Below are positions 1 to 53,270 of a DNA stretch of 53,270 bases, piece by piece. The DNA is taken from positions 1 to 53,270 of the IMG/VR virus record IMGVR_UViG_3300037264_001837; one strand, given 5' to 3'. The position numbers and the translations under genes are program-made. The stretch's first letter is position 1, and the number at the start of each line of letters is the position of its first letter. The stretch comes from a virus. A model generated the notes under the pieces. It ran no database searches. It was not told where the DNA came from and worked only from the letters and a program-made list of their open reading frames with translations.

Positions 1-32
1 TCCAGGCCGCCATCGACGAGTGCGGCCCTTGA
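1..32 (+). CDS. 3' fragment of the gene at 52774-53175 (duplicate through circular overlap)
   Basis: These bases encode the last residues (ending DECGP) and the TGA stop of the 133-aa protein whose full copy is at 52774-53175. The fragment exists only because the window repeats 127 bp at its ends. It is not an independent or broken gene. Confidence 0.9.
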   Translation, partial: QAAIDECGP

Positions 33-127
33 GCAAGCACGCGCAACTCGGGGCCTCCAGCGCACACCGCTGGATGGCCTGCCCGGGATCGGTCAGGCTC
101 AGCGCGGAGCTGCCACCGTCGATCCCC
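1..127. repeat. Terminal direct repeat, left copy (circular overlap)
   Basis: Bases 1-127 are identical to 53144-53270. The repeat holds the last codons of one gene (stop TGA at 30-32) and the first codons of the next, so it is ordinary coding sequence and not a special terminus. A perfect overlap of 127 is typical of a short-read assembler's largest k-mer on a circular contig. A genuine short terminal repeat is the less likely alternative. Confidence 0.95.
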
Positions 128-1549
128 TCCGCGCACGCCGCGGAGGGGACGGCGGCCCACTCGCTCGCGGAGCGGTGCTTGCGAGAGGGGACCACGGCCG
201 CGGCTGTCCATATCGGGGAAGAGATCAACGGGTTCCCGGTCGACGATGACATGGCCGCGGCGGTGCAGGTCTATCTCGACCACGTCCACGCGCTCAAGGC
301 CGAGCTCGAGCTCACCCACGACCTCAAGGGAGTCGAGATCGAGAAGCGGCTGGACCTGAGCTTCGTACGGTCAGGCATGTTCGGCACGGCCGACACAATC
401 CTGGACGCCCGGGTCAACAACGGGCTCGACGGCGAGCTAATCGTGGTCGACTACAAGCACGGCCGCGGGGTCGAGGTCGCGGCTGAGGACAACCCCCAGC
501 TCCAGTACTACGGGCTGGGCGCGCTGGGGCCGCCGATGAAGACCCTGAAGGGCCAGGTCACGGAGCTCGTCAACGTCCGGGTGATCGTCGTCCAGCCGCG
601 CTGCGGTGGCGGCGACGCGATCCGGGATGCCAAGTACACCTCGATCGACCTCCGGCGCTGGGGTGACAAGCAGCTCGGCCCCGCGGCCGACGCGGCCCGC
701 AAGCCCGACGCGCCGCTGGTCCCCGGGGACGAGCAATGCCGATGGTGCCCCGCGAAGGCGACCTGTCCTGCCCTTCGGGACCACGTCGCGCTCGAGGCCG
801 CGATTGATTTCGGCGCCGCGCCTGTGGTCGTCGGGCCCAAGGCCCTCGCGATCCCAGAGCCCAAGGCGGTCAAGGCCTCGGTCGCGTCCGTAGAGATCGA
901 GCGGTTGAGTCGGATCCTGGCCGCCACGCCGCTGATCGAAGCGTGGCTCAAGGCCGTAGGAGACGAGGCCGAGCGTCGGGCGCTGGCCGGCGAGGCGGTG
1001 CCTGGCTTCAAGCTCGTGGAGTCGATCACCCGCAGACGCTGGAAGTACGGGGACGAGGATACAGCCACGAGGCTCCGCAAGCTCGGCATCGACCCTTGGG
1101 CACCGCCGAGTCTGCTCGGAGTCCCGGGCGCGGAGAAGGCACTCGGAGCCGCGGCCAAGGGCGACGCGTTCCTGGAGCTCGTCGAGAAGCCCCTGGGCGG
1201 TCCGACGCTCGTTCCGGAGTCGGATCGCCGGAGCGAGTGGATCTCGCCGGAGCAGGAGTTCGCGGCGGTCAGCGACACCCCCGGCAAGGGCGATCATGAC
1301 CCGCGCTTCGATGTGACGGGCTGTGTCGAGGTGGACAACAGGGCTAGACCGCAGGGTATCGACCCGATCACGCAGTTCCGGATGAGCGCAGCGATCCGAG
1401 ACGCGGAGAAGCTGACCGATGCCGAGCGCCTCGCGAAGCACGGGCCCCAGGGCGGCGACCCGATGGGCGGGCCGCTGCAGGACGACACGAAGAAGACCAG
1501 GAAACCCCGGGGGCCGAAGGCGAGTTCGCTGTTCGATCCCCTGGGCTGA
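29..1549 (+). CDS. DUF2800-family PD-(D/E)XK nuclease (RecB/Cas4-like)
   Basis: Predicted phage exonuclease of the DUF2800 family, 506 aa, probably acting in replication or recombination. The family's N-terminal signature SSAHRW..CPGS is at about residues 10-20. The nuclease core is VVDYKHG at about 139-145, followed by NPQLQYYGLGAL. CRWCPAKATC near residue 236 resembles the iron-sulphur cysteine cluster of Cas4-type enzymes, although only three cysteines are obvious. I chose TTG at 29 because it overlaps the preceding stop (TTGA) and places the conserved N-terminus correctly; GTG at 20 is the alternative. DUF2815 and family A polymerase genes follow, which is the usual phage replication cassette. 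The nuclease fold is well supported by motif; exact polarity and substrate are unknown. Confidence 0.88.
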   Translation: MSKHAQLGASSAHRWMACPGSVRLSAELPPSIPSAHAAEGTAAHSLAERCLREGTTAAAVHIGEEINGFPVDDDMAAAVQVYLDHVHALKAELELTHDLKGVEIEKRLDLSFVRSGMFGTADTILDARVNNGLDGELIVVDYKHGRGVEVAAEDNPQLQYYGLGALGPPMKTLKGQVTELVNVRVIVVQPRCGGGDAIRDAKYTSIDLRRWGDKQLGPAADAARKPDAPLVPGDEQCRWCPAKATCPALRDHVALEAAIDFGAAPVVVGPKALAIPEPKAVKASVASVEIERLSRILAATPLIEAWLKAVGDEAERRALAGEAVPGFKLVESITRRRWKYGDEDTATRLRKLGIDPWAPPSLLGVPGAEKALGAAAKGDAFLELVEKPLGGPTLVPESDRRSEWISPEQEFAAVSDTPGKGDHDPRFDVTGCVEVDNRARPQGIDPITQFRMSAAIRDAEKLTDAERLAKHGPQGGDPMGGPLQDDTKKTRKPRGPKASSLFDPLG

Positions 1550-1551
1550 TA

Positions 1552-1586
1552 CGCGAAGCGCGAAACGCGCAGAGACGGAGATAGAC
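1552..1586 (+). promoter_or_regulatory. AAACG-rich leader/RBS before the DUF2815 gene
   Basis: The gap after the DUF2800 stop contains a cgaagcgcgaaacgcgc run, then gacggag as Shine-Dalgarno, then ATG at 1587. The same kind of leader precedes the genes at 49071, 49483 and 50062, and looser versions precede 2245, 9848 and 52774. It marks genes that do not overlap their upstream neighbour. Confidence 0.5.
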
Positions 1587-2141
1587 ATGGCGAAGGCCAA
1601 CAGCGAGAGGTTCATCCTGCCGACCTTCAGGGCATCGTTCCCGCACCTGTTCGAGGCGCGGGCTGTGACGGCGGGGCAGACCCCCAAGTACTCGATCACG
1701 ATGCTCTTCCCGAAGGGCGATCGCGGGCTCAAGGACATCAAGGACGCGTGCGTGCGCGCGGGCCGGGCGAAGTTCGGCGCGCGATACGACCAGCTCGTGA
1801 AGGCCGGCCGGATGCGCATGCCCTTCCGCGACGGCGAGGAGAAGGCCGAGTACGAGGGCTACGGCGAGACCGTCGAGTTCGCGAGCGCCACGTCCGTCCG
1901 GGCACCGGGCGTCGTGGACGAGCGCAACGAGCGGGTGATTGAGCCAGCGAAGGTCTACGCGGGCTGCTACTGCCGGGCGAGCGTGGCTCCGTTCGCGTAC
2001 GACACGAACGGGAACGCGGGTGTCAGCCTGGGCCTGCGCAACGTGCAGTTCATCCGGGACGGCGACCGGCTGGATGGCGGCATCGCGCCGGAGGCCGAGT
2101 TCGACGCGGTCGAACAGGAGACCAGTGACCCGATGGCTTGA
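1587..2141 (+). CDS. DUF2815-family ssDNA-binding-type protein
   Basis: 184-aa protein of the DUF2815 family, thought to be a phage single-strand DNA-binding protein of the T7 gp2.5 type (family knowledge). Visible marks are an N-terminal beta-rich stretch (FILPTFRASFPHLFEA, KYSITMLFPKGD), the central GYGETVEFASATS, and a C-terminus rich in Asp/Glu ending in EAEFDAVEQETSD. An acidic tail is typical of SSBs and is used for partner binding. ATG 1587 follows GACGGAG at good spacing. It would coat template strands for the downstream polymerase. Family assignment is good; function is inferred from family and neighbours. Confidence 0.82.
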   Translation: MAKANSERFILPTFRASFPHLFEARAVTAGQTPKYSITMLFPKGDRGLKDIKDACVRAGRAKFGARYDQLVKAGRMRMPFRDGEEKAEYEGYGETVEFASATSVRAPGVVDERNERVIEPAKVYAGCYCRASVAPFAYDTNGNAGVSLGLRNVQFIRDGDRLDGGIAPEAEFDAVEQETSDPMA

Positions 2142-2147
2142 GACATC

Positions 2148-2201
2148 CCCCGGACCCGGGAGCCCGAAAGGAACAAGGGCGCAGGGGCCTCGGGTCCGGG
2201 G
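2148..2201 (+). promoter_or_regulatory. Long inverted repeat between DUF2815 and a small membrane-protein gene
   Basis: CCCCGGACCCG (2148-2158) is the exact reverse complement of CGGGTCCGGGG (2191-2201), an 11-bp perfect stem around a loop of about 32 bases. No T-run follows, so it is not a classical intrinsic terminator. It could be an attenuator or processing site setting the stoichiometry between the abundant ssDNA-binding protein and genes downstream. Confidence 0.6.
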
Positions 2202-2244
2202 ACTCGAAGACGACACGTGGAACGCGAGACGTGAAGGAGAATCC

Positions 2245-2415
2245 ATGCACGACCGCCGGCCCTCGCTCTCGGAGTCGCTGATCCCGTTCCTGCTCGTAGT
2301 CGGCGCGCTCGCGATCGTGCTCACCGCGGGGCTGGATTACGACCCAGCTTTCGCTGGGCTCTGCGTGGTCGAGGTCCTGATGCTGACCACGGTGATCCGC
2401 CGAGGTGGGCGGTGA
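2245..2415 (+). CDS. Small two-helix membrane protein
   Basis: 56-aa protein made almost entirely of two hydrophobic segments, about residues 10-30 (LIPFLLVVGALAIVLTAG) and 36-50 (FAGLCVVEVLMLTTVI), joined by a short acidic loop and ending in RRGGR. The positive C-terminus predicts both ends in the cytoplasm. ATG 2245 has a strong GAAGGAG six bases upstream, stronger than most neighbours. It sits inside the replication operon, so a membrane anchor or host-takeover role is possible, but no family is recognised. A second holin-like gene this far from the lysis region is unlikely. Confidence 0.7.
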   Translation: MHDRRPSLSESLIPFLLVVGALAIVLTAGLDYDPAFAGLCVVEVLMLTTVIRRGGR

Positions 2416-2681
2416 GCTGCAAACCGATCTGGTTCGAGGTCCATCGCCCAGCCCGATCTGAGTTCCGAGTCGGGCTGCAGAATGACGGCAAGCTCTCGGA
2501 CCCGGACGCGGAGACGAATCTGCCCTTCGTCCGGTTCGCGACACGAGAGGAAGCCGAAGCCGCGGCTCGCCAGGTGCTCACTGCGAACCCGTCGATCGAG
2601 GTCCTGGAAGTCGCCAAGATGCAGAAGCGCACACGCAACTCAGCCTGGATCCGCGATCGGAAGAAGATCCGCCGTGCCTAA
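2412..2681 (+). CDS. Hypothetical protein
   Basis: 89-aa basic protein of unrecognised family. It starts at GTG 2412, overlapping the previous stop as GTGA, and ends 8 bases inside the polymerase gene, so it is translationally coupled on both sides. The N-terminal half is beta-like (IWFEVHRPARSEFRVGL), followed by a helix (REEAEAAARQVLTA) and a C-terminal basic tail rich in K and R (MQKRTRNSAWIRDRKKIRRA). The tail suggests nucleic-acid contact. Position directly before DNA polymerase makes a replication accessory role plausible, but nothing in the sequence proves it. Confidence 0.65.
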   Translation: MSCKPIWFEVHRPARSEFRVGLQNDGKLSDPDAETNLPFVRFATREEAEAAARQVLTANPSIEVLEVAKMQKRTRNSAWIRDRKKIRRA

Positions 2682-4644
2682 CCCTCGCCGCGCCTTTGTT
2701 CTCGATTTCGAGACGCGATCAGGCGCGGACCTGACGAAGCTCGGGGCGCATCGCTACGCGGAGGACCCGACGACAGAGCTGGCCTGCGCGGTCTGGTCCC
2801 CCGCGCCAGGCGAGTTCTCCGGGGGCCTGGGCCGGGACCCCGAGTGGCGCGATCGCTTCGTGGCGGGCATTGAGGGCATGGGCCAAGACGGTCGGATCGT
2901 CGCGCACAACGCGGGATTCGAGCGCGCGATCTGGCGCCACTGCATGCCCTGGGTACCGCTGCCGTCGATTGATCGCTGGGACTGCACGGCTGCGCGGGCC
3001 GCGGCGATCGGTCTGCCACGGTCGCTAGAGCACGTCAATCTCGTACTGGGTCTCCAGCAGCAGAAGGACATCGAAGGCCGCAAGCTCATGCTCGCACTCG
3101 CGAAGCCAAGGGCCGGGAAGTTCAAGTCCCCTACGATCCAGGAACTCGAACGACTCCTCGCCTACTGCGAGCAGGACGTGCGGGCCGAGCGCGAGCTGGA
3201 CGGGATCCTGCCGGCCTTGCACCCCCTGGACCGCGCGGCCTGGGAACTCGACATCCTCCTGAACGAGCGCGGCGTCGCGTTCGACCGGGAGCACTGCGAG
3301 AACGCGATCGCCACGATGACGATCCTGCAGACCCGCGAGCTCGCGAGGTTCCAGCAGCTCACCGGCCTGGACAAGCCGAGCAAGCGGGCGAAGTTCCAGG
3401 CGTGGCTGAACGAGCGCGGCGTCCCAGCCCGCGACACCCAGGCTGATACCATGGCCGCGATCGCAGACGGGAAGTGGCCCGCCGGCAAGCCTGCGCCCGT
3501 CGAAGTCCGCGAGGCCTGCGGGATCGTTCGGGCCCTGGGCCGATCGAGCATCACGAAGTACCGGAGCGCGCTCGATCGCCAGTGCCTCGACGGTCGAGCG
3601 CGAGACCTGCTCGTGTTCTGTGGCGCGTCGACCGGGCGCTGGACCGGCTCAGGATTCCAGCCCCAGAACATGCCCCGAGGCAAGATCAAGGACGCCGACG
3701 CGGCAGCCCGGGCCGTCGCGCTCCGGGACCCCGACGCGATCGAGATCCTGTACGGCGACCCCGCGGAGCTGCTCAGCCACTCGGTCCGTGGGATCGTGAT
3801 TGCGGGTCCGGGGCGGACGCTATCGGTCTGCGACTGGTCCAGCGTCGAAGCACGCGTCACGGCCTGGGTGTCCGGAGACCGCGGGCTGCTCGACGACTTT
3901 CGAGCCGGTCGGGATCCCTATGTCTCCATGGCCCGGGTGATCTTTGATCTCGTGCCCGAAGCGATCGTGACTCCGGAGCAGCGCTTCGTCGGCAAGATCG
4001 CCATTCTCGGCCTGGGGTACGGGATGGGAGCCGAAAAGTTCATGGCGACCTGCGCGAAGCAGGGCCGGGCGATTGCCACGGACCTGGCGAAGCACACGGT
4101 CGACGCCTACCGCACGCGCTTCCGGGACTCGATCGTCGCGGCCTGGTACAAGCTCGAGAAGGCCTCGATGGGCGCGACGCGGGACCCGTCAGGCCGTGGA
4201 GTCCAGGCAGCCCGGACCGTCTGGGCGCTCGGGCGCAAGGCCGGGCTGCCGGTCCTGACGTGCCGCCTGCCGTCGGGCCGGAGCCTGCACTACTGGCAGC
4301 CGCGGGTCGCGCCGAAGATGACCCCGTGGGGCGAGCGCCGGCCCGCGCTCTTTCACTGGTCGGTGAACTCCCTGACGCGGGAGTGGTCCGAGAGCGACGC
4401 GTACGGGGGGCTGCTGCTAGAGAACGTCGTGCAGGCGATCTCGCGGGACCTACTTGCGGTCGCGCATCCGGTGATCGAAGCCGCGGGTATGCCGGTGGTC
4501 TTGCATGTCCACGACGAAGTCGTGGCCGAGACCAAATGCGATCGAGCCGCGGAGCTCGCCGTGATCATGAGCACGCCTCCGACATGGGCCGCGGATCTTC
4601 CGCTCGCGGCCGCGGGCTGGAGCGGACGGAGGTACAGGAAGTGA
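2674..4644 (+). CDS. DNA polymerase, family A, with 3'-5' exonuclease domain
   Basis: 656-aa replicative polymerase. The exonuclease domain shows Exo I FVLDFETRS (about 8-16), Exo II IVAHNAGFE (about 75) and Exo III YCEQDV (about 164). The polymerase domain has motif A VCDWSSVEAR (about 385-395), motif B as RFVGKIAILGLGYGMG, and motif C HVHDEVVAE (about 612) with the catalytic HDE. The metal-binding acidic residues of both domains are present, so both activities are probably intact. The DWSSVEAR variant of motif A is the form seen in phages with DUF2800/DUF2815 neighbours. GTG 2674 is chosen because it overlaps the preceding stop; in-frame upstream codons would run through that gene. It should copy phage DNA with the primase-helicase at 46308. 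Confidence 0.95.
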   Translation: MPNPRRAFVLDFETRSGADLTKLGAHRYAEDPTTELACAVWSPAPGEFSGGLGRDPEWRDRFVAGIEGMGQDGRIVAHNAGFERAIWRHCMPWVPLPSIDRWDCTAARAAAIGLPRSLEHVNLVLGLQQQKDIEGRKLMLALAKPRAGKFKSPTIQELERLLAYCEQDVRAERELDGILPALHPLDRAAWELDILLNERGVAFDREHCENAIATMTILQTRELARFQQLTGLDKPSKRAKFQAWLNERGVPARDTQADTMAAIADGKWPAGKPAPVEVREACGIVRALGRSSITKYRSALDRQCLDGRARDLLVFCGASTGRWTGSGFQPQNMPRGKIKDADAAARAVALRDPDAIEILYGDPAELLSHSVRGIVIAGPGRTLSVCDWSSVEARVTAWVSGDRGLLDDFRAGRDPYVSMARVIFDLVPEAIVTPEQRFVGKIAILGLGYGMGAEKFMATCAKQGRAIATDLAKHTVDAYRTRFRDSIVAAWYKLEKASMGATRDPSGRGVQAARTVWALGRKAGLPVLTCRLPSGRSLHYWQPRVAPKMTPWGERRPALFHWSVNSLTREWSESDAYGGLLLENVVQAISRDLLAVAHPVIEAAGMPVVLHVHDEVVAETKCDRAAELAVIMSTPPTWAADLPLAAAGWSGRRYRK

Positions 4645-4955
4645 AAGATCCCAATCGCCCATTTCCGATCCAAGGCAACTACGGAATTCGCGGTGGCTGG
4701 ATCCCTTGGTGGTTGGCGGAGATCGCGTATGCCGCGTATTCCTCAAGTTACGGAACGGAGCAGTCCTTGGAGCGGATGGCCGAGCGAGGCGGCTTTGGTT
4801 GGGTCGAGTTTGGATACCTGATGGAGGGCAACCCAACACAGCTCTCCAGCGGTACTGAGGATTTCCACAGCTACGGAAACAAGAGAGCTCGGGATGCTCT
4901 GGCGAAGGCGTGGGCCCGCCGCCGAGCGGAGCTGGGCGACGAGGAACCGACATGA
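4641..4955 (+). CDS. Hypothetical protein
   Basis: 104-aa protein with no family I recognise, starting at GTG 4641 in a GTGA overlap with the polymerase stop. It is aromatic-rich (GGWIPWWLAEIAYAAYSSSYG, then RGGFGWVEFGYLMEG), which suggests a compact globular fold; the WIPWWLAEIAYAAY segment is not hydrophobic enough to be a confident membrane helix. The C-terminus is helical and basic (KRARDALAKAWARRRAELG). The next gene starts at the overlapping ATG 4952. Confidence 0.65.
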   Translation: MKDPNRPFPIQGNYGIRGGWIPWWLAEIAYAAYSSSYGTEQSLERMAERGGFGWVEFGYLMEGNPTQLSSGTEDFHSYGNKRARDALAKAWARRRAELGDEEPT

Positions 4956-5233
4956 CACCCGAGCAGTTGGCAGCCGAGAAGGCGAAGCTCGCGGTCGCAG
5001 TAGCGGCGATCAAGGAATCATCGGAGTCGTGGGCAGCCAGCCTAGTTACGCGTGGGGCCCACTCCATGCTCGGACAGGGACACGGTCACACCCGATGCGC
5101 GGCCGTCCGCCGTGCGATTGCGGCAGCGAAGCGCCGACTGGCGGTGGACTTCGCTCGGCTGGATTTTTTAGAGAACAGCCGGCCCGAGTTCATTCGGGAC
5201 CGGGTGCTTAGTGGTGATGGCGGGGAGGGATGA
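4952..5233 (+). CDS. Hypothetical helical protein
   Basis: 93-aa, probably all-alpha protein. It opens with a helix rich in Ala, Glu and Lys (PEQLAAEKAKLAVAVAAIKE) and has a second basic helix (AAVRRAIAAAKRRLAVDFARLDFLE). Between them is a GHGHTRC segment. ATG 4952 overlaps the previous stop (ATGA). The layout looks like a helical hairpin with a conserved middle, common among small phage proteins of unknown function. Confidence 0.65.
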   Translation: MTPEQLAAEKAKLAVAVAAIKESSESWAASLVTRGAHSMLGQGHGHTRCAAVRRAIAAAKRRLAVDFARLDFLENSRPEFIRDRVLSGDGGEG

Positions 5234-5234
5234 T

Positions 5235-5414
5235 GTGACGACGCAATTCCCCGGGGAGTCAAACTGGGATGCAATCGTGAACGACAACTCGCTCGACATC
5301 GTAGAGGAGGACGCATTCGAGAAGTTCATAACGGACCGCGGTCATTCCAAGACCGAGGCACTCGAAACCCTAGAGCGGCTCCTCGCTTCGTGGGAGGGGG
5401 TCGGCGGTGGATGA
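5235..5414 (+). CDS. Small acidic hypothetical protein
   Basis: 59-aa acidic protein (NDNSLDIVEEDAFEKFITDRG, then a helix LETLERLLASWEG). GTG 5235 is preferred over GTG 5211 because GGGGAGGGA lies at the right distance just before it and because it removes a 20-base overlap with the previous gene. Small acidic proteins of this size in early operons are often inhibitors of host enzymes or DNA mimics, but that is only a possibility here. Confidence 0.55.
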   Translation: MTTQFPGESNWDAIVNDNSLDIVEEDAFEKFITDRGHSKTEALETLERLLASWEGVGGG

Positions 5415-5610
5415 GACGAAGCCGACAACCGATGCCGAATTGGAGCGAGCACTCCAAGAGGTGACCTGCTCCTCGGGCTGCCGTCCGCAACTATCGCGCC
5501 GGCAACGTCGGCAACTGGTCCGGAACGTGCGAAACGGTGCCCGTGGTCTGAGGGCACTCCCGCCTTTCGATTACGAAATCCCCGAACGTGAATGGAAGGA
5601 GCGACCGTGA
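5407..5610 (+). CDS. Small basic hypothetical protein
   Basis: 67-aa protein starting at GTG 5407, 8 bases inside the preceding gene. An N-terminal acidic helix (DAELERALQEV) is followed by CSSGC and a strongly basic stretch (QLSRRQRRQLVRNVRNGARG). The pattern suggests nucleic-acid binding, but there is no recognisable domain. The two cysteines, four residues apart, could bind metal with partners in another subunit. Confidence 0.55.
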   Translation: MDETKPTTDAELERALQEVTCSSGCRPQLSRRQRRQLVRNVRNGARGLRALPPFDYEIPEREWKERP

Positions 5611-5912
5611 GCGAGCAGCGCGCCAAGGTGCTGGCCGAGATCCTAGCGGAGCGCGAGCGCCAGATGCAGGTCGAGCGCTTCGGCCCCGAGCACGATGACC
5701 GACATGACAACGGAGACCTCTCGCTAGCCGCTTCCTGCTATGCGCAAGAGGCGGCATACCAGGCGTATCACCACACGACCAGTGGCGCTTCGCCACCGCT
5801 TCGCTGGCCCTGGGCAAGCGACTGGTGGAAGCCCAAGGATCCGCGCCGAAATCTCATCAGGGCTGCCGCGCTGATCGTGGCCGAGATCGAGAGGCTGGAC
5901 CGACGTGGGTGA
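5607..5912 (+). CDS. Phage-conserved small protein with EHDD...WPW...WKP signature
   Basis: 101-aa protein of a family common in tailed phages of Proteobacteria. Signature elements are ILAERERQMQVERF, EHDDRHDNGDLSLAASCYA, then RWPWASDWWKPKDPRRN and the closing helix ALIVAEIERLDR. The His/Asp/Glu-rich helix (EHDDRHD) hints at a metal site in an all-alpha fold, but no reaction is established. GTG 5607 is preferred over ATG 5592 because it forms a GTGA overlap and has AAGGAG at proper spacing. Confidence 0.75.
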   Translation: MSEQRAKVLAEILAERERQMQVERFGPEHDDRHDNGDLSLAASCYAQEAAYQAYHHTTSGASPPLRWPWASDWWKPKDPRRNLIRAAALIVAEIERLDRRG

Positions 5913-6231
5913 TTCGCGGCGCGTGAAGCGCGACGGTGCGGACCTCTGTTTCGAGGCTTCCGAACTCATCGCCAAGCTGAGTTCCGAACGTCCAGAGGTG
6001 GATCGCGAGCGGATCGAACAGTTCGCCGGGAACTTCCTGGCCCAGCGCGGGTTCCGTCATGGCGACATCCGACACCTGCTCAAGGGCTGGCGCGGCCTAT
6101 GGAGCTGCCCGGACTGCGGCGAGTTGGTCAGCAAAGGGAGCGGCTGCGATCCAGGCGACGGCCTCGGGCATCCCTGCTTTGACTATGCGATCCCGCACCC
6201 ACACCACAAGGTTGGGGTCGCCGATGGCTGA
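5905..6231 (+). CDS. Hypothetical zinc-ribbon-like protein
   Basis: 108-aa protein with a helical N-terminal half (ELIAKLSSERPEVDRERIEQFAG) and a C-terminal cysteine region: CPDCGE (about 68-73) and further cysteines at GSGCDPGDGLGHPCFD. Two C-x2-C-like half sites plus histidines suggest one structural zinc. GTG 5905 overlaps the previous stop by 8 bases. No family is recognised. Confidence 0.6.
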   Translation: MGDSRRVKRDGADLCFEASELIAKLSSERPEVDRERIEQFAGNFLAQRGFRHGDIRHLLKGWRGLWSCPDCGELVSKGSGCDPGDGLGHPCFDYAIPHPHHKVGVADG

Positions 6232-6286
6232 GCTGCGGCACTTCTCGGTCCAAGACTGTGGCGGCGCTGCGGCGCTCGGAGGATCT

Positions 6287-6505
6287 ATGAGCGAAGACAA
6301 GCCGGAGCTGACGGAGGAGGAGATCCACTACCGAAAAACAAAGTGGGGCCAGGAGGCGATACCTCCCGAGGAGTGGGCCGCGATGCAGCAACAGCTTGAC
6401 AACGCGGAGCGCTGGAAGGCGTGGGCGGTACTCGGCGTGACCAGTCGCGCGCAGCGCCGCGCGGCCGAGCGAGCGATTGCAAAGGAGCGCGCCCGTGGAA
6501 GATGA
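6287..6505 (+). CDS. Small helical hypothetical protein
   Basis: 72-aa charged, probably helical protein (LTEEEIHYRKTKWGQEAIPPEEW, then a basic tail RAQRRAAERAIAKERARG). ATG 6287 is preferred because GGAGGA lies just upstream. ATG 6224, which would overlap the previous stop and add 21 residues, is the alternative. The protein shares the LTE-E opening style with the next gene (DELTEAEIQEY). Confidence 0.5.
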   Translation: MSEDKPELTEEEIHYRKTKWGQEAIPPEEWAAMQQQLDNAERWKAWAVLGVTSRAQRRAAERAIAKERARGR

Positions 6506-6812
6506 GCTGACCGAGGCGGAGATCCAGGAGTACCTCGACGACGCCGCGGTCTATTTCCATCGGCTCGCGCGTGAGAAGTCCTGGAACTCCGACACGCTAG
6601 CTAAAGGCGTCACCCGACTGGTGCCGGCCCTCCGCTCCACCCGCGCCCGGCTGGCGGAGGCGGAGAAGGTGCTCGACACGGCTGTACTGAGGACATGCTA
6701 CGCGCAGGCAACGTCAGGCGACTGCTCGGACTCAGCTCTGTGCCGAGCCTGCCAGTGGAACCGGGCGCTGTCCAGATGGCAGAACGATGACTACCGACGG
6801 GGGACGAAGTGA
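6495..6812 (+). CDS. Hypothetical helical protein with C-terminal cysteines
   Basis: 105-aa protein. The N-terminal two thirds are helical (LTEAEIQEYLDDAAVYFHRLARE, LRSTRARLAEAEKVLDTAVL). The C-terminal part carries CYAQATSGDCSDSALCRAC, four cysteines with spacing compatible with a small zinc knuckle. GTG 6495 has AAAGGAG seven bases upstream and overlaps the previous gene by 11 bases. Coiled-coil plus zinc knuckle is seen in many phage accessory DNA-binding proteins; the function is unknown. Confidence 0.6.
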   Translation: MEDELTEAEIQEYLDDAAVYFHRLAREKSWNSDTLAKGVTRLVPALRSTRARLAEAEKVLDTAVLRTCYAQATSGDCSDSALCRACQWNRALSRWQNDDYRRGTK

Positions 6813-8068
6813 CCAAGCCTATCCCCCATCCCGCGAAGTACACCCGGTGTCTGCTCCCGGTCATGGCCGCGATACTGCAGGAGACCCAGCGCCGGCTCGA
6901 TCCCTTCGCCGGGACCTGCCGCGGCATGGAGCTCGAAGCCGCGCTCGCGGAGTTCGGGATCCAGAAGCCTGATCCGCTCCCGTTCTACGTGTTCGTCGAG
7001 CTCGAGCGCGAATGGGGCGAGCAGCTCTACACGCAGCCCAGCTACGACCTCGACCGGGCTCAGCTCTTGATCGCAGACAGCCGCAAGCTGTACCGGCGCT
7101 TCGCCCCGGGCACGTTCGATGCGATCTTCTCGTCTCCGACCTACGGCACGCGCATGGCGGACCACCACGACGCGCAGGACCGCGATCCTGAAACCGGGGA
7201 GTTGACCTCGCGGCACACCTACACCCACACGCTCGGACGCAAGCTCTCGGCCGGAAACTCCGGCGCGATGCAGTGGGGCGACGCGTACCGCGGGCTGCAC
7301 GAGGTCGTCTGGGACCTGTGCGAGTGGCTACTTGAACCAGGCGGCTTGTTCGTACTAAACGTCTCGGACCACGTGCGCGGCGGCGAGACCGTGCCGGTGA
7401 CGGCCTGGCACCTGGAGACCCTGCTCGGGCTGGGCTTGAAACTCGTAGCTCACGCGATCGCAGTCCGCACCCCGCGGCTCAGGCACGGCGCCAATCACGA
7501 GAAGCGCTGCCCGGCCGAGAGCGTGGCCCTGTTCTGGAAGCCGACGAGCCCCGGAGCCCTGCCACCCCGGGAGCTGCTCGACCGCGTCGAGACCGTGCGC
7601 CGGCTCCGAATCGCGGAAGAGCTCGAAGACACCGCGGTTCGTTACGCGCGAGAGGACGCGCTCCCGGAGTTCAGGGCATACGAGGCCCAACGCGAGCGGG
7701 CCCGCGAGGCGCTGGCGGTCGCGCACAAGGCCGGCTTCCTCCCAGCGGACCACGACTGGTGCGAGCAGTACCGGGACAACCGGAGCGCGTGGCGGAAGCT
7801 CCAGCCGCCCAAGCGCATGATGCTCGCCCGCCCTTCGTCGGACGCGCAGGAGATCCTCGAGTGCGTCAACTCCGCGATCGGGACCTCCGAGCTGGAGCGC
7901 TTCGAGGGCGACCCCAACACGGCGGACCAGGCGCTCCACGATCTGATCCAGCCATGGCTCGAGCCAGGGCTCGCGCTTGCTGACTTCGTAGCCCCGGGCG
8001 GGGACGAGCAGACCGCAGCCATGCTCGAAGAGGCCCAGCAACTTCGAGAGGTAGATCCGCTTGGTTGA
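6809..8068 (+). CDS. SAM-dependent DNA methyltransferase (N6A/N4C type)
   Basis: 419-aa enzyme that should methylate an exocyclic amino group of phage DNA. The AdoMet-binding motif I DPFAGTCRG is at about 31-39. Catalytic motif IV is SPTYG at about 110-114, where the usual second proline of SPPY is threonine; I believe this variant is common in this phage subfamily. The next block, RMADHHDAQD ... SGAMQWGDAYR...H, is diagnostic of the family, as are LNVSDHVRGGE and GANHEKRCPAES. The C-terminal ~180 residues are a helical region of unknown role. Motif order I then IV suggests a gamma-like arrangement. It starts at GTG 6809 (GTGA overlap). It probably protects against host restriction; the target sequence is not predictable. 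Confidence 0.87.
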   Translation: MTKPIPHPAKYTRCLLPVMAAILQETQRRLDPFAGTCRGMELEAALAEFGIQKPDPLPFYVFVELEREWGEQLYTQPSYDLDRAQLLIADSRKLYRRFAPGTFDAIFSSPTYGTRMADHHDAQDRDPETGELTSRHTYTHTLGRKLSAGNSGAMQWGDAYRGLHEVVWDLCEWLLEPGGLFVLNVSDHVRGGETVPVTAWHLETLLGLGLKLVAHAIAVRTPRLRHGANHEKRCPAESVALFWKPTSPGALPPRELLDRVETVRRLRIAEELEDTAVRYAREDALPEFRAYEAQRERAREALAVAHKAGFLPADHDWCEQYRDNRSAWRKLQPPKRMMLARPSSDAQEILECVNSAIGTSELERFEGDPNTADQALHDLIQPWLEPGLALADFVAPGGDEQTAAMLEEAQQLREVDPLG

Positions 8069-8327
8069 TCCCCACCCGCCCTGCGCCCGGAGCAAGCACT
8101 GGCATTGCGGCGTCTGCTTCGGGGTCTGCCGCATCTGCCGGCGGCCTCGGCAGTTCAACCCGGGGACCGCGGGCCTGCCGTGGTTCTCGTGTTGCGAGAT
8201 CATATGGACGCGGGCGCATCCGATCAAGCCGGGCGGGACTCCCGACTACGCGGTCATGCTCTCCTCCGAGCGCCACCTGAGCGATGATCTTGCAGCCGCG
8301 AAGCGCAAGCCGAAGGTCGGGTCATGA
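8061..8327 (+). CDS. Cysteine-rich hypothetical protein
   Basis: 88-aa protein with seven cysteines in its first half: C..., HWHCGVCFGVCRICRR and SCCE. The HCxxC...CxxC pattern strongly suggests one or two bound zinc ions. The TTG 8061 start overlaps the methyltransferase stop by 8 bases and is preceded by GAGAGG. The C-terminal part is helical and basic (DDLAAAKRKPKVG). It sits between a methyltransferase and a SNF2 helicase and may be a zinc-finger partner, but this is inference from context. Confidence 0.6.
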   Translation: MVDPHPPCARSKHWHCGVCFGVCRICRRPRQFNPGTAGLPWFSCCEIIWTRAHPIKPGGTPDYAVMLSSERHLSDDLAAAKRKPKVGS

Positions 8328-9769
8328 CCGTCCAGGACTACCCCCACCAGGAGCTCGAGCGCGAACACTTCCTCGACCCCGCGCGCTTCCTGTTCTGGCC
8401 GATGCGAGTCGGCAAGACCAAGTCCGCGATCGACTGCGCTTATGAGCTGCACGGCGAGGGCCTGATCCAAGGCGTGATCGTCGTCGCGCCGGTCGGGGTC
8501 CATGCCCAGTGGCCGGACGAGCTCGCCAAGTTGGTGCCCCACTGGTTCGAGCGGCGCGACGCGTGGGCCTGGGGCGAGCCGATGAAGGGCAAGGTCCAGC
8601 CGACACCCGCGTTCAACTCCTGCGAGATGGGCCGGCTGGGCTGGTTCTGCGTCGGCAAAGAGCACTTGATCATGGACAGCGTTTGGAAGCTCCTGGTCTG
8701 GTTCGCGCGCCGGTTCAAGTGCCTGCTGGTGATCGACGAGTCTCACCATTTCCGGACGCCATCCGCGAAGCGGACCCGGCGCGCGATCGCGCTCGCCGCG
8801 AACTGCCCGTACCGCCGCTTGCTGACCGGATCGCGGGACGACAACTCGCCCATGAACAACTGGAGTCAATACGAGATCCTCGAGCGCGGTGCCTTGGGCT
8901 GCCGCACGTTCTCCGGGTTCCGGGAACGCTTCGCGATCCTGGAGCAGACCCGCGGTCACGGTGGCCGGCTGTTCCCGAAGATCGTCGGCTTCAAGAACCG
9001 CGACGAGCTGCACGCGCGCATGGCGCCGTTCACCCACGAGGTCCGGGAAGAAGCCGTAGCGGGCCTCGCCCTGCCGCGCTTTCACCGCAGGGCCTTCGAG
9101 CTCGGGGCCAGGGAGCGCAAGATCTACGACCAGCTCCGGGAAGAGACTCGCGTCCGACTCGAGAGCGGCGAGATCATCGACGCGGTGTCCGAAGCCGCGA
9201 TGCTGGTCCGGCTCCAACAGGTCGCGTCAGGCTTCGCGAAGGACGAGCACGGTCAAGACCACATCATCGGGGAGTCCCGGACCGAGGCGCTGGTGGAACT
9301 GACTGAAGAGATCAGGTATCCGGATCGACAGATCGTGGTCTGGGCCCGCTTCCAGCGTGACGTGCGCGCAGTCACCCAGGCGCTTCGTCGCCTGCACGGA
9401 GACGGCGTAGCCGAGATCAACGGGGACGTGCCGAAGCACACGCGCAAGCTGGTCATGGACCGGTTCAATGCCGGGACCGTGCGCGCGATCGTGGCGGACC
9501 CGGGCTGCGCGGGCGAGGGCTTTGATCTGGCCGCGGCCCGCTCGATGATCTGGTACTCGCACACCTGGGACGCGGCCGCGCGCCGGCAGGCGTGCGCCCG
9601 CGCGACGAAGATCGGACTCGACTCCTCGGACGTGATCGACCTCGTAGGCCGCGGGACCGTGGACGAAGCGATCCTCGGTTGTATCGACGCGAAGCGCGAG
9701 ACCTCGAACGCGACTCGCGATATTTTCGCGGCCGTGTTCGGTCGGTGGCGGGACCCTTTACTCGACTGA
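8324..9769 (+). CDS. SNF2-like DEAD/DEAH-box helicase
   Basis: 481-aa superfamily 2 ATPase of the phage SNF2 type. Walker A is MRVGKT (about 27-32), motif II DESHH (about 138-142), motif III LLTGS (about 166). The C-terminal RecA domain has DPGCAGEGFDLA (about 392-403, motif V) and RQACARATKIG (motif VI region) in place of the usual QAxGRxxRxGQ, so the second arginine finger region is divergent. It starts at ATG 8324 (ATGA overlap). In phages with the DUF2800/DUF2815/PolA module this helicase normally accompanies the VRR-NUC nuclease (here 11852) and is thought to remodel forks or recombination intermediates. Confidence 0.9.
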   Translation: MTVQDYPHQELEREHFLDPARFLFWPMRVGKTKSAIDCAYELHGEGLIQGVIVVAPVGVHAQWPDELAKLVPHWFERRDAWAWGEPMKGKVQPTPAFNSCEMGRLGWFCVGKEHLIMDSVWKLLVWFARRFKCLLVIDESHHFRTPSAKRTRRAIALAANCPYRRLLTGSRDDNSPMNNWSQYEILERGALGCRTFSGFRERFAILEQTRGHGGRLFPKIVGFKNRDELHARMAPFTHEVREEAVAGLALPRFHRRAFELGARERKIYDQLREETRVRLESGEIIDAVSEAAMLVRLQQVASGFAKDEHGQDHIIGESRTEALVELTEEIRYPDRQIVVWARFQRDVRAVTQALRRLHGDGVAEINGDVPKHTRKLVMDRFNAGTVRAIVADPGCAGEGFDLAAARSMIWYSHTWDAAARRQACARATKIGLDSSDVIDLVGRGTVDEAILGCIDAKRETSNATRDIFAAVFGRWRDPLLD

Positions 9770-9786
9770 CAGCAGCGCGGTATTAT
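9757..9786 (+). promoter_or_regulatory. Candidate sigma70-like promoter
   Basis: TTTACT (9757-9762), an 18-base spacer, and TATTAT (9781-9786) lie at the end of the helicase gene and just after it, in AT-rich sequence unusual for this genome. It would drive the gene at 9848 and the methyltransferase/DUF5664 block after it. Confidence 0.5.
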
Positions 9787-9847
9787 GAAATACGAAGCCG
9801 GAGGCGAAACGTGAAACGAGCAAGGCCGGAGACAGAGAAAGGCAAGC

Positions 9848-10078
9848 ATGGCGAAGAGAACCAAGCGCGGGCCCGGCAGACCGTCGGACCCGAACGGGGT
9901 GGGGTCCACGGTGAAGAGGCTTCTGCTCGCGGGAGTCTCGACGGACGAGGTGCTAGTCAAGATCCGCGGGCAGTTCCCGTGGAGCAAGATGCGCCGGCGC
10001 GGGGTCTCGTTCTATCGGAGCATGCTCCGGCTGGCGGGGCACGCGATCCCTGTCGCAGCTCGTTCCGAGGCGAGCTGA
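9848..10078 (+). CDS. Small basic, probably DNA-binding protein
   Basis: 76-aa strongly basic protein. It opens with an AT-hook-like stretch (AKRTKRGPGRPSDP, containing the GRP core), followed by a possible helix-turn-helix (TVKRLLLAGVSTDEVLVKIRG) and a second basic part (SKMRRRGVSFYRSMLRLAG). An AT-hook in a very GC-rich genome could target the few AT-rich control sites. ATG 9848 follows a 78-base gap with a candidate promoter and an AAACG-rich leader, so it is likely to be transcribed separately. A small regulator is a reasonable guess. Confidence 0.6.
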   Translation: MAKRTKRGPGRPSDPNGVGSTVKRLLLAGVSTDEVLVKIRGQFPWSKMRRRGVSFYRSMLRLAGHAIPVAARSEAS

Positions 10079-10104
10079 GGCGCTGGCTGGATCGCTTCGG
10101 CTCG

Positions 10105-10290
10105 ATGATCCGACAGCAGATCGCCTTGCGAATCACGCATCGGCTCTTCGAGTGCCCGCTCGAGGATCTGACCAAGAGCGCGGACCAGGCCGGCGTCCCC
10201 GCGGGGCACGCGCGGCTGGTCTGCACACGGTGCCAGGCCGAGTGTATCGTCCCCACGGTCGAGCACGCGATCAAGGAAATGTCTCCGTGA
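10105..10290 (+). CDS. Small hypothetical protein with C-x2-C-x3-C
   Basis: 61-aa protein beginning at ATG 10105 and ending in a GTGA overlap with the MT-A70 gene. It contains FECPLEDLTKSADQAG and then CTRCQAEC, a probable half zinc site. No good Shine-Dalgarno is visible. A CTG at 10075 would overlap the preceding stop and is a less orthodox alternative start. Confidence 0.5.
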   Translation: MIRQQIALRITHRLFECPLEDLTKSADQAGVPAGHARLVCTRCQAECIVPTVEHAIKEMSP

Positions 10291-10955
10291 CTGAGCGGTT
10301 CACGCTCGCGCTATTCGACCCCCCGTGGGAGTATGAGGAACCTGACGCGGTGCGGAAGTTCCCAGGGACCCGCAAGGCTCCAGCGACCGCCCACTACCAG
10401 ACCATGACAGTGGCAGCCATGGTCGAGCAGTTCCGCCCGCTGGTCGACTCGCTCCTGGCTGACGATTGCGCGGTACCGATCTGGTGTACTGGACCGAAGA
10501 CCCTGACCGACCTCCCGCAGCTCGGCTTCGGGCTCGGCCTCCAGCCCGTCACCAAACTGCTCTGCTGGATCAAGATGCCGAAGTCGTGGGGGCCCGGGCA
10601 GCTCCGGATGCGGGAACCGGACCTTGACTTCGAGGCGTTCTGCGGGCTCGGATTCTACAGCCGTTCCGCGACCGAGGACTGCTGGCTCTGGGTGAAGGGC
10701 AAGCCTGAGCTCCCGGACGACCGCACCGTACGCCAGTCGATCCACGCGCCCGAGGCCGTGTCGCCGGACGCGCTGCACGCGGCTCGCCGCGAGCACAGCC
10801 GGAAGCCCGACGAGAGCTACCGGAGGATCGAGCGCCTCTGGCCCAAAGCGCGGCGCGTCGAGTTCTTCGCCCGGCAGACGCGACCGGGATGGGACGCGCT
10901 CGGCAACGAGACCACGAAGTTCGACGCGACCAGAGAGGTGGACCCGCTCGCATGA
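10287..10955 (+). CDS. MT-A70-family N6-adenine methyltransferase
   Basis: 222-aa enzyme of the MT-A70 family, predicted to make N6-methyladenine in phage DNA. The catalytic DPPW is at residues 11-14, immediately after the first beta strand. The family block HYQTMTV is at about 44, and EHSRKPDE (about 168-175) with the following FFARQTRPGWDALGNE forms the AdoMet-binding end, in the circular permutation typical of MT-A70. GTG 10287 overlaps the previous stop. Together with the enzyme at 6809 and the Mom-like protein at 44006 it gives the phage three potential DNA-modifying activities. Confidence 0.92.
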   Translation: MTERFTLALFDPPWEYEEPDAVRKFPGTRKAPATAHYQTMTVAAMVEQFRPLVDSLLADDCAVPIWCTGPKTLTDLPQLGFGLGLQPVTKLLCWIKMPKSWGPGQLRMREPDLDFEAFCGLGFYSRSATEDCWLWVKGKPELPDDRTVRQSIHAPEAVSPDALHAARREHSRKPDESYRRIERLWPKARRVEFFARQTRPGWDALGNETTKFDATREVDPLA

Positions 10956-11365
10956 TCGAGTTCGAGGGCGTGAAGGATTCAGGCAAGCGGCAGGAGTTCG
11001 CCACCGGCTCGCGTCGGGACACCCGGGACGGGAAGGGCCGCTACGATCTGGTCCCGGCGGACGCGTTCCAGCGTCTGGTGCGGCACTTCGAGAACGGGTC
11101 CCGCAAGTACGGCGACCGCAATTGGGAGAAGGGCCAGCCGCTCTCGCGGTATCTCGACTCGGCGATCAGGCACGCCTACGACTACCTCGGAGGCGATCGG
11201 TCCGAGGACCACCTGGCCGCGGTCATGTGGAACGCGATGGCCGCGGCTGCGACCGAGGAGCGCGTTGCCCGCGGGATCTTGCCGAAACACCTGGACGACC
11301 TCCAAGAACTCGCGCTCTTGCTCGGGCCCCGGAAGACCACGCGCCGAAAGCAGAGGCGATCATGA
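10952..11365 (+). CDS. DUF5664 dATP/dGTP diphosphohydrolase-like protein
   Basis: 137-aa all-alpha protein resembling the family annotated as dATP/dGTP diphosphohydrolase (DUF5664, MazG-like). Diagnostic elements are GKGRYDLVP (about 28-36), NGSRKYGDRNWEKG (about 48-61) and the metal-binding helix region RYLDSAIRHAYDYLGGD ... SEDHLAAVMWN. In phages carrying 2-aminoadenine, relatives (MazZ) act with PurZ, but no PurZ is present here. A role in adjusting nucleotide pools or degrading alarmone-type nucleotides is more likely. ATG 10952 overlaps the previous stop. Confidence 0.8.
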   Translation: MIEFEGVKDSGKRQEFATGSRRDTRDGKGRYDLVPADAFQRLVRHFENGSRKYGDRNWEKGQPLSRYLDSAIRHAYDYLGGDRSEDHLAAVMWNAMAAAATEERVARGILPKHLDDLQELALLLGPRKTTRRKQRRS

Positions 11366-11559
11366 AGAGCAGCATGCCTGCCCGGCCTGAGTGGGATTTG
11401 ATCCTCGAGGCTGAGAAAGACGAGCCCCAAGAACTGCGTGCGCTTCTCGGCCGAGCACTCGCCCAAGCTGAGAAGGCCAAGGACGCGAAGCTCGCGAACG
11501 ATCTGCGGGGCTTCATAGATCAGATGGATGGCTGCCGCGCAACGGGGAGGCCAGCATGA
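11362..11559 (+). CDS. Small helical hypothetical protein
   Basis: 65-aa acidic-then-basic helical protein (EWDLILEAEKDEPQELRALLGRALAQAEKAKDAKLANDL). ATG 11362 and the stop both form ATGA overlaps with neighbours. It contains no recognisable motif. It resembles small adaptor-like helical hairpins in phage operons. Confidence 0.6.
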   Translation: MKSSMPARPEWDLILEAEKDEPQELRALLGRALAQAEKAKDAKLANDLRGFIDQMDGCRATGRPA

Positions 11560-11855
11560 GAATCCTACTGCTCCTGGCCGAGCTCTGCTCTGGGTGTGCG
11601 GCTGATCGCGCGAAGCCTGAGGTCCCGCGCCTGATCTTCTCGACTTGGGAAGCGTCCTGGGATCCAGCGGGCAAGCTGATCGAGTGGCACCCGGAGCGGC
11701 TTCGAGAGATCCCATGCCCCGATCGCTTCCAGCGCCTGAGCCAAATCCTGAGGGCGTCCGCGCGCTACGAAGGCCCCGCGCCCCGGCTCGAGTTGCCTCC
11801 GGACTTCTGGCTGGTTGTCGACCGGTACCGACAGGAATGCTGGAGAGAGCCATGA
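11556..11855 (+). CDS. Hypothetical protein with hydrophobic N-terminus
   Basis: 99-aa protein opening with a hydrophobic stretch (RILLLLAELCSGCAADRAK) that looks like a weak lipoprotein signal; Cys14 within LCSGC is the best lipidation candidate but the lipobox is imperfect. The rest is soluble, with FSTWEASWDPAGKLIEWHPERL and a C-terminal basic helix. ATG 11556 overlaps the previous stop. If exported it would be an unusual member of a DNA-metabolism operon; if not, the N-terminus is simply a hydrophobic helix. Confidence 0.6.
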   Translation: MRILLLLAELCSGCAADRAKPEVPRLIFSTWEASWDPAGKLIEWHPERLREIPCPDRFQRLSQILRASARYEGPAPRLELPPDFWLVVDRYRQECWREP

Positions 11856-12331
11856 GCGCGCCCAGTGAATCGACGCTCTGGAAATGGATTGCCCGCGGAC
11901 TCGTGAAGGCTCGACGCTCGGGTACGCGACTGCACTGGCAGCGGATCGAGAACCTGACTGGCGACGGGGTGCCTGATACCTACCTCTGCGTCGACGGCAT
12001 CTCCTGGTGGCTCGAATTGAAGCGGGGGGTCCAGCTAACCAACGGCGCGATCCGCGTAGACTACCGGCCTAGGCAGGTCCCGTGGCTTCTGGACGAGCTC
12101 CGCGCTGGAGGCCAGGCCGGGGTGCTCGTCCAGGTCGGGAAAGATCGGTTGCTAACGATCAACAATCTGATCACGATCGAGATGCTGGGTAGCCGAGACG
12201 GGGCGGCCCAAATCTGGCTGCAGTCGGTATCCAACGTGCGAGAGCTGCTCGAGATCCTCGCGCGCGGCGCGAAGCGGGAGAGTACCAAGCACCGGATCTA
12301 CGGGGCCGACGACGAGACAGGGTGTCCGTGA
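11852..12331 (+). CDS. VRR-NUC-like PD-(D/E)XK endonuclease
   Basis: 159-aa small nuclease. The core motif is seen as GDGVPDTYLCVDG (about 38-50) followed by WWLELKRG (about 52-59), which supplies the PD...ExK residues. A conserved basic/aromatic segment (VDYRPRQVPWLLDELRAGGQ) and a beta strand (AGVLVQVGKDRLL) follow, as in phage VRR-NUC and Holliday-junction-resolvase-like proteins. ATG 11852 overlaps the previous stop. Such genes travel with the SNF2 helicase at 8324, and the pair may resolve branched replication intermediates. Confidence 0.8.
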   Translation: MSAPSESTLWKWIARGLVKARRSGTRLHWQRIENLTGDGVPDTYLCVDGISWWLELKRGVQLTNGAIRVDYRPRQVPWLLDELRAGGQAGVLVQVGKDRLLTINNLITIEMLGSRDGAAQIWLQSVSNVRELLEILARGAKRESTKHRIYGADDETGCP

Positions 12332-12720
12332 CCTCGCGACAAGAGCCCAACGGGCGAAGGCAGCGGCCGCGGAAAGACCCAGCCGCGATCGCTACGCGTC
12401 TCTCTGCTCTTGAAGAGGCAGCGCGAGAAATCGCCGCGTGTGATCTCTCGAAGGCTGCCCAGCCGCTGCGGCGCCTCGCCTCGGCCCTGGCCGAGTGCGC
12501 AGCCCGGGTGGAGCACAGATGTGGACGGCCACCCCTGGAGATCGCCGCTGCTCTCGCTCGTCTCCGCGTGATCGTAGGCCGCTCAGGGATCCGAGAGGCA
12601 GCGCGAAACGCGGTCGCGGTCATGCAGGCCATCGACGAGCTGCTCTGGACCCGGGTACCGCGGCGGGATGACGCGCCCGGGCTTCGGTCCGGGCGGCCGA
12701 GAAGGGACACGGGTGACTGA
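12328..12720 (+). CDS. Hypothetical helical protein
   Basis: 130-aa Ala/Arg-rich helical protein (SALEEAAREIAACDLSKAAQ, LRRLASALAECAARVE, EIAAALARLRVIVG). GTG 12328 overlaps the previous stop (GTGA); GTG 12322 is an alternative two codons earlier. Basic N- and C-termini flank the helical bundle. No family is recognised; it may be a helical dimer involved in DNA or protein binding. Confidence 0.6.
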   Translation: MTSRQEPNGRRQRPRKDPAAIATRLSALEEAAREIAACDLSKAAQPLRRLASALAECAARVEHRCGRPPLEIAAALARLRVIVGRSGIREAARNAVAVMQAIDELLWTRVPRRDDAPGLRSGRPRRDTGD

Positions 12721-13486
12721 GCCCACCGAGGAAGTTTTGCGAGAGCGGTTCGACCGACAGCCGCGTAACCGCGGGAACCGATCGCAGGTCCGATGCGAGG
12801 ACTGCCGCCGGCAAATCCCACCCGGCGCGGGTCTCTATATGAGGATGCAGAACAAGAAGGCGTGCTGGCGTTGCTGGGACTCGGCGGCGTGTCTAGCACG
12901 AGTCAGCCATGACCGGGCCACACGTCGAATGCACGAGGACCGATTTCTCTGCGAGCTCCTGACGGTGGCGGCGGCTGTCACAAGGGACTTGGTCCTGGTC
13001 AACATGTACCAGGACGTGAATCTCCACTCTGGGATGCTCCGAGATTTGTATCGCGATAACCCGGTAATCGTGTGGCCGACAACTCCGAAGCCTGACCACT
13101 ACTTGCCCAAGCGGCTCGACGATCCGTGGTCCTACGGGACTGTCATTCGGAGAGGCCAGGGGGTTGAGATCGACGGGGACCACCCTTTAGAGGGGTCGTA
13201 CATCACTCTCCCGGACGCTCTGCGCCTGGTGCGCGCGAAGGCTGCACAGCACACACCTCCGGTGACTGCGCACAGTCGCGCGATAGCGCGTCTCTGGCTC
13301 CGGCATCGCGGTCACGAGCTGCGACGGTGGTTCGGCACCGGGGATGACGACTACGAGCCGTTCTCGAAGCTCAGGATCCAGGCATTCACGACTCATGACA
13401 ATCTCGGCCGACTCGAGTTGGCGCGCAGAGCGTTCGACTTGCTGGAACGTATCCAACCATCGGTAGATGAATCGAGCGCGGCGTGA
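12713..13486 (+). CDS. Hypothetical protein with N-terminal zinc-finger-like motif
   Basis: 257-aa protein. The N-terminal ~60 residues contain CEDCRRQI, then CWRCWDSAAC, a likely single zinc ribbon of the kind in HNH or host-takeover proteins. The long C-terminal part (VTRDLVLVNMYQDVNLHSGM ... WPTTPKPDHYLPKRLDD) has no motif I recognise. GTG 12713 overlaps the previous gene by 8 bases and follows GAAGGGA; an upstream in-frame ATG at 12668 would lie inside the neighbour. It is the second to last gene before the convergent point. Confidence 0.6.
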   Translation: MTEPTEEVLRERFDRQPRNRGNRSQVRCEDCRRQIPPGAGLYMRMQNKKACWRCWDSAACLARVSHDRATRRMHEDRFLCELLTVAAAVTRDLVLVNMYQDVNLHSGMLRDLYRDNPVIVWPTTPKPDHYLPKRLDDPWSYGTVIRRGQGVEIDGDHPLEGSYITLPDALRLVRAKAAQHTPPVTAHSRAIARLWLRHRGHELRRWFGTGDDDYEPFSKLRIQAFTTHDNLGRLELARRAFDLLERIQPSVDESSAA

Positions 13487-13743
13487 CCGAGCGACTCGTA
13501 CCACTCCGGATCGAGCTTGTCTGCGCGCTCTGCGAGGCCAAGCAAAGCGTGCGTTGGCAGGTTCGTACTGCTCACGACGGCACTCTCACTATCCTGTGCG
13601 ACCCCTGCACCGAGGGCGTGAAGTCGCATGAAAAGGTGATCCGTCTACGAGAGCAGCTCAAAGCTGCCCAGCTCCAGGCCACGCGTCATGCCGAGCACGA
13701 GCAAAGGCGGCTACGCCGGAACCGAGTGGATGCTGGGGGCTGA
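13483..13743 (+). CDS. Small zinc-ribbon protein, last gene of the rightward arm
   Basis: 86-aa protein with a clear two-knuckle zinc ribbon: CALCEAK (about 14-20) and CDPCTEG (about 39-45), separated by beta strands (VRWQVRTAHDGTLTILC). A long C-terminal basic helix follows (KVIRLREQLKAAQLQATRHAEHEQRRLRR). GTG 13483 overlaps the previous stop. Zinc ribbon plus coiled helix suggests a dimeric nucleic-acid-binding protein. Transcription of the early arm would end just after it. Confidence 0.65.
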   Translation: MTERLVPLRIELVCALCEAKQSVRWQVRTAHDGTLTILCDPCTEGVKSHEKVIRLREQLKAAQLQATRHAEHEQRRLRRNRVDAGG

Positions 13744-13773
13744 TCCGCGGCGCGCTTGCCCAGCCACCAGCAG

Positions 13774-13799
13774 CTCACGCTGCCGGCCCCGGGCGTGAG
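13774..13799. terminator. Hairpin between the convergent arms
   Basis: CTCACGC (13774-13780) and GCGTGAG (13793-13799) form a perfect 7-bp stem with a 12-base GC-rich loop in the 67-bp gap where the early and late arms converge. There is no T-run on either strand, so termination may depend on Rho or another factor. Position and symmetry make a bidirectional terminator the best reading. Confidence 0.55.
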
Positions 13800-13810
13800 A
13801 ACCCAGCGTA

Positions 13811-14026
13811 CTACGCCGGGGGCCGGTCCTGATCCTCGGGCTTCTTGATCGAGCCCGGGCCGCCTTCGTAGAGGCAGTCGATTCCCTGCCGTGCGAGGAT
13901 CGCGTCGAACGCGTCGAGCTCGGTCGCCAGCTTGTTGGCGTACCGGACCACGCTGTCGGCATGGCCCTTGGAGTGGCTTCGCAAGCGGTCCCGGAGTCCG
14001 GTCAGCTCGCCACGTGCGATGCTCAA
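13811..14026 (-). CDS. Small hypothetical protein, last gene of the leftward arm
   Basis: 71-aa protein (SIARGELTGLRDRLRSHSKGHAD, then YANKLATELDAFDAILARQG and an acidic/basic tail). TTG 14026 is chosen because AAAGAGG lies five bases upstream and because it starts just after the preceding gene's stop. An ORF continuing further upstream would overlap that gene. It is helical and amphipathic with no recognised family; location after tail-associated genes suggests a virion accessory or late host-interaction role. Confidence 0.5.
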   Translation of the reverse strand: MSIARGELTGLRDRLRSHSKGHADSVVRYANKLATELDAFDAILARQGIDCLYEGGPGSIKKPEDQDRPPA

Positions 14027-14048
14027 GAGCGCCTCTTTCCTGGTCCGT

Positions 14049-14360
14049 TTACAGCCCGGCGAGAACAAAGATCGTTTCGACCGCGGTCCGCAGCCGCTTG
14101 GTCGCGTAGGTGATGATCCCCTGGACCTGTAGGCGCCCGGTCTGGTCGAGGAATCCATCGGGCAGGATGTGCCGCACGACTCCATCGCTTCCAGGTGGCG
14201 TCACGAAGTCGGGCGTGACCTCGGTATCCCCCTCGATCCAGGACCGCCGGAGCTCCAGCCTGACCGCGGTCGCCAGTGTCAGGTCGAGCGGCATGCCGTC
14301 CCCGTCCTGCAAGGCGACCACGATCGCGACCCCATAGCTGCCGGCCTGCAAGTCCGCCAT
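14049..14360 (-). CDS. Hypothetical virion-associated protein, BppU-N-like
   Basis: 103-aa beta-rich protein. The pattern GSYGVAIVVALQDGDGMPLDLTLATAVRLELRRS is like the N-terminal domain of baseplate upper proteins (BppU/DUF2479), in which a strand, a turn with DG.P.DLT, and a second strand recur. The second half, VVRHILPDGFLDQTGRLQVQGIITY, fits the same beta-sandwich. It probably decorates the baseplate or fibre. ATG 14360 is 10 bases after the previous stop. Confidence 0.55.
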   Translation of the reverse strand: MADLQAGSYGVAIVVALQDGDGMPLDLTLATAVRLELRRSWIEGDTEVTPDFVTPPGSDGVVRHILPDGFLDQTGRLQVQGIITYATKRLRTAVETIFVLAGL

Positions 14361-14370
14361 GGTCGCCTCC

Positions 14371-15309
14371 TCAGGGTCGGGTCTCGAGCCCGACGTTCGC
14401 CTGCTCGCGAGCCCGGAGGCTCAGCTCGATTCTACTGGTGGCTCGGATCGAGAGCTGTGCCTGACTGCGGGCCCTCAGAAAGAGATGCAGCGACCGCTCG
14501 AGTCCGGCCCGCACCGGCCCAAACGTAGGCGCGCCAGTCGCGAGGCCCGGAGCAGCGAGCACATGGGTCTGCCCGAAGGCCGGCACGTCCAGCGTCGGCG
14601 CCCCGGTCTCGATCGGCACCGACAGCATGTCCACGAGACCCGAGGCGAAGGTGATGAGAGATCGCAATCCTGCGGTCCCGCCAGGTGCCCGGTCCTTCGA
14701 CACGCTGCCCGTCGCTTGGGGCGAGGTCTGGACCCGGTACGCGTAGCTTGAGACCTGATCCGTGCCCCCGAGATTGCGATACTGAGCGCTGCCCGCGACC
14801 ACCCACCCAGCGCCCACCAGAGTCCCCCATGTTGCGGCCCCACCCTGCGTCCAGAGCGCGAAAGCTACGGTGTTCTGGCGGGCCGTGGTCGCCCCGGGGA
14901 TCGTCGCGGGATTGCCCATCGGGTAGGTGCCGGAGGCCAGCGCGTTATCCACGGTCCAGTCTGCCCCGGGGATCGACTGCCGGAAGACGTGCATGACCAC
15001 GGAACACGGGACGGCGCCGGCCAGGCTGAACGCGAGGCTCGGATTTGCCGCCCAGGTCCCATTGAACACGGCCCAGAAGAGGTCGACGACCTGGCCGTTG
15101 CCGGCGAACATCGGCTCCGAGGTCCAGAGCTGACCTCCGGTCGCGCCGATCACGACGGTGCCGGCCGAGACGGGATGCAGCCCGACCAGGACCACGAGAT
15201 CCCCGGCCACCATCGAAGCCGGAGGCACGACCGCGAGGGTGATCGAGGGCCCGACCGCGGAGCCGCTGTCTGCTGGGTTGCTTGCCGACCCGAAGAGGCT
15301 GATAGCCAT
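14371..15309 (-). CDS. Beta-rich virion or adhesion protein with C-terminal decapeptide repeats
   Basis: 312-aa beta-rich protein, Gly/Ala/Val/Ser-rich, with strands such as GDLVVLVGLHPVSAGTVVIG and SVVMHVFRQSIPGADWTVD, resembling jelly-roll phage adhesins. The last ~41 residues form four imperfect ten-residue repeats (RSLHLFLRA, RSQAQLSIRA, TSRIELSLRA, REQANVGLET). A PTLDVPAFGQTHVL / APTFGPV pair precedes them. Short C-terminal beta repeats like these can trimerise or cap fibres. ATG 15309 is used. Confidence 0.6.
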   Translation of the reverse strand: MAISLFGSASNPADSGSAVGPSITLAVVPPASMVAGDLVVLVGLHPVSAGTVVIGATGGQLWTSEPMFAGNGQVVDLFWAVFNGTWAANPSLAFSLAGAVPCSVVMHVFRQSIPGADWTVDNALASGTYPMGNPATIPGATTARQNTVAFALWTQGGAATWGTLVGAGWVVAGSAQYRNLGGTDQVSSYAYRVQTSPQATGSVSKDRAPGGTAGLRSLITFASGLVDMLSVPIETGAPTLDVPAFGQTHVLAAPGLATGAPTFGPVRAGLERSLHLFLRARSQAQLSIRATSRIELSLRAREQANVGLETRP

Positions 15310-15321
15310 TCGGTCCCCCGC

Positions 15322-15690
15322 TCAGACCGCGTCGGGGATGCCGATGTCGAACGCGCTCAAGGTGAACGGATTGCCCGCGGTCACCGGCTGCGGCACGACC
15401 AGCGCGCCGGTCGCGAGGAGCTGGCTGTCGGTGTTGTCCACGAGCGCCCAGTGGGTCGCGGTCCCGGTCCCGGTGAGCATGCCGTCTGTGACCGCCGAGA
15501 CCGTGACCTTGCGGCCGTTCGGCGTGCGGTCCGTCGGGGCCGAGACCGTCGGCGGGGTCTTGTTCCCTAGGGTCAGGCCAGCCACGGCCGCGTAGTTGGC
15601 TGGCTCTGCACTCAGGATGTGGAGCTGCTCGGCATCTGTGTCGAGCTCGGCCAGTGCCAGATCCAGGATGAAGTCGGCGAGGACGGCCAT
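15322..15690 (-). CDS. Conserved phage tail-associated protein
   Basis: 122-aa protein of a type often found near phage tail or fibre genes. It has an N-terminal helix (FILDLALAELDTDAEQLHIL), the sequence PANYAAVAGLTLGNKTPP, and NGRKVTVSAVTDG followed by SGT-like GTGTATHWALVDN. This reads as a small beta-sandwich with a helix. Its role in the virion is unknown. Confidence 0.6.
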   Translation of the reverse strand: MAVLADFILDLALAELDTDAEQLHILSAEPANYAAVAGLTLGNKTPPTVSAPTDRTPNGRKVTVSAVTDGMLTGTGTATHWALVDNTDSQLLATGALVVPQPVTAGNPFTLSAFDIGIPDAV

Positions 15691-15708
15691 CGAAGGCAGT
15701 GTACTACG

Positions 15709-16164
15709 TCAGCCGGAGGCCCGGAACCGGCTGGCCGGGACGAAGATCAGCCGCGGTGGGGCCTCCGCTTGGACCTTGGCGGGCTCCGGGACCTTCGGCT
15801 CGACTGGGGCTGGCACCGGGCCCCCCACCGCGGCCCAGGTAAGCGTCGCGGTCTCCCAGACCGGCTCGATCGACAGCTCCGCGACCAGGGCCTCCCGTAG
15901 TCGCTCCCGGGCTTTCTTGGGGCCGATGATCTCCCGGAGCCCGACCCGACCGCGGCACGGACCGCAGACCGGGACCTCCGGGATCAGGTGGACGGACCGG
16001 CCGGTCCGCTTGCGGTGATCCCAGACCCGGATCACGGCGTTGAAGAGCTCGGGGTTGAGCCCACCGAGGCACGCGTCCAGAGCGCAGGCCCCGGGCGCGG
16101 GCGGGATGAAGGCCTCCGGCTGCCACCGAAGGGCCGGCAGGACCGCCAAAGCGTCCCGGCTCAC
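15709..16164 (-). CDS. Hypothetical protein
   Basis: 151-aa protein starting at GTG 16164, overlapping the previous stop as GTGA. The N-terminal region is Pro/Ala-rich (FIPPAPGACALDACLGGLNPELF). CGPCRGRVG (about 85) is a single C-x2-C. The C-terminus is a Pro/Glu/Val-rich linker (AVGGPVPAPVEPKVPEPAKVQAE). A longer in-frame ORF upstream is a shadow of neighbouring genes. It is in the lysis and late tail block; function unknown. Confidence 0.55.
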   Translation of the reverse strand: MSRDALAVLPALRWQPEAFIPPAPGACALDACLGGLNPELFNAVIRVWDHRKRTGRSVHLIPEVPVCGPCRGRVGLREIIGPKKARERLREALVAELSIEPVWETATLTWAAVGGPVPAPVEPKVPEPAKVQAEAPPRLIFVPASRFRASG

Positions 16165-16502
16165 GACCCTCCCGACTCGGGGAGCTCCGGTTTCCCGGGT
16201 GCGGGCGGGGGGATCGTGCCGTTGCGCACCGCCTCCCGTTCCTTCTGGGCGTACCCCAGGCGCTGCATGATGCTCGCGCAGAGCAGCGTGCAGCACATGA
16301 AGTACCACCAGGGCAGGCTCGGGTCGATCGAGATCCCCCATAGATCGAGCTTCGAGAAGTTGGCACCGAACATCCGCGCCACCCACATGAAGGCGAAGGC
16401 CACCATGAGGGCGCGGAAGACTTCCTTGGCGCCCTGCAGCTGACCGTCTTCCTCGATGGGCAACCACTTTAGGATCTCGGCCTTGACCGCGTCGGGGATC
16501 AC
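16161..16502 (-). CDS. Two-helix membrane protein, holin candidate
   Basis: 113-aa protein with two clear membrane segments, about residues 28-48 (ALMVAFAFMWVARMFGANF) and 62-80 (LPWWYFMCCTLLCASIMQRL), and a basic then Pro-rich C-terminus (EREAVRNGTIPPPAPGKPELPE). This is the size and layout of a class II holin. It starts at GTG 16502 (GTGA overlap) and lies two genes downstream of the M15 endolysin. Alternatively it could be the antiholin, with the gene at 17685 as holin. Confidence 0.65.
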   Translation of the reverse strand: MIPDAVKAEILKWLPIEEDGQLQGAKEVFRALMVAFAFMWVARMFGANFSKLDLWGISIDPSLPWWYFMCCTLLCASIMQRLGYAQKEREAVRNGTIPPPAPGKPELPESGGS

Positions 16503-16933
16503 CCGATGCCTCCCAGGAAGCGCAGGGCCTGACCGAAGAGACCGTCCAGGAGGCTCCGGACCGCGCCGCTGGCCCGGGCCCGCGCGCCCTCCAGGATCCC
16601 CCGCCGGAGCTCTGCGAACACATCCTTGTCCACCCAGACCAGGCGGACGGTGCCGGCCCAGGGATCCATCCACGGGACCGGGTAGAGGTGGTGCGTGCGC
16701 AGCCGCCCCGACCAGGCGCAGACGTAGCCGCCGGTCTTCGTGCGGATCCGCCCCAGCGAGTCACGGACCAGCCCGAGGGCCTGGAGCTGGCTGGTCGGGG
16801 CCCATCCGATCCGGGCCGGGTAGCTGGAGAGCGGCCCCGCGGGCGCCACCGGCTCCGGCTCGAGGACGTCCAGGGAGTCACCCCAGGGCGGGGCGGGCAA
16901 GGTCACGACTGCGGCAGGCTGGGGAACGGGCAC
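16499..16933 (-). CDS. Hypothetical late protein
   Basis: 144-aa protein starting at GTG 16933, with GGAGG five bases upstream. The N-terminal third is Pro-rich and disordered (PVPQPAAVVTLPAPPWGDSL, EPEPVAPAGPL). The middle is aromatic (IGWAPTSQLQALGLVRDSLG, YPVPWMDPWAGTVRLVWVD), and the end is a helix (ILEGARARASGAVRSLLDGLFG). It sits between the endolysin and the membrane protein at 16161 and might be part of the lysis set, but I do not recognise it. Confidence 0.55.
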   Translation of the reverse strand: MPVPQPAAVVTLPAPPWGDSLDVLEPEPVAPAGPLSSYPARIGWAPTSQLQALGLVRDSLGRIRTKTGGYVCAWSGRLRTHHLYPVPWMDPWAGTVRLVWVDKDVFAELRRGILEGARARASGAVRSLLDGLFGQALRFLGGIG

Positions 16934-16965
16934 GGGGACCTCCAGTCCATCCCATGCTACTCCGC

Positions 16966-17454
16966 TCAGGCCGGGCCGTCGAAGGGGTCGAGCTCGAGCT
17001 CGGGCCACTCCCCGTGGTACGGGTCGAAGATCGTCCGGAAGTCCCCACCCCAGCGGCCACCGTGCTTCCGGACCGCCTCGCCGAGTGCTTGGTAGGCGTC
17101 CCATAGGGGCGGATCGACCTTGCGCTCCGCGGGGCACTCGAGCAGCTTGGACGCGGTCAGGTCGTTCTTGACCCTGAAGTAGGTGTCCACCGCCACGCGC
17201 CGGGTGTGATTGCTCCTGCGCTTGCGGGTCACGATCGCCCGGGGGTCCACGATCTCCCAGGACCCGTCCGGCCCTTGGCGCCGGCCCTTGGCCCAGTTCG
17301 CCTCGGCCTCGGCTTCGGACCGCCAGGCCTGCTGCGTGAACGGCGTCAGACCCAGCGGCGCGACCCGGGCCTCGACCTCGGCGTAGACCGCCCGGTAGAC
17401 CTCGGCCACCGCGGGCCGGAGCTCGCCGACCCGAGCGATCTCGATCGCCAGCAT
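16966..17454 (-). CDS. Endolysin, M15 (VanY/L-Ala-D-Glu endopeptidase-like)
   Basis: 162-aa zinc peptidase of the M15 type, predicted to cut peptidoglycan cross-bridges or stems at lysis. The zinc-site pattern is visible: SNH at 81-83 (first His), VD at 89-90 (Asp ligand), then WGGDF at 135-139 and DPYHGEW at 144-150, where His147 is the third ligand and Glu149 lies next to it. The segment QQAWRSEAEAEANWAKGRR before the site matches the family's RS..EQ...Y..GR entry. There is no signal peptide, so release needs a holin. ATG 17454 is used. Membrane-protein genes lie on both sides. Confidence 0.78.
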   Translation of the reverse strand: MLAIEIARVGELRPAVAEVYRAVYAEVEARVAPLGLTPFTQQAWRSEAEAEANWAKGRRQGPDGSWEIVDPRAIVTRKRRSNHTRRVAVDTYFRVKNDLTASKLLECPAERKVDPPLWDAYQALGEAVRKHGGRWGGDFRTIFDPYHGEWPELELDPFDGPA

Positions 17455-17464
17455 GGTCAGGCGC

Positions 17465-17695
17465 CTACCGCGCGTCGGCCTTCCGCTTGGGCGGCGCACT
17501 CAGAACCTCAGCAAGCTCCCGCGGTGCGCTCTCGAGTCGGCTGATCGTCCGGTCCGTGGCCGCGACGACCTGAGACCCCGAGGCCTCGAGCGGCCGGAGC
17601 GCGGCCTCGATCGCGGCGGATGGCCGGATCTCCGGCTTGGGTTTCTCCTCAGTCGTGCTCGGCCCCAGCATCCCCCAGACCCAATCAAGCACCAC
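17465..17695 (-). CDS. Small hypothetical lysis-region protein
   Basis: 76-aa protein starting at GTG 17695, eight bases inside the end of the coiled-coil membrane gene, with AAGGGGG seven bases upstream. The N-terminus (VLDWVWGMLGPST) is moderately hydrophobic, and the rest is a charged helix (SAAIEAALRPLEASGSQVVAATDRTISRLE) ending in KRKADAR. The nested start and position immediately upstream of the endolysin suggest a lysis accessory. Confidence 0.55.
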   Translation of the reverse strand: MVLDWVWGMLGPSTTEEKPKPEIRPSAAIEAALRPLEASGSQVVAATDRTISRLESAPRELAEVLSAPPKRKADAR

Positions 17696-18173
17696 GATTG
17701 ACCCCCTTGCTGAACGCGTCCAGAACCGCAGCCGGCATCTTCTCGATCGAGGCCGCGAGGCGCGTGTCGGCCGCACCCCTGGCTTCGGCCATCTCGATCA
17801 ACTTCTTGGAGACCTGCGTGTTGTCGGCGAGCCGCTGGTCCCGGTCCCGGTCCCGGTCGGCGTGCCGCTTCTCCTGGAGCGAGTCGTTCTTCTCCTCGAG
17901 CGACCAGACCTTGCGCTCCCGCAGGAGCAGCAGGACCAGCAGCGCGACGATGACCCCGGGCTGGCCGGCATCGCGGACCACTCCGGACCACTCCGCGAAG
18001 AGCGCCGGTTGCAGAAAGCCAAAGACCCCGGCCGTCGCACCCGAAGACACGAGCGCCACGAGCCAGTCCCGCGCGCCGTTCGCCGTCGGCTTGGCGAGCG
18101 TGGTGCCCGGGCTGGTGGCAGGGAGGTTGTCTCCGCTGACCGGGGCTCCGGGTTGTCCGTTCTGGGTGGGCAC
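17685..18173 (-). CDS. Membrane protein with C-terminal coiled coil, holin-like
   Basis: 162-aa protein. Residues 1-35 are a flexible Pro/Gly-rich lead. Two hydrophobic segments follow (about 37-58, WLVALVSSGATAGVFGFLQPAL, and 73-88, GVIVALLVLLLL). A highly charged coiled coil then runs from about 89 to 145 (RERKVWSLEEKNDSLQEK, DRDRDRDQRLADNTQ). The layout suits a holin with a cytoplasmic regulatory tail, or an i-spanin-like subunit. GTG 18173 is 6 bases after the previous stop. Confidence 0.65.
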   Translation of the reverse strand: MPTQNGQPGAPVSGDNLPATSPGTTLAKPTANGARDWLVALVSSGATAGVFGFLQPALFAEWSGVVRDAGQPGVIVALLVLLLLRERKVWSLEEKNDSLQEKRHADRDRDRDQRLADNTQVSKKLIEMAEARGAADTRLAASIEKMPAAVLDAFSKGVNRGA

Positions 18174-18179
18174 GGGGTC

Positions 18180-18560
18180 CTAGGGCGCTGCAGGGCTCGC
18201 CGGCACCACGATCGCCAACGCGGCCGCGTCTGAGAAGCCCTGGTCGGGCCGCAGCCACCGGCCCTTGAAGTCAGCCCACATCGTATCGAGCGCGTCCATG
18301 ACGACGTTGCCGGTGCGGTCCGCGGTCCCGAGCAAGAGCGCCGAAATCCATGCGCTCGCGTCCCACTCCTGACCCGCGTAGCGGTGCTCGAAGTTGCAGG
18401 CCGCCCGGCATTGCTCGTACTTGTTCTTGAGGTCCGTCGATACCGTGATGGTGACTTGGGCGCTCCATGTGCCGTTGCCGTTGTCAGTCCAGGGCGCGGC
18501 CTCAGCCGGGGTCACGACCACGCTGAGGAACAGCGCGGCGATGATCGCTAGATACTTCAT
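18180..18560 (-). CDS. Secreted protein with Sec signal peptide
   Basis: 126-aa protein with a textbook signal peptide: MK, then YLAIIAALFLSVVVTP and cleavage after AEA (about residue 20), giving a mature start APWTDNGNGTW. The mature part has two cysteines (EQCRAACNFE) that could form a disulphide, fitting export. ATG 18560 has AGAGGGA just upstream; ATG 18587 would add nine residues and spoil the signal peptide. Secreted products are unexpected in a fibre/lysis region. Confidence 0.7.
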   Translation of the reverse strand: MKYLAIIAALFLSVVVTPAEAAPWTDNGNGTWSAQVTITVSTDLKNKYEQCRAACNFEHRYAGQEWDASAWISALLLGTADRTGNVVMDALDTMWADFKGRWLRPDQGFSDAAALAIVVPASPAAP

Positions 18561-18570
18561 ATTCCCTCTT

Positions 18571-19014
18571 TCATCGTGGGGTTTCATCGAAGCTGGGCAC
18601 AGTGCCGATCAGGGCGTTCACGGTCGCGACCTTCGCAGCATAGTCCGCGGTACAGGCTGCTATGGCCGCGGTGAAGTCTCGTCCAGTCGAGATCGCGAGA
18701 GCAACGGCAGCCGCGACTTTGCTCTCGCATTCGGCCTGGAGCGCCATCATTCTCTGGAAGCGGAACGCGTCAAAGGCGACGACCTGCTCTGCCTGGATCG
18801 TAGCTGTAGCCCTCGCCACCCAAGCACCGTTGACGACTGACCAGACGCAAGCCCCCTGGTCGATCAACGGGGCTCTCATCCCGTCCCCAGGGACAGCAAT
18901 GGCCTCGTGCGTGGAGACCAGCCTAGCCGTCCAGGAGGCGGGGTTCACCCAGGGCTCAATACCATAAACGTCTTCGATCGCGTTGTCCGAGAGGCGTCGT
19001 AGGAGTTTCAGCAT
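18571..19014 (-). CDS. Hypothetical tail-region protein
   Basis: 147-aa protein. N-terminal part LLRRLSDNAIEDVYGIEPWVNPASW, middle beta-like region (ACVWSVVNGAWVARATATI), and a long C-terminal helix (FRFQRMMALQAECESKVAAAVALAIS, IAACTADYAAKVATVNALIG) rich in Ala. It lies between fibre-type genes, two bases after the preceding stop. A helical C-terminus suggests oligomerisation or use as a fibre chaperone, but this is inference. Confidence 0.6.
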   Translation of the reverse strand: MLKLLRRLSDNAIEDVYGIEPWVNPASWTARLVSTHEAIAVPGDGMRAPLIDQGACVWSVVNGAWVARATATIQAEQVVAFDAFRFQRMMALQAECESKVAAAVALAISTGRDFTAAIAACTADYAAKVATVNALIGTVPSFDETPR

Positions 19015-19015
19015 G

Positions 19016-19405
19016 TCAGTTCTCCGGTACCCAGCCGATGAGGTAAGCGAGATTTGCAGCGACGGTCCACGATGTAGACCATTGAGCCTCAGTATCACCG
19101 TTGAAAACTGGTATCAGAAACGGCGGTGCGGTCATGCGGCCAGCCGCCAAGGCGTCCTCCATGAAGAGGGTAGGGTTGTCAGCGGCGGCCGAAGATCCTG
19201 GACGCCGGAAGTAGAGAGCTAGGTTCCCAGCAACCGGGATGATCCGTACCTTGATGACCGCCAGCTTCGCGCTCAGGGGCAAACCGTGGGTCGCCAGCGG
19301 AACCGCAAGAAACGAGGTCTGCCCTGACCCGATCCATCCGGTGATAGCCACCGGGTCGTCGAGTCGGTGAATCTTGGTCTGAGCCCAGCTCAATGAACCC
19401 ACCAC
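19016..19405 (-). CDS. Hypothetical beta-rich tail-region protein
   Basis: 129-aa beta-rich protein (VAITGWIGSGQTSFLAVPLATHGLPLSAKLAVIKVRIIPVAGN ...). GTG 19405 overlaps the fibre gene's end by 16 bases; a TTG at 19393 in a TTGA overlap is an alternative. Alternating hydrophobic residues suggest a small beta-sandwich such as a fibre tip or its cofactor. No family is recognised. Confidence 0.55.
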   Translation of the reverse strand: MVGSLSWAQTKIHRLDDPVAITGWIGSGQTSFLAVPLATHGLPLSAKLAVIKVRIIPVAGNLALYFRRPGSSAAADNPTLFMEDALAAGRMTAPPFLIPVFNGDTEAQWSTSWTVAANLAYLIGWVPEN

Positions 19406-20418
19406 CCTTGGTTGGTGCCCTCGCCCTGACAGCGTATGGTGCGGGAATCCAGCGCGCCCGAGAACACCAGACTGGCGGTGCCGTCCTGGATCTCCTCGGT
19501 GCTGTTCGGGTCCAGTGTCACCGTGTTTGCTCCGCGGACGATCTTGAAGTCGTGGACCACGCCGTCAGTGGTCACATCGCACGCCTCCAGGTCGAACTCG
19601 ATCGCCCCCGCGGAGGTGTCCGCGTAGTAGTAGCGCGTCGCCGCCGTGACCACGACCGGGGTGTCCGCGAATACCTTGTCGAAGTCCGCATGCTGGATCT
19701 GCTCGATGATGAGGGTACCGCCGGCCGCGCTCGTCAACGTCATCCCGAGGACGGAAGCAGGCGAGATTGCTGATCCAGGCAAGTACCAGCTCAAGCTCTT
19801 GAAAGGCGCCGTAGACGCTCCGGCGTCGTTCGTGACCCGGACCGAGATCGAGCCGTTGCTCGCGACCCCCGCGAAGTCCTGCTGCGCGTTCGACCCGGTG
19901 CCGGTCGTACCGATCCGAAGCCGCGCCAGCAAGTCGAACTGTGTGCTGCTCCATTGAGCAACATTGCCAGCGTTCTGGAGCGACGGGAGGCCGCCCACCC
20001 CGGTTGTCCACCCGAGTCCCTTCCCTGGTTGGTTCCCGACCGCGTAGCCCACGTTGTTGGTCGAGGTCGAAGTGCTCACGATCGTCGATCCCGCGACGTA
20101 CAGGTTACCGAGCCTGATGAGCTTCCCCGTCGTGCTGTCGAAGACACAGAGATACGCGTCCGTGGCCGAGGCCGGGCCGGTCACGTCCCCGCCGCCGACA
20201 GCTGCAATCGTCCTCGGCTCCCACTTGCCCGAGGCCGTCTGGTAGCTCAGCACCTCGTTGTTGGCGGGGCTCGGCGCGTCGATATCGTGGAGATGCTTTA
20301 GCTTGTGGATCAGGTGCGCGATCCGAGCGGCCCGGCTGGATGAGCTCTGGGCCTCTGCCGTCGCAATCAAGATGGGCAGAGCAGCCAGCAGGGCCGCGAG
20401 CAGAAGTCTCAATCGCAT
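19390..20418 (-). CDS. Tail-fibre-like protein with N-terminal signal peptide
   Basis: 342-aa fibre-type protein. The segment DIDAPSPANNEVLSYQTASGKWEPRTI (about 46-72) is the common phage-fibre motif L.DVdapspan.evL.Y...tgkWep. The centre is Gly/Ser/Thr-rich with repeated short strands. The C-terminus ends TRYYYADTSAGAIEF ... TASLVFSGALDSRTIRC ... NQGWWVH, as in fibre heads. Unusually, residues 1-23 form a Sec signal peptide (RLRLLLAALLAALPILIATAEA then QS). GGAGG precedes ATG 20418. It probably binds the host or is exported; see findings. Confidence 0.72.
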   Translation of the reverse strand: MRLRLLLAALLAALPILIATAEAQSSSSRAARIAHLIHKLKHLHDIDAPSPANNEVLSYQTASGKWEPRTIAAVGGGDVTGPASATDAYLCVFDSTTGKLIRLGNLYVAGSTIVSTSTSTNNVGYAVGNQPGKGLGWTTGVGGLPSLQNAGNVAQWSSTQFDLLARLRIGTTGTGSNAQQDFAGVASNGSISVRVTNDAGASTAPFKSLSWYLPGSAISPASVLGMTLTSAAGGTLIIEQIQHADFDKVFADTPVVVTAATRYYYADTSAGAIEFDLEACDVTTDGVVHDFKIVRGANTVTLDPNSTEEIQDGTASLVFSGALDSRTIRCQGEGTNQGWWVH

Positions 20419-20451
20419 GTCCAGCCTCCGGTCTCTCTCTACGGCCTGGGA

Positions 20452-20874
20452 TCAGTCGACCAGCACCACGTTGAAGGCTCCGCTGCCTCCGGCCCGGTCC
20501 CACACGAAGCCCGGAGAGCCGGCCACGTCGAAGAGGAACGCACGACCCGGGGGGATCGGGATCACTTCGGACCAGGTCGCGTCCGCCGGAGCCGTCAGCT
20601 CCGCGTTCGCGACTGGCAGCCCGTTCCGGGTAAACCGGATTAGGAGATCGTTGGTCGCGTCCTCGTTCTCGATGATGACCGAGAGCACGCCAGCGGGGAA
20701 CGTTTCCGCGGTCCCGGTCTGCCCGGTGACGGCCCTGCGGAAATACCGCGCTCCGTCCGGGACGATGCTCGGGTTCAAGGTCGAGGCTGCCTCCAGCGGT
20801 CTAGCCGAGAGCAGCAGAAGCAGGAGCGCCGCGAGCGCGGTCCATACGAAGCCTCCGGGTCGACGGCTGGTCAT
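20452..20874 (-). CDS. Secreted beta-rich protein with signal peptide, fibre module
   Basis: 140-aa protein. After TSRRPGG a long hydrophobic segment (FVWTALAALLLLLLSARPLEA) forms a signal peptide cleaved about residue 29, giving STLNPSIVPDGARYF. The mature part is beta-rich (VLSVIIENEDATNDLLIRFTRNGL ...) and ends in GSGAFNVVLVD. ATG 20874 has AGAGGA at good spacing; an in-frame start at 20904 would add residues before the signal. It could be a tail-surface or periplasmic protein. Confidence 0.65.
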   Translation of the reverse strand: MTSRRPGGFVWTALAALLLLLLSARPLEAASTLNPSIVPDGARYFRRAVTGQTGTAETFPAGVLSVIIENEDATNDLLIRFTRNGLPVANAELTAPADATWSEVIPIPPGRAFLFDVAGSPGFVWDRAGGSGAFNVVLVD

Positions 20875-20929
20875 GGCGATCCTCTCCGGCGGCGCGGCCG
20901 CCATCCCGTACTCAGTCTAGCCTCCGCGG

Positions 20930-21298
20930 TCAGATCGTGGCGATGAGGTACCAGGCCGGCTGGGTCTCGTGGTCCGAGTACACGTAGAACCCGGGCGGGA
21001 ACTCCCCCACGTTGAGGGCCGTGATCGAGGCCCGCGGGGTCTCGAAGCGCCAGGCCGACTCGACGAACAGCGCGACCTTGCCGGCCTGTCCTGCCCAGGC
21101 CCCGGTCGGCGCGGGCCCGACGGTGTACGCGTCTCCGACCAGGGGCGAGCCCGGGGGCGTGTTCACGTCCATCCCCAGGAGCTTCAGGCCCAGGAACGCG
21201 TCGAGCCGCAGGAAGTTCTCGTTGCCCTGGGACTCCCAGTCCTCGCCGCGGTTCGCTCCATACTTGAGGCCCATATTCGGGCCGGTCTTGAAGGCCAT
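20930..21298 (-). CDS. DUF2793-like tail protein
   Basis: 122-aa protein. The sequence GEDWESQGNENFLRLDAFLG followed by PPGSPLVGDAYTVGPAPTGAWAGQAGKVALF is the DUF2793 signature, a short domain at the ends of tail fibres and tip proteins. The conserved Gly-Asp-Ala-Tyr and Gly-Ala-Trp-Ala-Gly positions are intact. It stands alone here instead of being fused to a longer fibre. The 55 bp to the next gene hold no other feature. Confidence 0.8.
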   Translation of the reverse strand: MAFKTGPNMGLKYGANRGEDWESQGNENFLRLDAFLGLKLLGMDVNTPPGSPLVGDAYTVGPAPTGAWAGQAGKVALFVESAWRFETPRASITALNVGEFPPGFYVYSDHETQPAWYLIATI

Positions 21299-21315
21299 GG
21301 TCTAGCTCCTCTCGA

Positions 21316-23790
21316 TCACGATCCGGCGCCCCAGGCTACGCCCCAGCCCAAGCCCCACCCGACGCGCTGGATAGTCCGGTCGTGCTTCTGGTACGAAACG
21401 AACCCAGCGCGCAGGCTCTCGAGCTCGAAGCGTAGCTGGTTCTGTACTTCTCCGGAGTCGGCTATCTCGTTCGCCTGGGTGTAGGTATAGCTGGTCCCGG
21501 TCAGCCCGGACTCTGTGCGGATCAAGACGTTGTCGGAATCATAGATCCGGAGCGTGTAGGTCACGCCAGCCTCGGGCCCGATGTTCCCGGCCCCCTGCTG
21601 GATGACCGTGCTCTGCGCCGTCCGGTCCCGGTGCGCCCAGGTCAGCGCCAGCTCGCCCTCGATGTACTCGGGCCAGTAGGCGCCGTTGAGCTTCAGGTTC
21701 CCGGGCGGCAGCGGCCGGAAGGATCGGCGGGTGACGACGTGGTTCCCGATCGTCGCGAGGCCCGAGTCGAGCTCCCCGCGCGGGGTCACAGGGATCAGCC
21801 GCGCGTCCACGGAATCGGACTGGGCGAAGACCCGCTGGCTCGAGAGCTGGCCCTCCGACGAGAACCAGAGCCGCGCGCCGGCCGAGTGCTGGACCGGTAG
21901 CGTGTCGAGCAGGCCGCGCCAGGCGTTGTTCAGGGTCCAGGTCCCGTTCAGGTTGTCGGTGATGGTCTCCCAGGAGATGATCTCCCCATCGAGCAGGGCG
22001 ATGTTCCGGAGCTCCGACGCGATCAGCGCGGCGGTCGTGTTGCTGAGGATCCCGCCGTCCTGCAGATCCTCGACTAGAAGCGTGCCGCTCCCGTCCACGA
22101 AGTCGGTGGACGCGGGGTAGGCGTCGACCAGGGTGGCCGAAGGGGCGAAGGCGCCCATCTCCGCGTCGGCCACGAATGGGTTGGGGCTGATCCGCAGCTC
22201 GAGGTCGGCCTTCGTGGTCGAGGTGTTCGGCCGCACCGCGACCGCGTGGATACGGGCCTCGTCCGGGTCGACCGCGCCCCGGGCTGCCGAGCCGTCGTCC
22301 CGGAGCAGGTAGAGGTACGGCACCTCCCCGAACCGCTGGAGCGTGATCGCCTCGGGGTCCGATACCGGGTCCGTCCACTCGGTCGCGGGCGGCGAGGCGA
22401 AGGCCGAGGTCCCGAGCGAGAAGACATCCTGGAAACACTCCATCTCCACCGCGTAGCGGCCGGGGGCCCCAGGGTTGACGTTCGCCACCCGCATGACGAT
22501 CTGCTCGCCCTGGCGAAGCCGGGCATGGCCCCGGAGCAGGAACACGTCGCCGGGCAGGAACACCATCCCGGCCCGGTTGCTCCGGACCTTGGCCTTGGCG
22601 AGCGGCACCGCGATCGCCCGCAGGTCCCGCCAAGCCAGCTTTGACGCCAGAGTAGAGTCATTCACGCCCGGGTAGTTGCGCCCGCGCTGCGAGACAAGAC
22701 CACGCAAGTCGAAATTGGCTGCATCAAAGGCCTTGGTCGAGCCCTGCTGATAGGCGCTCGCCCGGCTCGTGAACAGCACGCGGACCTCGTTGAAGGTCTC
22801 GGCCCACTCCGTCCGCTGGAACGAGACTAGCTCCGAGTTGCTGGGGTCCAGGATCGGCAGCGTCGACTCGTCGTAGTCGTCGCGGATCAGCTTGAGCTTG
22901 AGCTTGGTTGTGCGCAGGTCGGGAAACAAGACCCCGTCGATCGGCCGGAGCACGGCCTCTTCAATGAAGTCGCCGACGCCCTTGGACTGATCCCAGGTGA
23001 GCGAGAGCCCGAAGGATTCGGCCAGGAGCGTGGCAGCGACGGCCTGGAAGTTGGGCGTGTCCATGGCGTCCACGCTGGCCCCGAGGCCGAAGTCAGGATC
23101 CCGCAAGACCTCGTACACGATCTCCGCGGGGTTCGCGTCCAGGCCGATCGCCCCGAACCCCAGCAGGCTCGGATACCGAGACATCTCGAAGCTCATGGCG
23201 CGCAGGTTCGGAGACTCCCCGACCTCGAGCGTGTTGAGGACCACCGACGTGATGTGCCGAAACCCGGGCGGGTCGACCAGGTGCTGTGCGAGGTGCGGAT
23301 CCACGAGCTGAGTCGGCCCGCCCGGGTAGAAGGTGAGGTTGCCAACCAGCCCGCCGCCACGCTCCGGGCCGCCGAAGAGGGTGGGCTGATTGATGAACAG
23401 GTTGGCCGGGATCCCGAACGAGCCGCTGAACACCTGCCGCTCGTCGACCCACACGCCGTGGATGTTCTGCACCCCGCGGTCGGCTAGCCCGAGGTGGGCG
23501 CTGATGAAGTACCTGTAGCCCGTGGCCGTGTAGTAGGTCTTGCTCTTGAAGAGGCCCTTGACCTTGCTCGCCGTCCACATGGGGACGGTCGAGTAGTTCC
23601 CGTACCAGAGCACTTGCACGCCACGCTGGCGCACGCGGCCGAAGATGACTGGGACCGCGCGACCAGGGTCCGCGGTCGGGATCCCGAACTCGTCGAACCC
23701 TGAAGGCTTGGCGTGCTGGAGCACTGGCTTCGGGCGCAGCAGCTCGCTCAGCAGCGTCAGCCCGATCAGCTTGAGGATGAAGAAAAACAC
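21316..23790 (-). CDS. Tail tip / central fibre protein (J-like)
   Basis: 824-aa protein, the largest in the window. A hydrophobic start (MFFFILKLIGLTLLSELL) leads to the tip-protein sequence GRAVPVIFGRVRQRGVQVLWYGNY, then the conserved tail-tip core with repeated GVWVDERQVFSGSF and PANLFINQPTLFGGPERGG. The C-terminal half has Fn3-like or jelly-roll beta-domains (EYIEGELALTWAHRDRT ... SYTYTQANEIA) that often carry receptor binding. It would form the tail tip together with the hub at 23794. GTG 23790 is the likely start. Confidence 0.8.
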   Translation of the reverse strand: MFFFILKLIGLTLLSELLRPKPVLQHAKPSGFDEFGIPTADPGRAVPVIFGRVRQRGVQVLWYGNYSTVPMWTASKVKGLFKSKTYYTATGYRYFISAHLGLADRGVQNIHGVWVDERQVFSGSFGIPANLFINQPTLFGGPERGGGLVGNLTFYPGGPTQLVDPHLAQHLVDPPGFRHITSVVLNTLEVGESPNLRAMSFEMSRYPSLLGFGAIGLDANPAEIVYEVLRDPDFGLGASVDAMDTPNFQAVAATLLAESFGLSLTWDQSKGVGDFIEEAVLRPIDGVLFPDLRTTKLKLKLIRDDYDESTLPILDPSNSELVSFQRTEWAETFNEVRVLFTSRASAYQQGSTKAFDAANFDLRGLVSQRGRNYPGVNDSTLASKLAWRDLRAIAVPLAKAKVRSNRAGMVFLPGDVFLLRGHARLRQGEQIVMRVANVNPGAPGRYAVEMECFQDVFSLGTSAFASPPATEWTDPVSDPEAITLQRFGEVPYLYLLRDDGSAARGAVDPDEARIHAVAVRPNTSTTKADLELRISPNPFVADAEMGAFAPSATLVDAYPASTDFVDGSGTLLVEDLQDGGILSNTTAALIASELRNIALLDGEIISWETITDNLNGTWTLNNAWRGLLDTLPVQHSAGARLWFSSEGQLSSQRVFAQSDSVDARLIPVTPRGELDSGLATIGNHVVTRRSFRPLPPGNLKLNGAYWPEYIEGELALTWAHRDRTAQSTVIQQGAGNIGPEAGVTYTLRIYDSDNVLIRTESGLTGTSYTYTQANEIADSGEVQNQLRFELESLRAGFVSYQKHDRTIQRVGWGLGWGVAWGAGS

Positions 23791-23793
23791 CGG

Positions 23794-24609
23794 TCAGCCG
23801 TCCAAGCCCACCGCAAACGGGTTCTTGGTCGGGATCCACGGGTAGCCGCCGTGGTTGGGCAGGTTGTTGAACTTGTCCTTGCACGTCGATCGGAGCCGGT
23901 CGCAACCGGCCGTGGCCGAGATCGAATCCCCCGCGACCGCGGACGTGAACGGCAGCAGGATCGTGATCTGCGAGCCCGAGTGCGCGGTGATGAGCCGCGG
24001 CTCGCCGTTGACCGTGGCCCGCCCACCGGTCAGCCAGCCCGACGGCTGCGCCGAGAACGCGCTCGATGTGATCGTCAGGCCGGAGGCTGAGACAGTCAAG
24101 ATCGAGCCCGTGAGAGTGAACGAGGCGGCGACCACGCTGCACCGCGAGCCGTAGAGCTGCAGGTTGCACGACCGCTCGTAGGTCAGCCGCAGGCCCTCGA
24201 TCGCGAAGCTCGCGGGGATCGGCTCGCAGTGGAGCGTGGCCCGGTCCTGCTCCATGGCCCACTCCGCGTTGCGGACGAAGCCCATCCAGAGGCCCTCGGT
24301 TTCCGGGTCGTCCGCGTGCTTCGCGATGATGCGGAGCGTGATCGGCTCGATCGGTACGAGCCGGCTGAACAGGTCCGCCACCGGGTGGTCCTCCGGCACC
24401 GTGATCTTCATGCGCGGCTGCGAGCTGTGGTCGGATGAGACTACGAAGTCGCCGCGCTCGATCGCCGCGGGCTCGTAGACCTCGCCACCTCCGAGGTCGA
24501 CCTGCACCCCGCCCGAGGTCTGCCGCACCGTGTTCGCACCCCAGGCGAAGGTGTAGAGCTCCAGCTTGCGGCCCTGGTCCTCGCTCTGCTCGAAGTCCTG
24601 GAACGGCAT
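23794..24609 (-). CDS. DUF2163/phage BR0599-like tail hub protein, possible Fe-S
   Basis: 271-aa protein similar to DUF2163 / phage_BR0599 and tail tip L-type hub proteins. The four family cysteines are Cys148 and Cys157 (RSCNLQLYGSRC) and Cys236 and Cys243 (AGCDRLRSTC). In relatives of lambda gpL such residues hold an iron-sulphur cluster in the hub (family knowledge), and the same may be true here. The C-terminal NHGGYPWIPTKNPF also matches. ATG 24609; it overlaps no neighbour. It joins the tube to the tip protein. Confidence 0.8.
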   Translation of the reverse strand: MPFQDFEQSEDQGRKLELYTFAWGANTVRQTSGGVQVDLGGGEVYEPAAIERGDFVVSSDHSSQPRMKITVPEDHPVADLFSRLVPIEPITLRIIAKHADDPETEGLWMGFVRNAEWAMEQDRATLHCEPIPASFAIEGLRLTYERSCNLQLYGSRCSVVAASFTLTGSILTVSASGLTITSSAFSAQPSGWLTGGRATVNGEPRLITAHSGSQITILLPFTSAVAGDSISATAGCDRLRSTCKDKFNNLPNHGGYPWIPTKNPFAVGLDG

Positions 24610-24612
24610 CGG

Positions 24613-26106
24613 TCAGATGCTCCTCGTCGGCAGCGTAACAGTGACCAGGCCGTCGGTCAGCCAGCGCAGGTCTAGCGTGTCGGATTCGAGTCGCACCTTC
24701 CCCAGCAGGGAGAGCACCTCGCGGCCTGGGACCAGGGCCTCGCCCGGCGACGCATCGAGGAAGAGCTGGTCGACACCCTCGCCGGCCTCTGCCCATTCAA
24801 GAATCCGGCGGCGGATCGGGGCCGAGCCCGCGCGCTCCCGGATCTCGATGTCCTCGCGACCCAGGTTCTGCCAGGGATCGAGCGTGCTCGGGCCATGACG
24901 CCGGCCATAGAGCTGCGCGCCGCGTACGCCCTTGACCAGCAGCGAGCGGTCCGCGGCCGCGGCGGGGAAGACCAGGTCCAGGTCGCGGTTGCCGCTCGAC
25001 GCGTAGTATGCCCGGCGGCGGCCTTCCCGCAGAGCGAGCCAGGCTCGGAGTTCCAGGATCTCTTCTCGAGACGGGAACGTGAACGCCGGGCCCCGGACCA
25101 CGTCGGGCCGGTCGGTCCGTTGCGTGACCTGGACCGTACCGCCTGACGACGCGAAGCGGCTCTGCAGGCGTTGGTAGGTCTCGTCGAGGTCGGTGTCCCG
25201 GTCCGCCCGCCACGGCAGCACGTCCAGCCCGCGGTACTGGTCCGGGATTACGAGCCCCACCAGGCTCGGGTAGCCGGGGTCGGTCAGCCGGATCGACGCG
25301 TTCCCGGTCCCGCCCTCGGCCGTCTGCCGGGTCCACGTCGCGGACTCCGAGAGCAATCCTTCCCGGACAGGCATCAGCCAGGATCCGCGAGGCCAGGCCC
25401 GCACCGTGCCAAGGTTCACGACCAGGCCTGTGGTCCCGAGGTCCGAGACCTCGACGACCTCATACCAGGAGTCGCGGGCCCCGTAGTCCGCCGCGTTGTA
25501 GTCGGGGGCGAAGATCGCGGCCCGCCCCCCGATCTCGAAGTCCCGAGTCGAGTAGTCGCAGGGGATGACCTGAGACCCGGCGGCAAGCTCCTCGGTCAGC
25601 ACCTGCACGTCCGTCCAGATCGGGATCAGGAGCGTCTGGTCTTGCCACGCGTGAAGGATCGCCTCGACGTGCGGAAGCTGGTCAGGCGTGAGCAGGAACG
25701 GATAGTCGAACGCGCGGACCGGCCGCGTGCGCATCCCGATCCGCTGCTCCGTCCCGTCGTGCGACACGATCACGTCGGTCAGCCAGCCGAGCCGCTCCGT
25801 TACCCCGCTGTCCCAGTTCGGTTGCGCCGGCCAGACCCGGACTGGCTCGACCTGAACACCCGATCGCTGCGAGCGTACCCGCGGCGAGACCGGCGCATAG
25901 GCCTCCAGAGCTCCGGTCGTGAGGGCCCGCGCCCGCGGGGAAGGAACGGGGGTTTCCAGGGACGTAGTCAGTAGGCCCCGGAGCCTCGGGCTCGTCGGCG
26001 CGACCGGAGCGTCGACCGCGGTCTCGAGCGCATCGACCCGCGGTGAGACCGGGGCGCCCGCGCCCTCGGAGGCCGTCAGGAGCTGCTTCGAGCTGGGACT
26101 CGCCAC
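24613..26106 (-). CDS. Tail protein (distal tail/baseplate, DUF2460-like position) with N-terminal SPR repeats
   Basis: 497-aa protein. Residues about 1-85 hold four repeats built on (P)xSPRxxAL (SPRVDALET, SPRLRGLLTT, SPRARALTT, SPRVRSQ), a low-complexity N-terminal extension. The domain after it (VWPAQPNWDSGVTERLGWLTDVIVS, GTEQRIGMRTRPVRAFDYPF) matches conserved tail proteins of GTA-like and lambda-like siphophages. The C-terminal half continues beta-rich with FTFPSREEILELRAW. It lies where a distal-tail component would be expected. GTG 26106 follows GGGGCGG. Confidence 0.65.
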   Translation of the reverse strand: MASPSSKQLLTASEGAGAPVSPRVDALETAVDAPVAPTSPRLRGLLTTSLETPVPSPRARALTTGALEAYAPVSPRVRSQRSGVQVEPVRVWPAQPNWDSGVTERLGWLTDVIVSHDGTEQRIGMRTRPVRAFDYPFLLTPDQLPHVEAILHAWQDQTLLIPIWTDVQVLTEELAAGSQVIPCDYSTRDFEIGGRAAIFAPDYNAADYGARDSWYEVVEVSDLGTTGLVVNLGTVRAWPRGSWLMPVREGLLSESATWTRQTAEGGTGNASIRLTDPGYPSLVGLVIPDQYRGLDVLPWRADRDTDLDETYQRLQSRFASSGGTVQVTQRTDRPDVVRGPAFTFPSREEILELRAWLALREGRRRAYYASSGNRDLDLVFPAAAADRSLLVKGVRGAQLYGRRHGPSTLDPWQNLGREDIEIRERAGSAPIRRRILEWAEAGEGVDQLFLDASPGEALVPGREVLSLLGKVRLESDTLDLRWLTDGLVTVTLPTRSI

Positions 26107-26116
26107 GGGTCCGCCC

Positions 26117-27349
26117 CTAGACGCTATTGGTGTGGTTGAGCTGGAAGGTCACGCGCTCCTGCTGGTACCGCTGCGTCAGCACGAGGTCTTCCTTCTGCTG
26201 GAACTCGACCCAGACCGGTCCGGCGCTCTCGTCGTCGGTCGCGAGGAATGGGCTGTTGCTGACCCGGTACTCGAACTTGTCAGGCAGGATGTCGTCGGTA
26301 TCCAAGCGCGCGCCCGCGGGCCCGTCGACGAATCTTGCGATGGCCGTGGTGTTGAACTCGACCGGCTGTGTGCCCCAGTCCCAGACCGAGCTGTACATGC
26401 GGCCTGAGAGCGCGGCCGGGTTCGCTAGCAGGTCCACGATCGGCTCGAAGTCCCCAGTGTCTTCTACGATCGTTCCGGTCGAGCCCGCCCCGCCCGGGTC
26501 CTGGTAGGCCGCGTCGTTGGCCCACGACCCGGGCATCCCGGAGCCCGGGACCGGGTTCGGGGCGATGTACCGGCTCTGCAGCCAGCGCGGATCCCACCAG
26601 GGGCCGTGCGCGCCGGTGGCGCCGATCTGGTTCAAGTTCTCGCCCGAGGTCATGAACAGCTCGAACGCGGTGAGGTTCGCGGTACTGAGCCGGAAGTCCC
26701 GCGCTGCCACGTCCCGGAAACCTGGGTTGCTGTTGGGGTTGTTGGTGTTGATCCCGTTCGGCTCGGTGTTCCCGGGGAAAGCGTTGAAGTTTCCGGTGCC
26801 GCCACTCTTCGGAGTGGTCACGTTGACGAAGTAGCAATTGCGGCTGACGGGTCCGCTGACCCCGAGACCTACGCCGCTGAAGCTGCAGTTCTCGACAACC
26901 ATCTCGACCGTGTTGCCGCTCGCTCCGCCGCCGACCCCGACGAAGCCGCCTTCCTGGTAGAAGACGCAGTCGATCAGATGGACGAGCGGACTCCCACCGC
27001 TCAGCCCGAAAGCGAACTTGCCCGAGAGCATGTTCCGCATGTGGATCCCGACGACCTGGATCACCCGCGAGGACGCGAGATACGACGTACCCGTGACGTT
27101 GAACCCCTCGAAGTCGAACGTCACGCGGCCGCGCTGGTGCGGGGTGATCTGCACCGCGTCCCCAATGTTGAAGGTGCCCTCGCCACTGAGCAGCACGGAT
27201 CGCGGGTAGGTCCCGGCCGCGACCAGGATCCGGTCGCCGTCGACCGCGACGACGAGGGCGCGAGTGAGCGTCCGGACCGGGGTCGTGATCGTGAGCCCGT
27301 CGTTCGCGTCGTTCCCCGTGTTAATGCTCCAGTAGACGAGCTTCGCCAT
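26117..27349 (-). CDS. Right-handed beta-helix protein in the tail module
   Basis: 410-aa protein with a DUF1565/pectate-lyase-like opening: YWSINTGNDANDGLTITTPVRTLTRALVVAVDGDRILVAAGTY (about 6-48). Turns with GxxxxxVEMVVENCSFSGVGLGVSG and repeated Asn-rich loops (NGINTNNPNSNPGF) are typical of beta-helix coils. The C-terminal quarter is different (FEPIVDLLANPAALSGRMY ... EFQQKEDLVLTQRYQQ) and probably docks to the tail. Beta-helix folds in phages often degrade or bind polysaccharide. It sits right after the tape measure gene, an unusual place. Confidence 0.72.
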   Translation of the reverse strand: MAKLVYWSINTGNDANDGLTITTPVRTLTRALVVAVDGDRILVAAGTYPRSVLLSGEGTFNIGDAVQITPHQRGRVTFDFEGFNVTGTSYLASSRVIQVVGIHMRNMLSGKFAFGLSGGSPLVHLIDCVFYQEGGFVGVGGGASGNTVEMVVENCSFSGVGLGVSGPVSRNCYFVNVTTPKSGGTGNFNAFPGNTEPNGINTNNPNSNPGFRDVAARDFRLSTANLTAFELFMTSGENLNQIGATGAHGPWWDPRWLQSRYIAPNPVPGSGMPGSWANDAAYQDPGGAGSTGTIVEDTGDFEPIVDLLANPAALSGRMYSSVWDWGTQPVEFNTTAIARFVDGPAGARLDTDDILPDKFEYRVSNSPFLATDDESAGPVWVEFQQKEDLVLTQRYQQERVTFQLNHTNSV

Positions 27350-27355
27350 GGTGTT

Positions 27356-29713
27356 CTATCCCTTCCCGCCAAGCATCTTCTGGAGTCGGTCCACGTTCGC
27401 GCCGAGCACATTGAAGATCGTATCGGTTCCTGGTCTCGATGCTATCACCTGGAGCGCGGCGTCTCGGTCCGAGACGTTCACGATCGACAGGTCCACCGGC
27501 GACGCGACCGCTTGGGCGGCCGGAGCCACGAGGCCGCCGTCGGCGAACCGCGGGGTCGGAGGCACAGCGACCGTGATCCGCGGGACCGGGTAGCGCGGTG
27601 CCTGCAGGCGCCGGATCTGCTCCATGAACGCGGCGCCGTAGTATCGCACCGCGGCCGCCGGCTGCACGAACTCGCCGCGCGAGAGCAGGGCCCGGATCGA
27701 GTCTGAGGTCTCGGTCCCGGGACCGTGGACCAGGCCGCCGGCCGCGAACCCGATGCCTCCGAGCAGACCGCCCAGTAGCCCCCCGCCGCCCTTGCCCTTC
27801 CCGCCGCCACCGAAGAGACCGGCCGCGATCTGCTCCGCGGCCATGCGCTTGAGGGTGTCGATCCAGTTCTTGAGCAAGTCGTCGAAGCCCTTGTTAACGG
27901 GGTCGAGCAGGATGTCGACGAAGCCTGAGCGGAGCGACTCGGTCGCCTTCTTGCCCTCGTCCGCGATACCCTTCGATGCCTTCTTCCCGCGCTCGCCCAT
28001 CTCGTCGAACTTCTCATTGATCCGATCAATGAGCACGGACTCCTGGGCTCGGACCTCTTCATTCACGGTGGCGAGTTCACGGACCCTGGCGATCTCCGCG
28101 GCCCGCTTCTCGTCGAGCGTCGCCAAGCTCTCTACGAGCTTCTCGGCTTCCTGGAGATTTTCTTCCGCCTGCTTCTGGCGCTCGCTCTCGGAGGCAATCA
28201 GCTCGTTCAACCGCACGAACTCGGCGCGGCGCGCATCGTCCTGGATCGTTGCCGCGTCCTGCTGGACCTTGACGCGGTCTTTCTCGGCCGCGGTGTTGGC
28301 CTGGGTCAGGGCGAGCTGGTTCCGCAAGCCGGTGAGGGTCTTCTCCTCTTCCTCGCCTCGCTTCCTGATATCGTCCAGTTCCTTCAGCTTGTCGGCCTCC
28401 TGTGCCAGGACCAGGAGCTTGTCCTTCGTCCGCTGCGAGAAATCCTTGAACGCGCCACTCCGATTCTGCGCGAGCACGGTCTCGACCTGCGAGAGCTCCC
28501 TGGTCCCAGTGATCTGCCGTTGCAGATCCTCGATCGCCTTCTTCTCTAGGTCCGCCAGCTTGGCCGCTTCGTTGGACTTCGTGCGCAGATTCCCCAGGTC
28601 GCCTGCTGCCTGGACCACGGCGGCCCGCTTCGCAGCGGCCTCAGTCGCGGCCTTCGCTACCTCGTCTTCCCGCGCTTTCTCTTCTGCGAGGATCTGCTTG
28701 TGCTCCTGGCGAATCTTCTCAACCCGGGAGCTCTGGCCCGCGATGAACCGCTCGAATTGCCCCTCGAGGCCAAGGGCCTTGATGACTCGCACGCCCGCGT
28801 CGATCGCTACGAGCTCGACCGCGAGCAACGCCTTCTTGCCTTGGTCAGCGACCCGTGTCCACGCGGCACCAAGCGCGTCGAGGATGCCCTGGAACCCGCC
28901 GCCGCTCTGACTCCCGGAGATGAACGCGGCGAGGACATTGTTCAGCTCAGGTAGGACCGCTTCCGCAAGCTGCCGGGCAAGTCCGGTGCTCGAAGCCTCG
29001 AGCAGCAAGAGCTGGTCCTCGAACTTGTCCGCGTCCTTGGAGAACTGAGTCGAGATTTCCTGCCCGAGATTGCGAGCCACCTGCTGCGTCGCTTCGATCG
29101 CGGCGCGGCCTTGGTTCATGAACGGGACCAGCTTGGGACCGATCCGCTGGCCGAAGATATCGGCTGCCGCCGCAGACTTCCCAGCCCCGTCCTCGAACTT
29201 GCTGAGCGCGTCGCTGATGTCCAAGAACTGCTGGTCCGGGCTCTTCTTCGCCAGCTCGTCGAAGTCCAGCCCGAGGCCCTCGATCGTGGCCCGGGCCTTG
29301 GCCCCCTCGGCTCCGGTCGCGGTCATGGTGTTGGTGAGGCCGCGTAGGCCTAGCTCCAGGTCCCCGATTGAGACGCCCGCGCCCTTGGCCGCGAGCTCCA
29401 ACGTCGACAGCTGCTCCGAACTCACCCCGGTCCGCTGGGCCATCTCCTCGAACGCGGCCGCGGTCTTGATTGCCTCCCGGGTGAGCTGGATCAGGGCCGT
29501 AGCCGAGGCTTTGGCCTGGGCCGCCACGAACCCAGCGAGGGCCTTGGTCACATCGGAGACGATCCGACCGACCTTCTGCCACTCGGTGACGATCTTGTCC
29601 GTCGAGGTCTTGGTCGCGCGCTCCGCGTCAACGAGCCCGGCGATGAGCTGCGTGACGTCGCCGCCCAGCTCGACGGCCAGACGCTCGAGGATCTGGTCGC
29701 GCCCGAGGGCCAC
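27356..29713 (-). CDS. Tape measure protein
   Basis: 785-aa protein that fixes tail length; by the rough rule of 1.5 A per residue the tail would be about 115-120 nm. The N-terminus carries the phage TMP core (TKTSTDKIVTEWQKVGRIVSD, FEEMAQRTGVSSEQLSTLELAAKGAGVSIGD). Long coiled coils follow at about 330-570 (EEKAREDEVAKAATEAAAK, EKLVESLATLDEKRAAEI). A Gly-rich hydrophobic hinge (GGGGLLGGLLGGIGFAAGGLVHG) near 650 is typical of the C-terminal membrane-inserting part. GTG 29713 starts it, four bases after the chaperone GT stop. Confidence 0.9.
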   Translation of the reverse strand: MALGRDQILERLAVELGGDVTQLIAGLVDAERATKTSTDKIVTEWQKVGRIVSDVTKALAGFVAAQAKASATALIQLTREAIKTAAAFEEMAQRTGVSSEQLSTLELAAKGAGVSIGDLELGLRGLTNTMTATGAEGAKARATIEGLGLDFDELAKKSPDQQFLDISDALSKFEDGAGKSAAAADIFGQRIGPKLVPFMNQGRAAIEATQQVARNLGQEISTQFSKDADKFEDQLLLLEASSTGLARQLAEAVLPELNNVLAAFISGSQSGGGFQGILDALGAAWTRVADQGKKALLAVELVAIDAGVRVIKALGLEGQFERFIAGQSSRVEKIRQEHKQILAEEKAREDEVAKAATEAAAKRAAVVQAAGDLGNLRTKSNEAAKLADLEKKAIEDLQRQITGTRELSQVETVLAQNRSGAFKDFSQRTKDKLLVLAQEADKLKELDDIRKRGEEEEKTLTGLRNQLALTQANTAAEKDRVKVQQDAATIQDDARRAEFVRLNELIASESERQKQAEENLQEAEKLVESLATLDEKRAAEIARVRELATVNEEVRAQESVLIDRINEKFDEMGERGKKASKGIADEGKKATESLRSGFVDILLDPVNKGFDDLLKNWIDTLKRMAAEQIAAGLFGGGGKGKGGGGLLGGLLGGIGFAAGGLVHGPGTETSDSIRALLSRGEFVQPAAAVRYYGAAFMEQIRRLQAPRYPVPRITVAVPPTPRFADGGLVAPAAQAVASPVDLSIVNVSDRDAALQVIASRPGTDTIFNVLGANVDRLQKMLGGKG

Positions 29714-29716
29714 GGC

Positions 29717-30468
29717 TCACCCAGCCTTCTCGTCGGGGGGCCGGCGAGCGGACCGGAACGCGGTCAGCATCCCCATGGCCTGGTGCTCGTCGAGCGCCCG
29801 CACCTTGGCCTCGGGGATCTTGGACTTCTGGGGATCCCAGTTCCGGAGCTGGCGCATGAACCGGGTCAAGCTACGGACCCCGTTCTGAGACCAGGTCCCG
29901 GCGATCGCCACGTTCACCGCCTCGACCATGTCCGCCTGCTCCCGCATCTGGCTCCTCTGCACCTCGCCGAAGTAGAGGTCGAGCTGCCGCCGGGTGTACT
30001 CGGTCAGGGCGAGGGGATCGTGTCCCCGTTCGACGAGCCGGGCGAAGACTTCGGCCCAGCCGGGTTGACGCGTTCCGCGACCAGGAGCCGGACGCTCCTG
30101 AGGACCCTGCGCGCGAAAAAACCCGTGTTCACCCGCCAGAACGCGAGCTGGACCGCCTCGCCGTCGAGCTCCGGCAGCGCTTCGATCTCCTCCCGCTCGA
30201 GCCCGGTGCTCGCGCAGAGGACGGCGTAGAACTCGTCCGGGTAGTCCTCGCCGATTCCGAAGATCCGGTACGCGTCCGCCTCGGTGATCTCCGACGAGGT
30301 GCAGCCCCGGGCCAGGGCAAGCGCCAGGGGCCGTATCTTCGGGCCGAGCCGCATCGCCTGGCCGAAGCGGATCTCCCGGACCGTGACCTTTCGTCCGGAC
30401 TGGAGCATGACCTCCACGTCCGGGAAGAGGATCTCGGCCTCGGCGTCATGCTCGAGCGGCTCGGCCAT
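29717..30468 (-). CDS. Tail assembly chaperone GT, -1 frameshift product
   Basis: Fusion of the G protein (from ATG 30468) with a second frame through a -1 slip at TTTTTTC (30121-30115 on the minus strand). The product is about 250 aa: 118 from the first frame and 132 from the second. The second frame is open from the slip site to 29717. It encodes a conserved region WAEVFARLVERGHDPLALTEYTRRQ..DLYFGEVQRSQ that has no start codon of its own near its beginning. As in lambda G/GT, the longer form should bridge the tape measure and tube subunits. The coordinates are the span of a joined feature, 30468-30115 then 30115-29717. Confidence 0.8.
30004..30468 (-). CDS. Tail assembly chaperone G
   Basis: 154-aa short form of the tail chaperone, made when ribosomes do not slip. 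LFPDVEVMLQSGRKVTVREIRFGQAMRLGPKIRPLALALARG and IFGIGEDYPDEFYAVLCASTG are typical of the family. The heptamer T TTT TTC that causes slippage codes for FF near residue 117. The frame stops at 30004 after 36 more codons. Location between the tube protein and tape measure is diagnostic. Confidence 0.85.
   Translation of the reverse strand: MAEPLEHDAEAEILFPDVEVMLQSGRKVTVREIRFGQAMRLGPKIRPLALALARGCTSSEITEADAYRIFGIGEDYPDEFYAVLCASTGLEREEIEALPELDGEAVQLAFWRVNTGFFARRVLRSVRLLVAERVNPAGPKSSPGSSNGDTIPSP
30115..30121 (-). promoter_or_regulatory. Slippery heptamer for programmed -1 frameshift
   Basis: On the minus strand the bases read TTTTTTC in phase as T TTT TTC, an X XXY YYZ slippery site, right after GGT in the G gene. 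The -1 frame downstream is open and matches the T part of the chaperone. A GC-rich stretch follows that could fold. Confidence 0.85.
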
Positions 30469-30471
30469 GGA

Positions 30472-31320
30472 TCAGGTCCCTAGGGCCGGGTATTCCTCAG
30501 GCGGGACCAGCGACAGGTAGCCGAACTGGCCCAGGGCCGCATCGACCAGCTTCGTGGTGTCGAGCCGGGCGCTGCCGGTGATCGTGAAACCCTGGACGGC
30601 CTCGCCGATCATGGCCAGCTCCGTGCCCGCCGCGAGTTCCACATCGTAGAGGCGCAGCACGTGAGGCATCGGCCGCTCGTTCCCCCCGGGGGCTGGGTCA
30701 TGGACCGCCGCGGTGTTCAGGCCGAGGAACAGCACCTCGTGTCGGGTGCCCGCCGGGATCTTGAAGAACGGGACTCGGACCCTCTCCGAGTAGGTGTAGT
30801 CGACCAGGAAGGGCGCGGTGTACGGCCCGCCGGTGGTCTTGTCCAGGATCCGCAGCGCTCCATGGTCCTCGGCGACCACGTACTGCGACGCGGGGAGGGT
30901 GTTGGCCGCCGAGTCGGTGATGATGACTCCGCTCACGCCTTCGTGGGCGAGCTTGACGACCGAATCGACCGTCGGGTTCCCGATGTCCTCGTTCGCGACC
31001 ACGCCCGCGGGATCGTTGACCTCGAGACCGGAGATGGCCTTCGCCAGGTTCCGGGGCATGAAGCGCCGGAAGGCGAAGCTGACCGCGATGCTCCGCTCGG
31101 TGACGTTCCGGATCGCCACGGACCGCTGGCCGGACCAGGTTTCCTTGGTCTCCTCCGCGGTCTCGGCCGGCGTGACCGAGAACGCCTCGAGATCCCCCAC
31201 CCACAGGCCGTCGGCCGGGTCGTCCCCGTCGGCCTTGTCGAAGCAGCCCTTGGGGCCGATGTAGAGCTCGCCCTGGCCGGAGAAGTACAACGGCTCGGTG
31301 ATTGGAGACAGATCCGGCAT
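30472..31320 (-). CDS. Major tail tube protein
   Basis: 282-aa protein expected to polymerise into the tail tube. It starts with a beta-rich domain (EPLYFSGQGELYIGP), has EAFSVTPAETAEETKETWSGQRS and further strands (RVRVPFFKIPAGTRHEVLFLGLN, ELAAGTELAMIGEAVQGFTITGSARLD). The gene order (tail terminator, this gene, G/GT, tape measure) is that of siphophages. No C-terminal Ig-like domain is obvious. ATG 31320. Confidence 0.82.
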   Translation of the reverse strand: MPDLSPITEPLYFSGQGELYIGPKGCFDKADGDDPADGLWVGDLEAFSVTPAETAEETKETWSGQRSVAIRNVTERSIAVSFAFRRFMPRNLAKAISGLEVNDPAGVVANEDIGNPTVDSVVKLAHEGVSGVIITDSAANTLPASQYVVAEDHGALRILDKTTGGPYTAPFLVDYTYSERVRVPFFKIPAGTRHEVLFLGLNTAAVHDPAPGGNERPMPHVLRLYDVELAAGTELAMIGEAVQGFTITGSARLDTTKLVDAALGQFGYLSLVPPEEYPALGT

Positions 31321-31334
31321 GTCGGGACCTCCTG

Positions 31335-31799
31335 CTAGGCCCTCTCGGAGGGCGCTCCGTACCTACGATGATAGCCGACCAGGTACAGCACCTGCACGTA
31401 GGTACTGCGGACCTGCAGCCGGGCGAACGTCGTGCGGCCCGCGTAGCGGATCCCCTCGGGCGCTAGGCCCCCCAGGGTTCGATCCGGGCGCTCTACAGCC
31501 CGCTGGATGTCCTCGACCAGGGCCTCGATCAGCGGGCCCGCGGCCTCGCCGTCGGGGACCGCGAGCTTGCCCTCGATCAGGATTTCCATCTGCACCGCGA
31601 CTGGCTTGCCACTGGACTTGAACGGGACCGCGGTCTCCCGGTGGCAGAACGCAGTCAGGCCTAGCTCATCCTCCTCTAGGTTCACGCGATCGTGCTTGAC
31701 GATCGCCCCGGAGTCGGTGTGAAAGCCGCCCGCGATCGAGATCGTGGCGAGCCGGGCGATCACGGCCTCGATGATCTGCTGGGCGATCGGCAGCGCCAC
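31335..31799 (-). CDS. Tail terminator-like protein (lambda U / minor tail type)
   Basis: 154-aa protein in the position of the tail terminator, just before the tube protein. It has helix PIAQQIIEAVIARLATI, beta strands (GKPVAVQMEILIEGKLAV), and the end RTTFARLQVRSTYVQVLYLVGYHRRYG, typical of these small alpha/beta proteins that form a hexamer at the tail end. GTG 31799, four bases after the previous stop. Confidence 0.7.
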   Translation of the reverse strand: MALPIAQQIIEAVIARLATISIAGGFHTDSGAIVKHDRVNLEEDELGLTAFCHRETAVPFKSSGKPVAVQMEILIEGKLAVPDGEAAGPLIEALVEDIQRAVERPDRTLGGLAPEGIRYAGRTTFARLQVRSTYVQVLYLVGYHRRYGAPSERA

Positions 31800-31802
31800 G
31801 GC

Positions 31803-32330
31803 TCAGGAACCCCCGAAGCGAAGACGGACCCGGGCCCGCAGGCGCGCCCGGAACCCCGGGCCGTTGATGCGCTTCTCGAACGGGATCCGCAGGTATCCGG
31901 CCTGGCCGATGAACTTGCGGGCCCGGCGCTTCCGGCCGCGGCCCCGGAATCGGCGCGGGTTGTCGGGATCGGCTCGGGACCCTCCACCCGGGCTGGTCCC
32001 GAAGACCAGCTCGTTCTCGTGGACCCGGAACGCGTAGCCCACGTCTTCGCCCTGACCTTCACCGGACCCGGCGGGACCGCCGAATCCGAGCAGGACCCGG
32101 ACCCGGTTTTCCTCGAAGATCGGGAGCTGGACGTGGCCCGACGCCCGCAGTGTGCCTGTATCGACCGGGGTCAGGAGCTTCGCCTCGCGCATGACCTCTT
32201 CGGCCTCTTCCAAGAGCGCGCCGGCCAGCGCCCGCAGGTAACGCCCCGGGAGCGCGCGATACGCGGCGGAGAGCTTGTCGAGCCCCACCACCCGGGCCTC
32301 CCCGATCTTGGTCTTGGGTCGCGTCGCCAC
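31803..32330 (-). CDS. HK97 gp10-like head-tail joining protein
   Basis: 175-aa protein with the gp10/minor-tail-Z signature: EEAEEVMREAKLLTPVDTGTLRASGHVQLP, then VRVLLGFGG ... GYAFRVHENE, and a C-terminal basic part with ARKFIGQAGYL. The TPVDTGxLR motif is diagnostic. It probably connects neck to tail. The GTG start at 32330 is 20 bp after the methyltransferase stop. Confidence 0.82.
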   Translation of the reverse strand: MATRPKTKIGEARVVGLDKLSAAYRALPGRYLRALAGALLEEAEEVMREAKLLTPVDTGTLRASGHVQLPIFEENRVRVLLGFGGPAGSGEGQGEDVGYAFRVHENELVFGTSPGGGSRADPDNPRRFRGRGRKRRARKFIGQAGYLRIPFEKRINGPGFRARLRARVRLRFGGS

Positions 32331-32350
32331 GCTTGCACCTCCCCCTCAGT

Positions 32351-32995
32351 CTAGCGCTCGCGCTCGAAGGCGAAGGACTCGATGTCCTCGCGGCCCAGCT
32401 CGGACTCGAAGAGCGAGTGCTCACGCAGAACGAATCCCGCGTCGCGCATCCATTCGACCAGGCCTTGCCGAGTCCAGTACCAGACGTGCTCCGCGGGCTT
32501 GAAGTGCTTGGACCTCAAGAGGTGCCCGAGGCCCTTGTAGATCGGCATCGAGACGAAGACCCAGCGCTGCACCCGGTCAACGATCTTGCGGGGCTCGGGG
32601 ATATGCTCGAGCGAGTCCCAGAAGCTCGCGGCGTCGACCGGAGTCAGGTAGGGGTCCCACCAGATCCGACGGTCCCGCAGCCACGAGATCGCCTCTTCCG
32701 TCACATCGAAGCCGAAGGCGTCGAAGGCCGCGACGAACGAGCCGCAGCCGATCCCGACATCGACAAGAGGCAGCTCACCAGAGAAGTGCTCCCGAACGAA
32801 CTGGACGCGGCGGGCGGTCAGCGCCTCGCCCATGGGCGTCGCCGCGAGGCGCCGGTAGTGCTCGAAGTAGTCGGCGGCCTGGGCCGATGCCCGAACCGGG
32901 TACCAGCCCATGCCGAGGCTCTCGAGCCAGACCAGACCCTCGCGCATTCCCTGGAGGAAGACCGGGTCCAGGGGCGAGTCTCGATCAGGCTGCAC
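32351..32995 (-). CDS. Class I SAM methyltransferase, glycan-type (Methyltransf_23-like)
   Basis: 214-aa enzyme with the AdoMet site LVDVGIGCGSFV (about 77-88, GxGxG) and SFWDSLEHIPEP (about 127-138), which marks small-molecule/glycan methyltransferases and not DNA methyltransferases. The C-terminal KHFKPAEHVWYWT...GLVEWMRDAGF is a family hallmark. GTG 32995 overlaps the glycosyltransferase gene by 11 bases. It probably modifies a sugar made by its two neighbours. Confidence 0.78.
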   Translation of the reverse strand: MQPDRDSPLDPVFLQGMREGLVWLESLGMGWYPVRASAQAADYFEHYRRLAATPMGEALTARRVQFVREHFSGELPLVDVGIGCGSFVAAFDAFGFDVTEEAISWLRDRRIWWDPYLTPVDAASFWDSLEHIPEPRKIVDRVQRWVFVSMPIYKGLGHLLRSKHFKPAEHVWYWTRQGLVEWMRDAGFVLREHSLFESELGREDIESFAFERER

Positions 32996-33905
32996 CCGCC
33001 ACCGCCTCTCCCCGCGCGCCCGGGAGGCCGCGGACCCAGGCCTCCAGTCTACCGCCGAAGTCCGGTACGTCCTTGGCGCACGCATGCCGATTGTCCCGGC
33101 ACCGACAGTACGGCTCGGGCAGGACCCAAGTCAGCTGGTCGGCCGGCATCCACCGCGGATCGACCACGATCTCGGGCGCGTTCCAGCCTCCCGCGCCCCC
33201 ACCCAGGATTAGACACGGGGTCCGGTAGCAGACCGAGACCGGGACCAGCCAGCCGACCCCGCCGACGACTGCGGCCGCGATCCGGACCAGGCCAAGGAGC
33301 TCCCGGACTGCCAGCTCCCCGCGATGCAGGTTCAGATCAGCGGGGGGCGGGTCCCCGACCAGCCACTCGGCCTTGTCCTGCAGGTCGGCGATCGACGCGA
33401 CGAAGAACCCTGCCTCCCGCAGCGCGGCCGCAGCCTGGGCCAGGTACTCGGGCTTAGGGTTCCGGGCCGGGTTCGCCCATTCGGCCCGGACCGTCGCGGG
33501 CCGGACCACAGCCACCGGGCGCCCGGCCGCAGCCGCCAGGACGCTCGCCGGCGGGTCGAAGGCTGGCAACTCCATCGACGCGATGGGCGCGCTGCTCGCT
33601 GTCCAGGCCATCGACGCGAGCATGGTCTTGCAGCGGTCGAGCCTGGAGTTGTACTCGATCCGCAGGAACCGAGTGCCGGTCGGTGCCACGGCCCAGCGCC
33701 GACCCTGCTGCCGGGCGAGATTCTTCCCCTGGGTCCGGAGCGTAGTCTCGACCGCCACGAAGCGGACCCGCGGGATGTCCTCGTAGAGCTCGGGCCACGG
33801 GGTCAGCAGGTACACGTCGGCCCGCGCAGCCAGGGCCCGGACGATCGACCGTTGGTACACGTTGTCCCCGAGGCCCAGCATCCCCTTGACCAGGAACGCG
33901 CTCAT
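32985..33905 (-). CDS. GT9/heptosyltransferase-like glycosyltransferase
   Basis: 306-aa GT-B-type glycosyltransferase resembling ADP-heptose:LPS heptosyltransferases. Visible are the N-terminal FLVKGMLGLGDNVYQRSIVRAL, TPWPELYEDIPRVRFVAV, and the middle VAVVRPATVRAEWANPARNPKP, with VVGGVGWLVPVSVCY before a Cys-rich end (CRCRDNRHAC). The latter is unusual for the family and might bind zinc. ATG 33905 overlaps the previous stop (ATGA). It would transfer a sugar to a phage or host acceptor. Confidence 0.72.
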   Translation of the reverse strand: MSAFLVKGMLGLGDNVYQRSIVRALAARADVYLLTPWPELYEDIPRVRFVAVETTLRTQGKNLARQQGRRWAVAPTGTRFLRIEYNSRLDRCKTMLASMAWTASSAPIASMELPAFDPPASVLAAAAGRPVAVVRPATVRAEWANPARNPKPEYLAQAAAALREAGFFVASIADLQDKAEWLVGDPPPADLNLHRGELAVRELLGLVRIAAAVVGGVGWLVPVSVCYRTPCLILGGGAGGWNAPEIVVDPRWMPADQLTWVLPEPYCRCRDNRHACAKDVPDFGGRLEAWVRGLPGARGEAVAGAA

Positions 33906-34594
33906 AGGCCCAGGGCCTCATAGGTCGTGAACGCGAAGCCCCGGACCGCGCTCGCCGGGTTGGCGTTCAGCACCCGCACCCCGGCCGGCAACTGGCGCGC
34001 CCCCTCGTCGAAGTACCGGGCCCAGCGCTCGAAGATCCCGGACGCGTAGATGCTCGTCCACGGGTAGCCGTTGTGCCAGTGCCGGCTGGCCTTCGCCGTC
34101 GGCGGCGGGACCATGTCGAAGCCCAGCAGATAGACTTCTCGGGCCCGCTTCAGCAATGCGACGTTGAGGCCCGCGTAGCCCGAGTTGGCGCCGTTGACCA
34201 CGAGCCACGGGTCAGAGCTCCAGGCCCCAGCCTCTTCCCAGGGTCGGCGCCGCAGGTAGACCGCCCCGGGGATCGGCTCCCGGTGGAATGCGTCGTCGAC
34301 CGGGAAGAAGAGCTGCTGCCCGGTCTCGCACCACTTCCGGAGCCGGGGGTCGTACTTGCCGATGAAGAGCCCGTCCTGGGAGCACGTCGCGTGGCACGGG
34401 ACCGCGTCCGCCGTCTTGTTGATACCCAAGACCCAGCCGCGGTCAACGAGGCCGCCCATGGCTTGCTCCCGACCCCGGAGCGACGGCCCGCCCGCCACGA
34501 TGAACACCGGTCGCTCGTCCCACCACGGGGGGCCTACCTGGCCGAACGCGACCTTGACCGGGCCCCATTGGACAGGCACGGGCTGGCGCTTCAC
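33902..34594 (-). CDS. DUF115/MptE-like Rossmann protein, glycan-associated
   Basis: 230-aa protein with VFIVAGGPSLRG (about 30-41), VLGINKTADAV, SQDG and NSGYAGLNVALLKRAREVYLLGFDMV (about 137-162), ending in HWHNGYPW. This is the phage branch of DUF115/MptE-like and CST-type enzymes, thought to act on nucleotide sugars or sugar phosphates. It leads a three-gene cassette with the GT9-like and methyltransferase genes, all overlapping. GTG 34594. Confidence 0.65.
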   Translation of the reverse strand: MKRQPVPVQWGPVKVAFGQVGPPWWDERPVFIVAGGPSLRGREQAMGGLVDRGWVLGINKTADAVPCHATCSQDGLFIGKYDPRLRKWCETGQQLFFPVDDAFHREPIPGAVYLRRRPWEEAGAWSSDPWLVVNGANSGYAGLNVALLKRAREVYLLGFDMVPPPTAKASRHWHNGYPWTSIYASGIFERWARYFDEGARQLPAGVRVLNANPASAVRGFAFTTYEALGL

Positions 34595-34597
34595 GGA

Positions 34598-35041
34598 TCA
34601 GCCGCCGCTCTCGCCGCCATCGCCGATGTCATGGATCCGGAACTTGGCCCAGTGCGGCACGTGGTCGGGGTCCTGTTCGACCGGTTGCTTGCTGGCCTTG
34701 CTGGTCCCGGTCAGGATCGGCGGGGCCGCGATCAGGGACTCGGACGCCGCGGCCACGGGGAACTGGGCTTTGAGCGACTCGAGCAAGGCCTTGTATCCCT
34801 CGATCCGCTGGCTCAGGGACTCGCTCGCGTCCGCCCGGGTCCGGTCGGTGAGGCGGGCGTAGCGGGCGAGGACTGCTCGGACGCAGTTGATCGCAGCCAG
34901 CTCCCGGGTCGCGGACAGGGCCAGCATCGCCGCGATCTCTTCGTCCAGGAGCTGCGGGTCCTCGACGTTGGTGTCGCCGATCGTGAAGCGGACCCAGTCC
35001 CGGTCGTTGGTCGCTGGGTTAGCCGAGTAGTTCCATGGCAT
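34598..35041 (-). CDS. Head-tail connector (gp6-like)
   Basis: 147-aa protein. The segment DWVRFTIGDTNVEDPQLLDEEIAAMLALS is the signature of gp6-like head-tail adaptors, followed by helices AAINCVRAVLARYARLTD and SLSQRIEGYKALLESLKAQ. The C-terminus is Pro/Thr-rich and ends in a charged tail (EQDPDHVPHWAKF). ATG 35041 is preferred over GTG 35050; both overlap the previous gene's end. It forms the ring under the portal. Confidence 0.8.
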   Translation of the reverse strand: MPWNYSANPATNDRDWVRFTIGDTNVEDPQLLDEEIAAMLALSATRELAAINCVRAVLARYARLTDRTRADASESLSQRIEGYKALLESLKAQFPVAAASESLIAAPPILTGTSKASKQPVEQDPDHVPHWAKFRIHDIGDGGESGG

Positions 35042-35465
35042 CGGGATCACCCCCGCCGGCCGCCAGCCGTTCGGCTTCGTCCCGGCTCAGGGTCCCTTCG
35101 TGAGTCGCCTGGTCAGCCTCGTCGACCACCACGTACCGGCCCCCGCCCCGGTGGACCGCCCGGAGCTTGCGGGGGGCCGGCGGGGGCGCCCCGGAGGGCG
35201 CAGGCGGGGGCGTCCCGGGAGCAGCCGGAGGGCCGACGAGCGGCTTCCATCCCGGGGGCGCGGTCATGTAGCCGTCCGCGACGTACCTCGCCAGCTCAGC
35301 CTCGGCGATGATCGTCCGGGCCCGATACATGTTCCGTCGCGCCCGGCCGGTGATCGAGGCCGGAACCTCCGTGCCGGGCGCCAGGGTCTTGCCCTCGATC
35401 GTCAGCTCGTGCCGGACGAATAGGCGCGCCTTCGGGTCGTAGTCCGGACGCGAGCGCCACTGCAC
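35019..35465 (-). CDS. Hypothetical head-associated protein
   Basis: 148-aa protein downstream of the capsid gene. It contains KARLFVRHELTIEGKTLAPGTEVP, a Pro/Ala-rich linker (GPPAAPGTPPPAPSGAPPPAPRK), and RGGGRYVVVDEADQATHEG. It may be a small capsid or joining protein. GTG 35465 has GGAGCGG before it. The gene ends 23 bases inside the connector gene. Confidence 0.55.
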   Translation of the reverse strand: MQWRSRPDYDPKARLFVRHELTIEGKTLAPGTEVPASITGRARRNMYRARTIIAEAELARYVADGYMTAPPGWKPLVGPPAAPGTPPPAPSGAPPPAPRKLRAVHRGGGRYVVVDEADQATHEGTLSRDEAERLAAGGGDPDAMELLG

Positions 35466-35479
35466 AGCCGCTCCAAGCC

Positions 35480-35495
35480 CCGGCCCGGAGGCCGG
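35480..35495 (-). terminator. Stem-loop after the capsid gene
   Basis: CCGGCC / GGCCGG form a perfect 6-bp hairpin with a four-base loop in the 79-bp gap between the major capsid protein stop (35545) and the next start. No T-run follows. It may be an attenuator reducing downstream expression after the abundant capsid protein. Confidence 0.4.
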
Positions 35496-35544
35496 CGTCA
35501 GCCGATCGGGAGCCCCCGTGTCAGAGCAGAGGCGGCCCCGCGGA

Positions 35545-36579
35545 TCAGACGATGATCGAGTAGAAGAAGTATCCCAGGTCCGCGGCCACGACCTTGGGCT
35601 GGGTGTAGTTCTCGATCTCCACCCGGAACGAGGTCTTGAGCGGCATCTCGAGCCGCTGCAGTCGGGTGCCCCGGCTGCTCAGCCCGTCGACGTTCGCGTT
35701 GCGCAGCGTGAACGTGTAGGACGCGCTCGCGGTGTAGCGGCCCGGCCGGGGCGTCACGTAGGCGAGCAGCGCCGAGTTGCCGCCGAAGAAGGCGTTGGAC
35801 TCGGCCTGGCCCTTGGCCGCCGCGTTCTCGATCCCGGACATGACCAGCACGCGCTCCACGTGGAAGATCCGCGCGAGATCGTTCTCGGTCGCGACCGCGG
35901 ACTGGCCCGGGGTCGCCCCGCCCTTGATGAGGTCGAGGATGTCGGGGTGGATCGCCAGGGCCTCGAAGACCCCGAAGGTCAGGAGCAGGGTGTTGGCCCG
36001 CTTGCCCGACCGCGCCAGGCGGGTGCGGCCCTTGCTCATGTCCTTCAGCGGCTTCGAGGTCGGATCGTTCCACCGCAGGATCTTGTTCAGGGTCGCGCTG
36101 GTGGGATCGAAGGTGGCGTCGGGAGTGGCTCCCGAGTTCACGCCCTCGGCCAGGAAGGACCATGGGGTGCCCGGTGCGGTGCCAGCGAGCAGGCCGTCGG
36201 CGAACATCCCCTCCCGGTGGATCAACGCCTTCTGGGTGACGAAGTCCGCGGCCTCCTGCTCGGGATCGAGCACCTCGTCCGCGTCCGCCGACTCCACGTA
36301 GTCGGTGTCCTTGTGGAAGGCCTTGCGGGTGATGTTCAGGGGGTCCCGGGAGAGGCTGTAGCCCGAGCCCTCGGACTCGGTCGACGGGGCCCGGGGCTTC
36401 ATCTCGTCCCGGTTCCAGTCGCCGCGGTTGAAGACCACGTAGTTTCCGGACCGGTCCTGGGTGTATACCGCCGGCGCGAATCGGTCGGCGACGAAGTTCG
36501 CCTCGTCCTGCATCCAGCCGACCGACATGTCGGTCAGGGTCTTGTCGGTGTGAAACTCTGCCCTGGTCGGGTTCGGCAT
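35545..36579 (-). CDS. Major capsid protein
   Basis: 344-aa HK97-fold type capsid subunit without a long N-terminal delta domain. Visible features: an N-arm (TLTDMSVGWMQDEANFVADRFAPAVYTQDRSGNYVVFN), then WNRDEMKPRAPSTES, which corresponds to the E-loop region, and conserved strands near the end (TSFRVEIENYTQPKVVAADLGYFFYSIIV). The gene follows protease, scaffold and decoration genes as in Mu-like and other siphophages. ATG 36579 has GAGGAG upstream. Confidence 0.9.
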   Translation of the reverse strand: MPNPTRAEFHTDKTLTDMSVGWMQDEANFVADRFAPAVYTQDRSGNYVVFNRGDWNRDEMKPRAPSTESEGSGYSLSRDPLNITRKAFHKDTDYVESADADEVLDPEQEAADFVTQKALIHREGMFADGLLAGTAPGTPWSFLAEGVNSGATPDATFDPTSATLNKILRWNDPTSKPLKDMSKGRTRLARSGKRANTLLLTFGVFEALAIHPDILDLIKGGATPGQSAVATENDLARIFHVERVLVMSGIENAAAKGQAESNAFFGGNSALLAYVTPRPGRYTASASYTFTLRNANVDGLSSRGTRLQRLEMPLKTSFRVEIENYTQPKVVAADLGYFFYSIIV

Positions 36580-36638
36580 GGCTGCTCCTCTACCTGGTCC
36601 TCAGTCCGTTCTGCTCAGTGCTGCCCTGCGCGCCCGGC

Positions 36639-36998
36639 TCAGACCGAGTGCTGTGGCTTGACGATGATGGTGAAGAGGTCGTCCAGGACCGCGGCCTGCT
36701 TGGCCTCGCCGGCCACGGCATCGCCCGTGCCAGCGACCACCGCCTTGCCGTCGGTCCCCGGGGTCACGAGGTCGCCGGCCGCGATGGTCCCGCCGGCCTG
36801 GGCGAACGAGACCCCGCCGACCGCGACCGCGCAGACCTCGTCGAGTACGGGCTTGTCCTGGTTCACGCCGGTGATGTGCCCGCCGGCCGAGGGGACCGTG
36901 ACCTTGCCGGTCGACTGGAGCTTGACGAAGCGGTACTGCTTCGCGGACAGGTCCACGCCCGCGATCTCGCTGGTGGTCTGGAGGTTCTGCTCACCCAT
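36639..36998 (-). CDS. Capsid decoration protein (DUF2190-like)
   Basis: 119-aa beta-rich protein with DLSAKQYRFVKLQSTGKVTVPSAGGHITGVNQDKP and AQAGGTIAAGDLVTPGTDGKAVVAGTGDAVAGEAKQAA, the pattern of DUF2190 / cement proteins. Expected to bind capsid surfaces and stabilise them. The 59-bp gap to the capsid gene and the 68-bp gap upstream contain repeated AGGAGC-type sequences. ATG 36998. Confidence 0.82.
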   Translation of the reverse strand: MGEQNLQTTSEIAGVDLSAKQYRFVKLQSTGKVTVPSAGGHITGVNQDKPVLDEVCAVAVGGVSFAQAGGTIAAGDLVTPGTDGKAVVAGTGDAVAGEAKQAAVLDDLFTIIVKPQHSV

Positions 36999-37066
36999 GG
37001 GGATCGGCTCCTGTCCTGGCTCCTGGTCGGTTCCTGGTCGTCGTCTCGGTCAGCGGTCTGGCCGGC

Positions 37067-38047
37067 TCAGGCCTCGGCCTCTTCGGTCTCCTGGCGCCGC
37101 AGCTCCGGGTGCTGCTTCACGACCCGGGAGACCGCCTGCTCCCGGGAGAGGTTGGGGTCGGCCTTGCGGAGCTCGGCGGCCTTGGCCTCGATCTGGGCCC
37201 GGGCCCCGCCCGTCGCCGGCGCCCCACGGCCGCCCCGCGCACCGAACAGGTCCCCGACCTTGACCTGTTCGGCCAGAGCCTTCATGACCTGCTCGAGCTG
37301 CTTCGCCTCTTCCGGGCAGCTCTTCCGGATGCGGGCGATCGCCGGGGCCGCGGCCTTGGCGGTCGGGATCTTCTCGTACTCGCCCTCGATCTTGCGGACG
37401 GACTCGGCCGCCTCCATGTCCGCGAGCTTCTGGACGGTGGCCCGGTGCTCCTGGTCGAGCTTCTGGACCATCTGGGCCAGCGCGTCTTCGGGCGCACCCT
37501 CGGGCTTGGCGAGCTTCGCCACCAGGCCCTTGAGCTCGTCGTCCTTCATCGCGTCGAACTGGGGGTACATCGAGGCTGGGATCGACTTCTTGAGCGAGAC
37601 CAGCAGCGCGGCCCGGTCAGCCTTCGCCACGGTCTCGGACTTCATCTGGGCGAGCATCGCCTCGAGCTCCTTGATCCGAGCCTCGAGGGCGGCGACCTCG
37701 GGCGACTTGGCGCCGTCGGCGGGGGGAGGCATCTGGCCCGGGGCGGCTGCACCGTGGTCGGCCTTCGGGATCTGGGTGTCGGGCACGGGAGCCTCCTTGT
37801 CGTCGAGCTTGTCGGCGATCTGCTGGACGGTGGCCTTGCGCATGCCCAACGCGCGGAGGAGACTCTCGGTCCAACCCACCCGCTCGTCGGTCTGCGCGCC
37901 GCCCATCGCTGACAACATAGCACGGGCCTTTGCGGCCCTGTCCATCTTCAGCAGGCGAATCTCCGAGGGCTGATTCGCGGGCCGCGTGACCGGGCCCCAC
38001 TCCATCGCCTCAGGCTCGACGAGGTCATGCAGCTTCTGCTTCGGCAC
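37067..38047 (-). CDS. Scaffold-like protein (helical, between protease and capsid genes)
   Basis: 326-aa charged helical protein: N-terminal KQKLHDLVEPEAMEWGPVTRPANQPSEIRLLK, central coiled coil (VAALEARIKELEAMLAQMKSE), and LAQMVQKLDQEHRATVQKLADMEAAE. The C-terminal half is Ala/Glu/Lys-rich and ends in EAEA. Position after the protease and composition fit an internal scaffold that the protease removes. GTG 38047 has GGAGG eight bases upstream; TTG 38053 is an alternative. An ORF extending further upstream is a shadow. Confidence 0.65.
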   Translation of the reverse strand: MPKQKLHDLVEPEAMEWGPVTRPANQPSEIRLLKMDRAAKARAMLSAMGGAQTDERVGWTESLLRALGMRKATVQQIADKLDDKEAPVPDTQIPKADHGAAAPGQMPPPADGAKSPEVAALEARIKELEAMLAQMKSETVAKADRAALLVSLKKSIPASMYPQFDAMKDDELKGLVAKLAKPEGAPEDALAQMVQKLDQEHRATVQKLADMEAAESVRKIEGEYEKIPTAKAAAPAIARIRKSCPEEAKQLEQVMKALAEQVKVGDLFGARGGRGAPATGGARAQIEAKAAELRKADPNLSREQAVSRVVKQHPELRRQETEEAEA

Positions 38048-38049
38048 GG

Positions 38050-39102
38050 TCAAGTCCTCCGGATCCGCTTGGAGAGCCCGTCCCACGAGAACCCGGTGAA
38101 CTCCCCGGAGAGGACACGCGCCCATGCGCCCGGGTCCTCGATGTGGCTGCAACCCCATGCCCCGGCCCGATCGAGCTGGCAGCCCATGGCCTTCTGTACG
38201 TCCCGGGTGAGGCACGCGAGCTCGACGACGCGGCCCACCGGTTGGCCGTCGTGGTTGAGCTTCGAGATCCGCGGGCCCGCGTTGAACGTGTGGACGAGGT
38301 GGAGCAGGTCGTCCTCCGAGATCACGTCGCCCTCGACGTCGACGACCGGCACCCCGTCCTTCTCGATCACGGAGAACCAGCCGTAGACGAGCTGCTTCAT
38401 CGGCTCGGCCTTGACGATCTGGACCAGGCTCCCGCGGCCCTTCTCGACGACGCCAGCGCGCCACTCGTCGTCGATCTCCGCGAAGACCTCAGGCCCAAAG
38501 ACCAGCTCGCCCGCGTAGGGTTTAACCTTCTCGAGGTCCACGGCTCCAGCCTCGTAGCTGATCGTGACGTGCGACTGGTAGCCGGGATAGTCCCAGGTCG
38601 CGCCGCCCTCGCGGAACTGGAGATGCCGGGCTTGCAGCTCCGGCGAGCCGAACTTCAGCACGACCGCGCCCTCGGACCCGAGCGGCTCCACCGTCCGATC
38701 GGGGCCTGGGGAGACCACCAACGGACCGGGGTCGGGAGCGAACGCGTGCCACGGCACCACGCCCTTCGAGTAGCAGACGGTGACATGGATCTCGGCCGGG
38801 TCCGTCGTCGTCGGGAATCCCTGCGCCTTGGCCCAGGCCGCGAAGCTCGGCGCGTTCAGCAGCTTGCGCTCGACGTAGAGCGTGCGGGGCGGGAGCTCGA
38901 CGCCGAACGAGCGGGCGAATGCCACGTACCTCGCGTTGACCGGCACGTCCGCGAGCTTCGCGGCTCGCTTGTCCCACTCCGCGGCCGCGACCGCGAAGCG
39001 CGCGCCCGCGTCCGGGAACTCGCGCCGCGCCTTCTCGTCGGCCATGAATCGGTCCAAGAAGTCCTGGCGGTCCTCCGTCGGCCCGGGCTGGGGAAGCGGC
39101 AT
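38050..39102 (-). CDS. XkdF-type prohead protease fused to an N-terminal 2H-phosphoesterase-like domain
   Basis: 350-aa fusion. Residues 1-50 (EFPDAGARFAVAAAEWDKR) form an N-terminal region shared by phage head proteins. Residues about 73-210 hold HVTVC (106-110) and HVTIS (178-182), two HxT motifs of the 2H phosphodiesterase superfamily, with LYVERKLLNAP and FGPEVFAEI as flanking conserved parts. Residues about 225-350 are a XkdF-like serine protease: VYGWFSVIEKDGVPVVDVEGDVISEDDLLHLVHTF, then HDGQPVGRV and EFTGFSWDGL. The 2H domain resembles phage Acb1-type nucleotide-degrading domains (family knowledge; inference). ATG 39102 overlaps the previous stop (TGATG). Confidence 0.75.
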   Translation of the reverse strand: MPLPQPGPTEDRQDFLDRFMADEKARREFPDAGARFAVAAAEWDKRAAKLADVPVNARYVAFARSFGVELPPRTLYVERKLLNAPSFAAWAKAQGFPTTTDPAEIHVTVCYSKGVVPWHAFAPDPGPLVVSPGPDRTVEPLGSEGAVVLKFGSPELQARHLQFREGGATWDYPGYQSHVTISYEAGAVDLEKVKPYAGELVFGPEVFAEIDDEWRAGVVEKGRGSLVQIVKAEPMKQLVYGWFSVIEKDGVPVVDVEGDVISEDDLLHLVHTFNAGPRISKLNHDGQPVGRVVELACLTRDVQKAMGCQLDRAGAWGCSHIEDPGAWARVLSGEFTGFSWDGLSKRIRRT

Positions 39103-39263
39103 CACTGCACCCCCGAGTGGACGATCACCGCGACGCACGGCAGGATGACCAGGACAAGCAGGAGCAGCGCGCAGACCAGCAGCACCGACTTGACCGCGAG
39201 CTCGAAGCCGAGCAGCAGCCGGCGGACCCGAGAGGGTTGGTCCTGATCGAGCGCCACAGTCAT
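39102..39263 (-). CDS. Small single-helix membrane protein in the head module
   Basis: 53-aa protein. A charged lead (ALDQDQPSRVRRLLLGFE) precedes one membrane helix (SVLLVCALLLLVLVILPCVAVIV). It is nested tightly between the Mu F-like gene (overlap ATGA) and the protease (overlap TGATG), so translation is coupled. Possible roles are superinfection exclusion, holin/antiholin or a membrane anchor; none can be proven. Confidence 0.6.
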   Translation of the reverse strand: MTVALDQDQPSRVRRLLLGFELAVKSVLLVCALLLLVLVILPCVAVIVHSGVQ

Positions 39264-40390
39264 TCCCCCAGCCCGCCCCCGAAGATCAGAGCCACGGTGC
39301 ACCGGCAGTTGATCAGATTCACGTTCTCGTCGGCCGGCGAGTCCACGTCTCCGAACGGAGTCCGGAACGGCTGCCCCAAGGGTACACCGTTGGGGTTCAT
39401 GCCCGGGATCGCCGCGTGGGAATCACGCAGGCGCTCGTCGTCGGTGACGATCCAGACCCGTCGCGTGCGCTTACGATCGAGCAGACCCATGCCCTCGGCC
39501 TGGGTCCAGATTTGCTCCTGACCCTCGATCAGCGCCCGGTGCGTCTCGGTCCGCGCGATGTTCTGCGCCCTTCGGTTGAGCAGCGACTCGGAGTAGCGGT
39601 CCACGAGCGCGTCGATGCGGCTCTGCTCGGCCTCGGGATCCGCCATGATCGACCGGGCCCGGGCCATGTCCACGCCGCTGAGCCTTCGCTCCGAGGGCGC
39701 GAGCCCCGGGCCCTCGCCGGTCTCGAGCCACTGGCGAAAGTTGTCGACTGCCTTGACCGAAGTGCTGTCGAGTCCGATGAAGCCGCGGATCTGACGCGCC
39801 GTCTCGATTGGCGGGCGGCCCAGCTCGAAGCTCCGCACGAGCTGGTCCTGGATCGCGTCGATGGACTCGCGGCTGATATTCTTGATCTGGGTCGGCGCGG
39901 TGGTCCGCAGGTACTTGATCGCCTCGGGGTTGCTCAGGTCCAGGTCTCCGACCAGCCTGGCTTCGCGGGGCGGGAGCTGGCGGGAGCCGGAGATGGATCC
40001 CGCGCGCAGCGCCTCGGTCAGGTCGACGATGAAGCTGGGGGCCCCGGGCGCGGTCCCCGAGCCGCGGAGCCGGTCTTCGAGGCTGACGATTCGAGCGATC
40101 TCCCGGCCCGGCGCCCCGACCCGAACCAGCAGGGCTTCGATGCGCCGCACGTCCCGAGTCTCGACGAGCTCGACCAGATCCCGGAGCGGGATCGAACCCC
40201 GCAAGGCGCGCACGGCCTCGGTGAACCGGCGCGCGACCCCGGGCTCGAGCTCCTCGAGTGCCTTGCGCATCTCCCGCGCCGCGCGCTGCTCTTCCCGGGA
40301 CCGGGCCTTCGCCAGCTGGATCGGCGCGCGGGCCTTGCCGATCGCGACCCGCGAGTCGAAGCCGGGGGCCCCGATCAAGACCGGGGCCAC
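39260..40390 (-). CDS. Mu gpF-like / SPP1 gp7-like head morphogenesis protein
   Basis: 376-aa minor head protein of the Mu F family. The diagnostic C-terminal part is RAQNIARTETHRALIEGQEQIW, followed by RRVWIVTDDERLRDSHAAIPG and NLINCRCTVALIF. The first half is a helical region (SREEQRAAREMRKALEELEPG). GTG 40390 has GGGAG at seven bases; TTG 40396 would overlap the portal stop. A long upstream ORF is a shadow. It binds the portal and helps DNA ejection in relatives. Confidence 0.85.
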   Translation of the reverse strand: MAPVLIGAPGFDSRVAIGKARAPIQLAKARSREEQRAAREMRKALEELEPGVARRFTEAVRALRGSIPLRDLVELVETRDVRRIEALLVRVGAPGREIARIVSLEDRLRGSGTAPGAPSFIVDLTEALRAGSISGSRQLPPREARLVGDLDLSNPEAIKYLRTTAPTQIKNISRESIDAIQDQLVRSFELGRPPIETARQIRGFIGLDSTSVKAVDNFRQWLETGEGPGLAPSERRLSGVDMARARSIMADPEAEQSRIDALVDRYSESLLNRRAQNIARTETHRALIEGQEQIWTQAEGMGLLDRKRTRRVWIVTDDERLRDSHAAIPGMNPNGVPLGQPFRTPFGDVDSPADENVNLINCRCTVALIFGGGLGE

Positions 40391-40392
40391 AG

Positions 40393-42012
40393 TCAAGCTC
40401 CCGGGATCGGTGGCGTAGCCGGCGCGGGCGCGGGGGCCGGACTCTGGACGCGGCCAGCCTCGCCGACGATCCCTTCCGCTTGCTCCCGCGTCAACGGGAA
40501 CCCCGTGACCAAGATGCCGACCGCGGAGCTTCGGGGCACCTCGCCGGTCACGACTTGCGCGACCAGGTCCACCATCGCCTGGACCTGCGCGCCGTTGAGC
40601 GCCTGCGCCGGATCCTTGGCGGTCTCCGGTACGGGCAAGCGAGCGCCCTCGATCTGACCGGGCTCGGCCGAAGCGCTCGGTAGGGCAGCGGCCGGCGGGA
40701 CAGCGATCGGGTCCTCGTCTTCCTGCGGGAGCCCAACCACGTCGCGGATCATGGCCTCGGTCGCCTTGCCGCCCGGGATCAGGAACCCGGCCATGGTCAG
40801 CTTCGCGACGGCCTCCGCGAACTGCGCGAGGTCCCGCTGGTCGAGGTCGCCTGGCTCGAACCAGCACGCCTCGGCCAGGTCCCAACCGTTCACCCGATAG
40901 ATCAGCGGGATCAGCACGCGATTGAGCACGGCCGCGACGGCCTTCAGCCAGGCCCCGAGCACAATCCCGAACAGCGAGGTCTTGGAGTCGGCCAACGCGT
41001 AGGAGCCGACCTGCGCCTGGCCCAACATGATGAAATCCGCGAGCATCGTGCGGGCGATCGCGTGGTCGTAGCGCCCGATCACCGCGGTGGTGTCGTGCTG
41101 CCGGCGAGCCATCGTACCGAGCAGCGAGAACTTGACCTGCGGGTTCCCCTTGTCGTCGTAGGTCTGCGGGATCCCGATGCCAGCCTGCTCGTCGAGCTTG
41201 ACCCGCTTGAGCAGCTCCTCCCACGCCGCGACCGTGGCCTTCTGGCCGTCCGTCGCGTCCGGCGTGGCCCAGGCCGCGGGGTACTCCACGGTCGGGATGC
41301 CGGCGAGGTCCCGCTCGATGCCGATCGCTTCGGACTCCTCGACGTGTTTCTTGAAGTACCAGGAGCGGTAGGACCGGCGAAGCGCCGAGACCCCCTCGGG
41401 GTTGTTCTTACGGCTGGTCGTCCGGAAGTGCAGCAGCTTCTCGATCGGCAGGAACACATCGGTCGAGCCCTTGGCGAACGGGTCGCGTTGCCAGGCCCCG
41501 AGCAACCGATCTTGGTCGTCCCACTCCCACCGGTCGATCGTGTCCTGCGCCCGGGGCGACAGCGACCGAATGCCGACCAGCCCGTCCGAGTACTTCGACT
41601 TCCGCGCCGGGTCGGTCTCTTCGGGTCCGACCCGGTACTTGAGCACGATCTCCGAGAGCTCGAAGCCGAACTGCACCATGGTCAGGGCCTCAGCGATGAA
41701 GTCCTCCCAGGTCTCGTCCATGTCCTCGGTCATCGAGCGCACGGCCTCGGCCTGGTCTTTGTGCTCGGGGAGCTCGCTGAAGGGGTTGACCAGCCAGTCC
41801 ACATTGCGCAAGGTCATCTCGACCGCGAAGAGGGTCGCGCCCACGGTCGCGTCGTTGTCCCCCATCTCGCGGTAGGTCTTCATCCCCCGCAGGCCCTGGA
41901 GCTTCTGCAATCGCTCCTCGGAGATGCGACCGCTGTACTTCCGGAGGCCGGTGGTGCCGATCGGTGGGGCTGCCGGATCGAGAGCCTGGGTGGGGGGCGT
42001 AGGATCCGCCAT
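40393..42012 (-). CDS. Portal protein (DUF935, Mu gp29-like)
   Basis: 539-aa portal of the DUF935 type. Features: KTYREMGDNDATVGATLFAVEMTLRNVDWLV (about 45-75), HFRTTSRKNNPEGVSALRRSYRSWYFKKHVEES, and LADFIMLGQAQVGSYALADSKTSLF. The end is a Pro/Ala-rich tail. ATG 42012 is chosen over GTG 42018. Between terminase and Mu F-like genes, as in Mu-type head modules. It forms the DNA entry ring. Confidence 0.92.
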   Translation of the reverse strand: MADPTPPTQALDPAAPPIGTTGLRKYSGRISEERLQKLQGLRGMKTYREMGDNDATVGATLFAVEMTLRNVDWLVNPFSELPEHKDQAEAVRSMTEDMDETWEDFIAEALTMVQFGFELSEIVLKYRVGPEETDPARKSKYSDGLVGIRSLSPRAQDTIDRWEWDDQDRLLGAWQRDPFAKGSTDVFLPIEKLLHFRTTSRKNNPEGVSALRRSYRSWYFKKHVEESEAIGIERDLAGIPTVEYPAAWATPDATDGQKATVAAWEELLKRVKLDEQAGIGIPQTYDDKGNPQVKFSLLGTMARRQHDTTAVIGRYDHAIARTMLADFIMLGQAQVGSYALADSKTSLFGIVLGAWLKAVAAVLNRVLIPLIYRVNGWDLAEACWFEPGDLDQRDLAQFAEAVAKLTMAGFLIPGGKATEAMIRDVVGLPQEDEDPIAVPPAAALPSASAEPGQIEGARLPVPETAKDPAQALNGAQVQAMVDLVAQVVTGEVPRSSAVGILVTGFPLTREQAEGIVGEAGRVQSPAPAPAPATPPIPGA

Positions 42013-42033
42013 GCCCACAGCCTACACCGGCGG

Positions 42034-43503
42034 TCAGGGGACCGGCGCGGGCCGGGTGATGCTCAGCGGCGGGGCTACCGCCGACCCCGACACGGAGCGT
42101 TCCCGGATCCAGCGAAGCACCTGGCTGAGCGCGTCGACCCGGTCCTTTCGCGGCGAGCCCGGGAACGTCGTGACCTCCGCGACGAAGTCCGCGACCCACG
42201 GCGCGGATTCCGGGAGCCAGAGCTTGCCGGCCTGGATCAGCGGTGTCTCGACCTCGAGCCGCGTGACCTTGTCGCGCTGCCCGGGATCAATCGCGATGAC
42301 CGGAAGCCGGGACCCCCGCCGGAGGTACTGGATGATCCCCTGGCCCGAGTCGCGGTCCTCGATCAGGAGCGCGGACGGATTCCAGTGCTCCGCGAGTTCT
42401 CGGACCTTGGGCAGGAGGTCGGGGATCTCGAGCCGCTGAGCGAACACGTCCCAGACCTCGAGCCGGTCCGGGAACTCCGCGATCGTGATGCACGCCTGGT
42501 TCGCGCTCGACTCCTTGGCCTTCGACGCGCAGTCCCAGGACTGGATGATCCGGATCGGATCCGCGCCGCGGGACGTGTAGCGATTCGACAGCCAGGCGCG
42601 CTTGATCATCGCGCCCTCGCGAGGCACCGGGTTCTGCTGATAGATCGACTCCCACGACGCGGGGTCCATGGCTGCCTTCTGCTCGAGCAGGAACTCCAGC
42701 GGCTTGAGCTCCGGGAACAGGGCCTCGCCGCGCTTGCGGTGCGGCTCGTCCTCGATCGCGATCGCGGGGTAGCTCACCACGTCGATCGTCGGATCGTCCG
42801 CGATCATGTGTCCTACGAGGTCCGCGAGGTTCCACCGGGTCATGATGACGATCAGCCCGTAGGCCTTCGAGAAACGCGTCCGGAACACGTCGCGGAACCA
42901 GTCCCATACCCGCGCCTGGATGATCGTGCTGTCCGCGGTCTGGCGGTCCTTGACCGGATCGTCGATCATCCCGAGGTCGAGCGGCTCTCCGGTCAGCGGC
43001 CCCTCGACTGTCGTGTTCCGGAACGAGCCGATCTGACCCACCAACTCAAGGTGCGTCGAGTTGCGACGCGGCTTGCCCGCTTGGGTGACTACGTTCTCAT
43101 CGCAGAGCCGCGTCGCGGGGAACACGCGCCGATAGGTCTCGGAGTCGATCAGGCGCTGGAGCCGGAGGTTCGCCCGGGTGCCGAGGTAGTCGGAGTAGCT
43201 CGCGAAGCCTGAGCGCATCCCGGGGCACCGGCCGAGACACCAGCCGAAGAAGTCCGTCACGATCATCGACTTGCCGTGCTGCGACGGCGCCGTGAGTACC
43301 AGGGCCGGCCGCTCGCCCGCGAGCATGCGCGCGAGGAACCGTTCGAGCCGCTCGGCCGCGTCGCGCTGCCACCAGCCGAGGACGTAGTCCGGATTGACAA
43401 GCCGGAAGAAGTCCCAGTAGTGCCGGCGCGCGAGCTCCTCGTCGACGACCCGCGAGTCGAGCAGCTCAAGGTCGATCCCCGCGCCGCGCTCAGCCCTTGC
43501 CAC
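42034..43503 (-). CDS. Terminase large subunit
   Basis: 489-aa packaging motor. Walker A is TAPSQHGKS (71-79), Walker B LGMIDD (177-182). The C-terminal RNase H-like nuclease has SWDCAS (322-327), IEDRDSG (381-387) and KDRVDA (453-458), giving its acidic cluster. The arrangement fits the phage TerL families with headful packaging as well as others, so the end type cannot be told. GTG 43503 overlaps the TerS end by 14 bases. Confidence 0.95.
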   Translation of the reverse strand: MARAERGAGIDLELLDSRVVDEELARRHYWDFFRLVNPDYVLGWWQRDAAERLERFLARMLAGERPALVLTAPSQHGKSMIVTDFFGWCLGRCPGMRSGFASYSDYLGTRANLRLQRLIDSETYRRVFPATRLCDENVVTQAGKPRRNSTHLELVGQIGSFRNTTVEGPLTGEPLDLGMIDDPVKDRQTADSTIIQARVWDWFRDVFRTRFSKAYGLIVIMTRWNLADLVGHMIADDPTIDVVSYPAIAIEDEPHRKRGEALFPELKPLEFLLEQKAAMDPASWESIYQQNPVPREGAMIKRAWLSNRYTSRGADPIRIIQSWDCASKAKESSANQACITIAEFPDRLEVWDVFAQRLEIPDLLPKVRELAEHWNPSALLIEDRDSGQGIIQYLRRGSRLPVIAIDPGQRDKVTRLEVETPLIQAGKLWLPESAPWVADFVAEVTTFPGSPRKDRVDALSQVLRWIRERSVSGSAVAPPLSITRPAPVP

Positions 43504-44002
43504 GGGGCTTCGTCCGGCCCTGGATCGCGCGCAGGGCGAGCAGGTCTTCGTCCGAGAGCCCGCTCAGGTCCACAGCCACCGGGCGCTCGGGGTTCCCGCT
43601 CAGCTCGAGGTGGTGCCGCTCGCGGTACTCGGGGACGACGCGTCGGGCTTCGAGCTCGACGAGCCGGGGAAAGTAGAGCGTCTTGACGCCAACGATCGCG
43701 CCCTTCTCGATGATCGGCTCCTGCTTCCCCTGCCACGCGTACTCCTGGACCTTGCCGATCGTCTCTTCCTGGAACGCCTCCCAGGCCTCGCGGCACATCG
43801 CGTCGAACTCGGGATCGGCCTTGCGCTTGATCTGCACCGCCCGCTTGGAGCAGCCGACCGACGCGGCCGCGACCCCGGGCCGGCCGTGCTTGCGCATCTC
43901 CACGCAGAAGCGCTCCATGCGCTCGCGGGTCCACCGAACTTGCTTGGCGGTCGTCGGGGGCCCAAGAATGTCTTCGTTCGGGTCAGGCACGCGCCGAGCC
44001 AT
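43490..44002 (-). CDS. Terminase small subunit
   Basis: 170-aa DNA-recognition subunit. An N-terminal helix-turn-helix lies at about 24-72 (RWTRERMERFCVEMRKHGRPGVAAASVGCSKRAVQIKRKADPEFDAMCREAWEAF), a TerS pattern. The C-terminal half has KTLYFPRLVELEARRVVPEYRERHH. The first residues contain EDILGPP, a peptide also present in the two upstream proteins. ATG 44002 is three bases after the Mom-like stop. Confidence 0.87.
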   Translation of the reverse strand: MARRVPDPNEDILGPPTTAKQVRWTRERMERFCVEMRKHGRPGVAAASVGCSKRAVQIKRKADPEFDAMCREAWEAFQEETIGKVQEYAWQGKQEPIIEKGAIVGVKTLYFPRLVELEARRVVPEYRERHHLELSGNPERPVAVDLSGLSDEDLLALRAIQGRTKPRGKG

Positions 44003-44005
44003 GGC

Positions 44006-44818
44006 TCACCCCAGGATGTCGTCGTGGAGCGCCTGGGTCGGAGTTGAACCGCCCTCTCCCACCTGGTCGGTGGGTGCCTCGCCACTAGGCTTCAGGCGCT
44101 CGCCTCGATACATCCTAGCACCCAGCTCGCCAATCCTGGCGAAGGGGATGATGGGCACAGTGAGCCGCTCCTGGACTCCCGCCCGCAGGAACCGGACGTA
44201 GCGGAGTTGAAATCCAGACAGGGGAGCAGCCCCCGCGGCCTTCGCTAGAGCCCCCACGCTCAACGGCGACGTGCCGCAGGTCATGCGGATCTCTTCTCGC
44301 ATACGCGTCGCACGGTTCAGCTCAAGGTTTATCTTGTGCGTCACTCTCCCATCGGGGAAGCGTAGAAGTTGCCGGTTTTTCTTGATCCCCGTGAGGACGA
44401 ATCCCGACGCCCGGTAGATCGTCCCATCTCCACATTGGGCGGCATCGGCGAACGACACTACCCATTCCAGACTCGGGTACTGCTTCGACAAGAGCCTGAA
44501 CGCGACAGCGAGCGCCCGGGACTCGGAGTTCCTAGGGAGCGCATTTGAGAAAGCCATGCGGTTGAGCTCGCAGAAGCCATCCCACTTCGTATCCCGCACC
44601 AACCAAGCCATGAACTCTTTGCGCATCGAGGGGCCGAACTGCATGACCCCCTCGAGCCGCCCGTCCCAGACCACCCCAAGATGAATGTTCGAGTTGTTCA
44701 CGTACCGGCCGCTGTAGTGCAGCTTGGAACAGAGCCGACGCGCCACGTCGGCTCGGATTGGCTCGACCCGCAGCGCCTTGCAATCGCTACTCGGCGAGGA
44801 AAGCGGAACAGATCCCAT
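44006..44818 (-). CDS. Mom-like DNA-modification protein (GNAT-type fold)
   Basis: 270-aa relative of phage Mu Mom, which converts adenine to N6-carbamoylmethyladenine and blocks many restriction enzymes (family knowledge). Matching features are LHYSGR (33-38), HLGVVWDGRLEGVMQFGP (46-63), ELNRMAF (84-90), RNSESRALAVAFRLL (96-110) and SFADAAQCGDGTIYRASGF (122-140). The C-terminus adds about 70 residues ending in DDILG. ATG 44818 overlaps the ParB-like gene by 32 bases. No Com-like translational activator is visible. Substrate chemistry in this phage is inferred. Confidence 0.85.
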   Translation of the reverse strand: MGSVPLSSPSSDCKALRVEPIRADVARRLCSKLHYSGRYVNNSNIHLGVVWDGRLEGVMQFGPSMRKEFMAWLVRDTKWDGFCELNRMAFSNALPRNSESRALAVAFRLLSKQYPSLEWVVSFADAAQCGDGTIYRASGFVLTGIKKNRQLLRFPDGRVTHKINLELNRATRMREEIRMTCGTSPLSVGALAKAAGAAPLSGFQLRYVRFLRAGVQERLTVPIIPFARIGELGARMYRGERLKPSGEAPTDQVGEGGSTPTQALHDDILG

Positions 44819-45545
44819 AGAGCGCGTTCCCGTTCTTGTTCTCGTTGACTTCCGAGACACCGAGCCCCCGCTCGATGGCAAGCCGCAACGCGGATTCAAC
44901 CGAATCTTTCTGCGACGCATGGACGGTGAAACTCATCAGGTGGAAGTCTTTCGTGGGCGCGGCTATCTGCTCTGGGAGCTGACCCCGTAGACCCGCGAGC
45001 GCGTCGGACTGCCGCTGCGCGACCTGCTCGATCTCGACTCCCTGGAACCTGAGCATCGGCGCGATGGCCGCGAGCTGTAGCCGGTGCAGCTCCGCGAACT
45101 TGGCCGCGCTCTCCTCGGTCACGTCGCCGTGGTGCGAGCTCGCGAGCATGACTAGTTCCGCGGCCTCGGTCTCGCTCTCGGCCTGGATCTCCGAGACCGG
45201 GATGCGCGCGGGGATCACGTGGCCTTGCTCTTCCAGCCACTCCAGCGACGGCACGCGCCCCGCGCCGTCGATCACGTAGCGGTGGCCCTCCCACACGAAC
45301 ACCGGGAACGCGAAGCCCTTGCCAGTGCGGTCGAGGATCGCGCCACCCAGGCGCTCGAGGTCCCTGGGCTTGCGGCTCTTGAGCGTGTTGCGCTCGTAGC
45401 CCCGGAGCTCGCCCCAGGGGATCGTAGGCCCGCCAGCGGCCACCCGGACCGTGATGCACGGCCCGTCGCAAGGCGGCTTCGCGACGCACTTTCGCGCGCG
45501 AGAAGGCCCGAGGATGTCGTCGTCCCCCTGCACGCCTCGGCTCAT
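44787..45545 (-). CDS. ParB/sulfiredoxin-fold protein
   Basis: 252-aa protein. The ParB-N/Srx core is WGELRGYERNTLKSRKPRDLERL (44-66), FAFPVFVWEGHRYVIDGAGRV (78-98) and SSHHGDVTEE, as in phage ParB-like proteins near terminases. A C-terminal domain (MSFTVHASQKDSVESALRLAIERG, NENKNGNALYGICSAFL) is a DNA- or ligand-binding domain seen in relatives. It opens with GDDDILGPS. ATG 45545 lies downstream of the 21-bp iteron array. Possible roles are DNA binding in packaging, modification or segregation. Confidence 0.82.
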   Translation of the reverse strand: MSRGVQGDDDILGPSRARKCVAKPPCDGPCITVRVAAGGPTIPWGELRGYERNTLKSRKPRDLERLGGAILDRTGKGFAFPVFVWEGHRYVIDGAGRVPSLEWLEEQGHVIPARIPVSEIQAESETEAAELVMLASSHHGDVTEESAAKFAELHRLQLAAIAPMLRFQGVEIEQVAQRQSDALAGLRGQLPEQIAAPTKDFHLMSFTVHASQKDSVESALRLAIERGLGVSEVNENKNGNALYGICSAFLAE

Positions 45546-45565
45546 CGGTCTGTCTCGCTCTCGGT

Positions 45566-45649
45566 GTTCACGCCGGAGGCCTTCTCGTTCACGGCTCAGG
45601 CCCTGCTGTTCAAGATCTCCGGCCCACCGTTCACGGCCAAGCCTACTGC
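45566..45649. repeat. Array of four 21-bp iterons upstream of the ParB-like gene
   Basis: On the + strand GTTCA-G recurs at 45566, 45587, 45608 and 45629, exactly 21 bp apart. The fuller pattern is GTTCACG..C..AGGCC with variation, best kept in copies 1, 2 and 4. Two helical turns per unit put all copies on one face of the DNA. The minus-strand frames contain stops, so this is not a clean coding repeat. It is the right kind of site for an RHH or ParB-like protein. Confidence 0.65.
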
Positions 45650-45804
45650 TGCGAGCCAGTGAACCCGCCCCGCTCGGGCTGCAGGGGCCCGCTCCGGACC
45701 GTAGGACCCGAGGACCGCGGCGCGAGAGCCCAGAGCAGCAACACGAGCCCCACGACAGCCAACGTGGGGATCAGAGCGGCCTTGAATCGATCCCGGGTCG
45801 TCAC
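45643..45804 (-). CDS. Small membrane protein
   Basis: 53-aa protein with one membrane helix (TLAVVGLVLLLWALA) after a basic lead (TTRDRFKAALIP). GTG 45804 overlaps the RHH stop (GTGA), and its C-terminus (GGFTGSQQ) runs seven bases into the last iteron. It is probably transcribed with the RHH regulator. Function unknown. Confidence 0.6.
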   Translation of the reverse strand: MTTRDRFKAALIPTLAVVGLVLLLWALAPRSSGPTVRSGPLQPERGGFTGSQQ

Positions 45805-45986
45805 GCGAGCGGGTCCAGAACCAGCGGGGCAACCGCCACCCGACGGAGGTACTCGGCCGCGGAGATCCCACGAGCAGCCGCGGCACGGTCGAGGGCCTGC
45901 CGCTCCACGGTCGCGAGCCGGACCGCGACGCAAGGGCTCCCCCGCCCCCGGGGAGTCGTCGGCCTGCCACGTCGCCTCGGATCCAT
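45801..45986 (-). CDS. Ribbon-helix-helix regulator, first gene of the late arm
   Basis: 61-aa RHH protein: basic lead (DPRRRGRPTTPRGRG), DNA-contacting strand CVAVRLAT, then helices VERQALDRAAAARG and SAAEYLRRVAVAPL. ATG 45986 is chosen because a TTGACG / TATATC promoter places the RNA start at about that codon; the upstream frame is open but lacks a good start. It is the best candidate for the switch between early and late transcription and for binding the iterons or its own control region. Confidence 0.7.
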   Translation of the reverse strand: MDPRRRGRPTTPRGRGSPCVAVRLATVERQALDRAAAARGISAAEYLRRVAVAPLVLDPLA

Positions 45987-45994
45987 ACCGCCAG

Positions 45995-46022
45995 GATATA
46001 CCTTCGGGATTACCGCCGTCAA
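45995..46022 (-). promoter_or_regulatory. Leftward sigma70-like promoter, leaderless for the RHH gene
   Basis: On the minus strand TTGACG (46022-46017) and TATATC (46000-45995) are separated by 16 bases. The start would fall at about 45988, two or so bases before ATG 45986, so the RHH transcript is probably leaderless or nearly so. No Shine-Dalgarno is seen. Confidence 0.6.
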
Positions 46023-46111
46023 CAAACCGCGCCCCGCGGGCCCGCATACACTTCCACACTGGCCCACAAGACGTATAGCCGCGCAAACCCGCACCAGAAG
46101 CCCGTACTCTA

Positions 46112-46141
46112 TACTACTATATATTCTATATGTATGTAGTA
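46112..46141. promoter_or_regulatory. AT-rich palindrome, operator or origin candidate
   Basis: TACTAC (46112-46117) and GTAGTA (46136-46141) are inverted around an AT-only core (TATATATTC then TATATGTAT). In a genome this GC-rich such a stretch is rare. It offers several TATACT/TATATT-type boxes, could melt easily, and could be a dyad operator. Confidence 0.6.
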
Positions 46142-46147
46142 CGCACA

Positions 46148-46174
46148 TAAGGGGGGTATACGCGTTATGGGGGG
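46148..46174 (+). repeat. Direct repeat TA(A/T)GGGGGG with G-tracts
   Basis: TAAGGGGGG (46148-46156) and TATGGGGGG (46166-46174) repeat at 18 bp. A third GGG lies at 46179. The G-tracts may be protein sites or fold as a quadruplex. They sit next to the palindrome. Confidence 0.45.
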
Positions 46175-46219
46175 AAGTGGGACGGCGTAGAAAGTCGGAA
46201 AAGTATCGCGCCGCCGCGC

Positions 46220-46250
46220 TTGGTGCGCGCGACAAAAGCCGAAGTATAAA
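46220..46250 (+). promoter_or_regulatory. Weak candidate early promoter
   Basis: TTGGTG (46220-46225) with a 19-base spacer and TATAAA (46245-46250) would give a start around 46257 and a leader of about 50 bases before the primase ATG. The -35 and spacing are poor, so an activator may be needed. Confidence 0.35.
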
Positions 46251-46307
46251 ATCTTGCCGTTACTAAATCGGGCGAGGTACTATGCGAGCCCCGAGAGGAC
46301 ACCGCCC

Positions 46308-48563
46308 ATGCCAGACCCGGCCGACCTCAATCCGTACCACCGCGCGGGCTACGAGCTGATCCCCCTGAGCCCCCCGGACGGCCCCGGGAGCTCCGCGGGA
46401 AAGGCGCCCTGCGAACGCCGGTGGCGGACCAACCGACCGCTCAACCGAGAGCTCGCCGCCGCGCACATGGAGGCCGGCCGGAACGTCGGGGTGCGGCTCC
46501 GCGCGGGAGAGCTCGTGATCGACGTGGACCCACGGAACTTCGCCCCTGGGGTCGACTCGCTCGCGACCCTAGCCGCGCTCGTAGGGCTCGACCCTGCCGC
46601 GTGCCCGGCGGTCACGACCGGCGGCGGGGGCCGGCACCTCTACCTGCGCAAACCCCCCGCGGTCACCCTCGTCGACTCACTGCCCGCGCATCCCGGGGTC
46701 GAGTTCAAGAGCCTGGGCCGGCAGGTCGTAGCCGCGGGATCCGTCCATCAGACGGGGCGGCGGTACGCCTGGGAGGACTGGCCTCCGCTCGAGCACGCGC
46801 CCGAGGCCCCGCCCGCGCTACTCGCGCTCGCGGTCCGTCCCCCGCCCGCGGTCGAGGGGGGCGGGATGCTGACTCCCGAGGCCGTCGCGGAGTGCCTTGG
46901 TCAGCTCCCGATCGCGAATTTCCGGGACCATGACCAGTGGCTCGCGATCATGATGGCCTGCCACCATGCCTCCGGCGGGGAAGCGCGTGCTGAGTTCGTC
47001 CAGTGGGCCGCGAGCGACCCGCGCTACGCGGCTCGCGCATGGGAGACCGGCAGACGCTGGGACTCGCTCCGGCCGGGGAAGGGTGTGACGGTCAGGACGC
47101 TCTTCCGGGCTGTACTGGACGCCGGAGGCCGGCTACCCCCCGAGGTCGGAGCCGAAGACGACTTCATCGGCCCACCCGCGGAAGCGGACAAGCAGGAGCA
47201 GCGAGCCGAAGGAGTCAGCCTGCTCGAGCAGATGAACGGGGAGTACTGCACCGTCAATGACGGCGGGAAGTTCCGCGTGTTCTCTCGCCAGGTCGATCCG
47301 GTCCTCAAGCGTGAGTGCTACAGCCGGCATACTAAGGCCGACTTCGAGGCGCTCTGCATGCACCGGCAGGTTGAGGTGCCAGGCCCCAATGGCAGGAGTC
47401 GCGTGACCCCCGTAGGGGAGTGGTGGCTCAAGCACCCTAGACACCGGCACTACCGCGGTGTCACCTGCGACCCCGAAGGCTCGCCCCCGGAGCACTTGAA
47501 TCTCTGGTCTGGGTGGGGAGTCGAGCCCGGGGACGGTGATTGGTCCGCGCTCCGCGACTTGATCGGCGAGGTTCTCTGCGACGGGGAGGAGCAGAACTTC
47601 CGGTACGTCCTGGACTGGATCGCGAACATGGTCCAGCGACCCGCGTCTCCCGCCGAGGCCGCGATCTGTTTCAAGGGCGACCTGGGCGTAGGGAAGGGGA
47701 CGCTCGGACGCGCGCTCTTGCGGATCGCGGGTCGGCACGGACTTCCGGTCTCGAGCCCGGCCCATATCGTCGGGCGCTTCAACGCGCACCTGCGCGACTG
47801 CGTGTTTCTCTTCGCAGACGAGGCCTTCTGGGGCGGCGACAAGCAGGGCGAGGGCGCGCTGAAGGCGTTGATCACAGAGCCCCTGGTCTCCTACGAGCGC
47901 AAGGGCCACGACCTCGAGATGGGCCGGAACATGATCCACGTCATGATGGCGTCGAACAACGAGTGGGTGATCCCCGCGACACTCGGGGAGCGCCGGTTCT
48001 TGATGTGCGAGGCGAATACGGCAAAGGCGAAATCCGACGGGGCGCGCTTCGAGCGGGTCAACGCGCAGCTGAGGTCAGGAGGTCTTGGGGCCATGCTGCG
48101 GGACATGCTCGTCCGCGACATCCGCGGGTGGCATCCGCGGAACTCGATCCCGGTGACGCGCGCGTTGGTCGACCAGATCATCCAGGGCCTCGATCATGTC
48201 GGGACCTGGTGGTACAAGATCCTGCAGGAGGGCCGCATCCCAGGCGTAGCCGACTGGAGTACACGAATCGCGGTCGCGACGCAGCTCCTCCAGGACGACT
48301 ACGCGGAGACGTGCGACCAGACCGCGTACCGGGGCCGGCGCAGCATCGAGAGCGTCCTGGGGCGCAGGCTGGACGCGCTCGTACCGGGCCGGCGGAAGTT
48401 CCAGATGCTGGTCCCTGAGGGGTCGGGGCTCAGGACCGATTCGCATGGGCGCGCTGTCCACTACGAGCTGCCTTCACTCGCCGACTGCCGTGCAGCATTC
48501 GAGGCGCGGCTGGGCACAACGATCGCGTGGCCCCAGCCGGATCCGGACGAGCTGCTCCGGTGA
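46308..48563 (+). CDS. Bifunctional primase-polymerase / DUF5906-type helicase
   Basis: 751-aa replication protein. The N-terminal primase-polymerase (AEP) domain has NVGVRLRAGELVIDVDPRN (about 60-78, metal DxD), TTGGGGRHLYLRKP and EFKSLGRQVVAAGSVH. The C-terminal helicase has Walker A GDLGVGKGT (about 457-465), Walker B FLFADEAFWGGDK (about 500-512), and MMASNNEWVIPATLGERRFLM as sensor/arginine region, typical of DUF5906/VirE-like phage helicases. ATG 46308 has GAGAGGA upstream; the longer frame from 46254 lacks support. It would prime and unwind DNA for the family A polymerase. It is the first gene of the rightward arm. Confidence 0.92.
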   Translation: MPDPADLNPYHRAGYELIPLSPPDGPGSSAGKAPCERRWRTNRPLNRELAAAHMEAGRNVGVRLRAGELVIDVDPRNFAPGVDSLATLAALVGLDPAACPAVTTGGGGRHLYLRKPPAVTLVDSLPAHPGVEFKSLGRQVVAAGSVHQTGRRYAWEDWPPLEHAPEAPPALLALAVRPPPAVEGGGMLTPEAVAECLGQLPIANFRDHDQWLAIMMACHHASGGEARAEFVQWAASDPRYAARAWETGRRWDSLRPGKGVTVRTLFRAVLDAGGRLPPEVGAEDDFIGPPAEADKQEQRAEGVSLLEQMNGEYCTVNDGGKFRVFSRQVDPVLKRECYSRHTKADFEALCMHRQVEVPGPNGRSRVTPVGEWWLKHPRHRHYRGVTCDPEGSPPEHLNLWSGWGVEPGDGDWSALRDLIGEVLCDGEEQNFRYVLDWIANMVQRPASPAEAAICFKGDLGVGKGTLGRALLRIAGRHGLPVSSPAHIVGRFNAHLRDCVFLFADEAFWGGDKQGEGALKALITEPLVSYERKGHDLEMGRNMIHVMMASNNEWVIPATLGERRFLMCEANTAKAKSDGARFERVNAQLRSGGLGAMLRDMLVRDIRGWHPRNSIPVTRALVDQIIQGLDHVGTWWYKILQEGRIPGVADWSTRIAVATQLLQDDYAETCDQTAYRGRRSIESVLGRRLDALVPGRRKFQMLVPEGSGLRTDSHGRAVHYELPSLADCRAAFEARLGTTIAWPQPDPDELLR

Positions 48564-48790
48564 GCCGGCTCGACGACAAGAACTGCCCGCCGCGTCGGAT
48601 CGGCGATCCGGGATTCTCGCCGCGTGAGTGGCGGCTGCGCGCCGCGTCATGCGAGCGCGCTTGCGTTCCGGGAGTCGGCCGGGCCGCCGCGCAGCGCTGC
48701 CAAGGTATCACCATCTGTAACTGCATCTGCGCCTGCCACGAGCCCAGCTTCGGAGGTTGGAGGCCGGCCCGAAAACCGGCCGAGAAATAA
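48560..48790 (+). CDS. Cysteine-rich small protein
   Basis: 76-aa protein starting at GTG 48560 (GTGA overlap). Cysteines are at CPPRR, SCERAC and the dense CQGITICNCICACHEP. The CxCxCxC run resembles that in the protein at 50062 (CICHCGG), so the two may bind the same kind of metal site. Basic overall. Function unknown. Confidence 0.6.
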   Translation: MSRLDDKNCPPRRIGDPGFSPREWRLRAASCERACVPGVGRAAAQRCQGITICNCICACHEPSFGGWRPARKPAEK

Positions 48791-48804
48791 ACCTAGGAAA
48801 ACAC

Positions 48805-48833
48805 TAGACGCGGGAATAAAACCCGGTTATAAT
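48805..48833 (+). promoter_or_regulatory. Sigma70-like promoter
   Basis: TAGACG (48805-48810), 17-base spacer, TATAAT (48828-48833). The sequence TATAATCAGAG continues identically at the 52693 promoter. It would transcribe from about 48840 into the small-protein genes that follow. Confidence 0.7.
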
Positions 48834-48854
48834 CAGAGTAGAAGGGCGGGAAAC

Positions 48855-48977
48855 ATGGAGACCAGGAGCAAGCGGGGAGTCGAGGGGCAGTCGGGCCGGG
48901 AGACCGGGAGCGAGTGGGCCAACGAGGCCCGGGCCCCCGGGGGAGGGCTCCCGATCCCGACCCGGGAAGAGGAGTAG
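48855..48977 (+). CDS. Short ORF after a promoter
   Basis: 40-aa frame (METRSKRGVEGQSGRE ... PIPTREEE) starting at ATG 48855 with AAGGGCGGG just before and a promoter 22 bases up. It is hydrophilic with no motif. It could be a real small protein or a leader whose end approaches the first structured element (48983). Too short to be sure. Confidence 0.45.
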   Translation: METRSKRGVEGQSGRETGSEWANEARAPGGGLPIPTREEE

Positions 48978-48982
48978 AAGCG

Positions 48983-49070
48983 GGGCCCGACCGGGCCCGG
49001 GACTCCTGCCCAGCGGGGGCCCCGGATCCGGCCGAGCGAGCTGGACAGAAACGCGAAACGGAGAGACGAC
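48983..49070 (+). repeat. Structured intergenic element, copy 1
   Basis: GGGCCC-GACC-GGGCCC hairpin at 48983-48998; a second stem GGG-A-CTCC / GGGG-CCC around TGCCCAGC at 48999-49023; then the CCGGATCCGG palindrome; then the leader GAAACGCGAAACGGAGAGAC before ATG 49071. Copies 2 and 3 share the order. Confidence 0.65.
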
Positions 49071-49391
49071 ATGAGCAAGCCCAGGAAAGAGACCGAAGCC
49101 CCCGCCCCGACCGCAAGCCAGGAGGCCGCGGGCGAGACGATCGACCGTCTCCGGCAGGCTGAGAACGCCCTGACCGACGCCCGCATCGCGTACGAGCTGG
49201 TGCGGAACTTCGGGACCCCCTGCGGTGCGTACACGGCGATCGCGAAGCGGAAGGATGGGCACGAGATCTGGACCACGGCCGACCAGGCGATCAGCCGGGT
49301 TCGGGACGCGGTCCACGAGCAGGTCAACCTCGCCGAGGCTGAGCGAAACGCGGCCTTCCGCGAGGTCTGCAGGCTGATCGAGAAGGTCTAG
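49071..49391 (+). CDS. Hypothetical helical early protein
   Basis: 106-aa protein. Lead KPRKETEAPAPTASQEA, then coiled helices ETIDRLRQAENALTDARIAYELVRN and AISRVRDAVHEQVNLAEAERNAAFREVCRLIEKV. One CGAYTAIAKRKDGH turn between them. ATG 49071 follows GGAG and ACGAC of the AAACG leader. It probably forms a coiled-coil dimer; unknown role. Confidence 0.65.
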   Translation: MSKPRKETEAPAPTASQEAAGETIDRLRQAENALTDARIAYELVRNFGTPCGAYTAIAKRKDGHEIWTTADQAISRVRDAVHEQVNLAEAERNAAFREVCRLIEKV

Positions 49392-49396
49392 CGCCA

Positions 49397-49482
49397 GGGC
49401 CCGACCGGGCCCGGGACTCTCCCCGAACGAGAGCCCCGGATCCGGCCGAGCGAGCCGGGGAAACGCGAAACGGAGAAACGAC
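49397..49482 (+). repeat. Structured intergenic element, copy 2
   Basis: Same order as copy 1: GGGCCC-GACC-GGGCCC at 49397-49412; stem GGG-A-CTCTC (49413-49421) with GAGAG-CCC (49429-49436), in which the paired bases differ from copies 1 and 3 but still pair; CCGGATCCGG; leader GAAACGCGAAACGGAGAAAC; ATG 49483. Confidence 0.7.
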
Positions 49483-49971
49483 ATGAGCAACATGAAAATC
49501 GTCGTAGGGTTCCTGACCGGAAATCTCCTGAGCACCCGGACCCCGACTCCCGACGAGGTGAACGCCTACGCCTACTCCCTGCACAAGGCGATCAAGGGGC
49601 AGTACCCCGGCGCCGAAGTCCAGGTCCGGCAGGAGACCGGCTCCGGATCGATCCCGGCTGGGCTCCGCACCCAGGTCTACACGGAGAACCTCGACGACGC
49701 GTCGATCGCCCAGGACGTCGACCTCATCCAGACCGCGGTCTGGGAGGACTGGTGCGAGAATCTCAAGCCCCAGCCGGGGGAGGAGCGGCCCTGCCCCGGC
49801 CCTGGCGACGGCCGCGACTGCCAGCGCTCCGGGTCCGGGTGCTCTGTCGTCTACGGCGACGACGAGTGCTGCGATGCCTGCCGGCGGGCCCTGCGCCGCG
49901 AGGCCGAGGCCCATGAGCAGGATCTCCGGGACGAGGTCGCCCGGGGCCTGGCCGACGAGCCGATGATCTAA
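49483..49971 (+). CDS. Hypothetical protein with C-terminal cysteines
   Basis: 162-aa protein. N-terminal alpha/beta part NMKIVVGFLTGNLLSTRTPTPDEVNAYAYSLHKAIKGQYPGAEVQVRQ resembles small enzyme-like folds. The C-terminal CPGPGDGRDCQRSGSGCSVV and ECCDACRR include six cysteines, a probable zinc site. ATG 49483 follows the AAACG leader. No recognised family. Confidence 0.65.
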   Translation: MSNMKIVVGFLTGNLLSTRTPTPDEVNAYAYSLHKAIKGQYPGAEVQVRQETGSGSIPAGLRTQVYTENLDDASIAQDVDLIQTAVWEDWCENLKPQPGEERPCPGPGDGRDCQRSGSGCSVVYGDDECCDACRRALRREAEAHEQDLRDEVARGLADEPMI

Positions 49972-49977
49972 GACACG

Positions 49978-50061
49978 GGGCCCGACCGGGCCCTCGACTC
50001 CTGCACGCGGGAGTCGAGGCCCCAGCCGGGGAACACGCGAAACGCGAAACGGAGAAACGAC
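49978..50061 (+). repeat. Structured intergenic element, copy 3
   Basis: GGGCCC-GACC-GGGCCC at 49978-49993; a perfect 9-bp stem CTCGACTCC (49993-50001) / GGAGTCGAG (50010-50018); then AAACG leader and ATG 50062. The CCGGATCCGG palindrome of copies 1 and 2 is absent. Confidence 0.7.
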
Positions 50062-50766
50062 ATGATCCCGACCCCGCCATGGACGGACCCGCACTTCCCC
50101 CAGGCAGTAGGCGCGTCCGCGTACCCGGAGGCTGAATCACTTCGGGCCAGGTACCGCCTGGCAGAATCCGAGGCAGACCGCGAGGCGATCGTGATCGAGG
50201 CCCGGCGCTGGGGTTGCCGCCGCGGGCTCATCCGGATCGACCGATGGTACTTGCGGTGCGCGGACTGCCTCTCGGTGGTCGCGATCGAGGAAGACCTCCG
50301 CAAGCCGGCCTGCGTTTGCGGCGGGACTTTCGAGACCATGGGCCGCGTCCAGCAAGACGGTCGGCTGGTCGAAGACCGGCTCGAAGCCGTCTGCGATGGT
50401 CGCTGCACCCACGCCCTCGGCCCGTTCTGCATCTGTCACTGCGGTGGCCTCAATCACGGGTCCCAGCGGATCGTCCACGTGGAGCGCGACGTAGGCGGCG
50501 AGCCCCGCCTGGCCCCCATCGACCGCGAGGCCGCGATCATCCGGGCGACGGAGTTCCGGGCCGCGCTCGCCCTCGCGAGGGCTGCGGTCGAAGGGCCGGA
50601 GAAGATCCTGAACGACCTCCGCAACGGCGGTCGGTTTCTCGGCCAGGCCGAATGGTCCAGGTACATGGTCCTCGGCCGGCTGAGGCAGGGTATCTGGAAG
50701 GCCCAGCGCATGAAGGTTCACAAGGCCCGCATGGCGAAGCTGGCCGAGATCGCGGGCGCGGCATGA
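50062..50766 (+). CDS. Hypothetical protein with zinc-ribbon and CxCxCGG-NHG motif
   Basis: 234-aa protein. A helix (RYRLAESEADREAIVIEARRWG) precedes a first zinc ribbon: CADCLSVV and CVCGGTF. A second cysteine cluster is CDGRCTHALGPFCICHCGGLNHGS, seen in proteins of many phages. The rest is helical and basic at the end (KAQRMKVHKARMAKLAEIAG). ATG 50062 follows the third structured element. Possibly an early nucleic-acid-binding protein. Confidence 0.68.
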   Translation: MIPTPPWTDPHFPQAVGASAYPEAESLRARYRLAESEADREAIVIEARRWGCRRGLIRIDRWYLRCADCLSVVAIEEDLRKPACVCGGTFETMGRVQQDGRLVEDRLEAVCDGRCTHALGPFCICHCGGLNHGSQRIVHVERDVGGEPRLAPIDREAAIIRATEFRAALALARAAVEGPEKILNDLRNGGRFLGQAEWSRYMVLGRLRQGIWKAQRMKVHKARMAKLAEIAGAA

Positions 50767-51302
50767 TTCCGGCTTCGATCAAGCAAGCGCTCGATGATAT
50801 CGGCGTCGCGCCCAGCTTCGCCCAAGTCATGAACCGCGTCTTCCGCTGCACGGAGATCGCGGAGACAGAGGCCGCGGCCATGGGCTTCGATCCCGCCACG
50901 ATGCCCAGCGACCAGTACATGGCACTCCGGGTCCCGCCGCAGTTCGAGCACGTCGCGGTCGAGTGGGTCTATCGCGCGCATGTCCGGGAGCTACTGGCCC
51001 GGCTCGCGGACGAGAACGTGCTGCGGGCCCAGCCCCGGGTCGACCTGCTCGTTCCCGGGACCGAGGCCGAAGTACTCGTCGGCCTGATCCACGCGTGCGG
51101 GCTCGCACCGCTGGTCCCAAGCGCGCAGGACTTGGCTGAGTACCTGTGGCGCCGGCTCGCGCCACCGGAGCTCGCGAAGAAGGCGCTGGGCGAGCTACCG
51201 TCCCGCCGGGAGAAGTGGGACGGGCATCGCGAAGACACGCTGCGCGAGGCGCGGCGCTCGTGCCGGGCCGAGTGGCGCAAGCTGACCAAGAAGGGAACTT
51301 GA
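50763..51302 (+). CDS. Hypothetical helical protein
   Basis: 179-aa protein starting at ATG 50763 (ATGA overlap). Helices include IKQALDDIGVAPSFAQVMNRVF, TEAEVLVGLIHACGL and APPELAKKALGELP; the end is basic (LREARRSCRAEWRKLTKKG). No recognised motif. Confidence 0.62.
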   Translation: MIPASIKQALDDIGVAPSFAQVMNRVFRCTEIAETEAAAMGFDPATMPSDQYMALRVPPQFEHVAVEWVYRAHVRELLARLADENVLRAQPRVDLLVPGTEAEVLVGLIHACGLAPLVPSAQDLAEYLWRRLAPPELAKKALGELPSRREKWDGHREDTLREARRSCRAEWRKLTKKGT

Positions 51303-51303
51303 C

Positions 51304-51483
51304 ATGGAGAAGAAGTGCGAACGCTGCGGCAAGGGCCCGCAAGGCGAGTTCGGGCTGCTGGACTACTGCGCTGAGTGCTCGAAGGATCTGTGCCCCGAGT
51401 GCATGGAGAAGGGCTGTTGCGGCACCGTGCCCGCCGAAAGCGGGACCATGGGCTACGCACCAGCCGACGAAGAGGGGACCTGA
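51304..51483 (+). CDS. Small zinc-finger-like protein
   Basis: 59-aa protein starting at ATG 51304, one base after the previous stop, and ending at TGA 51481-51483. CERCGK (5-10), CAEC (22-25), CPEC (30-33) and CC (38-39) give at least two C-x2-C pairs plus extra cysteines, resembling a B-box or double zinc knuckle. The C-terminal acidic tail ends ADEEGT. It is short, but its flanking genes and cysteine pattern support it. Confidence 0.68.
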   Translation: MEKKCERCGKGPQGEFGLLDYCAECSKDLCPECMEKGCCGTVPAESGTMGYAPADEEGT

Positions 51484-51484
51484 C

Positions 51485-51919
51485 ATGGCGAAGAGCGTCA
51501 CCGGAGTCGAAGATCCCCAGCTCCGCAAGGAGTTCTGGATCGCGTCGGAGCAGTGGTATCGGAGCCGCGTCCCACTCGAGCCCGGCCACCTGGAGGAGAT
51601 CCACCTCGGGATCAACCACGAAGAGGGAGGCACCGAGGGAGAACTTGAAATCGCGTGGCGAGACGCCGGAGGTCCGACCCCCTGCATCATCTGCTACGCG
51701 GACGCCTTCTGGGTCCTACAGGCGTACCCGGAGATCATTGAGCTCCTGGAGCGGCTGAACACCCGGGACGGTTTCCGCGTCAGCCACCCTGACCCGAAGC
51801 AGGTTGCTGACGGGCTCCGCGATCTCGGATGGGTGGACGGGACCAAGAGGGTCGACCCGGACAAGCCTCAGGATCTCCCGAAGTGCCGCCACTGCAAGGG
51901 CTCGGGGCACGCGCCATGA
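51485..51919 (+). CDS. Hypothetical protein
   Basis: 144-aa acidic protein. WIASEQWYRSRVPLEPGHLEEIHLGINHEEGG and a hydrophobic middle (CIICYADAFWVLQAYPEIIELLERLN) suggest an alpha/beta fold. The C-terminus CRHCKGSGH is a half-zinc or CxxCxGxG (DnaJ-type) motif. ATG 51485 is one base after the previous stop. Confidence 0.62.
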   Translation: MAKSVTGVEDPQLRKEFWIASEQWYRSRVPLEPGHLEEIHLGINHEEGGTEGELEIAWRDAGGPTPCIICYADAFWVLQAYPEIIELLERLNTRDGFRVSHPDPKQVADGLRDLGWVDGTKRVDPDKPQDLPKCRHCKGSGHAP

Positions 51920-52125
51920 AGACCACCAAGAAGATCGGCCGCCCACCACTCCCAGGCGTCTGGATCAAGCGGGAGGTCCGGATCCCGGTCAAGCTCAACC
52001 GCCGGCTCGAAGCCGCCGCGGGCCGCCGCAAGCTCAGCATCTCGCCGATGCTCGCGGATGTCCTGGTGCGCGGGCTCGCGGACCTCGAGAACGACGAGGC
52101 CTACGAGAAGGGCATGCTGAAGTGA
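51916..52125 (+). CDS. Ribbon-helix-helix-like small DNA-binding protein
   Basis: 69-aa protein, basic lead (KTTKKIGRPPLPG) followed by strand VRIPVKLN, helix RRLEAAAGRRK, and helix SPMLADVLVRGLADLEN, a typical RHH plan. ATG 51916 overlaps the previous stop. It may regulate early genes or bind the same sites as the late RHH protein at 45801. Confidence 0.6.
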   Translation: MKTTKKIGRPPLPGVWIKREVRIPVKLNRRLEAAAGRRKLSISPMLADVLVRGLADLENDEAYEKGMLK

Positions 52126-52739
52126 ATCTCCGGGACCTGCGAGAGCTCCGGGCTCAGGCCGAGCGCGACGGCTGGCGCAGCCCCGCGCTGATCGCGCTCG
52201 GCCGCGCCTGCGATCGGCTGGGGGTTCCGCTGGCTCCGCTCGTCCCGCCCTGGGCCTGGGCGCGCTTCGCGATCCTGTCGGACGGGGTCGAGGGAGCGAT
52301 GCAACGAATCACGATCGCTGCGCTCGAAATCGAGCACACGACCCAGAACGTAATCCCGTGGCTGCGGGTCGACGCGTTCATAGAGGAGCATGGGTGGTCG
52401 GATAAGCGCCTATGGATCTGCCCAGGTAACGACTTGGCCGCGCTGACCGGCTGCAAGAACCACACGGAGATCCCGCTGCCCGACGGCGGGGACCACCAGG
52501 CAGCGCTTCGGGCATGGGTGCGGGACCAGCCGCGCCCCGCGTGGACCGTCGCGGCGCTCGCGATGGCGTGGGCCTGGACCGCGGCGCGACCGTCTCGGCT
52601 CGCGAGCTCGAAGCATCGCCACTCGGCGGGGACCGTCCTGGACCTTGCGCGGCTCTGGCCCCAGGTGAGTGAACACCGGATCGACGAGACGCTTTACAGC
52701 GATACCGGCGTATTATATAATCAGAGCCACGGCACGTGA
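52122..52739 (+). CDS. Hypothetical protein
   Basis: 205-aa protein starting at GTG 52122 (GTGA overlap). It has a helical N-terminus (LRDLRELRAQAERDGWRSPALIALGRACDRLG), Trp-rich middle (WAWARFAILSDG, WTVAALAMAWAWTAARP), and an end (DETLYSDTGVLYNQSHG) whose codons contain a sigma70-like promoter. No family recognised. Confidence 0.62.
   Translation: MNLRDLRELRAQAERDGWRSPALIALGRACDRLGVPLAPLVPPWAWARFAILSDGVEGAMQRITIAALEIEHTTQNVIPWLRVDAFIEEHGWSDKRLWICPGNDLAALTGCKNHTEIPLPDGGDHQAALRAWVRDQPRPAWTVAALAMAWAWTAARPSRLASSKHRHSAGTVLDLARLWPQVSEHRIDETLYSDTGVLYNQSHGT
52693..52721 (+). promoter_or_regulatory. Strong sigma70-like promoter
   Basis: TTTACA (52693-52698), 17-base spacer, TATAAT (52716-52721), inside the end of the preceding gene. 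It would start RNA near 52728 and drive the gene at 52774 and, across the circular join, the DUF2800-DUF2815-polymerase operon. The TATAATCAGAG string is shared with 48828-48838. Confidence 0.75.
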
Positions 52740-52773
52740 GTCGCGCAACGCGCGTAGAAAGAGAGACGAGACG

Positions 52774-53175
52774 ATGGCGAGTCTGAGCGTAGGATTGAAG
52801 GCCAGGGGCGCGAAGCTCTTCGCGGAGGGGCTCCGGGACATCGCAACGGGCCTCGAGAAGATCGACGCCGCAGGGGTCGAGGTCGAGGTCACGACCACGA
52901 CCGAAGGCGCGACCGCCGCCCCTGAGCAGCCCGCCCCCGCGCCCAAGGCACCGAAGGCCGCGAAGCCGCCCAAGTGCAGCGGCGACGCGCCGGCGCCCGC
53001 GCCCGCGGCCAAGACCGGCCCCACGGTCGATGATGTCCGGACCGGGGTCCAGAGCCTGATCAAGGCCCGTGGCCGCGAGGCCGCGCTCGAGCTGCTGGGC
53101 AAGTTCGGGGTCCAGAAGGTCAGCGACCTCAAGCCCGAGCACTTCCAGGCCGCCATCGACGAGTGCGGCCCTTGA
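52774..53175 (+). CDS. Hypothetical protein upstream of the nuclease
   Basis: 133-aa protein. Lead SLSVGLKARGAKLFAEGLRD, an acidic/Thr linker (VEVEVTTTTEGATAAPEQPAP) and Pro/Ala/Lys-rich hinge (PAPKAPKAAKPPK), then a C-terminal helical domain (DDVRTGVQSLIKARGREAALELLGKFGVQKVSDLKPEHFQAAI) typical of small phage proteins found before DUF2800-type nucleases. ATG 52774 follows an AAACG-like leader and the strong promoter. Possibly a replication accessory. Confidence 0.68.
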   Translation: MASLSVGLKARGAKLFAEGLRDIATGLEKIDAAGVEVEVTTTTEGATAAPEQPAPAPKAPKAAKPPKCSGDAPAPAPAAKTGPTVDDVRTGVQSLIKARGREAALELLGKFGVQKVSDLKPEHFQAAIDECGP

Positions 53176-53270
53176 GCAAGCACGCGCAACTCGGGGCCTC
53201 CAGCGCACACCGCTGGATGGCCTGCCCGGGATCGGTCAGGCTCAGCGCGGAGCTGCCACCGTCGATCCCC
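53144..53270. repeat. Terminal direct repeat, right copy (circular overlap)
   Basis: Exact copy of bases 1-127. Joining the two ends gives a continuous operon and a 53,143-bp unit. Confidence 0.95.
53172..53270 (+). CDS. 5' fragment of the DUF2800 nuclease gene (duplicate)
   Basis: First 33 codons of the nuclease fully present at 29-1549, starting at TTG 53172 in TTGA overlap with the previous stop. Cut only by the end of the window. Confidence 0.9.
   Translation, partial: MSKHAQLGASSAHRWMACPGSVRLSAELPPSIP

What the first reader, a model, noticed from the sequence alone, without database searches (positions are those of the whole stretch)
38050..39102. 2H-phosphoesterase-like domain fused to the head protease: possible virion-linked anti-signalling enzyme
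Two HxT motifs (HVTVC at 106, HVTIS at 178) 72 residues apart define a 2H-type domain. Phage 2H enzymes such as Acb1 cleave cyclic oligonucleotides of CBASS defence, and relatives are known joined to head proteins. Here the partner is an XkdF-type protease, so the enzyme may be released by self-cleavage or packaged for delivery.
Basis: partly seen in the sequence, partly recalled or inferred. Interest (0 to 1): 0.7.

Follow-up and report, generated by a model that had tools for sequence, protein, structure and literature searches.

The report
Anti-CBASS enzyme fused to head protease
A phage gene joins an enzyme of the kind that destroys bacterial CBASS alarm molecules to the protease that matures the phage head, the head protein class that others have shown can set off that alarm; the same pairing recurs in many other phages, so it is probably a real and repeated counter-defence arrangement.

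Summary
The gene at 38050-39102 (-) encodes 350 aa: a helical N-terminal extension, an Acb1-family 2H phosphodiesterase (Pfam PF23474, 126.9 bits, cutoff 27, E 6.6e-37; best structural match crystal Acb1 7T26) and an XkdF head protease (PF14550, 1e-11). The catalytic HxT/HxT tetrad (H106, T108, H178, T180) and three stacking residues (Y76, Y172, W214) are kept; the equivalents of T4 W74 and E141 are not, so base preference may differ. The fusion is no artefact: a second phage (L226) has the same fusion, 38% identical over both domains, in the same gene order. I found 16 distinct Acb1-head-protease fusions across three protease families, all with intact tetrads; most other copies sit on portal C-termini. 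Four protease fusions and 18 portal-fused loci lie beside an Acb2-type sponge gene (window: none), tying head-linked Acb1 to cyclic-nucleotide counter-defence. 2H domains on portal/MuF were already predicted to be packaged effectors (Iyer 2017), and Acb1 is known; fusion to head proteases, the class reported to activate CBASS, was not found in the papers searched. Activity, self-cleavage and packaging are untested. New variant of a known kind.

The parts
38050..39102 (-). Fusion gene, 350 aa: helical N-terminal extension + Acb1-type 2H phosphodiesterase + XkdF head protease
38896..39102 (-). N-terminal extension, residues 1-69; helices 12-21, 23-28, 32-51, 57-65; no significant relative found; absent from the sister fusion L226
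38458..38886 (-). Acb1 domain (PF23474), residues 73-215; AF2 pLDDT above 90 over most of it; best PDB match 7T26
38779..38787 (-). First HxT motif, H106-V-T108 (equivalent to T4 Acb1 H44/T46)
   Evidence: PMC9117128
38563..38571 (-). Second HxT motif, H178-V-T180 (equivalent to T4 Acb1 H113/T115)
   Evidence: PMC9117128
38875..38877 (-). Y76, equivalent to nucleobase-stacking Y12
38587..38589 (-). Y172, at the position of stacking residue F107 (aromatic kept)
38461..38463 (-). W214, equivalent to lid residue W147
38488..38490 (-). E205 of the GPE motif, nearly invariant in the family (aligns to FBB1 E138, not E141; the E141 position is A208 followed by E209)
38422..38457 (-). Short linker between the domains (residues 216-227, contains VVE|KG)
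38062..38421 (-). XkdF head-maturation protease domain (PF14550), residues 228-347; conserved H284 (38251-38253) and S339 (38086-38088)
37067..38047 (-). Next gene: protease tail strand/PAN motif + scaffold; GTG at 38047 with its own GGAGG (38056-38060). The same split is seen in kin, so it is not a frameshift error
39102..39263 (-). Upstream ORF of 53 aa with one hydrophobic segment, overlapping the fusion's start (TGATG)
39260..40492 (-). MuF-like head morphogenesis protein
40393..42018 (-). Mu-type portal (PF06074)
42034..43503 (-). Terminase large subunit (PF17289)
36639..36998 (-). Probable decoration protein, by gene order
35545..36579 (-). Major capsid protein, E type (weak Pfam match, below cutoff; gene order supports it)

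Best explanation
The gene makes a head-maturation protease that carries an active Acb1-type 2H phosphodiesterase on its N-terminus. SHOWN by sequence and model: family, fold, catalytic tetrad, the fusion, its recurrence on head proteases of several families, and adjacency of relatives to Acb2-type sponge genes. INFERRED: the domain opens the 3'-5' bonds of cyclic di- and trinucleotides made by host CBASS, leaving effectors unactivated. Because it is made with the protease from the late head operon, it would be present at the prohead when and where the late-stage trigger of CBASS appears. Whether it also stays in the virion, or is cut off by the protease, is open.
For: Acb1 HMM 6.6e-37 over its whole length. 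Sequence match to crystal Acb1 7T26 1.9e-10 and to the Pam3 portal tail 5.8e-21. AF2 domain pLDDT above 90; Foldseek best hits 7T26 4.5e-9 and the cGAMP complex 7T27 9.4e-9, ahead of LigT at 9e-4. H44/T46/H113/T115 and Y12/F107-aromatic/W147 equivalents kept. 239 of 242 distinct relatives and 16 of 16 protease fusions keep the tetrad; the catalytic residues were outside the search patterns. Second Acb1-XkdF fusion L226 with the same gene order, 38% identical over both domains. Acb1 also on S78 proteases (L225, L228, L229, L280) and DUF2213 proteins (L043, L081, L221, L237, L258). Acb2-type gene in 24 of 245 distinct loci, 22 of them within 300 nt on the same strand, four at protease fusions. 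Nine further acb1 genes tested by others each cleaved the tested signals (PMC9117128). Prohead protease reported to interact with a CBASS sensor and trigger growth arrest (PMC12409349 citing Richmond-Buccola 2024); a 2026 preprint title states that phage proteases activate CBASS (cited in PMC13424991).
Against: No activity data. T4 E141 (contacts adenine N6) aligns to A208 (E209 is next to it), and no aromatic sits at the W74 position, so substrate range may differ from T4 Acb1. The window has no Acb2 gene. The host is unknown, so the presence of CBASS cannot be checked. T4 Acb1 activity appears early (PMC11722364), whereas this gene is in the late head operon. The XkdF part was not modelled with confidence.
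Confidence: 0.75

Rival explanations
1. Packaged and injected effector: the fusion (or a cut N-terminal piece) stays inside the capsid and enters the next cell with the DNA, removing signals from the start of infection, as proposed for polyvalent proteins. This shares the enzyme but not the time and place of action; it can hold together with the best explanation.
For: Iyer 2017 and the 2022 follow-up predict packaging of 2H domains fused to MuF or portal. Relatives carry Acb1 beside ART, PBECR3, NUDIX or ParB-like domains on head proteins. Most relatives are on the portal, a permanent virion part.
Against: Head proteases and scaffolds are commonly removed from mature heads (general knowledge); no virion proteomics is available; no specific cleavage signal was found.
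Confidence: 0.4
2. RNA end-processing enzyme: a 2H phosphodiesterase acting on 2',3'-cyclic phosphate RNA ends (repair after anticodon nucleases) or on 2'-5' linkages rather than on CBASS signals.
For: 2H fold; PHROG 755, the family hit, is labelled RNA ligase; the domain lacks two T4 contact residues; related Arthrobacter and Microbacterium phages carry a LigT/2'-5'-ligase-like 2H on the same protease family.
Against: Acb1 model far above cutoff while 2_5_RNA_ligase2 is below cutoff; structural match prefers Acb1 to LigT by five orders of magnitude in E-value; adjacency to Acb2-type genes in relatives; no RNA ligase seen among the window proteins searched; Iyer 2017 did not see this 2H type with RNA ligases.
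Confidence: 0.12
3. Structural domain: an Acb1-derived module kept as a head-assembly or scaffold-binding part, its chemistry incidental.
For: It sits on portal, MuF and proteases; the Pam3 portal bears it.
Against: Catalytic tetrad intact in 239/242 and in all protease fusions; related phages lack the domain and still have the protease.
Confidence: 0.08
4. Assembly or ORF-calling artefact joining two genes.
For: Metagenomic contig; no near-identical copy found.
Against: L226 shows the same fusion and gene order at 38% identity; five more Acb1-XkdF-like fusions; the reading frame is continuous and coding throughout.
Confidence: 0.01

Closest known systems
Acb1 (phage T4 gene 57B; FBB1 Acb1, PDB 7T26/7T27; Pfam PF23474)
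   Same: Fold, HxT/HxT tetrad, Y12, aromatic at 107, lid W147, whole-length profile match
   Different: T4 Acb1 is a free, early protein; here it is fused to a late head protease. E141 and W74 equivalents are not kept
2H domains on MuF/portal in polyvalent proteins (Iyer et al. 2017, PMC5512222)
   Same: A 2H domain tethered to a head protein; counter-signalling role predicted there
   Different: That paper's text names MuF and portal as partners; here the partner is the head-maturation protease and only one effector domain is present
Pam3 portal (PDB 8HDS) and other Phage_portal_3 + Acb1 proteins
   Same: Same Acb1 subtype (Pam3 tail 5.8e-21 by phmmer)
   Different: C-terminal on portal rather than N-terminal on protease
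2H-XkdF capsid maturation protease of Arthrobacter phage Waltz gp18 / Microbacterium phage ValentiniPuff gp7
   Same: 2H domain N-terminal to XkdF, after MuF, in phages related by portal
   Different: Their 2H is of the 2_5_RNA_ligase2/LigT type, not Acb1
Nudix fused to the capsid-processing serine peptidase (PMC9503650)
   Same: Nucleotide-processing enzyme on a head protease
   Different: Different enzyme fold; L302 here carries NUDIX + Acb1 + protease together

Membership tests
Acb1 (PF23474) | Whole-length profile match above the curated cutoff | tested here: met
   126.9 bits against 27; profile 1-142/144
Acb1 (PF23474) | 2H fold of the Acb1 type | tested here: met
   AF2 pLDDT above 90; Foldseek 7T26 E 4.5e-9, TM 0.79 by target
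Acb1 (PF23474) | Catalytic tetrad H44, T46, H113, T115 | tested here: met
   H106, T108, H178, T180
Acb1 (PF23474) | Stacking residues Y12, F107, lid W147 | tested here: met
   Y76, Y172 (aromatic), W214
Acb1 (PF23474) | Stacking residue W74 (a substrate-contact residue in the characterised enzyme, not a family-defining one) | tested here: not met
   No aromatic at the aligned position (T/V/E by alignment; FBB1 and GEC-3S have F there)
Acb1 (PF23474) | E141 contact to adenine N6 (a substrate-contact residue, not a family-defining one) | tested here: not met
   A208 at the aligned position, E209 next to it; E in about half of relatives, A in many
Acb1 (PF23474) | Cleaves cyclic di-/trinucleotides; protects phage from CBASS | not testable with these tools
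   Needs bench assay
Peptidase_S78_2 / XkdF head protease | Profile match above the curated cutoff | tested here: met
   45.4 bits against 24
Peptidase_S78_2 / XkdF head protease | Conserved His and Ser | tested here: met
   H284 in LNHDG and S339 in GFSWDG
Peptidase_S78_2 / XkdF head protease | Gene order MuF - protease - scaffold - decoration - capsid | tested here: met
   Same order in Carvaje, TM3_3_9, L226
Peptidase_S78_2 / XkdF head protease | Herpes-protease-like fold | tested here: inconclusive
   Model pLDDT 68, six-row alignment, no PDB match at E below 0.1
Polyvalent proteins | Effector domain(s) joined to a head-gene product | tested here: met
Polyvalent proteins | Several different effector domains in one chain, packaged | tested here: inconclusive
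   Only one effector domain in the window protein; packaging not testable here
LigT / 2'-5' RNA ligase 2H family | PF13563 or PF02834 above cutoff | tested here: not met
   PF13563 16 bits against 27; PF02834 not listed

The most novel reading that the evidence does not exclude
Trigger fused to its own antidote: the head-maturation protease is itself what the CBASS cyclase senses, and phages have repeatedly (on XkdF, S78 and DUF2213 proteases) tethered the signal-destroying enzyme, in some with an Acb2-type sponge gene next door, so that cyclic nucleotides are destroyed at the place and moment they are made.
Probability: 0.25. Interest if true: 0.85.

Novelty: new variant of a known kind. Interest (0 to 1): 0.62.

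Why it matters
How CBASS senses phage is a live question, and head proteases have recently been implicated as activators. Finding the CBASS-signal nuclease fused to three kinds of head protease, and beside Acb2-type genes in relatives, offers an evolutionary pointer to what CBASS senses and makes the late, local counter-defence idea directly testable. It also shows that Acb1 is often carried as a head-protein domain in these collections, hidden under names such as portal, prohead protease or RNA ligase.

Tried and rejected
A programmed frameshift or sequencing error between the fusion and the next ORF: rejected; the next ORF has its own SD and GTG, and relatives have the same split. The N-terminal 50 residues as a known head-targeting tag: no significant match by phmmer or tblastn, and a consensus recalled from memory matched nothing, so no claim is made. 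A protease cleavage site after the Acb1 lid ([ILVA]xE|K): seen in 11 of 15 protease fusions, but many portal-fused copies end in [ILV]xE too, so not specific. Aligning Acb1 and XkdF rows together for AF2 misaligned them; separate alignments were used. Direct search of IMG/VR with the whole protein found no close relative. My scripts label the GPE glutamate 'E141'; recounting on FBB1 shows that it aligns to E138, so the claim that E141 is conserved was withdrawn. Own-host CBASS could not be checked: G000 is a virus record.

Full report
OBSERVATION. The minus-strand ORF 38050-39102 is real: ATG start overlapping the stop of the ORF before it (TGATG), TGA at 38052-38050, GC by codon position 0.71/0.47/0.90. 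Pfam places Acb1 (PF23474) at residues 73-215 (126.9 bits, cutoff 27, E 6.6e-37) and Peptidase_S78_2/XkdF at 228-347 (45.4 bits, cutoff 24, E 1e-11); the general 2'-5' RNA ligase model is below its cutoff (residues given from the ATG, 12 less than in the output).

FOLD AND ACTIVE SITE. phmmer against the PDB gives the C-terminal region of the Pam3 portal (8HDS, 5.8e-21) and FBB1 Acb1 (7T26, 1.9e-10). AlphaFold2 with 46 relatives models the domain at pLDDT above 90; Foldseek's best hits are 7T26 (4.5e-9, TM 0.79 by target) and the cGAMP complex 7T27, well ahead of LigT. 8HDS is not among the 50 structural matches listed, which suggests (inference) that this domain is not resolved in that cryo-EM model. 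Compared with the residues in Hobbs et al. 2022 (PMC9117128), the tetrad H44/T46/H113/T115 is H106/T108/H178/T180, Y12 is Y76, F107 is Y172 and W147 is W214. W74 has no aromatic counterpart, and E141, which contacts adenine N6, aligns to A208 with E209 next to it. In some searches the column called E141 is really the GPE glutamate (E205 here, FBB1 E138). Chemistry is therefore expected; base preference is uncertain.

SURROUNDINGS. The gene lies in a head operon: terminase, Mu-type portal, MuF, a 53-aa ORF with one hydrophobic stretch, the fusion, scaffold (whose start carries the PAN tail of the protease, with its own GGAGG), decoration, major capsid. The contig is a 53-kb virus record encoding also DNA polymerase A, primase, SNF2-type helicase, an MT-A70 methylase and a Mom-like DNA modification protein.

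THE FUSION RECURS. Portal relatives have the protease alone. L226, another IMG/VR contig, has Acb1 (2.5e-43) + XkdF (4.7e-14) in the same gene order, 38% identical over both domains. Over all fetched loci, 16 of 242 distinct Acb1 domains lie N-terminal to a head protease: seven XkdF-like (window, L226, L211, L276, L288 above the Pfam cutoff; L222 and L302 only by my own model, Pfam being below cutoff), four HK97-type S78 (L225, L228, L280; L229 cut by the contig end and just under cutoff) and five DUF2213 (L043, L081, L221, L237, L258). DUF2213 proteins are annotated as head maturation proteases in phage records; their protease activity was not tested here. Most others are at the C-terminus of Phage_portal_3 or Mu-type portals; some sit with ART, PBECR3 or MuF. 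The collection was ranked by likeness to the query and capped at 80 loci per scan, so these are not frequencies in nature. In a tree the protease-fused copies are scattered (nine changes on the best tree, but only two forced by strong branches), all on the non-portal side, which is itself weakly supported. All 16 keep the tetrad; 239 of 242 do overall.

A SECOND 2H TYPE IN THE SAME SLOT. Arthrobacter phage Waltz gp18 and Microbacterium phage ValentiniPuff gp7 carry a 2_5_RNA_ligase2-type 2H on XkdF after MuF; Waltz is kin of the window phage by portal. Rhizobium TM3_3_9 carries a weak ParB-like match there. The N-terminus of this protease looks like a site where enzymes are exchanged.

LINK TO CBASS. 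In L226 the ORF directly before the fusion is Acb2_Tad1_hairpin (PF24729, 7e-15). A profile from such ORFs finds one in 24 of 245 distinct Acb1 loci, 22 of them within 300 nt on the same strand, including four protease fusions (L226, L225, L229, L280); ten more were tested and all confirmed by Pfam. If placed at random on roughly 10 kb of flank, a few per cent would be expected so near (inference). The Pfam family also holds Tad1, so some may be anti-Thoeris sponges. The window has none. T4 likewise carries Acb1 and Acb2 (PMC11722364).

MECHANISM. Best reading: a working Acb1-type phosphodiesterase borne on the head protease, made late, removing CBASS cyclic nucleotides. Reviews report that the prohead protease of phage Bas13 interacts with a CBASS sensor and that protease mutations let phage escape (PMC12409349, PMC12072042); [quoted passage not shown] I could not read those primary papers. 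This suggests, but does not show, that the nuclease is tethered to the trigger. Packaging and injection, as Iyer et al. proposed for portal and MuF fusions, remains a live alternative or addition. Self-cleavage is untested.

NOVELTY. Acb1 is known, and 2H domains on portal and MuF were predicted in 2017 to counter nucleotide signals. I found no report of Acb1 on head proteases in the held papers, a library that lacks many journals. I therefore call it a new variant of a known kind.

Noticed in passing
L226 5593-5998; L225 5525-5987; L229 4846-5158; L280 3711-3978: Acb2_Tad1_hairpin genes directly upstream of Acb1-protease fusions; also directly downstream of portal-Acb1 genes in 18 further loci.
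   Followed up: yes
L188 8185-9300; L192 2998-4167: Arthrobacter and Microbacterium phages carry a LigT/2'-5'-ligase-type 2H fused to XkdF in the same operon slot, annotated variously as RNA ligase, aldolase or capsid maturation protease.
   Followed up: partly
L302 3394-6505; L288 3346-4864: NUDIX + Acb1 + protease, and a ParB-like stretch + Acb1 + XkdF, in single ORFs.
   Followed up: partly
L036 1341-4059: Portal + Acb1 + C-terminal domain with a JAB-like motif (VLHHNHPS; RadC model below cutoff), which could bear on ubiquitin-like conjugation of CBASS cyclases.
   Followed up: no
L021 1829-4223: Portal + Acb1 + PBECR3 nuclease domain in one chain.
   Followed up: no
window 44006-44920 (-): Mom-like DNA modification protein (PF25680, 1.5e-45), an anti-restriction function in the same phage.
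   Followed up: no
window 10152-10955 (+) and 8324-9769 (+): MT-A70-type DNA methylase and SNF2-type helicase.
   Followed up: no
window 39102-39263 (-): 53-aa ORF with one hydrophobic segment between MuF and the fusion, overlapping its start (TGATG); no family match.
   Followed up: partly
L002 3989-4441; L003 2116-2715: Free Acb1 genes of Roseobacter phage DSS3P8 and Edwardsiella phage ZHS are annotated 'prohead protease' though only the 2H domain is recognised.
   Followed up: partly
PDB 8HDS (Pam3 portal), residues 460-617: The Acb1 domain is in the deposited chain sequence but the entry is not among the listed Foldseek hits of the domain model, suggesting it is unresolved (mobile) in the cryo-EM model.
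   Followed up: partly
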